Assembly: GCA_947311105.1 (NCBI GenBank)
Contig: CAMZKG010000014.1
Span: forward strand, 1 to 42,678
From: an uncultured Saprospiraceae bacterium
GTDB taxonomy: Bacteria > Bacteroidota > Bacteroidia > Chitinophagales > Saprospiraceae
Length of the DNA stretch: 42,678 nt
Direction of reading: 5' to 3'
Part shown: in pieces, positions 1 to 42,678 of the stretch
How the letters are laid out: each line of letters starts with the position of its first letter
How positions within the stretch are numbered: the stretch's first letter is position 1
Translations under genes and position numbers: made by a program
Notes under the pieces: generated by a model
Seen by the model: the letters and a program-made list of their open reading frames with translations, nothing else
The model's database searches: none
Told to the model about the DNA's origin: nothing

Positions 1-185
1 TTAGGTTAATCGCATATATTATTTTTTCAAACTTCGATTCAGGCATTAACTTCTATTTTACGCAATTTAGCCAAAGACATAACTTGCAATAAATAGAAAA
101 AAGCCAGTGTTTGTAGGGCTTTTTGCTACTTTTTTTACAAAAAAAATGACCGAACCATTGTTACTTACATTGTGGCAAAATCTTG

Positions 186-290
186 GTGCCCCTATTTTTA
201 GGCAGAAAATAGGCATTTTTGTGTATTTTGAAGCTATTTTTTTTGAAGCGTAGCTAGGCTACATGAAGAAAAAATAGCAAAAACAGTTAC
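186..290. repeat. Dispersed intergenic repeat with imperfect palindrome core (copy 1)
   Basis: CCCCTATTTTTAGGCAGAAAATAGGCATTTTTGTGT...GCTATTTTTT..GTAGCtagGCTAC..AAAAAATAGC; reverse-complement counterpart at 23769-23870 and partial copy at 18047-18125. Confidence 0.75.
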
Positions 291-577
291 AATCTCCTTT
301 CTTTATTTATTGGTGACAACGACTTTGCGGAGTAGGCTCAACTGTTTGTCCGAAGCGTAGAAAAAATCTGTTAAAAAGTGGCTAAGCCCTAGATTCTGAA
401 CGGAGCTATCGTCCTATTTTTACCCTATACCATTGTGCTAAAAACCAAACGCCCGTTTGACTCATCAATAAATAACAACACTCCTACAAAAAACACCCTA
501 TTCATACCCAACAATCCACCCAAATATGAACAATTTTTCCCAAAGATTCCCTACTTTTGAGCAAACTATCAAACATC

Positions 578-3037
578 ATGGTAATCAATAAAGAATTAGA
601 CCTAGCGTGGGAATTTGTCGAAAACACCAACCGCAATGTATTCCTTACGGGAAAAGCAGGAACAGGTAAGACCACTTTTTTGCGCAAGCTAAAAAATCAC
701 TCTCTCAAAAGATTGGTTATTGTCGCCCCTACAGGAGTCGCCGCCATCAATGCCAAAGGACAAACCATTCATTCCTTTTTTCAAATGCCTTTTGGACCAG
801 TTTTGCCAGAAGGTGCTCCTGGGCATGGAGCTAGAATTCAGCGAAAGTTTAACCGCAAAAAAATTGATATTATCCAATCGCTGGACTTAGTGATTATTGA
901 TGAAATCAGTATGGTTAGAGCTGACTTACTGGATGGAATTGACCAAGTTTTACGGCGGTATCGGGGCAATAGCTTGCCTTTTGGTGGTGTGCAATTGTTG
1001 ATGATTGGAGACCTACAACAGCTCTCCCCCGTGGTGAAGCCCGAAGAATGGGACTTGCTCCGACCCCACTACGAAAATCCCTATTTTTTTAGTAGCCTAG
1101 CGTATCAAAAAGCCAATCCTGTAAACATCGAGTTAAAGCATATCTACCGACAAGATGACCAATTTTTCATTGATATACTTAACGAAATTAGAGAAGGCAA
1201 CCTGAGCCCCGCTTCCACCGAAGCGCTCAACAAACGACACATCCCCAACTTTGTCCCACCCAAAGACGAAGGGTATATCACGCTCACGACCCACAATCGT
1301 TTGGCTGACCAAATGAACCGTACAGAGCTGGCTCGTATTAAAAATCCAACCTTCGTCTATAAGGCGAAAGTGGATGATAATTTCCCAGAGCATGCCTACC
1401 CTACTGCCGAACGGCTAGAATTAAAAAAAGGGGCGCAAGTGATGTTTATCAAAAATGATAGCAATCCATTGAAAAGATATTTTAATGGTAAAATTGGGAC
1501 CATCATTGACTTGGATAATGACGGGCTGACCGTACGCTGTCCAGGCGACTTGGAAGACATTGAAGTTACCCCCGAAGTCTGGGAAAATATTAAATATTCC
1601 ATCGACAAAGTGACCAAAGATATTACGTCAGATGTGCAAGGTTCGTTTTCACAAATCCCCTTACGTCTGGCTTGGGCGATTACCATACACAAAAGTCAGG
1701 GTTTGACCTTCGAGCGTGCCATCATCGATGCAGAATCTTCTTTTGCACATGGACAGACTTATGTGGCGCTTAGTCGTTGCAAAACCCTAGAAGGTATCGT
1801 TCTCAAAAGACCTATCGGTCAAAAAAGTATCATCAATGACGGACGCGTCACGAGTTTTACCAATGACATCGAAGCCAACTTGCCCGATACCGAAGCACTT
1901 AACCAATCCAAAAAGGAATTTGAGCTTAGTCTTATCCACGAACTATTTGATTTTCAGCCTTTTACGTACCCATTGCGCCGATTAGTCAGCATTGCCAGCA
2001 ATCATCAAAAGGTCATTACGGGGGAGCTATTTGAGCCTTTATTTCACCTAAAAAATGAAGTAATCGAGCCCCTAGTACCTACCAATAATAGCTTCAAAAA
2101 TCAACTCATCCAAATGAGTACAAATCTAACTCAGCCTTCATTGGATGACCAGATTCAGGCGCGCATCAAAAAGGCGGTGGCGTATTTTCAAAAAGTGCTG
2201 AATGAACAAATCAAAAATCCTTTAGCAGCGCTCACTTATTCCACCGACAACCAGTCTATTAAAAAGGATTTGAAAAAACATTTTCAGAAATTAGATGAAT
2301 TGATTCATATCAAATCCATCGTTCTCCAGGCCATGAGTAATGGTTTTAGCGTAAGCGACTACCTAAAAACTAGGGCCATCGCTCTACTCAACAAACCCAA
2401 AAAAGCTCGGGAGAAAAAAGAATATAATTTTGGTGGCAAACACGGAGAATTGGTGGCCGCTCTGCGTGCCTTTCGGAATGAAATGGCTGAAGAAGAAGAT
2501 GTCGCCCATTTTCAAATTTTCACGCAGGCTTCTCTATTTGAGATGATAGAATACTTGCCTATTACCACCGATCAATTACTCGCCGTTAAGGGTATTGGAA
2601 AAAATAAAATTAAAAATTATGGTGAAGAAATTATCGAGATTATCCGAGCCTATCGAGAAGCCAATGACATCACCCCTGAAGTGGATATCCTTGCGGAAAG
2701 ACCGCCCCAAAAGCCTAGTGTAAAAAAAGGAGAAACCCATCAAAAATCTTTTGACCTTTTCAAAAGCGGCCTATCTATCCCCGAAATCGCAGAAAAACGC
2801 GGGTTGGTAGCTAGTACCATCGAAGGACATCTGGCTCGTTTTGTTGCTTCGGGCGATCTTCCTATCACCGACATCATCCCCAAAGAAAAATATGAAAGCC
2901 TAAAAAAAATTATAGAAGAGACTCAATCTGACGAAGTAAAAGTACTGAAAGAAGCCGCAGGAAAAGATTATTCTTGGGGGGAACTTCGGATGGTACTGGC
3001 AGAGATAAAATCTTCTAAAAATAATGCTTCTTCGTGA
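578..3037 (+). CDS. PIF1/RecD-like AAA helicase with C-terminal HRDC-like and helix-turn-helix regions
   Basis: Walker A GKAGTGKTTFL, VIIDEISMV Walker B, C-terminal helicase motif AITIHKSQGLTFERAII..YVALSRC; C-terminal HRDC-like LLAVKGIGKNKIKNYGEEIIEII and HTH region. ORF opens at a TTG at 557; ATG at 578 is the more likely start. Confidence 0.9.
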   Translation: MVINKELDLAWEFVENTNRNVFLTGKAGTGKTTFLRKLKNHSLKRLVIVAPTGVAAINAKGQTIHSFFQMPFGPVLPEGAPGHGARIQRKFNRKKIDIIQSLDLVIIDEISMVRADLLDGIDQVLRRYRGNSLPFGGVQLLMIGDLQQLSPVVKPEEWDLLRPHYENPYFFSSLAYQKANPVNIELKHIYRQDDQFFIDILNEIREGNLSPASTEALNKRHIPNFVPPKDEGYITLTTHNRLADQMNRTELARIKNPTFVYKAKVDDNFPEHAYPTAERLELKKGAQVMFIKNDSNPLKRYFNGKIGTIIDLDNDGLTVRCPGDLEDIEVTPEVWENIKYSIDKVTKDITSDVQGSFSQIPLRLAWAITIHKSQGLTFERAIIDAESSFAHGQTYVALSRCKTLEGIVLKRPIGQKSIINDGRVTSFTNDIEANLPDTEALNQSKKEFELSLIHELFDFQPFTYPLRRLVSIASNHQKVITGELFEPLFHLKNEVIEPLVPTNNSFKNQLIQMSTNLTQPSLDDQIQARIKKAVAYFQKVLNEQIKNPLAALTYSTDNQSIKKDLKKHFQKLDELIHIKSIVLQAMSNGFSVSDYLKTRAIALLNKPKKAREKKEYNFGGKHGELVAALRAFRNEMAEEEDVAHFQIFTQASLFEMIEYLPITTDQLLAVKGIGKNKIKNYGEEIIEIIRAYREANDITPEVDILAERPPQKPSVKKGETHQKSFDLFKSGLSIPEIAEKRGLVASTIEGHLARFVASGDLPITDIIPKEKYESLKKIIEETQSDEVKVLKEAAGKDYSWGELRMVLAEIKSSKNNASS

Positions 3038-3054
3038 TGACATCGTAATTTGAG

Positions 3055-3147
3055 TTTAGCGAAGGTTTAAGAAACCACTAGTTTTAACTATCTTCTTGGT
3101 ATTTTTATCATTAGGGCTTGGGCTATAGCGAAGGTTTCTCAAACCAG
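3055..3147. repeat. Repeat with hairpin ends, copy 1
   Basis: TTTAGCGAAGGTTTAAGAAACCACTAGTTTTAACTATCTTCTTGGTATTTTTATC..; contains GGTTT-AAG-AAACC and GGTTT-CTC-AAACC hairpins; near-identical to 3248-3337. Confidence 0.85.
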
Positions 3148-3247
3148 CCTAAAAATTGGATATCACAGAATAAAATTTTGCGAAATCCCCAAATAAAAAA
3201 GGACATTAACTTTTCGGAGTGGACTCAACAATTGCACAATTGAACCA

Positions 3248-3337
3248 TTTAGCGAAGGTTTAAGAAACCACTAGTTTTAACTATCTTCTTGGTATTTTTA
3301 TCGTTAGGGCTTTGGCTTACCAAGGTTTCTCAAACCA
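3248..3337. repeat. Repeat with hairpin ends, copy 2
   Basis: Near-identical to 3055-3147, same orientation. Confidence 0.85.
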
Positions 3338-3400
3338 GATGTAATAACAATGGTTTACGATATGAAGCGGCCTCGGTTGCTGTACCAGGTGAGTCTGCGG

Positions 3401-4459
3401 TCATCTTCGCTTATTAGTGGTTTTATTGTTCTTTCTGCGGAGAAACTTAGGAATCAAATGAAATTTTTTCCTTTTGAAATTTGGATCATCAAAACGACTA
3501 CGGAACGGTCTAAAAGTGTACTGTATATTAGCATATATACCCCCTAAATATAATGGGAAGCTATGCTTTGTTTCTATTTGTTTTGTAAAAAATTTATTTC
3601 CAAAATCATCCATAATAAATTCAGTGTGTCTGAGAGACAATTCCCATTCATTCTTCGGTAGCTTCCATGTTCTTCTAATATCTCTAAAGCCTATTTCCAT
3701 TCGGATTCCCCTTCTTTTTTTATTTTTTTTGCTAAATCCAATAGCAAAATTTGTGGAAGGCAAAGTTGAAAGCCGATTTGCAGAGTTCGTTATGACGGTA
3801 AACGTACCTTCATCTTCAAGAGAAATACGATCTCCTTCAATGCTATTATACCACCCTTCTCCTCCATATCCTACAGACTCATCCCGAAAAGTTCTATTAT
3901 TTTCATATTGATCGACATTAAAGTTTACTAGGTAATGTATTTGCCATTTTCTTTTTTTGGAAAGAAAATGGTGAAAGTCGAACCCCCATTGGTTGGATTT
4001 AACCGTAAGGGTTTTGCCTAAAAACATATCAGGTAAACCAAGCCCTCCTACATACGGTACAATCTTGAATTTTCCAGGCGGATTCCCTTCCCACTCTTCA
4101 TTTAGATAAGTACCGTCCCACACAAAATACTTTCGATAGTATATTTTATGATTATAGGTTATGCTGAGCCATTTTTTCACATCGTATTTGATTCCAATAA
4201 TTGGTGCATGAATCAAGCTCGTCTTCATCGTAAAATATTCATTGCCATTATCATTCCAAATCCAATTGTTTTCACTCAAATCATTGGTTAAGCTTGGGAT
4301 ATTAGCCAAGTGCTCATACCCTATGTTAACTTCCCATTTGCTATTCTGAGCAAATAGAACATTGCTCAGAAGAATAAAAGCAAGAGCCCAAAGGCTCTTG
4401 CTGCAAGATTTTTTACTCATTTTATTCATCTTTTTTGTATTAAATTCTATTGCTCGCAA
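3401..4459 (-). CDS. Hypothetical secreted protein (possible outer-membrane protein)
   Basis: ORF of 352 aa with N-terminal signal peptide (SKSLWALAFILLSNVLFAQ), rich in aromatic residues; overlaps the end of the upstream ORF by 13 nt, suggesting co-transcription. Confidence 0.65.
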   Translation of the reverse strand: MRAIEFNTKKMNKMSKKSCSKSLWALAFILLSNVLFAQNSKWEVNIGYEHLANIPSLTNDLSENNWIWNDNGNEYFTMKTSLIHAPIIGIKYDVKKWLSITYNHKIYYRKYFVWDGTYLNEEWEGNPPGKFKIVPYVGGLGLPDMFLGKTLTVKSNQWGFDFHHFLSKKRKWQIHYLVNFNVDQYENNRTFRDESVGYGGEGWYNSIEGDRISLEDEGTFTVITNSANRLSTLPSTNFAIGFSKKNKKRRGIRMEIGFRDIRRTWKLPKNEWELSLRHTEFIMDDFGNKFFTKQIETKHSFPLYLGGIYANIQYTFRPFRSRFDDPNFKRKKFHLIPKFLRRKNNKTTNKRR

Positions 4460-6162
4460 AGAAATCCAGGAGATTGCATAGTGTTTTGAGTAAGGTAAAG
4501 GTACCCATTTACTTTGTATTCTATCATAACAGGAGCAATATCTTTTACCCTGACCTGCTTGTCACCTCCGAATTGAATGCCCCCTAAATTATCTTTAAAT
4601 GTTTTAGATTTTTTAAAAACAGTTCCTGCTGGGGACTCGATGAGTTGTCTTGGTTCCGAGCACTCACAGCCATTATTATCATTAGCATATACATTGCCAA
4701 TAAAATTCACATCTAAATCTCCCTGTGTTTTTCTCCACTTAACATTGTTCTTATTCCAAATGTGCTTTCCACCTCGGTGCTCGAAGTACTTAATTTTGGC
4801 CTTGAATATTTGATCCCACCACTTAACATCGGCTCCTAAATCATAGCGGTATTTGATTTTTTTTGTATCATCTCCATCACGAAATTTCCATAACCAACTA
4901 GACTTAGGATCACGGTCACAACAAAAGAGCCCCGTCAAGTCAAGAGTTTTTTTAATGGAAGCCTGCCCATTAGGGCAGTAAGTTGACTTAATGACCAATG
5001 TTACATCAAAGTCCTTATTGCAAGGAAATGTATGCGTAGGATTTCTTTCTGTTGATGATGTCCCATCGCCAAAATCCCATTCCCACGCTGTAATAGTACC
5101 GTACTTTACGGATGATTGATCAACAAAACTAACTGCATTATCAATGCCTACCGAATTATTAAAGTCTGCGGTACATTCATCCGTAAAATTAATGGTTTTG
5201 CAGTAACTTTCTGCGCAGGTAACACCCTTTTTTTGGCTTACAATATAATCCTTATCGACTTTCTTAATTTGATAAGTATGGTGAACTCCGTTTGTATCGA
5301 CAACCGTTGTATCCTTAACGGAAGCTATAGTATAGTACCAAGTTGTATCACTGACTACGTCGTAGGCTGTATAAGCAACACAAATGTCGTAGGAGCCTGG
5401 GGATGTGAAGTGATGTGTAAAACTTGTTTCATCTTTATGTGTATCGGAAGAACCTCCTATGCTCCAAATAAGATGACTATCTCCGTTCAATGGGGTACCT
5501 GAATAGGTAATAAATGCATCAAGATTATTGTAGTTTAGTTGAACAGAGAACTCTGGAAGGCAGGCGCCTCTAAAGTTAACACCATTTGTGGTTTCATCTT
5601 TTGGGCTTAGTGGTCGAATACCCTTAACAATGTCTCGTAGTTCATTCTTGTGAGAGATTTCGGCTTCTGCAACAATATCCCCCTTGTACTTTATTTGTTC
5701 ACCAATTTGTACAATCCCATCGACACTCATTAGGGTGGCAAGTGCATCATCTAGCTCTGGGCATGATTTGGTTTGAGAAGGGTCAAATCCTTTGTCCAAT
5801 AAATCACATTCTTGTATCTCATAGGCACGACGCATGGAAATGAAACCAGGAAACTGTTCTTCCCATTCATCAAGTTCAGGGTGCTCGAAACATTCATCAA
5901 CATAATCTCTTTGGCCAACATTCTGTTGCTGCATCATTAAGACTGTTAAATCTTTGTAGGCTTTCTCAAAAGCAGCTTGACTCTCGAATTTAAGATAGCT
6001 TCCATCTTCCCAATTCTTATCCAGTTTATGAATAACAACTTCTCCTGCTGGCTTCTCTATATTTATAGCAGATTGCTTGTTGTCCTTGTTGCAACCCATG
6101 ATAGTCAAGCCTGTCAGAATTATTCCGAATAAGAAAAGGATTGTAATAAAAAATTTACTCAT
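4447..6162 (-). CDS. PKD-domain lipoprotein
   Basis: Signal sequence with lipobox-like LTIMGC; PKD motif ITAWEWDFGDGTSSTERNPTHTF. Confidence 0.8.
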   Translation of the reverse strand: MSKFFITILFLFGIILTGLTIMGCNKDNKQSAINIEKPAGEVVIHKLDKNWEDGSYLKFESQAAFEKAYKDLTVLMMQQQNVGQRDYVDECFEHPELDEWEEQFPGFISMRRAYEIQECDLLDKGFDPSQTKSCPELDDALATLMSVDGIVQIGEQIKYKGDIVAEAEISHKNELRDIVKGIRPLSPKDETTNGVNFRGACLPEFSVQLNYNNLDAFITYSGTPLNGDSHLIWSIGGSSDTHKDETSFTHHFTSPGSYDICVAYTAYDVVSDTTWYYTIASVKDTTVVDTNGVHHTYQIKKVDKDYIVSQKKGVTCAESYCKTINFTDECTADFNNSVGIDNAVSFVDQSSVKYGTITAWEWDFGDGTSSTERNPTHTFPCNKDFDVTLVIKSTYCPNGQASIKKTLDLTGLFCCDRDPKSSWLWKFRDGDDTKKIKYRYDLGADVKWWDQIFKAKIKYFEHRGGKHIWNKNNVKWRKTQGDLDVNFIGNVYANDNNGCECSEPRQLIESPAGTVFKKSKTFKDNLGGIQFGGDKQVRVKDIAPVMIEYKVNGYLYLTQNTMQSPGFLCEQ

Positions 6163-6260
6163 TTTGTTTAATTATTTTTGAAAAACTAGCCAATATCAGC
6201 TATTGGGATTTAAATTATTCAAAACCCAATGCAAAGTAACTAGGTAGCTAATTAAAAAAA

Positions 6261-6300
6261 TGTCTCAAAATGTATCAAATTGTATCATTTCGTCTCAACA
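6261..6300. promoter_or_regulatory. Four 10-bp direct repeats, candidate operator
   Basis: TGTCTCAAAA TGTATCAAAT TGTATCATTT CGTCTCAACA; lies at the 3' end of the small HTH gene and about 100 bp upstream of the PKD lipoprotein start. Confidence 0.45.
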
Positions 6301-6473
6301 AAATTCTTTTCATCTTTTTCAACCCCAAAAAGAGCTAATATTTTGTTCTGATCCTTGGGTGCTAACAACCCCTTGGGTATTTCAATTTTACTCTTTTTAA
6401 GTTTTCTACTCAATGTTGCCCGTGAAATCCCTAATTCATCTGCTAATTGCTGTCTAGTTTTGAAAATTTTCAT
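6285..6473 (-). CDS. Small helix-turn-helix protein
   Basis: MKIFKTRQQLADELGISRATLSRKLKKSKIEIP: resolvase/Fis-like HTH pattern. ATG at 6473 preferred over the upstream start at 6536. Confidence 0.6.
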   Translation of the reverse strand: MKIFKTRQQLADELGISRATLSRKLKKSKIEIPKGLLAPKDQNKILALFGVEKDEKNFVETK

Positions 6474-6504
6474 CGTATCTATTAGTTTATTTTTCACATT
6501 TATT

Positions 6505-6868
6505 TTAGCTAACATCTTGTAGTGTTGAATATTCAAAACTTTCTTTTATTACGTCGACCAATAGCAGTTCACGTATATCACTTGTTACCTGAATACTAAA
6601 TTCATTGCTGCCATCTACATAATACTGACTTAACTCATCATACGGAAAGCACAATTTTGATAACTGCTTATTAGGTTCTTGCCACACCCACCATTTCACA
6701 TCAGTTCCACATGCTTCTAAGCTAGGAAGCCAAGTGGAACCACAGAATGTAGGGATTGATACATCGTCAAAATTCCAATTATCAAACTGCGGTACTTGTT
6801 GTGCACTAAGAAAAGGCATTACCCCCCCCCCATAACAACATACTTACGAAAAGAAAAATCTTTTTCAT
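6505..6868 (-). pseudogene. Small secreted protein whose signal peptide is out of frame at a poly-G(10) tract (possible phase-variable gene)
   Basis: From ATG at 6868: MKKIFLFVSMLLWGGG.. then out of frame; body ORF (6505-6819) reads MPFLSAQQVPQFDNW... C10 on + strand at 6822-6831. With 9 G the frames join as MKKIFLFVSMLLWGGVMPFLSAQQVPQFDNW. Confidence 0.65.
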
Positions 6869-7188
6869 GATTAAAAAGTTTAAAATATTAACAAATAGTT
6901 TAACGAAATCATTGATATAATAGCTGCCTTCCAGCAAACAATGAATCCTTAAACTTTACAAAAGGCGTACAAAAAGACCTACCTAGCCGGACTGTATTCC
7001 TAGATAAAAACTCACTTCTTATCTTCAAAGTCTAGCCAAATAGCTCCGTGAAAGTATAGTAATAAAACGTTGCAGACCGCTAAGATAACAAGAAACTCTA
7101 TAAAATTCAAATTTAGCTAACAATATTTTTGCAGCATTTTGATTAATCTAGGTTTAAGCTTAGCCCGAAAAGTCGTTGTAGTCTCTAA

Positions 7189-8319
7189 CTAAGCTCCAAA
7201 TCGCTCCAAAGACTCTCGCTTAATGGCAGCGCCCATCAATTCGGGAAAGAGATCAGGAGTGCAAGCAAAAACAGGCACATCCAATTGACGAAGACTTTGC
7301 GCCATATTCTCATCATAAGCGGGCGTACCTTCGTCATCTAGCGCCAGCAAAGAAATCATATTGACACCAGAATGGACAATGGCTTTTGCCAGAGCTAAAG
7401 TTTCCTCTTCCATACCGCCATCGTACAAATCCGAAATCAAGATAAGTATCGTATCTTCAGGTCTTTCGACCAAATTTTGGGCATAATGCAGGGCAGGAGC
7501 AATGTCTGTGCCCCCACCTATCTGCGTCCCAAATAATAAATCTACAGGATCATCTAATTGCTCCGTCAAATCTACAATAGATGTATCAAAAACAACAACA
7601 TGCGTCTTAATGCTTTTCATGGTCGCCAATACGCTACCAAAAATCCCCGCATAAACCACCGAAGATGCCATAGAGCCACTTTGATCTACCAATAAAATGA
7701 TCGTCCTAAGCTGTCTTGACTTTCGGGTATAACCGATTAATTCTTCGGCAATGATGGTTTTTAATTTGGGTTGATAGTGCTTTAGATTTAAGCGAATGGT
7801 TGTTTTTAGGTCAATTTCGTTGAGTTTGGGGTTTCGTTTACGTCCTGCACGATTGAGCGCTCCACGGACGGCTTGTAGTAGTTGATTTTTTAATTTTTCT
7901 TCCAATCTATCGACCAGTTTTCGGACAACCAAAGAAGCAGTGCTTCGGGTTTTTTCCGGAATAACGGATTTTAGCGAAAGCAATGTGGCGACCAAGTGCA
8001 CATCGGGCTCTAATTGCTCCAAAAGCTCTGGTTCAAGCAGCAATTCCTTCAACCCTAACCGCTCTATGGCATCTTGCTGCATGATTCTGACAACAGGCTT
8101 AGGAAAATAGCGTCGAATGTCCCCCAACCACCGATTGACATTGGGCGCCGAACTCCCTAAACCGCCTTCGCGCCCTGTGTCATACAAGGCTTCCAAGACG
8201 GCATCCATTTGGACTTCCGCCGCGTCTAACTCGACGCCTTCACCGTCTTCTTCGCTACTGTTGTTTTTATCTGCTTCCGCTCCTAGAATTAAGCGCCAGC
8301 GCTTTATTTGGTCTTTCAT
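7189..8319 (-). CDS. VWA (von Willebrand factor A) domain protein, CoxE-like
   Basis: MIDAS-like LLVDQSGSMASSV, GGGTDIAPAL, LISDLYDGG. Likely start MKDQIKRW at 8319. Confidence 0.85.
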   Translation of the reverse strand: MKDQIKRWRLILGAEADKNNSSEEDGEGVELDAAEVQMDAVLEALYDTGREGGLGSSAPNVNRWLGDIRRYFPKPVVRIMQQDAIERLGLKELLLEPELLEQLEPDVHLVATLLSLKSVIPEKTRSTASLVVRKLVDRLEEKLKNQLLQAVRGALNRAGRKRNPKLNEIDLKTTIRLNLKHYQPKLKTIIAEELIGYTRKSRQLRTIILLVDQSGSMASSVVYAGIFGSVLATMKSIKTHVVVFDTSIVDLTEQLDDPVDLLFGTQIGGGTDIAPALHYAQNLVERPEDTILILISDLYDGGMEEETLALAKAIVHSGVNMISLLALDDEGTPAYDENMAQSLRQLDVPVFACTPDLFPELMGAAIKRESLERFGA

Positions 8320-8384
8320 ATTTTTCTTTGGATGAATGGTGTTCATACTATGCACGGTCGTTTGCCAGGCACCGTGTATGGAAC

Positions 8385-8497
8385 CATGCGCACGAACAAA
8401 CATTCGTTTGCCACGGGAATGATGCGCACGGGAGACGAACGGCCGTCGGTTACAACAGGAACCATGCGCACGGGAGACGAACGGCCGTTCGTCTCTA
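8385..8497. repeat. Palindromic repeats with a 22-bp perfect palindrome
   Basis: ATGCGCACGGGAGACGAACGGCCGT at 8422 and 8464 (42-bp period), degenerate copy at 8385; GAGACGAACGGCCGTTCGTCTC at 8474-8495 equals its own reverse complement. Confidence 0.8.
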
Positions 8498-9319
8498 CCA
8501 TGCCCGCACCCATGGCTTCCATTTGGAAGGCGCTAAAATGTGGTGCTCCTTTTCTTTGTTTTCCTTTCGGAAAAATAAAATACCGAAATGGTACATATCT
8601 ACAGACACCGTCACTTGCGGGTCATTTTTTAATTGATTCCAAGCGGCAGTCATGCCTTCCGACCAATAAATATCGTCCAAAATAATCACTGATTTTTCCG
8701 AAAGGAAAGGGCGTATCTGCTCAAAATATGCTAGGGTCGGCTCCTGCCGATGATTGCCATCCATAAAAACAAAATCAACTTGCCCCATTTTCTTTAAAGT
8801 AGGCTGCAAAGTGTCTTCAAATTTTCCGATTTCGATAGAGATATTTTTGGCATAAGGAAAAATAGAAAAATTCTTTCGAGCAATATTGGCTGAATCTGGA
8901 TTACCTTCAAGAGTAACCAACTGCGCATTCAAAGCGGCCGACTGCATGTATAAAGCACTGAGTCCCAGCGAAGTACCTATTTCAAGTATATTTTGGGGCT
9001 TCAAAAAATTGATCAGCCGAAACATCCACTGCGCTTTCAACGGGGAGATAAGGGAAGTACGCGCAACATCTTTGATTTTCCGAGTATTTTTTTTGCCAAG
9101 ATTGCGACTCCCTGCGCCAAAGTCCACAAATTCCATCTGCGTTTCCACCTGAAGCATTTTTTTCCGCAAGGCTTCTAACTCATCAAAAGCATAATAATGG
9201 CGGTCATCTTCCAACACTTGTTGAGTCAACTCATACAAGAAAGGGGAATGCGTATTGTACACGGTACGTGCTTTCGCAAAATAAGAAACAAATTGCCTTG
9301 CGGCGAAAATATTTGCCAT
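8495..9319 (-). CDS. Class I SAM-dependent methyltransferase
   Basis: ILEIGTSLGLSALYMQSA motif I, LVTLEGNPDSANIARKNF, VDFVFMDGNH: O-methyltransferase-like fold. Confidence 0.85.
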   Translation of the reverse strand: MANIFAARQFVSYFAKARTVYNTHSPFLYELTQQVLEDDRHYYAFDELEALRKKMLQVETQMEFVDFGAGSRNLGKKNTRKIKDVARTSLISPLKAQWMFRLINFLKPQNILEIGTSLGLSALYMQSAALNAQLVTLEGNPDSANIARKNFSIFPYAKNISIEIGKFEDTLQPTLKKMGQVDFVFMDGNHRQEPTLAYFEQIRPFLSEKSVIILDDIYWSEGMTAAWNQLKNDPQVTVSVDMYHFGILFFRKENKEKEHHILAPSKWKPWVRAW

Positions 9320-9510
9320 GTAGGCAAAGGTAGAAAAATAATTGCTGGAAAAATATATTTTTTACACTTTCGCTGGAGAAATCGGCCAAATATTGACAGG
9401 CAATAAGTAGCGAACGATATTTGACTCCTATCAGAATTGATGCCCTAAAGCCCCTAAAGCCCTGGCTTTTAGCTAACCCAACTAAAAAAGAATAGTTTTG
9501 GGGAATAAAC

Positions 9511-9542
9511 TTGGTTTTTTCCTAAAAAAAACTTTACCTTTG
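9511..9542 (+). promoter_or_regulatory. Bacteroidota-type promoter for tRNA-Met
   Basis: TTGG-N20-TACCTTTG (TAnnTTTG -7 consensus) about 25 bp upstream of the tRNA. Confidence 0.6.
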
Positions 9543-9567
9543 CATCCGCTTAACAGTAAATAAGTAT

Positions 9568-9641
9568 GGCGTGGTAGCTCAGCTGGTTAGAGCGCAGGAT
9601 TCATAATCCTGAGGTCGAGAGTTCAAGTCTCTCTCACGCTA
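9568..9641 (+). tRNA. tRNA-Met (CAT)
   Basis: Cloverleaf: acceptor GGCGTGG/TCACGCT, D-arm GCTCAGCTGGTTAGAGC, anticodon arm AGGATTCATAATCCT, T-arm GAGAGTTCAAGTCTCTC; no encoded CCA. Confidence 0.93.
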
Positions 9642-9758
9642 CTTTTTTTTTATTTCCGTTAGCCTCCTACAAAGCCTATAATCTTTGGCTTTCTATAAGC
9701 ACATACATTTCTTATTCAGTATGTGCGGATCTTGATTAACTTTCTTGAATTTCTTTCC

Positions 9759-10022
9759 GACGGGCTAAAGCCCATCGTACTACCGCTCCTCCTGCATGTA
9801 TTGATTATTGCTAAAGCCCATTGTACTGCGACGGGCTAAAGCCCATCGTACTACCGCTCCTCCTGCATGTATTGATTATTGCTAAAGCCCATTGTACTGC
9901 GACGGGCTAAAGCCCATCGTACTGCCGCTCCTCCTGCATATATTGATTATTATTCAGTAAGTGAGCGCCCCCCTTGGTTAACTTTCTTGAGTTTCTTTTC
10001 GACGGGCTAAAGCCCATCGTAC
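9759..10022. repeat. 71-bp tandem repeats with GGGCTAAAGCCC hairpin
   Basis: GACGGGCTAAAGCCCATCGTACT at 9759, 9830, 9901 (71-bp spacing) and 10001; GCTAAAGCCCATTGTACTGC interspersed. Confidence 0.9.
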
Positions 10023-10034
10023 TGGTGCCATATC

Positions 10035-10070
10035 AAAAAGACCCAACACATTGCTGTGTTGGGTCTTTAA
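10035..10070 (-). terminator. Rho-independent terminator (possibly bidirectional)
   Basis: AAAGACCCAACACA-TTGC-TGTGTTGGGTCTTT, perfect 14-bp stem just after the 10089-10430 gene on the minus strand. Confidence 0.85.
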
Positions 10071-10088
10071 TTCTAAATATCAGAAAGT

Positions 10089-10430
10089 TTAAGCGTAGAA
10101 TTTTTCTTGCTTTAACTTAATCACGAGCATGTAATAAAACATTGCTCTAAATTTCTTTCTGTTTGAACTTCCCATTTCGGCACAAACTTCTTTGATAGCT
10201 TCATCCAACTTAGCGCTATCTTCTAGGCCTAATTTTTTCAATAAAAAGTTAGCTTTTACTCTATCCAATTCACTTTTGTCAGAACAAGATACTTTAGAAG
10301 CATCTTCTTTGTAAATAGATGGCCCCAGACCTTTAGTTACTTTTCTAAGTAAATCTGCGTCAAACTTCATTTTAATTGTGTTCTTAAATTCACTGGCGTA
10401 AATCTCCAGTTTTTCATCAAACTTGCTCAT
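10089..10430 (-). CDS. DUF2853 family protein
   Basis: MSKFDEKLEIY..LLRKVTKGLGPSIYKEDASKVSCSDKSELDRVKANFLLKKLGL..MGSSNRKKFRAMFYYMLV; recalled DUF2853 pattern. Start at 10430 preferred over 10508. Confidence 0.8.
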   Translation of the reverse strand: MSKFDEKLEIYASEFKNTIKMKFDADLLRKVTKGLGPSIYKEDASKVSCSDKSELDRVKANFLLKKLGLEDSAKLDEAIKEVCAEMGSSNRKKFRAMFYYMLVIKLKQEKFYA

Positions 10431-10540
10431 AGTGCAATTATTTTGTGTTATTAAAAATATTATCAATAGCAAAGATATAATAAATCTTTGATATCGCCCT
10501 ATTTTCACCTAATTATTTGATACAGAAGAGATTAAAACAA

Positions 10541-10573
10541 AAAAAACTGGAATGCGAAGCATTCCAGTTTTTT
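10541..10573 (-). terminator. Rho-independent terminator (possibly bidirectional)
   Basis: AAAAAACTGGAATGC-GAA-GCATTCCAGTTTTTT just downstream of the minus-strand 10590-13991 gene. Confidence 0.85.
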
Positions 10574-10589
10574 CAATAGAGCACTATTT

Positions 10590-13500
10590 TTATTTAAGGA
10601 CAGTGATATTTCCTTTCTTGAAGTACTTTTCACCATTGTCACATTTTACACGCAAGTAGAATCCATACACATCAGGGACTACCGGCTCACCATTAAAAGT
10701 ACCATCCCAACCCACACTTTGGTTACGAGTATCAAATACTTGTTGTCCCCATCTATTAAAGATTGACAAGTGTATTTCGCTTAGATTCAAACCCCGAAGG
10801 AACAACACTTCATTTTGGCCGTCACCGTTAGGAGAGAAAGCATTAGGGAGATAGATATATGGCTCTCCGCATTCTGTTTCTTTTACTTCAATTGTAATGG
10901 ACCTTTCTGTTGAACAACCATTCGTATCCGTCACGACAACGGTATAAGTTGTAGTTTCTTTCGGACTAGCGACAGGATTAGCTACATTAACATTATCCAA
11001 AGAGCCATCATCGGGTGTCCATTGGTAGCTAACAAAACCGCCTGTAGCTTCCAGCTCGGTAGTTTGGCTACGATAAATTGGATTTTCCGTAGCAGAAACA
11101 TCCACCGAAATATCTATGACATCTACCTGTGCGGTATCCGTTGCGGAACAACCATCAGCATTGGTTACCACTGCAATATAAGTCCCAGAATTAGTAGGAT
11201 TGACCACCAAAGGACTTCCTGTACCAACTAGATTATTGTCCAAAAACCACTTCACATCTTCACCAGCTTGCACCGCATCAATCTCTAAAGAAGCATCTTC
11301 CCCCATACAAAGCGTAAAATCATTTTGGGTGATAGCCATCGCGACAGGATTTACGACAACTTCAACGGTGTCTATCTTTTGGCAACCTTCTGCATTTGTG
11401 GAAACAGCATAATAGGTACCAGGATTCACCATCATTGCCACATCCATGCCTATCGGAGTAGTCAAAGATGGATCGTCATACCAATTCAAATCATCACCTG
11501 TATACGTCGCGTTAATTTGGACTAGAGCTTGATTATCACACACGGTGGTATCTCCTGCTGCATTTACGGCAATTGGGGCTACAACCACAGTCACTTCTTT
11601 TGTAACCATACAAGAGTCTGGCCCATTGACATTGACAATATCAACCGTATAAATAGTCGTTGTGTCTGGACTAGCCAAAGGATTCGTACTAGAAGCGTCG
11701 TCTAGCCCAACAGCAGGCGACCAAGTATATTGATAAGTTGTATTTCCGCCAGGATTCAAGCTTACGCCTTCTTGCCCACAAATCAAAAGAGAATCCGGAA
11801 TATTAACATTGTTAATTGCATCAAAAGCGACTGTTTTTTCTAGCGAAAGCGAACAACCATCAGGAAACTCAATGGTCAATTTAGCCAAAAAATCAGCACT
11901 ATTCACAACGCCAGCGGGTATTGTAGGGCTTTGAGTCTTATATTCTGTAGGAAACTCCCATGTCCAATCCGTAATAGCCTGCGGTGCAGTTGATAAATCA
12001 ACGAACTGAATACTATCAATACAACCAATGTAGGTAAAATCAAAATCGACCTTTGCTTCTTGCCCAACAACTACTTCGAAAGGAATTGAGTTGGCGCATG
12101 TCGTGTCATTCGGTACTAACATCACATTATAGGTACCCATGCCTAATGCATCGAAATCAAAATCGGTGTTTGAATTTGTGCTAGTTGAGCCATCAGGGAA
12201 CAACCAGTAAAAATCACTTGAATTTGCATTACTATTTTCTAGGTCCAACACAAATCCATTACATTGCTTGTAAGAGAGTAGATTTTGATCAATAGTAAAA
12301 GCAGCAGGATCTGTCACTCCCAAATCAACCGTTTGAGTTACAACACAGCCCGAAGCATTAGTCATTTGTACTTCTAGGGTATGGTTGCCTGTTAAGTTGG
12401 TATTCAAAACAGGACTAGCCGTATTGGCTCCAGACTGAATCATATTAGCAGGTGTCCAAACATAGTCAATGGCACTACCATTATTATTCTGGACATTAAT
12501 TTGTAGCGCATCACCCATACAAGCTGTTTGAGCGCTAGGCACTGCCACATCAATCACATCAAAGTCCACAGGCTTGGTAACGGATGCAGCGCACCCATTG
12601 GCAAAACTAACATTCAAGGTAACTGACCCTGGATTTGACGCAAACTGTGCAGTTTGCTGTTGTTGATTGCCAGAAAAGCTCCAATCATAGGTAGCATTTG
12701 GATCATTGGGATAAGCTGTAAAGGCTACATCCAAGACATTATTATTACATCCCATCAAAGCAAAGTCAAAATCAGCTGACATGGAGTTCTCGCCTACTGT
12801 TGCTGTATAGGTAGCTGAACATCCAGCCGCATCTGTAGCCGTAACAGAGTAAGTACCAGGCTCTAAATTATTTAAATCTTCTGTATGTGGGTCAACAAAG
12901 CCCGCAGGCCCTGTCCAGTTATAAGTCACTGGCCCAACTACCGTACTCGGCATCAAATCAATACTACCGCCAGTACCATTACAGTCTTTATCGACGACAT
13001 TAGCATTCAAGTCAAACCCTGGCCCTACAGTTACCCAATTATCATGTGGGCAATGATTCGCATTCATGACACACAGATACATCGTACCTGGCTCCGTAAA
13101 AGTATAAAAAGAATCCGTTGACATTAGTTGCCCATTAAGTATCCACATATACATATAAGGCTCCACTCCACCAGTAGCAAAAGCAGTAGCCGTCGCTGGG
13201 ACACCACACTCCGGATCTTTTACAATGGTTACTTGCGTGGCTGGCGGATTAGCAATCGTCCCAGATGCCACAGAAGTACATCCTGCTCCATCAATTACGG
13301 TAACGGAATAGTCGCCAGCACTCAAACCAGAAATATACACATCCGTTGAGCCCGTATTCCACAAGAACGAATATGGCGCTTGACCTCCAGTTGCAGTGAC
13401 CACCCCAACTCCATCATTATAGCCGTTACAAGTAATATCACTCAATTCGATATTAGCTTGTAATGGGTTATTCACCGGAGCCGCCGCCACACTATTACAA

Positions 13501-13991
13501 CCAAAAACATCCGTAATCGTAACAGCCAAATGGGACACATTAGGATTTTGGATAGTAGAAGTTGTCTCACCTGTATTCCACAGATAAGAATAAGCAGGAG
13601 TACCACCTTGCCCCACTGCCGCATACGTGTCACTTGTACATGGATCGCCCAACAATTGGACACCAGCAGTAATTGCATCAGGCTGCAGGAGGGTAAAAGA
13701 CTTAACAGCCGTTAGCCCATTAGCATCGGTAACAGTTAGAGAATAATCTCCACCCGACAGACTCCAAGCCATCTGACCACCAGCCGTAGCCACACTCCAT
13801 TGGTAAGAATATGGTTCTTGCCCTCCTGTGGCCAAAGCCGTAGCACTACCATTAGTATAGCCATTACAGGTAGGTTTCTGTAAGTCTAAATTTATTTGAA
13901 TTTGGGCGGATAATTTTACTCCCATTGAAGTTAGAGCTAGTACGAATACCAAGCTCCAAAACTTATTTGGAAAAGATGTAAAATTGTTCAT
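10590..13991 (-). CDS. T9SS type B sorting-domain adhesin with SprB-like repeats
   Basis: Repeats of GGQEPYSYQW..LSAGDYSVTVTDANGC; C-terminal gliding-motility-associated domain YIYLPNAFSPNGDGQNEVLFLRG..IFNRWGQQVFDT..GWDGTFNG. Confidence 0.92.
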   Translation of the reverse strand: MNNFTSFPNKFWSLVFVLALTSMGVKLSAQIQINLDLQKPTCNGYTNGSATALATGGQEPYSYQWSVATAGGQMAWSLSGGDYSLTVTDANGLTAVKSFTLLQPDAITAGVQLLGDPCTSDTYAAVGQGGTPAYSYLWNTGETTSTIQNPNVSHLAVTITDVFGCNSVAAAPVNNPLQANIELSDITCNGYNDGVGVVTATGGQAPYSFLWNTGSTDVYISGLSAGDYSVTVIDGAGCTSVASGTIANPPATQVTIVKDPECGVPATATAFATGGVEPYMYMWILNGQLMSTDSFYTFTEPGTMYLCVMNANHCPHDNWVTVGPGFDLNANVVDKDCNGTGGSIDLMPSTVVGPVTYNWTGPAGFVDPHTEDLNNLEPGTYSVTATDAAGCSATYTATVGENSMSADFDFALMGCNNNVLDVAFTAYPNDPNATYDWSFSGNQQQQTAQFASNPGSVTLNVSFANGCAASVTKPVDFDVIDVAVPSAQTACMGDALQINVQNNNGSAIDYVWTPANMIQSGANTASPVLNTNLTGNHTLEVQMTNASGCVVTQTVDLGVTDPAAFTIDQNLLSYKQCNGFVLDLENSNANSSDFYWLFPDGSTSTNSNTDFDFDALGMGTYNVMLVPNDTTCANSIPFEVVVGQEAKVDFDFTYIGCIDSIQFVDLSTAPQAITDWTWEFPTEYKTQSPTIPAGVVNSADFLAKLTIEFPDGCSLSLEKTVAFDAINNVNIPDSLLICGQEGVSLNPGGNTTYQYTWSPAVGLDDASSTNPLASPDTTTIYTVDIVNVNGPDSCMVTKEVTVVVAPIAVNAAGDTTVCDNQALVQINATYTGDDLNWYDDPSLTTPIGMDVAMMVNPGTYYAVSTNAEGCQKIDTVEVVVNPVAMAITQNDFTLCMGEDASLEIDAVQAGEDVKWFLDNNLVGTGSPLVVNPTNSGTYIAVVTNADGCSATDTAQVDVIDISVDVSATENPIYRSQTTELEATGGFVSYQWTPDDGSLDNVNVANPVASPKETTTYTVVVTDTNGCSTERSITIEVKETECGEPYIYLPNAFSPNGDGQNEVLFLRGLNLSEIHLSIFNRWGQQVFDTRNQSVGWDGTFNGEPVVPDVYGFYLRVKCDNGEKYFKKGNITVLK

Positions 13992-14009
13992 AATACTTTG
14001 TGTTTTAGT

Positions 14010-16427
14010 TTAAAGTGTCTTATTTGGGGAAGACTTTAACTGTAATATCTCAACCCGACGCTCTCTAGCAGCTTTCGGATTATAAACTGATGCTTGTCTG
14101 TCTTTAGAAGAATCACTCACATCTCTAGCCGCCTTGGACTCTCCAAAAGGCTTTATGACGACCTTGATTCTTCCATTGTCAAAATAGGGTCTTAAATATC
14201 CGTTATCTAGTTCTTTCAAAAAACGCTCAACGTTATCAATACGTCGTTTGGTTAAACTTATATTGTATTCTTCAGTGGCTAGAGGACTAGCAAAGCCTTT
14301 GATAATGATATTCACATCTTTGTTTCTTGCCATGTACTTTTTCAAACGCTTCGCAAAACGCTGCAAACTCTCATAGCCACGTGTTACTTCTTGGTCAAAA
14401 AATCTTTTTACTTCTTCTTTAGCAGCATCTGCTTTATCAGCTGTAAAGCCTTTAGCATATTCGCGCATATACATATCCTTCAGCCCCATATACCTTTGGT
14501 AAGAATACTCATAACTTGATGTAGCCACTTCCCTAGTAGTTCTAGGGTTAGGCTCATCATTATGAAAATACACAGGTAACGTGGCATATATTCCTTCGTC
14601 CTTTTCTAAATAAAGCTTCTTAGTAATTGTTTTACTTTCAAGGGGCAGGTCTTTGGTAGTAAAACGCACGGTATCCGTAGAAAAGTCTTCCCGATAAGCA
14701 ATCAACATATAGTCTTTCCCAAAATCTATGGCGAAAGGAAATTTATTGCTCATGTCATTAACTTGCTGCTCCTGGCTATTATCACTCAAATCAATCAGGC
14801 GCACGCCAGCTTTTGGCAAAGGAGTGACAGTGATTTTGTCAAAAGTAAGCGCTATTAATTCTAACTTAGGCTCTAGCAATAAATCTTTCTCTATCACATC
14901 TGAGTTTTCTGCATTCATGGTAGAAACAAGGAGCGTATCACCTAGATAACCATCACGCAAACCAATTACTTTATACTCTTTGCCAAGCTCTAAAGGAAAA
15001 AAGTACCGATTGCCATCTGCTTGCAGGGCGATGGTATCCGTTGTACCATCAGTCAAATTAATCAATTGAACCTGCACCCCATTCAGTACTTCCTTATTTA
15101 ATTTATTGAGTGTATTAACGATCAAGCGGACACTAACAGGAATGTCCAATTCATAGATGTCATTACAACAAGTCCCCGTTTCTTCATCAAACAATGTAGA
15201 ACTTGGGCGGTTAGAAGCAATCCAAGCTTTACGACCATCTTCAGAAAGCTGATAGTACGTATCATTATAACTAGAATTAGTTGGTTTCTTCATGTTTTCG
15301 GCTGGCTTCCAGTTGTCACCATCTTTTTCCATTTTGAAGATATCAAACAAACCATACCCAGACTGCCCATCCGAGCTATAAAACAATGTTTTGGTAGCAG
15401 GATGGTAAAAAGGCGTCACTTCATTCCAAGGCGTATTAGCTTGCGCAATATTTTCTGGCGTTTCGAAGGTATTTTTATCGGTCATGATTGCCCGCCAAAT
15501 ATCCATCTTACCTTTTCCGCCAGGTCTATTAGATGCGAAGTACAATACCGTTTTTCCATCTTCTTGGGCGACAGAAGGCTGTGTGGTGTTAGCTTCGGGT
15601 ACATTTATTTGTTCTGGCAGCTTTTGAGCTGCCCCCCAACTTTCATCGGACTGTTTTTCCGTAAGGTAAATTTGACAATTTATTTGTCCTTCTTTATCAT
15701 ACTCACAAATGGTAAAATAACCTATTGACTTATCTTCATTAAAGGTTAGATTACCTATGTGCTTATCAGCAGCTAAATTAAACGGGGCTTCAAGTTTTAT
15801 GCCTTCTTCGTCATCAACAGCCACCATCAATTTACTAAAATATCGCTTCGGTCTTGCCTTATCCTTCTCATTCAAAAACCTTAAAGTAGAATAATACAAC
15901 TTGTCCCCATCTCTAGCATATCCAAAATCCGAAGCAGACGAATTAATCTTATCGCCAAGATTAGTGACTTTAATTTTCTCTTCAAATTTTGGGTTAGCTT
16001 TAGCCCAATCCGTGTGCGAAAGATACAACTCTGCAATTGAATATAGCGAATCAGCAGGTGTTCTGTGCGTTATCCACTGTCCATAATGCGCTTCAGCTTC
16101 GTCATATTTTCCTTGGCTATTCTCTGTATAACCGAGCCAAAACAAGGACTCCGTTTGGTGAGTGCTATCAAGAGTGGTAGCCATCTCATAATACTCTTCT
16201 GCTATCGCAAAAGCCGTAAATTTTCTAGCAGCATCTGCTGCGCCCACAATGTTAGACAATTTTGTACTATCGGTAGCGATCGCCTTTTGATAGTTGCGCA
16301 TTGCACCAAAATAGTCATTTTTCTTCAGGTACTTTACTGCTGTTTTCTCGTAAGAGCGCCTTGTTTGTCCAAAAGCCAAAGCAGGCAATAAAAGCAGAAG
16401 TATTAAGCTTGTAATCGATTGTTTCAT
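14010..16427 (-). CDS. OmpA family protein with PD40-like WD repeats
   Basis: Signal peptide MKQSITSLILLLLLPALAFGQ, TPR-like N-term, VLYFASNRPGGKGKMDIWRA PD40-like repeats, C-terminal OmpA region NIIIKGFASPLATEEYNISLTKRRIDNVERFL. Start MKQSITS at 16427 preferred to 16472. Confidence 0.88.
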   Translation of the reverse strand: MKQSITSLILLLLLPALAFGQTRRSYEKTAVKYLKKNDYFGAMRNYQKAIATDSTKLSNIVGAADAARKFTAFAIAEEYYEMATTLDSTHQTESLFWLGYTENSQGKYDEAEAHYGQWITHRTPADSLYSIAELYLSHTDWAKANPKFEEKIKVTNLGDKINSSASDFGYARDGDKLYYSTLRFLNEKDKARPKRYFSKLMVAVDDEEGIKLEAPFNLAADKHIGNLTFNEDKSIGYFTICEYDKEGQINCQIYLTEKQSDESWGAAQKLPEQINVPEANTTQPSVAQEDGKTVLYFASNRPGGKGKMDIWRAIMTDKNTFETPENIAQANTPWNEVTPFYHPATKTLFYSSDGQSGYGLFDIFKMEKDGDNWKPAENMKKPTNSSYNDTYYQLSEDGRKAWIASNRPSSTLFDEETGTCCNDIYELDIPVSVRLIVNTLNKLNKEVLNGVQVQLINLTDGTTDTIALQADGNRYFFPLELGKEYKVIGLRDGYLGDTLLVSTMNAENSDVIEKDLLLEPKLELIALTFDKITVTPLPKAGVRLIDLSDNSQEQQVNDMSNKFPFAIDFGKDYMLIAYREDFSTDTVRFTTKDLPLESKTITKKLYLEKDEGIYATLPVYFHNDEPNPRTTREVATSSYEYSYQRYMGLKDMYMREYAKGFTADKADAAKEEVKRFFDQEVTRGYESLQRFAKRLKKYMARNKDVNIIIKGFASPLATEEYNISLTKRRIDNVERFLKELDNGYLRPYFDNGRIKVVIKPFGESKAARDVSDSSKDRQASVYNPKAARERRVEILQLKSSPNKTL

Positions 16428-16453
16428 GTCAAAATTTATTTGCACAATAGGTT

Positions 16454-17470
16454 TTATAGGTAAGGTGGGCAAATTTTACTTTCTACTGGTTCGGGCTTCT
16501 TAATAACGTATATCACGGTGAACTCTGGTCCGCCATTATTGACAGATGCATTGGTAAAGGCGGAGACATTGGCATCATAGCTTAAGCCAAATTGCCATTG
16601 ATTGTACAGAACATAAAACGTAGGAATCAATGCGTCACCGAACCTTGCGGCAAAACCTGGCTCTAAAACCAAATGGTGACCTGGCTCATCACTCAAATGA
16701 ATTCGAGTCGAACCCGATAGCACCGTTTCTGCATGTGGAAATTGCATTTGTTGGTTTACGGCAAGTACTAAATCAAAGTTCTTTGACACCTTCGCAGCAC
16801 CATGTGCATACAAGGAAATACGACCGTACAAATCCACCTTCTCTAATCCTTCAAAACTAGAATTAGGCTTATTGATGTTATAATAGGCGCCACCAAAGTT
16901 AAGTCTAGTACGATTAGACTTAGACATATTATAGTTTAAGCCTGCGGTAAAGTTGGGAAAAAACTTATTGGTTTTGGAGAAATTCTCATTATTGCTCAAG
17001 GTTGATTCGTACTTTACGCCATTCCATTTTCCATCAAATCTCAAATCATCCATCAAAAAAGCACGCTGTGTAATACCTGCCATTGCACCAAAAGTCAGAT
17101 ATTGATTTTCAAATAACCGGCGTGTATAACTTCCGACCAAACTAATACGTGTAGAACTCAATCGAGAATCTCCTGCTTGGTCATGATATAGGTGTATTCC
17201 AGCACCAAAAAAGCCATTAGCATCGTATCCGTCTCCAAGTTTCATATCAAATGCACCTGAAATGACTTGATAAGATACTGGTACGGATGTCCATTGACTT
17301 CGATAGGCTCCAGCATAACGCATTTGACCGTCAATCAAGCCCACTAAGGCTGGATTTAGGTTCATCTGAGCATTATAGTACTGTGAAAAGTGAATATCCT
17401 GCCCATTTAGATGTGGAACCACAAATAGGATATTAAATAGAAGGGCAAAAAGGAAAGTAGTTTTTCTCAC
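16454..17470 (-). CDS. PorP/SprF family type IX secretion system membrane protein
   Basis: QDIHFSQYYNAQMNLNPALVGLIDGQMRYAGAYRSQWTSVPVSYQ is the characteristic PorP/SprF N-terminus. Confidence 0.92.
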   Translation of the reverse strand: MRKTTFLFALLFNILFVVPHLNGQDIHFSQYYNAQMNLNPALVGLIDGQMRYAGAYRSQWTSVPVSYQVISGAFDMKLGDGYDANGFFGAGIHLYHDQAGDSRLSSTRISLVGSYTRRLFENQYLTFGAMAGITQRAFLMDDLRFDGKWNGVKYESTLSNNENFSKTNKFFPNFTAGLNYNMSKSNRTRLNFGGAYYNINKPNSSFEGLEKVDLYGRISLYAHGAAKVSKNFDLVLAVNQQMQFPHAETVLSGSTRIHLSDEPGHHLVLEPGFAARFGDALIPTFYVLYNQWQFGLSYDANVSAFTNASVNNGGPEFTVIYVIKKPEPVESKICPPYL

Positions 17471-18046
17471 GATACAATGGTATTTTGTGTTAAAAAATCA
17501 GTTTTGGGCGATTCTATACTATCCGAGTATCGACATATTTTTCCTGCGAAAAATGCATTCATAATGTTGAACATGTTCTGTGTAATTGGCATAAGGGAAA
17601 CCATCATAACACCACAAAGGTAGTAGATTTTTAGTTATTGGGCAATTTTTCATGTCACGATTAGGACTTTTATCACCTTGTTTTTAGATATTGGGTAATA
17701 TAGCCGTCACATAAAGCACAAAAACACTTTTCTGCGTGCCTACATGTTCTTTTTCTCAAAAAACAACCACAAATTGGAGTAAAAAAGAAAAACAACAAAC
17801 ATATTACATCAGAATACGAGCTACTTAAATATAATAATAAGTATACATATTATTCATTCATTTATCAAACCTAAACTCCACGCTACCCAAACCCTACCTA
17901 AAAATTAACATAAAATCATCTTTTTTCAAGTAAAATCATACTGAAAAAATGTCACAAGCTTGGCAAAAAATGTTTGCGTTAATAACAAGCCAATATGCTT
18001 ATTACTTGGGCAGACAACAACACCCTTGCTTATTCACAACGATAAT

Positions 18047-18125
18047 CTCCCCCATTTTTAGGCAAAAAACAAGTCCTTTTATGTATGTGGAAGCTATTTT
18101 GGGGGGAGCATAGAGCGATGCGACG
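18047..18125. repeat. Dispersed intergenic repeat (partial copy 2)
   Basis: CCCCCATTTTTAGGCAAAAAACAAGTCCTTTTATGTATGTGGAAGCTATTTTGG..; related to 186-290. Confidence 0.55.
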
Positions 18126-18399
18126 GTACTAGGTGATTTAAGTTTCGGTATCTAAGCTTAACGGTATTGGGATTGATTGGGTGAAAGGTAAAAAAAGGGG
18201 GGGGGCAAGGGCTTACCAAAAGTTGGCTATTTTCTGTAAAAAATAAATCCAAAATGGCAAACACACGGACAAGCTTTCTTAAGCTAATTTTTCCAAAAGC
18301 TGATGAAAATCGGGGCAAAAAAGGTGTTTTATGACAAAATTTGTAAACCGCCTAGTCCAAGAACTCGCTGCTGCCAGTCGGGCAAATTAAACGAGTGGT

Positions 18400-18419
18400 C
18401 TTGCAAATTTATTTGCAAG
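18400..18419. repeat. 20-bp perfect inverted repeat
   Basis: CTTGCAAAT-TT-ATTTGCAAG. Confidence 0.6.
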
Positions 18420-18585
18420 GTGTAGAGACAAGCGAAGCGAGTATCGCCACGGGCAAGGCTACAGCAATGCTTTCAAATGCACGATTGAACGAAATAAAAT
18501 TTTGCTCTACCCCTTAACTAGAGCCCCCTTAACTAGAGACAACTTTTCAGCGTAAGCTCAACCATTGAACAAATTTTGTCCACAC

Positions 18586-20919
18586 TTACGCGAAGCCTTC
18601 CATACTTTTTTCTAAGCGTCTAGCTTCCGCCAAAAACTCTTCCACATTCATTTCTCTAAAAAATAGCATTCCGTGGCTAGCACGAAGTCTTGGACTATCA
18701 TTTTGATAGAAAAAGTCTTTTCCAAGCAACAAATAGAGTGTTTCCATTTGTTCTACCCATATTTTTTGCGCAAGCTTACTAAACTTACCATTGTACATAT
18801 AGCTAGGAAATGATGCTTCGACTTGCGTCAAATAACAGTTTTCAAAAGAAGCATTCAAGGTTGCCATCGCATTTAAGGAAACAGGCACCATGACATTGGC
18901 TTCGGATGGGCTAAAGCGATACCACACATTTCGATAGCCCCAAATCCGAAAATTGGACAAATCTTCTTCTTTCGACCACATCCGTACGGCTGCCGCAATG
19001 GCCTGCAATACCTTATAGTGCGTATCCGGACCACTTCCTTCTGGGTCTAGTGCCAAACTCAATACTGTCGGCTTTATCTCCCGTAATTGCTCCAAAATCG
19101 GCAATACATCCCTACCCCTTTCGGGCTGCTGCGTAAAAATATCTCCAGTATAGAAGCCTAAGCGCAAATGATGAACATCTTTCACTCGAATTCCAAAATG
19201 AGCCCAAACCAGCTCTTCTTCAAATTCTCGTATCATCCCCTTCAACTTTTGGATAGGCGGCGGATTCTTTTCTCCGTCATAGCTTCTCCTTAAAATAGCT
19301 AGTACTTCGTTTATTTGATAAAACAACTCTTTTTCATCTCCACTCTCATAAATCTCCAAAATTGCCCTAACGACTCGATGCGCCAGCCCACGATCTTGTT
19401 CATATTTATCATCCGATGCGACCGCCTGCAAAAAGTGATACACATCTTTATCCCATTTATGTTTATAGCCTGATGAGAAAAAATCTGGAAACTTGACCAT
19501 CTGGATTTCTTCTTTTTCCAGAAGCACCTTCGTATTTTCAAGTACTTTTATGACAAAACTATTGGTAACAGCAGTAAAACCCGATGTTAGAACCGAAAAC
19601 TCGGCATGATTAGACTCATCACGCAACAATCTGTGCACATGGGGCAAAATACCCAGCATCACATCGTCATGATGCGGTCCGGTATGATAATATACTTGAT
19701 TAGACTCTGATTTCATCCCTTTTTCGATTTTCGCTAAAATCGATTCTTGAACAGATTTTACTGTTTTTAGTGACAAACCAGGAATCATCTTACAATATCT
19801 ATCATTTTTTAGATCTTCCAATGTCAAGCGATGCCCAAATTTATCTAACTTCTGACACAACTGGATAACTGCTCGCTCTGTCTTCTCATGCCCCCAGTCA
19901 CCTGTCATATAATACCTATCAATCTCATCATCAAGCAATGATGCAGACCCTGCGGTCAAATAAAACCGACTCATTTTTAGATGCTGCAATACCGTTGCCG
20001 GAAAAACATTTGTCGGCTCGGACTCTAACGAACCTTTCACGATGCCCGCCTTGGCTTCTCCCGCCGCAAAAATTATCGCGGTGGCATCTTTATTATAAGT
20101 TATTGTACCCAAGCCTATCGTTATCACTAAGCGATTCTTGGAAATCTCAATACCACCCAAATCTCCTGCCGCTACGGCTTGAGTCTCAAAATTAGTTTCT
20201 GTCAATCTCGTTACCGAAAAGTGGTCAGACCCACGGGTATTGAATGCGATATGCCCATCAGGCCCTATCCCACCCAAGAAAAAACCAATGCCCCCCATAT
20301 CTCTTATTTTCTGTTCATACTCTGAGCACCAATTATCTATCGAATATATCGCTTCTTGCTGTATCTTCTCTTCTCGAGTATCGGGCGTTCTATATCTCAA
20401 AGACAAATCCACCTTTAAATCTGGAAACACGTCTGTTACTTTTCTTGATTGACCATCCTTAGACAAGGGGATTTGATTGACATCAATCAGCAAAGCATTA
20501 TCCATATTCAACCCAAACCCCTTAATGTAATACTCCTTTACATAGTGCAAAAAACTATTTTTCTGACTGGAGTCAATTGGGTAAAACTCATCAATTTGAA
20601 CAAACTTCAAGTCACCCAGATATGGTTTTTTGGACAAGACCAGCCCATTATCCTTCAATAATTTTTGGACCTTCTCTTGCTCAAAATTATCGATGATATA
20701 CTTAGTCCATTTGATAAAGAACTCTGGTGTCTTCCCTGTGGGTAGGCTAATCACACCTTTAGGGTTTTCGCTAGCCCATTCTAAAAATCTCAATGCAGAT
20801 AAAAACCCAAGCTTCGGAAAATTCTCAACAATCAAATACGGTATCTTCGTATTCATTTCCTTACGCTGTGGCGAAAACTCTAAAAATTTTCGTTCTACTC
20901 CTGTCAAATTGTCCATCAT
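18586..20919 (-). CDS. nagB: Glucosamine-6-phosphate deaminase-like protein fused to PIG-L/LmbE-type deacetylase domain
   Basis: N-terminal sugar-P isomerase: GVISLPTGKTPEFF, FVQIDEFYPID, GGIGPDGHIAFNTRGS; C-terminal PIG-L-like YHTGPHHDDVMLGILPHVHRL. Confidence 0.85.
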   Translation of the reverse strand: MMDNLTGVERKFLEFSPQRKEMNTKIPYLIVENFPKLGFLSALRFLEWASENPKGVISLPTGKTPEFFIKWTKYIIDNFEQEKVQKLLKDNGLVLSKKPYLGDLKFVQIDEFYPIDSSQKNSFLHYVKEYYIKGFGLNMDNALLIDVNQIPLSKDGQSRKVTDVFPDLKVDLSLRYRTPDTREEKIQQEAIYSIDNWCSEYEQKIRDMGGIGFFLGGIGPDGHIAFNTRGSDHFSVTRLTETNFETQAVAAGDLGGIEISKNRLVITIGLGTITYNKDATAIIFAAGEAKAGIVKGSLESEPTNVFPATVLQHLKMSRFYLTAGSASLLDDEIDRYYMTGDWGHEKTERAVIQLCQKLDKFGHRLTLEDLKNDRYCKMIPGLSLKTVKSVQESILAKIEKGMKSESNQVYYHTGPHHDDVMLGILPHVHRLLRDESNHAEFSVLTSGFTAVTNSFVIKVLENTKVLLEKEEIQMVKFPDFFSSGYKHKWDKDVYHFLQAVASDDKYEQDRGLAHRVVRAILEIYESGDEKELFYQINEVLAILRRSYDGEKNPPPIQKLKGMIREFEEELVWAHFGIRVKDVHHLRLGFYTGDIFTQQPERGRDVLPILEQLREIKPTVLSLALDPEGSGPDTHYKVLQAIAAAVRMWSKEEDLSNFRIWGYRNVWYRFSPSEANVMVPVSLNAMATLNASFENCYLTQVEASFPSYMYNGKFSKLAQKIWVEQMETLYLLLGKDFFYQNDSPRLRASHGMLFFREMNVEEFLAEARRLEKSMEGFA

Positions 20920-21130
20920 AATTAGTTATTCTAGCATTAAATCGCATCTCTTCGCCTATTCAACGATGATTCTTTTTCACTCCGCATAAACCATGCAGCC
21001 GACCTTTTGCTTGTGAAAGCGCAAGATAGTTCGTATTTCTAAAAAAAAGAAAATAATACCCATCTAACATAAAATTTATAGGCTATGTTACAAGAAATCA
21101 CCTAATTTAGCTCATTCAAAAGCACTTCAT

Positions 21131-21937
21131 ATGGCCTTATACTTTCGCAAATACAATTTCCCTTCCATTCTTAGACATACGAGCGTGGTGAATAGCAAGC
21201 ATCTAAAGCGAAAGGTCATCTTTGACACCTACACCCCAAGGGCTCCTAAGAGCACACAATACAGCCACCCCGTTATTATTTTCAACGATGGACAATTGCT
21301 CCGCAATATGGACATTTCTAAAATTTTGCGGAAGCTCCTTAAAAATAAAAAAATACAACCATGCATCATCATTGGTATCCAAAGCGATCAAAATCGCCAT
21401 CATGAGCTAGGTACCACCCAGTTTTTAGAAGCCAACGGGCACGGTATTTTTGCGCAAGCTTATCAAGAATTCATCGTAAAGGAATTAATGTCACATTTAC
21501 ATATCGATAGCTCTCATCAAATCTACATCGCTGGATTCTCTCTTGGCGGCTTAAGTGCATTGGATATTAGCTTAAACCACCCAAGCATCTTTAGTGGAGT
21601 GGGTATTTTTAGCGGTGCATTATGGTGGAGAGATAGGCCTTTTCAGGCAAAACGTCCAAATGCTCACTTGATTATCCCCCAAAAGATTCATTGGAGTCAT
21701 CATGTTCCTAACATTAAGTATTGGTTTCAAGCGGGCACTTTAGAAGAGACTAATGATCGAGACAAAAATGGCATTATTGATGTCATTGATGATACCTTAA
21801 ATACTATTGTTTCTTTGCAGCGAGCTGGTGTCAACCCAAAAAACATTTCTTATATAGAAGTGAAAGGCGGAAAACACCAGTGGCAAACTTGGGCCAAGGC
21901 TATGCCCCTATTTTTGATGACTATTTGCGGAAGCTAA
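21131..21937 (+). CDS. Esterase-like alpha/beta hydrolase
   Basis: HPVIIFNDGQLL, nucleophile elbow IAGFSLGGLSALDISLNHPSIFSGVGIFSGALWW, catalytic His region EVKGGKHQWQTWAKAMP. Confidence 0.82.
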   Translation: MALYFRKYNFPSILRHTSVVNSKHLKRKVIFDTYTPRAPKSTQYSHPVIIFNDGQLLRNMDISKILRKLLKNKKIQPCIIIGIQSDQNRHHELGTTQFLEANGHGIFAQAYQEFIVKELMSHLHIDSSHQIYIAGFSLGGLSALDISLNHPSIFSGVGIFSGALWWRDRPFQAKRPNAHLIIPQKIHWSHHVPNIKYWFQAGTLEETNDRDKNGIIDVIDDTLNTIVSLQRAGVNPKNISYIEVKGGKHQWQTWAKAMPLFLMTICGS

Positions 21938-21953
21938 AAAGCCGCTTGGGCAT

Positions 21954-21984
21954 AAAAAAAGGTCGCATCTCTTTTGACGCGACC
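21954..21984 (-). terminator. Terminator of RNA copy A (converges on the esterase gene end)
   Basis: Minus: GGTCGCGTCAAAAGAGATGCGACCTTTTTTT. Confidence 0.75.
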
Positions 21985-22166
21985 CAAACAACAAATTATA
22001 ATCCCATGAACATATCGTAAATCCCTTGCGGGAATTTTTTTCAAATTAGGAGTAAGCTAAATCCCTTCTTAAATAGCTTACTCCTTAAAGGGGTTTTTAA
22101 ATCCCATGAACATATCCAAAAAACAATTCCTATCACTTTTGAAAAGAATGTGTATTTCCTTTTTGA
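21954..22166 (-). ncRNA. Structured small RNA, copy A
   Basis: Minus-strand promoter TTTG-N19-TATCTTTG (+ coords 22199-22202 and 22172-22179); direct motif GATATGTTCATGGGATT at 22000-22016 and 22100-22116; 12-bp hairpin 22048-22085; terminator GGTCGC..GCGACC + T7 at 21954-21984. Confidence 0.7.
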
Positions 22167-22289
22167 TGATACAAAGATAATATCAAAGTCATATTAGACA
22201 AATAACAATGAACTTGCACTGTGAAGACTTATCCCTACTTTCCTAGCCACAACAATCTACAAATCAACTACTTATGAGATGATTTTGTG

Positions 22290-22321
22290 AAAAAATGTCG
22301 CATCTCTTTAGATGCGACATT
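22290..22321 (-). terminator. Terminator of RNA copy B
   Basis: Minus: AATGTCGCATCT-AAAG-AGATGCGACATTTTTT, perfect 12-bp stem. Confidence 0.85.
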
Positions 22322-22588
22322 AACAACAAATTATAATCCCATGAACATATCTTAAGTTCGCCTAAAAAACGGTTTCCCGTAAAAAAATATTCTTTTTATG
22401 GCGACTATTTCTCAATTAATTTATTAACACTCTCCTAATCTGCTCTTTTCTACCCAACTGTTAACTTTAATGTATTTAGGAGATAGTTATTTCCCTTCTA
22501 AAATAACTATCTCACTAAATATCCCATGAACATATCCAAAGAAACAAACTTCATTTTTCACTTTTGAATTGTTGCTTATTTCCTTTTA
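22290..22588 (-). ncRNA. Structured small RNA, copy B
   Basis: Same architecture as copy A: conserved 5' region TTTGTATC..AAAAGGAAATA..TTCAAAAGTGA, GATATGTTCATGGGAT at 22335-22351 and 22521-22536, hairpin 22480-22513 with the same loop, extra hairpin 22359-22403 with GAAA tetraloop, terminator 22290-22321. Confidence 0.7.
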
Positions 22589-22932
22589 CGATACAAATAT
22601 GGGAGTATATCTAAGAGAAAAAAATAACATAAAATTTTTTTTGTGAACAACAACGAACTAGCATATATGCAAAATAACAGCATAACCCGCTTATTACCAA
22701 TATATTATGACCATTTATTTGTGAATAGAAATCTTATCATATCTATTCAAATATTCTAAAAAAAAAGTAATCTTATTGCTAATAGCGGGATGAATATGGA
22801 AGAAATGGAGCTGAAGAAGCTAAGAAAACTGAACACGGCGTAGATGCAAGCCGCTGCGGCAGCACCAAAGACCAACAGCGACGAAGGAGCGCACTAAAGA
22901 CCAAAAGCGAGCAAAGCGAGCGTACATTGACA

Positions 22933-23685
22933 CTAATAAGAAAACGAATACTCCATATTTTTGGACAACCAATCCATTTGCGGAAGCGCAGGAGAAATAA
23001 TCATAGGATAAGCCGTTAAATCCATGATAGAGTCATTTCTTTGGAAGACCTTCTTAAGATCAAATACAATTTCTATTTCATTGCCAGATTCTACGACCGA
23101 AAAGCTCTCATTCAGTGAGACCTGTCGATAACTTTTATCTTCAATGATTTTGATACTAAAAGAAGTAGTATCTGCTGCCAAATAATACTCGCCCGCAATA
23201 TCTTCAAAAACATAACTAAGATATTGGCTAGAATAACGATCTACAACACCCAAAGGACTTCCCGTAGAAAAGTTTTCAGGACTTTGATTGTTATCTTCAT
23301 GCCCGACACCAAACCCAAACTTTATGCCTGTATAGTCACCTAAAGGTACTGAAAAATAAGACTGCACCCATCCTTTCTCAGAAGTGCTCATATCATATTG
23401 GGCGTCCGCAATATCCAAATAGGCGATTTCGTCCAAGGCAACTTCATCTGTTCCGTTGGCGGCGACTAGAGAGATATCTGACAAGAAGATAGCCAAGTCA
23501 TCAAATTTTATACTGCCGACCGATGGATAGGCATACTCCTTGCCTGCAATAAATGGCTCGTCGCCAAATACTGTTTTTATAGACACTTGCACAGTAGCAG
23601 ATGGCCCCACAGGGGGATCCTTTCTACATGAGCCACATGAGAAAACTACGGCAAACAAAACAAGAAATGATAAAAGCTGACGCAT
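22933..23685 (-). CDS. MbnP family protein (lipoprotein)
   Basis: Lipoprotein-like N-term FAVVFSCGSC; Y..GSIKFDDLAIFLSDISLVAANG..; domain pattern recalled for MbnP-like proteins. Confidence 0.7.
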   Translation of the reverse strand: MRQLLSFLVLFAVVFSCGSCRKDPPVGPSATVQVSIKTVFGDEPFIAGKEYAYPSVGSIKFDDLAIFLSDISLVAANGTDEVALDEIAYLDIADAQYDMSTSEKGWVQSYFSVPLGDYTGIKFGFGVGHEDNNQSPENFSTGSPLGVVDRYSSQYLSYVFEDIAGEYYLAADTTSFSIKIIEDKSYRQVSLNESFSVVESGNEIEIVFDLKKVFQRNDSIMDLTAYPMIISPALPQMDWLSKNMEYSFSY

Positions 23686-23768
23686 TCAGTCCTTTTTCTA
23701 GATTATTAACTATTTTGGTACCTATTTAGGTACCCGCAGATTTTTGCCACAAAATGCCCTTTTTGCGC

Positions 23769-23870
23769 CTGTTTTTGCTATTTTTTCATCACGTAGCCTA
23801 GCTACGCTTCAAAAAAAATAGCTTCAACACACACAAAAATGCCTATTTTTTGCCTAAAAACAGGAGCACC
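23769..23870. repeat. Dispersed intergenic repeat with palindrome core (copy 3, inverted relative to copy 1)
   Basis: GCTATTTTTTcatcacGTAGCctaGCTACgcttcaaaaAAAATAGC then CACACAAAAATGCCTATTTTTTGCCTAAAAACAGG. Confidence 0.75.
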
Positions 23871-23932
23871 TAAACAGTTACATACAAACAACGATAACAG
23901 GTATCGCACGATATTTGCAAGGACAAAACACC

Positions 23933-26900
23933 TTACTTCACGATAGTCACATCGCCAGCATATGACACTTTCTTTCCAGAAACAAATTCAACAACAGCAT
24001 GGTATACATAAACACCGGGTTCTAATTCAAGTTCTCTAAACGTTCCATCCCAGCCCGCATAAGGATCATTTGGCAGAAAATGCTCTTGAATAAAAACCTG
24101 ATTCCCCCACCTATCAAAAATACTAAGTGCTGTAATTTCTTTTACTTTGTTAGTCTTGGCATGAATGTAAAAGCTACTATTTTCTAGGTTATTAGAATTT
24201 GGAGAGAACACATTGGGAATGTAGATATCAGGATCACTAACAAAAATAGCAATTCTTGCAGAAGCATCACATCCATTTTTATCAATTACTTCTACTTCAT
24301 AATTGGTTGACACTAGGGGCTTAGCAATAGGATTTAAGCAATTAGTACAAGAAAGGTATTCTATTGAATCCCAAATAATAGTATCAATATCATCTGGCAA
24401 AATACTAGTAAACACTTGCAGTTGTGCACTATCACCCGACTCTATATAATAGATGGAATTTGTTTCTATCACTGGCAAATCAGCAGAAGGTATAATAGCA
24501 TGAGCTTCATATTCACACCCCATAACATCCTGAACCACAACATTATAAGAGCCACTCACGAGTCCACCCTGCACATCTAATGCACCAAAACTACTACCGT
24601 TATCAAAAGAGAAAAGATATGGAGGAGTACCACCAGTCACGCTCACAACCTTAATAGACCCGCCGGCGCCATTACACACGACTCCTTCAATGTCAAATGC
24701 TACATCTAAAACTTTTGGTGGAGCCGACACATACATCGCATCATCTTCCACACACCCATTTTCTTTATTTTCTACTTGTAAAAGATAGCTACCGACAGCA
24801 GCAACTATTGGGTTTGAAGAATTTGCACCAGAAACTATATTCCCCGTTGAAGTACTCCAAGAATAGATATAATCTGGATTTACATTGGCAGGTCCAATTT
24901 GGACAGAATTACTTGAGCAAGGGATATCAAAATCTTGACCTGCATCAGCAATAGGCTTAGTGACATTTTCACTCACTGCTACTGTTTTTAAGGTTGTGCA
25001 ACCATTGCCATCGTCGGTAATAACAACTTCATAATCACCTGTTTGATTCACCACCGGAGTAGCCGAATTAGCCCCTGAAACAATATTTCCCGTAAGGGCT
25101 GTCCAATTATAAGAAACATCATTATTGCTAGAAGAAGCATTTAGCACGACGGTAGTCTGCTTACAGGTAATATCATCAGGATTTGCAAGTACCAAGTCTG
25201 GAGCAAGTTTATTTTCTTCCACGACAAAGGACTTTTCTGAAGTACAGCCATTACTTAAATCCTTAACAATCACCGTATAAGTTCCCTTTAAATTCACCTT
25301 AGGGCTCGGTGTCAAATCTCCAGAGACTATATTACCACCCGTAGAACTCCATTGGAAGTCGAATAAAGTTCCCGACCCCGTTGCAGAAGCACTAATATCT
25401 ACTTCATCCAACTTACAAGTCAGCATATCATTGACAGCTCCTGCGACTATGGGCTCTTCAATATTTTGCTCGATGTTAACTTCCTTCGTCGTTTCACAAC
25501 CATTTAAAGTATTAGTTAATGTAAGTAAATATTTCCCTTCTTTATCAATGGTAGGACTATTGGACTTTCCGCCAGCAACTATATGGCCATTACCTGTTGA
25601 CCAAGAATAATCAAAGTCCGCCCCACTGCTAGAGTTTGTCGCATTAATCACAATTTCCGTAACATCACATGTTAACTGAGGGCTATTCGCTACAACGATA
25701 ACGGGTGCATTAACATCTGCAACGACAACGACGCTATCCACAGCTTGACACCCATTTGTAGTGTTTTCTACCGCAAGGTAATAAGTACCGACTTCATTAG
25801 CTTCAGGATACAAGGTGGTCGCGCCACTAACAATATTACCATCTAGTGTTGTCCATTGATACACAAACGAAGCTCCAACATCAGTCCCAGTTCCATCTAG
25901 CGCCACCTTGGTATCCCCGCAATAAATCGTTGCATTTGGGCCCGCTTCCGAAATTGGTGGAGCAATATCTTCATTCACCGTAACATCTGCAAAAGACGTA
26001 CAATTATTAGAATTATCTAAAACAACAAGGTGGTAATCACCAGGCGAGTTAATTGTAGGATTCAAAGCATCTCCCCCAGAGAGAATAGTGCCATTGGCTG
26101 TTGTCCAAGAATAAGTAAAATTACTACCCGCAGAAGAATTTGTAGCATCAATCATAATTTCCGAAACATTACAAGTAAGCTTAGCTACGGGCTCAATCAA
26201 AGCCGTAGGCTGCGAATTATCCTTATCTACTTCAACACTATCAATAGCTGAACAACCATTTAATGAATTGGTAATTACTAACGTATAAAAACCTGGCTGA
26301 TTAACTGTAGGTGTCAAAGACATTTCTCCAGAAACAATATTTCCTGAAGTAGTTGACCAAAGATAATCAAATTCACTTCCTGCACTTGAGCCAATAGCAG
26401 ACAAATCAACCGTTGGCGTTGTACAGGTAATCAAACTTGGACTCCCCATGCTAATACTTGGTTCAACTACATCTTCTGTCACACTAATATTCATTTGGCT
26501 TTCGCAAAAATTCTGCGTGTTTGTGATAACAAGGACATAGTCTCCTGGAGCATTTACCAATGCCTGACTGCTACTATTTCCTGACACAATATTACCATTA
26601 GGCGTCGTCCATGCGTATGAGAACTCCAACCCCGCACTAGTCCCCAATCCTCCTACTAAAGTTGTATCAACTAAACAATTCAGTTCACTCGGCAAACCTG
26701 GATCGATAACAGGCAAATCCACATTCTTCTCTACATCAACCACAGATACGGCCTTGCAGCCATTATCGGTATTTGTCACCAAAAGCTCGTATGTTCCTGC
26801 ATCCGTGACCGTAAGAAATGGAGTATTAGAATTAGTTGGCAAAACGCCGCCATCAGAAGCAGTCCACTGATAGGTAAAATTAGATCCAGTAGCTGTAGTT

Positions 26901-29900
26901 GTTGTACCTAGTTCTACAGAACTCACCTGACAGTTAATCATAAGGTCAGGGCCTGCATCAACGGTTGGGATGTTTACATCTTGATCAATAATCACACTAT
27001 CCATAGCAGAACATCCATTACTGCTATTAGTCACATTCAAATAATAAGTACCCGATGCATTAACAAAAGGACTTGCGGTATTATTTCCCGAAAGGATACT
27101 ACCATTCTGAGTTGTCCACGCATATTCAACAGAACCACCATTTGCACTTCCCATCCCTGCGAGCTGCAAGCTATCAACTCCACACAAAAGAGTCTGAGTC
27201 AGTCCAGCATCAGCTGTTGGGACTTCTAGGTTTTCATTTACTGTGATAGTAAAAGTAGAAGCACAATTATTCGTTATATCTGTCACCCCTAAAATATAGG
27301 TACCCGGCTCATCCACAACTACATCTAAAATATTTGAAGCTGAAATAATATTACCATCTGCAGTCGTCCATGAATACACAAACTGAGAGCCGCTACTTGA
27401 CCCTGTGCCATAAATTTCAACTGTATCTACCAGACACGTTAACTCACTAGGTGTGGCAGCTACTGCATTGGGAAAATCTGCATTTGTGGAAACCACAAAA
27501 CTATCCTGAACGGAACAGCCATTATCTGTATTTACAATATCCACAGCATAAGTGCCCGCTTGATTGACGGTAATAGCATTCGTCCCATTTCCAAATTGAA
27601 TAAACCCATCGGTAGTCGTCCAATTATAGGTAATCGCCCCTGTTGAAGATGCTACAGCTGTAATCGTAGCAGATGATGCGGTACAAGTAATTTCATCATC
27701 CCCTACCAACCCAACAGTAGGATAATTCAAGTCTTCATCAATAAGCACCTGCCCTGTACTTGTACAGCCATTTGTGTTGTCTGTCACTACTACCTCGTAC
27801 AATCCATCTGAGTTGACTTGTGGATTGTCTGTTGCTGCACCTGCGACAATATTACCATCTACCGTTGTCCAAGAATAAGTAAGATTGGCATTTCCAGAAG
27901 GAGTCGATGGACCTAAAGTAACTATGGGAGAGTTACAATCAATAGTAGCAGGAAGACCTGGCTCAACAGATGGGGGTTGATTATTTAGCCCTATGGTAAC
28001 AGAAGACAAAGATGTACAACCATTAACATCATCTGTGACCATTAATTGATAAACGCCACTAATATCTACCATTGGGCTCAATGTTGTGCCGCCAGAGACG
28101 ATATTACCGTCAGTGGTTGACCAATTGTAGGTATAATTAGCGCCTTGCGACGAATTACTTCCATCTAGGCTAATTGTCGGCGTATTACACGTAATATCCA
28201 CACCTGTTCCGGCATTGGCTACTGGAACATCTTGATCAAGTCCCACTGTCACGGTACTCTCTGATGTACAACCTGAAACAGGATGCGTAGCAATCAAAGT
28301 ATAATCACCATGTGAATTTACTTCTGGTGACAATGTTGTAGCACCACCGACGATATTACCATTCAAAGTAACCCATTCAAAGGTAGCATTACTTGGCAAG
28401 ATACTACCATTTAAGATTACAGAAGTCTGAGTACATCCGATGGTTGTTGCATCTCCTGCATCTGGAGTTGCTACATCTATATTTTGGGCAACCAACACAG
28501 ACTCCGAGCTAGTACAACCATTATTGCTATTGGTAACAACTAACGTATAAGCGCCTTGTTGATTTATGACTGGATTTAGTGCATCTACACCAGAGATGAT
28601 ATTACCATCGGCTGTTGTCCAATTATAAGTGTATTCACTTCCTATTGAAGACCCAGCACCATCTAAAGTAATTATGGAGTCAACACACGATAATGCACCA
28701 GCAGGATTAATCATGGCAATTGGCGAGATTGTATCACCTGTTACAGGTACATCTACGGTCGCTGTACATCCATTGACATCGTTGGTTACAACAAGTGTAT
28801 ATGTACCCGACGAATTAACTACTGGTGTTAAGCTCGTATTTCCTGATACAATATTACCATCTGCAGTTGCCCACAAATAAGAAAAATCAATTCCAGTAGA
28901 ACTACCATTATCCACCAAAGTCATAGAAGGATTGCTACAATCTAATTCTCCCAAAGCTGCTACATTAGCAATTGGTTCTATTAAGTCATCCAAAACGGTA
29001 ATACTTGTATCTTTAACGCAGCCAAGGATATTAGTAACACTTAAGGTATAAGTCCCACCCATATCTATCACAGGAGATAAAGTTGTACTTCCAGACACGA
29101 TATTACCGTCTGTTGTCACCCAGTTATATGTTGTACCCGCACTAGTTGAAGAGCCATTTCCCGAAAGGGAGATAGTTTGATTATTACAATCGACTATGGA
29201 TGCAGGCTCGATATTAGCAACGGGGAAGCCAACTCCTTCTTCGACGGTTTCTGATCCCATCACTTCACAATTATTGGCATCTGTGACAGTAAAGAAATAC
29301 GTTCCAGCAGTCAATCCAAACAAGCTAGCAGTATTCGCACCATTATCCCAAGAATAAGTATAACCTGACTGCCCTCCACTAACCGCTAAATCAATCGTGC
29401 CATCACTAGGATTTAAGCAATTAACTTCCGTAGAAAAAGAATCGACGGTCATCGGCGTTGCCGCAAAAACATCATAAGACTCTATAGCTGTACAACCACT
29501 TGCATCAGAGATGGTCAACTGATACAATCCTGGTGATAAATTCTCAATCAAAGGATTATTTGGTTGTATTGGCGACCATGTATAAGTATAATTACCAGGA
29601 TTAATGGGTATTACTTCAATTGACCCATTATCTTCTCCAGCACAAAGCTCACTAGTCACAATGGATGTTGACTGTAAAGTAGCTGCGGTTATCGTTGCAG
29701 ATCCTGTCCCAAAGCCATCACAACTACTTGTTGAAACTCCAGGAACGGTATAAACCCCAACATCCGAAACAGAAAAGATCGCATTAGCGGTAAGAAAAGT
29801 CATTGTATTCCATAATAAACCATCCTTATAAATCTCTACGGTCCAAGGTCCTGTCCCCGTAAAAGCTAAATCAATATCCACAAATCCCCCATTACAGATT

Positions 29901-31594
29901 GATCCATCACCAGAAATATCAACCGTAGGTGCAGGAGCTTCTGTAATATTCCAAACAGCTTCTTCCGTACCACCGCATGCATCTGTTACCGTAACAGAAT
30001 AAATACCTGTTGCAGAAGGAACGGTTATCGAAGATAAGGTGCTAGCATTACTCCAATCGTATGTCAAAGGCGGAGCCCCACCAGTGGCACTCGGATCTAA
30101 AACCAATGAACCGGAGCCACCTTCACATAATACCGTATCAAATTGTTGGACAAGAATAGGATCTGGCTCTATTATATTCAAGACTATCGTCGGGTTCAAA
30201 CAAGAACAAACATTCGCATCAATCAATAACTCTATCGTCTCTAAGCCTTCTGGAATACCGTCTGCAAAGATTGTAACGGGCAAATCAAAATATTGGTCTT
30301 CTGCTGGGATTGTTATCGTTGTAGGCAAAGGAGCATAATCTACTCCAGATGTTGCTGTCCCGAGAATCGTAAAGGTAATATCCACTGGAAACTTTGAGTC
30401 CGCAAGTTTATTAAATCTAAAAAAAGCATCTCCGCACCCTTCTACCGTCTCATCTGTCCCAGATATCAAGTCATTAGCGGTCACTTCATATTCAGAGCCT
30501 GCATTAAAACTTCCTTTTTTCAAGAAGACGCCAGAATCCAAAGCACTATCCGACCCATCCGCAATCCCCAATCGTAAATGATATACTTGACAACTAGTAT
30601 CAGGGATATTCGCAATTGCTGTTAATACGGTAGTATATCCATCGTATTCAATTTCATTATTTATTGCACCAGCTCCACAACCACTTGAGTTTGGGACAAA
30701 ATACGCAGAGTTTGTCCCGTTGTTTACGGTATTAATCGTTATCACATCCCCTGTTGGCAGTAATGCAATATTTTGTGATCCAGCTATCCCTGGCCCAGAT
30801 ATGAAAAAACCAAATACATCATTGTATTGATTATCTACCCATTCACAATACTCTTCAGAACCAAAAACAAAATCAAACTGAACCACATCAGTCGTAGGAA
30901 TAAAGTCAAATTCCAATACGGCTACATCTCGAAGCGCCTGCGACGTCAACCCATTCAAATCAAGATCCGAGTTCCCTCCGCCTGCAACTGCAGACGCATT
31001 ACCACTAGTATTCGGCCCCTGAGCCAAATTCACATTACCTGAAGAAAGAATAATCCCAGTTTCTAGACCCATCGCCCCTGTTCCATTACTAAAAGTCCCT
31101 AACTGAGTGGCTCCACCAGAAAAGGTCACATTAGAAACATCAAAACAATTACCGCCAATAAAATTATCCTCAATCAAACTTTGCAAATCCCCTCCCCAGA
31201 GAGCCGTCACAACCCCTTGCTCGGGTGTGTCTTTCTCTTCTTTTACCGCACAGCTATTACAATATAATGACATGTAAGCACTGACATTCCCATCACAAGT
31301 TTTTCTAAACCAAAAAGTCTCACAGCTCTCATCAGCAACAAACATCACGTTCCTAGAAAAAGAAGTGTTGGACACTCCGATTTCAAAGCTACACGGGTCA
31401 TCACTAGAAATATACCCACTGGCAATGCTGTACGTTTGACCTACCTCCAAGCCGCAGATACTCACTTCCGTGTATTCTGATTTTAAATCAACAACTCTTC
31501 TAGGGGTTTGTGGCTCAAATTGCAACTTAAGATTAGATTGCGCAGAAAGCAACCCTCCTGTAAAAAGGATGAGGATGAATAGTGCTTGTTTCAT
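23933..31594 (-). CDS. Giant T9SS type B adhesin with choice-of-anchor L domain and about 18 Ig-like repeats
   Basis: N-term NCFDVSNVTFSGGATQLGTFSNGTGAMGLETGIILSSGNVNLAQGPN; repeated W(T/S)T.(D/N)GNIVSG...(P).V...G.Y.L.VT...NGC; C-term DIYIPNVFSPNSNN..IFDRWGNQVF..GWDGTFRE. Confidence 0.93.
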   Translation of the reverse strand: MKQALFILILFTGGLLSAQSNLKLQFEPQTPRRVVDLKSEYTEVSICGLEVGQTYSIASGYISSDDPCSFEIGVSNTSFSRNVMFVADESCETFWFRKTCDGNVSAYMSLYCNSCAVKEEKDTPEQGVVTALWGGDLQSLIEDNFIGGNCFDVSNVTFSGGATQLGTFSNGTGAMGLETGIILSSGNVNLAQGPNTSGNASAVAGGGNSDLDLNGLTSQALRDVAVLEFDFIPTTDVVQFDFVFGSEEYCEWVDNQYNDVFGFFISGPGIAGSQNIALLPTGDVITINTVNNGTNSAYFVPNSSGCGAGAINNEIEYDGYTTVLTAIANIPDTSCQVYHLRLGIADGSDSALDSGVFLKKGSFNAGSEYEVTANDLISGTDETVEGCGDAFFRFNKLADSKFPVDITFTILGTATSGVDYAPLPTTITIPAEDQYFDLPVTIFADGIPEGLETIELLIDANVCSCLNPTIVLNIIEPDPILVQQFDTVLCEGGSGSLVLDPSATGGAPPLTYDWSNASTLSSITVPSATGIYSVTVTDACGGTEEAVWNITEAPAPTVDISGDGSICNGGFVDIDLAFTGTGPWTVEIYKDGLLWNTMTFLTANAIFSVSDVGVYTVPGVSTSSCDGFGTGSATITAATLQSTSIVTSELCAGEDNGSIEVIPINPGNYTYTWSPIQPNNPLIENLSPGLYQLTISDASGCTAIESYDVFAATPMTVDSFSTEVNCLNPSDGTIDLAVSGGQSGYTYSWDNGANTASLFGLTAGTYFFTVTDANNCEVMGSETVEEGVGFPVANIEPASIVDCNNQTISLSGNGSSTSAGTTYNWVTTDGNIVSGSTTLSPVIDMGGTYTLSVTNILGCVKDTSITVLDDLIEPIANVAALGELDCSNPSMTLVDNGSSTGIDFSYLWATADGNIVSGNTSLTPVVNSSGTYTLVVTNDVNGCTATVDVPVTGDTISPIAMINPAGALSCVDSIITLDGAGSSIGSEYTYNWTTADGNIISGVDALNPVINQQGAYTLVVTNSNNGCTSSESVLVAQNIDVATPDAGDATTIGCTQTSVILNGSILPSNATFEWVTLNGNIVGGATTLSPEVNSHGDYTLIATHPVSGCTSESTVTVGLDQDVPVANAGTGVDITCNTPTISLDGSNSSQGANYTYNWSTTDGNIVSGGTTLSPMVDISGVYQLMVTDDVNGCTSLSSVTIGLNNQPPSVEPGLPATIDCNSPIVTLGPSTPSGNANLTYSWTTVDGNIVAGAATDNPQVNSDGLYEVVVTDNTNGCTSTGQVLIDEDLNYPTVGLVGDDEITCTASSATITAVASSTGAITYNWTTTDGFIQFGNGTNAITVNQAGTYAVDIVNTDNGCSVQDSFVVSTNADFPNAVAATPSELTCLVDTVEIYGTGSSSGSQFVYSWTTADGNIISASNILDVVVDEPGTYILGVTDITNNCASTFTITVNENLEVPTADAGLTQTLLCGVDSLQLAGMGSANGGSVEYAWTTQNGSILSGNNTASPFVNASGTYYLNVTNSSNGCSAMDSVIIDQDVNIPTVDAGPDLMINCQVSSVELGTTTTATGSNFTYQWTASDGGVLPTNSNTPFLTVTDAGTYELLVTNTDNGCKAVSVVDVEKNVDLPVIDPGLPSELNCLVDTTLVGGLGTSAGLEFSYAWTTPNGNIVSGNSSSQALVNAPGDYVLVITNTQNFCESQMNISVTEDVVEPSISMGSPSLITCTTPTVDLSAIGSSAGSEFDYLWSTTSGNIVSGEMSLTPTVNQPGFYTLVITNSLNGCSAIDSVEVDKDNSQPTALIEPVAKLTCNVSEIMIDATNSSAGSNFTYSWTTANGTILSGGDALNPTINSPGDYHLVVLDNSNNCTSFADVTVNEDIAPPISEAGPNATIYCGDTKVALDGTGTDVGASFVYQWTTLDGNIVSGATTLYPEANEVGTYYLAVENTTNGCQAVDSVVVVADVNAPVIVVANSPQLTCDVTEIVINATNSSSGADFDYSWSTGNGHIVAGGKSNSPTIDKEGKYLLTLTNTLNGCETTKEVNIEQNIEEPIVAGAVNDMLTCKLDEVDISASATGSGTLFDFQWSSTGGNIVSGDLTPSPKVNLKGTYTVIVKDLSNGCTSEKSFVVEENKLAPDLVLANPDDITCKQTTVVLNASSSNNDVSYNWTALTGNIVSGANSATPVVNQTGDYEVVITDDGNGCTTLKTVAVSENVTKPIADAGQDFDIPCSSNSVQIGPANVNPDYIYSWSTSTGNIVSGANSSNPIVAAVGSYLLQVENKENGCVEDDAMYVSAPPKVLDVAFDIEGVVCNGAGGSIKVVSVTGGTPPYLFSFDNGSSFGALDVQGGLVSGSYNVVVQDVMGCEYEAHAIIPSADLPVIETNSIYYIESGDSAQLQVFTSILPDDIDTIIWDSIEYLSCTNCLNPIAKPLVSTNYEVEVIDKNGCDASARIAIFVSDPDIYIPNVFSPNSNNLENSSFYIHAKTNKVKEITALSIFDRWGNQVFIQEHFLPNDPYAGWDGTFRELELEPGVYVYHAVVEFVSGKKVSYAGDVTIVK
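24740..29240 (-). repeat. Array of about 18 coding repeats, roughly 76-84 aa each (approximate bounds)
   Basis: Manual count of the W-T-T-x-D-G-N-I-V-S-G core in the translated protein. Confidence 0.8.
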
Positions 31595-31929
31595 TTTCGT
31601 TTGTTTTGTTCTTTGTTTTGCTTACATAGAGAATATGCTGATGATAGGACAAGACGAACATCTTATTCGCTGCCTATACCATAATTCAAAATATATAAAG
31701 GGAAATATCTACGTAAGACCACAAAAATAGGCATTATTACACAATAAAACGAATTTAATGGCACTCTAATCCTTTTTTTTATGAAAAAATGTCACTTTAT
31801 TTACCTAAATATGCTCTTATCCTTATGTGTTTTCTCTTTTTCTATGCCCAAACAAGAGAAAGGATGAAGTCACTTTTTAGGTTTCTTTGTTATCTTTTTA
31901 TCAAAAAAAGGCTTTTTACAAAAAAAGTG

Positions 31930-31937
31930 TAACTTTG
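31930..31937 (+). promoter_or_regulatory. -7 box upstream of tRNA-Ala
   Basis: TAACTTTG matches TAnnTTTG, 10 bp upstream of the tRNA start. Confidence 0.5.
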
Positions 31938-31945
31938 CCATCCAA

Positions 31946-32024
<79 letters not shown>

Positions 32025-32030
32025 TATAAA

Positions 32031-32070
32031 AAAAGCCGACATCCTAGTAGGAAGTCGGCTTTTCTTTTTT
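32031..32070. terminator. Rho-independent terminator between tRNA-Ala and lepB (convergent)
   Basis: AAAAGCCGAC-ATCCTAGTAGGAA-GTCGGCTTTTCTTTTTT. Confidence 0.85.
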
Positions 32071-32082
32071 CCCGCAAGGGGA

Positions 32083-33651
32083 TTAAAAACTAGACGCTGA
32101 TTTAAAGATTCGATTCCAACGAACCCCCTTATTCGGACCAGACTTCTCCATAGACATCCATATAAATAATGGCTTACCTACGATATGATCTTCGGGTACA
32201 AATCCCCAAAATCGAGAATCTTCTGATTGATGTCGATTATCTCCCATCATCCAATAGTAATTCATCTTAAACGTATAGTTTTGTGCTTCCTGACCATTCA
32301 GATAGTATTTACCGTCTTTGACTTCTAGCTTATTGCCTTCATACACCCTAATCACCCGCTGATAAAATGGAAATGTAAAGGCATTTAAGGGAACGGTCAT
32401 ACCCTTGCGGGGAATAACTACGGGCCCATAATTATCTACCGTCCAATTGCCCATAATCTTGGGGTCATGCGGAAACAAGCCCATATTTGGCGGATTACTC
32501 GTCTGGACTTCCACAAGAATATCTGGACTTAGGCTTTTTATCTTTTCTACTTGCTCGCTATTTAGCGCATATACATCGCTGGTATTACCTACTTTTTTGG
32601 AAACACCCATCGCTGCCAACGCCTGCGGGCTGATAGGAGCCCCCACCGACACGACCTTATAGTTAAACTGCATATTTTTTGGATTCTTCACGGCCTTCCC
32701 GTTGATATAAACTTGCCGATCTCGAACCTGTAAAGTATCTCCTCCTATACCAATACATCTCTTGATGTAGTGATCCCGCTTGTCAATAGGTCGTAGGGTC
32801 AATGGATAGCGACTGGGAATCACTGCCAATCCTTTATTTCTACGCACATCATACACACTAAAAGTCCTTCCAGGCACCACATACACACTATCCCCTTCTG
32901 GGTAATTAAACACGACTGGGTCATTTCGATCTACATTTTCTATGGGTTTTAGCCGATGATAACCCAAGCTTGGCTTACGCAAATATGACTCTCTATTCAA
33001 AAAAGGAATTCTATTGTGCAACAAAGGAATCTGCAAAACCGTCATCGGAGAACGAATACCATAATGCGCCTTGCTCACAAATAAATAATCCCCCACCAAC
33101 AAAGAACCCTCCATCGATGGCGTCGGTATCACATAGGCTTCTATCAAAAACATCCGTATAAAAGCCGCCGCAAATACCGCAAAAATTATTGATTCTGCCC
33201 ATTCTCTTGCGCTATTTTTCTCGTAAGGACTTGTTCTAAGTAATTTTTGATAGGTGGCCTTATCGCCAGCTTTTTTGGCTTCCGCCATCTTCTCTTTATA
33301 TTCTTTTTCCATGGTATAATTGGGTCCACGGTAGGTGTCTTGCTCTTTTTTGCCAATAGAGGAGAAAATAATAGGTGTCGCTATCACCGCCAAAAAACTA
33401 TCCAAAAAACCATAACGCCCAAAGGAGCGCACCATATCCACCGCCATACCCGCATAAATAAAGATATTCACTATAGGAACTAACAGCCACAAGGCATATA
33501 TCGGCTTGCGCCCAATGAGCTTTGCCCATTCGATAAAGTTGATGCCAGGAATATATGCTTTGGATTTTTCTACTCCAGCCTTCTCAAATAATTTGGCTAG
33601 TGTGAAGCTTGTCAAAAGGTAGAAAATAAGTAATGCTATAAAAATCGTCAC
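32083..33651 (-). CDS. lepB: Signal peptidase I (S26 family) with N-terminal membrane extension
   Basis: IPTPSMEGSLLVGDYLFVSK (catalytic Ser), RDHYIKRCIGIGGDTLQV (catalytic Lys), MMGDNRHQSEDSRFWGFVPEDHIVGK. Confidence 0.94.
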   Translation of the reverse strand: MTIFIALLIFYLLTSFTLAKLFEKAGVEKSKAYIPGINFIEWAKLIGRKPIYALWLLVPIVNIFIYAGMAVDMVRSFGRYGFLDSFLAVIATPIIFSSIGKKEQDTYRGPNYTMEKEYKEKMAEAKKAGDKATYQKLLRTSPYEKNSAREWAESIIFAVFAAAFIRMFLIEAYVIPTPSMEGSLLVGDYLFVSKAHYGIRSPMTVLQIPLLHNRIPFLNRESYLRKPSLGYHRLKPIENVDRNDPVVFNYPEGDSVYVVPGRTFSVYDVRRNKGLAVIPSRYPLTLRPIDKRDHYIKRCIGIGGDTLQVRDRQVYINGKAVKNPKNMQFNYKVVSVGAPISPQALAAMGVSKKVGNTSDVYALNSEQVEKIKSLSPDILVEVQTSNPPNMGLFPHDPKIMGNWTVDNYGPVVIPRKGMTVPLNAFTFPFYQRVIRVYEGNKLEVKDGKYYLNGQEAQNYTFKMNYYWMMGDNRHQSEDSRFWGFVPEDHIVGKPLFIWMSMEKSGPNKGVRWNRIFKSASSF

Positions 33652-33805
33652 GGTTTAGTATTTTTTTGGAAAGTATCAGAACAAAAGAAATTTATTCCAA
33701 ATAGTTCATTTCAGCAAAGTAACGCAAAAACATCCAACTTTGACCTATTTATACCATTGATTTCGTACGAAGTTGCGTATTTTTTCGACCAAGCAGCCAG
33801 ATTCT

Positions 33806-34180
33806 CTATTCATACTCAAATACATCGCCCAATATGGTCAATTTCTTGGCCTTTCGCTTTCCAGCAAAAAAGACCTTGATTTTCTTTTGAAAATATCCTG
33901 CTTTGTGGGCGCTATACACGACCACGATACTATCTGTTTGGCCAGGCTCGACAGGTTGCTTGGACCATTCAGACACCGTGCAGCCACAGGTAGAGCGAAC
34001 TACTTCTAGGACAATGGGCTCGTCAGATATATTTTTATAGGTAAATGTAGCAGAGGCTGGCACCCCCTTTTCGATGTCTCCAAAATCAAACGTCCTACCC
34101 CCGACCCACTCCACTTGGCTTGCGCCAGAAAAAGCAAACAATAGGCTCATGAAAAACAGTATAAATCTCATTTTGCGCAA
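33806..34180 (-). CDS. DUF1573 domain protein
   Basis: FDFGDIEKGVPASATFTYKNISDEPIVLEVVRSTCGCTVSEWSKQPVEPGQTDSI. Confidence 0.88.
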   Translation of the reverse strand: MRKMRFILFFMSLLFAFSGASQVEWVGGRTFDFGDIEKGVPASATFTYKNISDEPIVLEVVRSTCGCTVSEWSKQPVEPGQTDSIVVVYSAHKAGYFQKKIKVFFAGKRKAKKLTILGDVFEYE

Positions 34181-34182
34181 GC

Positions 34183-34893
34183 TTAACCGACCGACCGATC
34201 TAATAATTGAAATCCATTACCATGAATATTGACAATCTCAATATCGGGGTCATTTTTAAGGTATTTTCTTAGCTTAGTGACAAATACATCCATGCTCCTT
34301 GCGGTAAAATAATTGTCTTCTAGCCAAATTTTTTCCAAAGCTTCCGAGCGCGGCAAAATATCATTGATTTTTACACAAAACAACTGGAGCAAGTGGGCTT
34401 CTTTTGGCGAAAGCTTCGTCTCCACTTCGCCTTCATTAAAAGAAAGGATTCGATTTTTGAAGCTAAAATGGTATTTTCCAAAAGAAAATTCATCGGGCAT
34501 CTTCTCATCAGGCTTTTTTACGGAGCGCTTAAAGATATTTTGGATTCGGAGCAATAATTCTTCTGAATTAAAAGGCTTGGTGATATAATCATCTGCGCCG
34601 AGTTTTAACCCTTCAATGACATCTTCCTTGAGCATCTTGGCGGTCAAAAATATCAAAGAGACCACTTTATCTTTCTCCCGAATCAACCGCCCGAGAGAAA
34701 ATCCATCCATCTTTGGCATCATGACATCGAGAATACATAATTCAAACGTTCCTTTTTTGAAGGCTTCCCATCCCGCTTCGCCATCTGTCGCCAAAGTGAC
34801 GTCATAATCATGCATTTCTAAATATGATTTGAGTACATCCCCAAAGTTCAAATCATCTTCTACCAATAATATTCTATTGTTAGTGTTAGTCAT
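34183..34893 (-). CDS. OmpR-family response regulator
   Basis: ILLVEDDLNFGDVLKSYLE, LCILDVMMPKMDGF, GADDYITKPFN; C-terminal winged helix RSMDVFVTKLRKYLKNDP. Confidence 0.93.
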   Translation of the reverse strand: MTNTNNRILLVEDDLNFGDVLKSYLEMHDYDVTLATDGEAGWEAFKKGTFELCILDVMMPKMDGFSLGRLIREKDKVVSLIFLTAKMLKEDVIEGLKLGADDYITKPFNSEELLLRIQNIFKRSVKKPDEKMPDEFSFGKYHFSFKNRILSFNEGEVETKLSPKEAHLLQLFCVKINDILPRSEALEKIWLEDNYFTARSMDVFVTKLRKYLKNDPDIEIVNIHGNGFQLLDRSVG

Positions 34894-34934
34894 AAAAAAA
34901 GTTTTTTGTTAGTGCCCAGCCGCTTTGAAGCTAG

Positions 34935-36356
34935 CTATTTCTTTTTGGGAAAAAGCAAAATAAACTTACTCCCTTTGCCGAGTTCACTTTCGACGCTGAT
35001 GCGCCCACCATGAAGCTCAATTATCGTTTTCACATAAGACAGACCCAAGCCAAATCCCTTGACATCGTGTCGATTACCTGTGTGAACCCTATAGAATTTC
35101 TCAAAAATGTGTTTTTTTCCTTCTCTGCCTATCCCTATCCCATTATCTTCTATTACAACTTCAATTCCCCTATTCACATTGCGTGTTAGGACAGAAATTT
35201 TTGGATTTTTTGGGGTATATTTATTGGCATTGTCTAATAGATTGTGAATAATGTTAGAAATATGCGTCTTATCTACACTCAACAAAGTATGGGTTGCGTC
35301 CAATGACATCACAATCTCGCCCCCTTTTTGCTCTACTTGCAAGCTGATATTTTGGACAGCCCGCTCTATTATTTGATGCAAATCAACGGGTTCGAGATTA
35401 ATCTGTACTTCTTTTTTCTCCCACCTTGCGGAATTTAGGACTTGCTCCACCTGCTTATGCATTCGTTGATTTTCCTGCTTGATGATTTTGGCAAATCGCT
35501 CTATTTTCTCTGGATTGTTGATGATAGATGGATTTGTCATGGAGTCGGCCGCCAAAGAAATCGTCGCAATAGGTGTCTTAAATTCATGCGTCATATTATT
35601 CATAAAATCGGTCTTCATCTCGGACACCTTCTTTTGTCGCAAGATCACAAAAATCGTATAAGAAAAGATAGACATGATTATCCCCGTAAACAAAATCGCC
35701 GCCACAATAAAAGGCATCAAAGTCGAGCGAATATAATTCCGTTTTTGTGGAAACAAAACATATAACTTCCCTGGAGACACTTTGTCTTGCCCAAACAAAT
35801 AAACACTATACGGCGATTTTTGGAGCTCCGAAAACCGTTTTTGAATGCGCTGATTACTTCCGTCAATCAGATAATGTCCATTATAAATCACAAACTCTTC
35901 TTTATCATTAGAATACACCCCGTAACTATAATCCAGTTTGATGCCATTATTTTTCATTTCCTTGCGGAAAAAAGACTCCAACTTAGCTACGGGCACTCGC
36001 TGCTCCACGGAGATATTATCCATTTCCTTGGTAAAAGCATTCAGGGTCTCCCCTATATTCTTTTTATCTCCTTGACTACCGATGACATTTTTCATCACAT
36101 CCACCAAGGAAAAGTCTTCATCTGCATCTTTTTCTATCTCTTCCGCCGAATACCCATTTATGGCTATCACCGCATCTTTCTGCTCATTCAGCTCCAAACG
36201 ACGGGCGACATTAGACAATGCCGCAAAAACATTTTTATCAAACTGCTCGGTATTTAGCTTAATTCCCCGACGAATCGAATGCAATTGCAGGTAGATAATG
36301 CCCGCCAAGGCAATCCCCATAATCCCAATTATCCATTTTATTTTGCGCTCTGTCAT
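34935..36356 (-). CDS. Sensor histidine kinase
   Basis: H-box FMNNMTHEFKTPIATISLAADSM, N-box HNLLDNANKYTP, G boxes VIEDNGIGIGREG, KGFGLGLSYVKTIIELHGG. Confidence 0.94.
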   Translation of the reverse strand: MTERKIKWIIGIMGIALAGIIYLQLHSIRRGIKLNTEQFDKNVFAALSNVARRLELNEQKDAVIAINGYSAEEIEKDADEDFSLVDVMKNVIGSQGDKKNIGETLNAFTKEMDNISVEQRVPVAKLESFFRKEMKNNGIKLDYSYGVYSNDKEEFVIYNGHYLIDGSNQRIQKRFSELQKSPYSVYLFGQDKVSPGKLYVLFPQKRNYIRSTLMPFIVAAILFTGIIMSIFSYTIFVILRQKKVSEMKTDFMNNMTHEFKTPIATISLAADSMTNPSIINNPEKIERFAKIIKQENQRMHKQVEQVLNSARWEKKEVQINLEPVDLHQIIERAVQNISLQVEQKGGEIVMSLDATHTLLSVDKTHISNIIHNLLDNANKYTPKNPKISVLTRNVNRGIEVVIEDNGIGIGREGKKHIFEKFYRVHTGNRHDVKGFGLGLSYVKTIIELHGGRISVESELGKGSKFILLFPKKK

Positions 36357-36490
36357 TGTCTTTTCGTCAGACCGAAGTTAGTCTTTTTATCGGCTTTCGC
36401 CAAAACTAATACGGAATTATCTCTAAAATGGGTTATTCTATGGTTTTAACATGAATTTAACGCCTTTGTCCCGTTGTGCTCTGGACACAA

Positions 36491-36843
36491 TAGGATGGAA
36501 CACAGATTTGACGGATGCCACGGATGAGCACGGATTTCTCGTTACGGCAATAGGATTTACACTGATTTTTATTTTTTGCTTTACAATACAGATTAGATAC
36601 CTGCCCAAAAACAAGAAAATTAACAATTATTTTCATCCATTTCAAGAGATTATTCGTCCATTTTTGTATCATTTATAAATTACAAGTAGCTGATTATCAG
36701 TTATTTGCATAAAAATTTTACCTAAATTTAGCAAAAAAAAAGCAGGTAAGACTTCCATTTCCTGCCTTGCGTCCAAAAAAATATAACATTATAATTGCAC
36801 CAAAGCATCAATAAAATCTAAAAAAACCAGCGATTCTGTAAGG
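36491..36843 (+). repeat. Long direct repeat, left copy
   Basis: TAGGATGGAACACAGATTTGACGGATGCCACGG...CCAGCGATTCTGTAAGG; matches 42325-42673 almost throughout. Confidence 0.92.
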
Positions 36844-37197
36844 AGTAAATCTAAAAAGTTAGTATCTTGTGAGCAAATGTATGGAGCCGATTATTGTGTA
36901 TTATTGGCTGAATTGTGTGCTTAGGGAATGGATGTTTTTTTTGTTTTATGGTTGCTTGGGTCGATATTGGCCCAAGCTCTTTGGTGAATAATGTTGTAAA
37001 TATTCACCAGATAGAAGCCATTTTGACGAAAATCGAAGCTAGTGATTGGCAATAAAGAGAAAATCCACATACATCGAACGAATTCGAAAACACAGATTAT
37101 CAATCCCAGTTCTAAGCGATGTAGCATAGATAGCGATTTTACTCATATTTAAAATCTAGTTTCATTTTGAACATTTTTTAACCTAAATTTTAAAATT

Positions 37198-38584
37198 ATG
37201 AAATTAAAATTTTTAATTGCTCTAATGCTATATTCATTAATGGGCTATGCACAAAATCACTTTGAATATGGTCAATGTCTGAAAGAAGTACACTTCGGTG
37301 GAACTCAAAACACCAATTATATTCCTATCACAAAGGATGATTCATCAGGTGAATTTATGGCACCCCACTTTGTAAAAAATAACTCTGGAAATTGTAGTAC
37401 TGGAAACAATGGCACTATTGCCGAAAGTAAACCTGTAGCCTATGTTAGTGGTACAAAAGCAAGAGTTAAAGCCATTTTTGAGACAAATTGCTCAACTCCG
37501 CAATACATCAGGGGATTAGGGCCATACATCTCGGTAAATCAAACATCAGTTCGCATTGAATTTCCCAAGCAGCTAGCGACACCGAGTGGCGGAAAAATCA
37601 CATATGACTGGAAAGATGCCAATCGTGTTTTTGTCGATAACAGAGTAAAGTATTTTGAGAAATTCAAGATCAAATGGCAAATATCCAAAGATGGTATCTC
37701 AGGATGGAGAGATATTGATGAAAGTGAGAATACTCTGTATGTTACGCATGATGCACCAGAGTTGGTCACTAATCAACCAGGATATGCTTGGTTTCACACC
37801 TTACTTAAGGTAGGATGTAAAAGTGCCAATAACCTGTCTGATCCATCGCAAATAATCAATAAGATTTGGGCTAAATTACAAACTAAAAACATAATCGCAG
37901 CCGACAATAATCAACCCCTTTTCTATTATAAAAGCTGGGACTGTGTTAATCTTACAACAAAAGATTTACTCGCTGGTAATGATGGGCAATGTGGAAGTTG
38001 GGCTCGTTTTTTTATTGATTTATTGAAAATTCAAAATATAAATCATAGTACCGTTAATGACGATTTTGTGCTTTTTTCACCAAAAACACAAACGGATGCT
38101 GATGGTTTTTTTGTGAAAGACTGGTCTGCCAGTAGTGGGATTTTCACAGGTATATGGGATCCCAATTATAAGTATGTGATGATCCCCAAAGACCCCTTTG
38201 TTGTGGGAAAACAATATTCGACCTACTATAGTGACTTAATTGATAATACAAAAAGTACAGAAGGGCAAGGGCCGAATGGAAATCCTGCTTCGATTTTTAA
38301 TAATCATCAAATCACTCAAATAGATGGAAAATTGCTAGACCCATCCTTATGGTACTGAATTCTCATCATTGAATGACATAGAATTTAATGCCTTGTTTGG
38401 ATATTATAAATGGAAGTTCGTGATGATTAACGAATGGCAACATGATTTTGATAATAATGGTACGCCAGATGATCTAAATAACAATGGCTCAATTGAGACC
38501 AATGCAATAGTTGCTGTAATATTAGTATCTACCGATAAAACAGTATCTGAATTACAAAGAAATTTAGGCATTACTAATCACTAA
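37198..38584 (+). pseudogene. Secreted transglutaminase-like protein, split by a single-nucleotide frameshift
   Basis: Signal peptide MKLKFLIALMLYSLMGYAQ; GNDGQCGSWARFFIDLL (Cys) and IFNNHQITQIDGKLLDPS (His/Asp). Frame 1 ends at 38358; removing one T near 38347 gives LLDPSYGTEFSSLNDIEFNALFGYYKWKF.. continuing to 38584. Confidence 0.7.
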
Positions 38585-38595
38585 AACATAACAGA

Positions 38596-39480
38596 ATGAA
38601 AAATGTAATTCTAATATCGATGATAATTTGCTCTGCAATGAAATTATCTGCTCAAAGCACTCTCTATACAAAAATGGTGTTAAGTATGGATGGGACTATC
38701 TATTTTGTTGAAGATGATTTGTCTATTTTTAAATTAAAAAACAATGTAAAAACGCTCACTGCATTTAGTTCTGCTAAGTGGAATGAAAGGTTTGAAGATA
38801 AAAAATTTCATTTGAACTACATTATCGTAAAAGATAAACTCATTTCACTTTTTATTGGAAAAGGTAATGAGCCTTTGGTTCGTAATAAAATAGATTACTC
38901 ACTATGTTTTTGGAAGTTTACCTTTGAATGTGTCGATTTAAGTATGTTAAGTAGTCGTAAAAGCGATGGCATTCCTTTTTTCCCTTCGCCCCAAACATTA
39001 AATATTGATAGTTGTGATTGTGATGATATTTACAATTCTCATAAACCAATATATTATGACTTTATCGAATACAATGATTCTGTTTTCTTATTCCTTAAAA
39101 CAACAGATCATTTTTACATATTTAAATCATTGATGCCCTTTAGGGACGCTTATCATTTTGCATTTAAATACCCTGGACGGAAGATGAATAAATGGGAAAT
39201 GTGTAGTAAATTTCCCTTACCAGATAAATTAGAGTTTTTTGTCAGTTATGTTGATACAGACAACAATCTAATAATATCTTTTGACAACAATGTGAATTAT
39301 AGGATAGATGATGAGCTTAGTCGCATGCAAGAAATAAAAAAATCCAAAGCCAAATATAATAAAAATGTATTATTACAGGCTAATGGAAAGTACTATTGGG
39401 TTTCAGATAGTGTAGCCAATGCACTGAAAGAATCAAATGATCCAGTAGCTTATTTTAAGTCAAACATCAAAAAACATTAA
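38596..39480 (+). CDS. Hypothetical secreted protein
   Basis: 294-aa ORF with signal peptide MKNVILISMIICSAMKLSAQ; tightly spaced with neighbours. Confidence 0.7.
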   Translation: MKNVILISMIICSAMKLSAQSTLYTKMVLSMDGTIYFVEDDLSIFKLKNNVKTLTAFSSAKWNERFEDKKFHLNYIIVKDKLISLFIGKGNEPLVRNKIDYSLCFWKFTFECVDLSMLSSRKSDGIPFFPSPQTLNIDSCDCDDIYNSHKPIYYDFIEYNDSVFLFLKTTDHFYIFKSLMPFRDAYHFAFKYPGRKMNKWEMCSKFPLPDKLEFFVSYVDTDNNLIISFDNNVNYRIDDELSRMQEIKKSKAKYNKNVLLQANGKYYWVSDSVANALKESNDPVAYFKSNIKKH

Positions 39481-39482
39481 CA

Positions 39483-41692
39483 ATGAAAAATAAAATCAAA
39501 TACATAACAAGTTTTATGATGCTGCTATTGTTGCACATGACTATCAGTGCACAGGATGTATTGACAGCGGATATTCTGCATCCGACATTCAATCAACATT
39601 GTCACAATGGCAAAATTGATTTACATATAAATGGAGGATTTCCTCCTTATGATGTAATTTGGACAAGGACTATATTTTTCCTCCTTTCAACCTGGTCACG
39701 TGGACTGTTCAAGAGAATCATGGCATTCAAGGTAATGATGATGGTGAAGATTTAAAGAATGTTCTCTCTGGAAAATATACAGTCCATGTAACTGACGCCT
39801 TATGTGGGACTGTGAGTAAATCGGTCAGAATACAATGTGTCTGTAGCGAAGATTGTAGAGTTGACGCAGAAGTAGTTGCTGCAAAATGTGGTGTAGGAGG
39901 CAAAATATATGCATCTATAGATTGTGAAGGGCTTGGACATAGTCCTTTTACTTACAGATGGAAAGATCTAAAAGCTTCGGATGATAATTCACTTGACAGG
40001 TTTGACCTTAAACCTGGCTCATACTGTTTAGTTGCGACTGATATTGATGGATGTGAATATGAAAACTGTTGGGAAGTTGGAAATGAAGATCCCAATCCTA
40101 AGATTCAACTAACTGACAAACAGAACATTCCTTTGTGCAAAGGTAATGGGAGCTGCTCTGGAGCACTGACGATAAGTGCAGCTCCAGGTGCAACAATAGA
40201 ATGGCAAAACATCCCCAACCCTAGTCAACTTTTCAGCAATACCGTTACAGATTTATGTCCTGGAATTTATACTGTAAATGTTTCCATTGGAAACTGTACT
40301 ACATCAGCTTCATTTAAGATTGAATGCTGTGGTACAATTGATGATTTTGTTGAGCCAATTGCTGTTACAGGTAGCGCAAACTCAAAAAATGGTTCAATTG
40401 TTTTAAATGTGACAGGGGGAGCAAGCCAGATTCACTATCAGTGGGCAGGACCAAATGGCTTTACATCTACATCGATGAACCTGATAGGAGGATTAACGCC
40501 AGGTATTTATTGTGTTCGAGTATTTGATGGATGCTCCGAAGATAAAAAATGCTTTGAAATAATCGATTGCGAAGCCAATCCAATTGATGTTTCCGCTTCC
40601 ATTGAAGAAACATGTGATGGAGTTGCAGCAGGAATTATTACACTTGCCATCAGTGGCGGCAACCCTCCATATACCGCTACTTGGGACAATGGAATGCTAG
40701 GTGCTTCAATCAATAATCTTCCTGCGGGTGAATATTGTGTAGTAGTAAAAGATCAAAGTGGTTGTGATACTGAAGAAGCCTGTTTCACCGTTGGTTCAAA
40801 AACAGGGACTATAACAACATCCACTAGTCCTTGTAAGAGAACGGTACATTGCAATGGAGCCGATTACATAGAATATTTCAACTATGAACAGACACTTGAT
40901 TGTAATATTCTTTACAGCTATTGCCCGGCAACAGGAGAAACAATTGTCACAGATTTAGGATGGTACGATGCATACGTAGCCAATTGTAATTTATACGGAG
41001 TGTGCCAGGATGGTCAACAAGTTTTACTAGAGAGTGGATCGATAGAATATGGACCATTTGCTGTTAGCACACCGGGTTGCCCAGAAAATATTGGGTGTGT
41101 AGATTATTTCTGTAACATCCCTGGCATTGGCCTAGTCGATGGAGGGGCGCCAACTTATTGCTCTTCAGTGGTTTATCAACCTGATAATAGATGTACTGAA
41201 AATGAGTGCTGGGCTGATGTATATTGCGGAAACACTTGGGTCACTGGAGGCTGTGTAAACTATTACTGTGGCTTTGGCAAACCGCAAGAAGATATTAACC
41301 TTGCTAAAGAATTAGGAGTTCCAACTTATACATACACAACAGAAAGTTTACTCGCCACAATAAATAGTGAGGAGTTTAAGAACAGAAGTATTGATATAAA
41401 ACTTCATAGTACCGAAAAACTAAACGCTAAGTATAACGAGGAAAATAAAATGATGGTTGACGTACACCCAAATCCATCAAATGGGAATATCAGTCTAAAA
41501 TTCAATAGAAGCATTAATGAATTGACAATTAATGTATTCGATGTAATCGGTAGAGTGGTTTATTCGTCCAAATTATCTAAGACGCTTACTCATATTGATT
41601 TGGATTTATCAACTCAATCAGCCGGAGTGTATTTCATCCATTTATCTGACAGTAGGGGAGATTTGACAGTAAAACGAATTTTTATTGAGTAA
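39483..41692 (+). pseudogene. SprB-repeat surface protein with T9SS type A sorting domain, split by a frameshift
   Basis: 39483-39755 carries the signal peptide and NGKIDLHINGGFPPYDVIWT; 39659-41692 carries further SprB-like repeats (ISGGNPPYTATWDNGMLGASINNLPAGEYCVVVKDQSGC) and C-term VDVHPNPSNGNISLKFNRSINELTINVFDVIGRVVYSS..GVYFIHLSDSRGDLTVKRIFIE. Confidence 0.75.
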
Positions 41693-41750
41693 GAATTTAA
41701 CATAAGGAGTGATAAATCACTCCCATTTTCTAAAACTTAAAGCCAGTAAT

Positions 41751-42185
41751 ATGAAAAGATTAATTTTAGCAAGTATTCTATTTGCGCTTCTTTCTTGTCG
41801 CAAAGATGATGGCGCCATAGATTTTGACGTTAAACGGAATAACATTGTAGGTGATTGGGAGATTACGCAAGTCACACAGGAGATTAGGGCAGACACACTA
41901 TATGCAGAAAGTAGCAACACTTTGTCAATATCATTTTATCAAGATGGAACGGGAACTAAAGAAGTTTTTATTGGTACTGATGTTGATATTGAATGGCTTT
42001 ACCAATATAATCCAGAGAAGGTAGTAATTACTGGGGCCCCATCAGGACCACTAATTCTTGGTAGTGTTCAGTTTTACAACATTATCAAAAACGAAAAGAA
42101 TCGTCAAATTTGGAAATTTGAAGTTGTCCCTAAAAATGGAGTTGTTGATGTTTATAAACTCACTTGGAAAATGGATAGAAAGTGA
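41751..42185 (+). CDS. Putative lipoprotein (lipocalin-like)
   Basis: MKRLILASILFALLSCRKDDG lipobox; NIVGDWEITQVTQE..LSISFYQDGTGTKEVF..WLYQYNPEKVVITG. Start at 41751 preferred over 41709. Confidence 0.65.
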   Translation: MKRLILASILFALLSCRKDDGAIDFDVKRNNIVGDWEITQVTQEIRADTLYAESSNTLSISFYQDGTGTKEVFIGTDVDIEWLYQYNPEKVVITGAPSGPLILGSVQFYNIIKNEKNRQIWKFEVVPKNGVVDVYKLTWKMDRK

Positions 42186-42324
42186 TGAACCACACCTAAC
42201 AATAGACAAAACTGAAGCCTTCCTGCATGTCGGGAAGGCTTCCGCTTATCATTATCCGTTAATCTACTTATTGGCAATGGTTCGGTCATTTTTAGGATTT
42301 TACCCGATGTGTACTGGGTAGAAA

Positions 42325-42673
42325 TAGGATGGAACACGGATTTGACGGATGCCACGGTTGGACACGGATTTCTCGTTACGGCAGTAGGATTTACACTGAT
42401 TTTTATTTTTTGCTTACAATACAGATTAGATGCCTGCCCAAAAACAAGAAAATTAACAATTATTTTCATCCATTTCAAGAGATTATTCGTCCATTTTTGT
42501 ATCATTTATAAATTACAGGTAGCTGATAATCAGTTATTTGTATAAAAACTTGCTTAAATTTAGCCAAAAAAAGCAGGTAAGACTTCCATTTCCTGCCTTG
42601 CGTCCAAAAAAATATAACATTATAATTGCACCAAAGCATCAATAAAATCTAAAAAACCAGCGATTCTGTAAGG
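42325..42673 (+). repeat. Long direct repeat, right copy
   Basis: TAGGATGGAACACGGATTTGACGGATGCCACGG...CCAGCGATTCTGTAAGG; the window ends 5 nt later. Confidence 0.92.
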
Positions 42674-42678
42674 GCAAA

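Follow-up and report, generated by a model that had tools for sequence, protein, structure and literature searches.

Tandem small-RNA units of a Saprospiraceae bacterium and their family: predicted antisense pairing with the translation starts of SprB-type adhesins

Two structured units lie in tandem on the minus strand of a contig from an uncultured Saprospiraceae bacterium, and each of them displays the same linear motif twice. What kind of RNA might these units encode, and with which partner could the motif interact? Beyond the genus Bacteroides, knowledge of RNA regulation in Bacteroidota is scarce. The window in what follows is the whole stretch of 42,678 nt that was analysed, and the two units, their parts and the adhesin gene given with coordinates are on the minus strand.

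The two units in the window

The original prediction described two minus-strand units of ordered architecture, and every sequence element that it named was found on that strand. The promoter that it had called textbook is present ahead of unit A as TTTG (22202-22199), a 19-nt spacer and TATCTTTG (22179-22172), and it coincides with a promoter-like block seen throughout the family. The predicted RNA of unit A, of about 210 nt, occupies 21951-22168 with a putative transcription start and contains, from 5' to 3', a leader hairpin region with TTCAAAAGTGA and an A-A-A-G type loop (22121-22150), assigned from pairing in the family; a first motif copy that is an exact match limited to the 5' core GATATGTTCATGGGAT (22101-22116); the main 12-bp hairpin AGGAGTAAGCTA/TAGCTTACTCCT (22048-22085); a second hairpin with a GCAA loop (22016-22037); a second, full motif copy, GATATGTTCATGGGATTATAATTTGTTGTT (21987-22016), whose predicted antisense part, assigned from the family motif and adhesin pairing, is GGGATTATAATTTGTT; and a terminator hairpin with a T-run (21954-21985). 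In unit B a -7-like CATATTTG (about 22601-22594), again within the family-wide block, precedes a predicted RNA of about 300 nt (22288-22592), with an exact first copy of the 5' core (22521-22536), the main 12-bp hairpin GAGATAGTTATT/AATAACTATCTC (22480-22513), a full second copy (22322-22351) and a terminator hairpin with a T-run (22289-22320). The main, GCAA-capped and terminator hairpins are read from both sequence and predicted fold.

The motif does occur twice per unit, as had been proposed. GATATGTTCATGGGAT is exact at 22101-22116 and 22001-22016 in unit A and at 22521-22536 and 22336-22351 in unit B, and a genome-wide search run with its core, the 15-mer ATATGTTCATGGGAT, gave no further exact copy in the 3.83 Mb genome. 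With up to three mismatches there were four matches against 0.47 expected, and 0/100 shuffles had four. Both units fold better than their shuffles (z of -3.96 for unit A and -5.15 for unit B), and both are kept in two congeners with unchanged order and nearly unchanged sequence. The covarying main stem of the original prediction stands in part: the two stems are there, but the difference between A and B alone is thin evidence of covariation. No change was found in the stem of unit A among the two congeners, and the stem of unit B shows one within-genus change, AATAAC to AGTAAC, that retains a G-U pair. Stronger structural support comes from the pairing of the leader hairpin across the family. 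Likewise, the loop core AGAAGGGA, described as unchanged, was seen to be conserved only inside the genus of the window.

Spread and anatomy of the family

No Rfam 15 family matched the units at gathering or relaxed thresholds, and our literature searches found no named Saprospiraceae RNA of a comparable kind. Relatives of the motif are nevertheless frequent. A 27-nt version with up to three mismatches is present in 117 of 199 Saprospiraceae genomes, often in several tandem copies, and the reversed motif gave 0 matches over the same genomes. With a 24-nt version, 65/87 sampled Saprospiraceae were positive versus 3/212 genomes from other families of the order; all three of the latter were single hits with three mismatches, and inspection of two of them put the first at what is probably a gene start and gave no placement for the second. 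The carriers in a scan of GTDB contigs were Saprospiraceae and Saprospirales MAGs, other Bacteroidota MAGs, Phaeodactylibacter luteus and Flavilitoribacter nigricans. Each locus holds one to six modules, mostly spaced by 90-335 nt. As judged by these sequence comparisons, the small-RNA family of units A and B is real, widespread and almost confined to the Saprospiraceae, and it is previously unlisted; the null Rfam search, the spread among relatives and the conserved promoter-like block all support the earlier idea of an sRNA family lacking an Rfam name. Variant modules with an altered 5' half (TTTTTCATGAGATTATAATTTGTT, AGAATCATGGGATTATAATTTGTT) recur in congeners (G132:C1:6138-6161; G028:C7:62521-62544; G155:C122:24158-24181; G062:C1:4761424-4761447), which suggests that there may be subfamilies.

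A conserved block, TTTcACAA-N-TTTTTGTctTTGT-N16-ATatTTGTAttGTgA, lies upstream of 124 of the 150 arrays, and we take the Bacteroidota TTTG/-7 promoter to be readable within it. At nearly all loci (124/150 arrays) a TTCACAA box is also conserved a few nucleotides ahead of the TTTTTGTCTTTG element, in the window at about 22218-22226 (unit A) and 22640-22650 (unit B), and it could be the binding site of a common regulator. The promoter block is followed by a 5' end rich in purines, then by a hairpin whose loop is of the A-A-A-A-G type, and finally by the motif, which has an A/T spacer on its 5' side and a variable hairpin on its 3' side. The stem sequence of the leader hairpin varies across the family while its pairing is retained, 3.83 of 7 pairs being kept, a value above the 3.44 that was the most any of 500 partner shuffles reached. 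In the motif itself TGTTCATGGGATT is conserved at 98-100% over 281 modules and the following ATAATTTG is softer, figures that are inflated by the selection of these modules for motif similarity. Modules inside arrays, such as the first copies of A and B, may keep only GTTCATGGGAT, and the full motif stands directly ahead of the 3' terminator, in predicted units of 210-300 nt. For GTTCATGGGAT, the 5' half and the less variable of the two, the probable role is either to bind a protein or to serve as an anti-start-codon extension.

The genes downstream of the arrays are distributed 72 versus 73 on the two strands, so the RNA is generally no leader of the following gene, and an attenuator of the downstream gene was rejected on the same count. 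From this distribution, the promoter-like block and the terminator-like hairpins found at arrays, we infer that the RNA is a separate transcript. Two kinds of neighbour recur at the arrays: SprB-repeat adhesins, of which 31 proteins form one cluster, and, upstream, a cluster of 23 proteins that on our own reading of their sequence would be di-haem peroxidase-like. The units in the window are flanked on one side by genes for an MbnP protein and a 2553-aa PKD/SprB/CHU_C protein and on the other by those for a PorP/SprF protein and an SprB/CHU_C adhesin. The MbnP gene (22933-23685) is upstream of units A and B, and at 23 other arrays the peroxidase-like gene has that position, which hints at a locus once shared in an ancestor.

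The motif is also found in phages. In seven viral contigs (L163, L164, L165, L167, L169, L224 and L237) it lies 5-24 nt past a phage stop codon and is followed by a hairpin, usually with a T-run. Gene order and sequence indicate that the preceding gene in L165, L167 and L169 is likely a tail-tube gene, and holin-like genes are also among those whose stop codon precedes motif and hairpin. In L221 motif and hairpin occur with no phage gene just before them. Other matches to shorter patterns are inside coding sequence and chance-like, and named phage and plasmid records gave motif matches at chance level only. The phage copies are possibly 3'UTR RNAs that mimic the host RNAs.

Complementarity to adhesin translation starts

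The 3' half of the motif, GGGATTATAATTTGTTAG, is complementary to the starts (ACTAACAAATTATACATCC..ATG) of giant SprB-type adhesins secreted by the type IX system, which are marked by ACAAATTAT shortly ahead of the start codon. The best of 1553 translation starts was that of a 3672-aa secreted protein (-30.3 kcal/mol, matched by 0/240 shuffled motifs), and further top-ranking starts belong to large secreted proteins too. We collected adhesins by their N-terminal protein sequence from 150 family genomes and parsed 20 start regions. Their mean duplex energy was -22.0 kcal/mol versus -14.0 ± 0.94 for shuffled motifs (0/300), the best-pairing start codon having been chosen among several candidates for adhesins and shuffles alike, and the 20 adhesins are not independent samples because they were found via homology to one of them. 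The mean was -23.9 (0/300 shuffles) for the 12 with a motif upstream on the same strand, the nearest copy being mostly 260-680 nt away, and -19.2 versus -14.6 for shuffled motifs (0/300) for the eight without one in the fetched stretch. Ten loci parsed later divide into five at -20.9 or lower and five from -14.6 to -17.4. Apart from a one-base bulge, the adhesin-start consensus ACTAACAAATTATA(C)ATCC..ATG is the complement of GGATTATAATTTGTTAGT, and the most invariant bases, GTTCATGGGAT, pair just partly in most adhesins.

As the adhesins are related, the co-variation of RNA and target was examined. Over 19 linked pairs, each RNA paired with its own adhesin at -22.2 on average versus -20.6 ± 0.52 for swapped partners (43/10000 permutations); a smaller run with seven linked pairs gave 365/5000 permutations. 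A clear compensatory change was seen in L369, where the RNA has GGATTATGAAT and the adhesin start ATTCATAATCC.

This complementarity is restricted. For translation starts taken as a whole no surplus of complementarity to the motif was seen, on which ground a general anti-start-site action was rejected, and Saprospiraceae show no genome-wide enrichment of the site pattern ACAAATTATNNATCC versus other families; the target set must therefore be narrow. Among 370 genes in 0.53 Mb (14%) of the genome of the window, no translation start was better than shuffles, and the SprB-repeat/CHU_C adhesin of the window (1133 aa, 10590-13991), a gene of the target class, has a start that is only weakly complementary (-10.8). 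When two congeners were searched for an orthologue of the 3672-aa target protein, no orthologous N-terminus came up. We consequently make the claim of antisense action on adhesins strongly for the adhesin-linked members of the family and, because of the null result in their own genome and the unenriched pattern, more weakly for units A and B.

The explanation that we favour, with a probability of about 0.6 for the antisense account as a whole, is that units A and B are paralogues within a multi-copy family of Saprospiraceae regulatory antisense RNAs, resembling Bacteroides FopS in outline and differing from it in layout and target. Each module would consist of the linear motif GGATATGTTCATGGGATTATAATTTGTT(AG) beside a variable hairpin or terminator, with GGGATTATAATTTGTTAG serving as the antisense seed. 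This seed would pair with giant SprB-type adhesin mRNAs at their start codon and ribosome-binding region (ACTAACAAATTATACATCC..ATG) and block their translation, and the RNAs would work in trans from several loci, one copy in many genomes also lying a few hundred nucleotides upstream of the matching adhesin. Judging from its sequence, the near-invariant stretch probably acts as a common off-switch for very large secreted proteins; we infer repression and its direction, as well as any action of A and B on adhesins of their own genome, from the computed pairing. Only as a tentative and rather doubtful extension do we envisage a family-wide antisense network on giant gliding or surface adhesins, in which free RNAs, adhesin-upstream copies and phage 3'UTR copies would be interchangeable motif-plus-hairpin modules and phages could rewire the host surface.

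For such a near-invariant RNA module, kept across an entire environmental family, the target class would be one that can be computed and that belongs with the largest and most costly proteins of that family; on the antisense reading the module is a regulator of type IX-secreted adhesins that lends itself to direct testing. Phage infection would be linked to control of the cell surface as well if phages truly use the same module.

Rival readings and known RNAs

The decoy role that had been suggested for the repeated motif is not the best reading, given the complementarity of the 3' half to adhesin starts, the RNA-target co-variation and the lack of matches to CsrA and Hfq, the obvious decoy partners, in six Saprospiraceae genomes. 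In its general form, repeated single-stranded GTTCATGGGAT would sequester an RNA-binding protein in the manner of CsrB, for example one of the RRM-1 type, and this would agree with the one to six modules at each locus and with the 11-13 nt invariant core that persists in modules without the antisense half (the first copies of A and B). An RRM_1 protein, of the domain class of Bacteroides RbpB, is indeed encoded in the genome of the window (G000:C91:321-530) and in three relatives, but it was not found in the motif-bearing G417 and G428, and in six Saprospiraceae genomes neither CsrA (with a positive control) nor Hfq gave a match. As protein titration also leaves adhesin-start complementarity and co-variation unexplained, we consider it unlikely.

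Co-variation of linked pairs would be expected as well if the motif were part of the adhesin mRNA 5' leader and folded onto its own start site, and the same-strand motif upstream of 12/20 adhesins, mostly 260-680 nt off, fits that arrangement. However, a hairpin and T-run separate motif from adhesin, most arrays have no adhesin downstream and show the 72 to 73 strand distribution, the downstream gene in the window is convergent, and complementarity extends to adhesins without a linked motif, so that such a cis-acting leader appears still less likely. We regard as very unlikely that the motif is a 3'-end module tuning termination or mRNA stability and used likewise by phages: it is nearly always beside a hairpin, and the phage contigs do show stop codon, 5-24 nt, motif, hairpin and usually a T-run, but there is no exact motif elsewhere in the genome of the window and the adhesin complementarity would be left unexplained.

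Other partners were tried and rejected. Pairing with 16S and 23S rRNA, the E. coli molecules standing in for those of Saprospiraceae, was no better than that of shuffles; the duplex of the motif with E. coli 5S rRNA reached -19.3 kcal/mol with 1/30 shuffles as good, and is probably chance. A micro-ORF (ATG TTC ATG GGA TTA TAA) was discarded because internal modules lose the frame while conserving the core wobble positions. None of ten near-matches in the genome of the window, considered as antisense targets, was at a convincing start site, and a CsrA or Hfq RNA was dismissed, both proteins being undetected in the six Saprospiraceae genomes.

The favoured antisense family can be compared with three known systems. 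It shares with CsrB/RsmZ sponges a short repeated motif displayed between hairpins, but here CsrA is undetected and the motif is long and linear, with a complementary mRNA partner. 6S-Flavo (RF01685) is likewise a strongly structured small RNA of Bacteroidota, whereas the modular layout described here is unlike the 6S rod; RF01685 had no match in the window or its genome, although the control genomes of the genome scan gave no match either. Closer is FopS of Bacteroides thetaiotaomicron, a set of 14 paralogous RNAs of about 65-70 nt that repress SusC transporters. These RNAs have one conserved seed, located 5'-terminally, with which they block start codons in the mRNAs of surface transporters; RbpB, an RRM-1 protein partner, is their antagonist, and one member derived from a 3'UTR as well as a phage copy belong to the set (PMC11697453). 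Our family and FopS/GibS have in common their occurrence in Bacteroidota, several paralogous copies with their own promoters (here promoter-like blocks), one conserved seed with start-codon pairing on surface-protein mRNAs (here predicted), a 3'UTR-derived member (here a possible one) and a phage-borne copy (PMC11697453). They differ in that the family does not have the form of a short RNA with a 5'-end seed: its predicted RNAs are of 210-300 nt instead of about 65-70 nt, its full seed adjoins the terminator, its modules are repeated in tandem and its predicted targets are SprB-type adhesins and not SusC transporters (PMC11697453). We do not file the family as FopS and, by analogy, would take FopS as its closest working analogue and as the mechanism precedent in the phylum.
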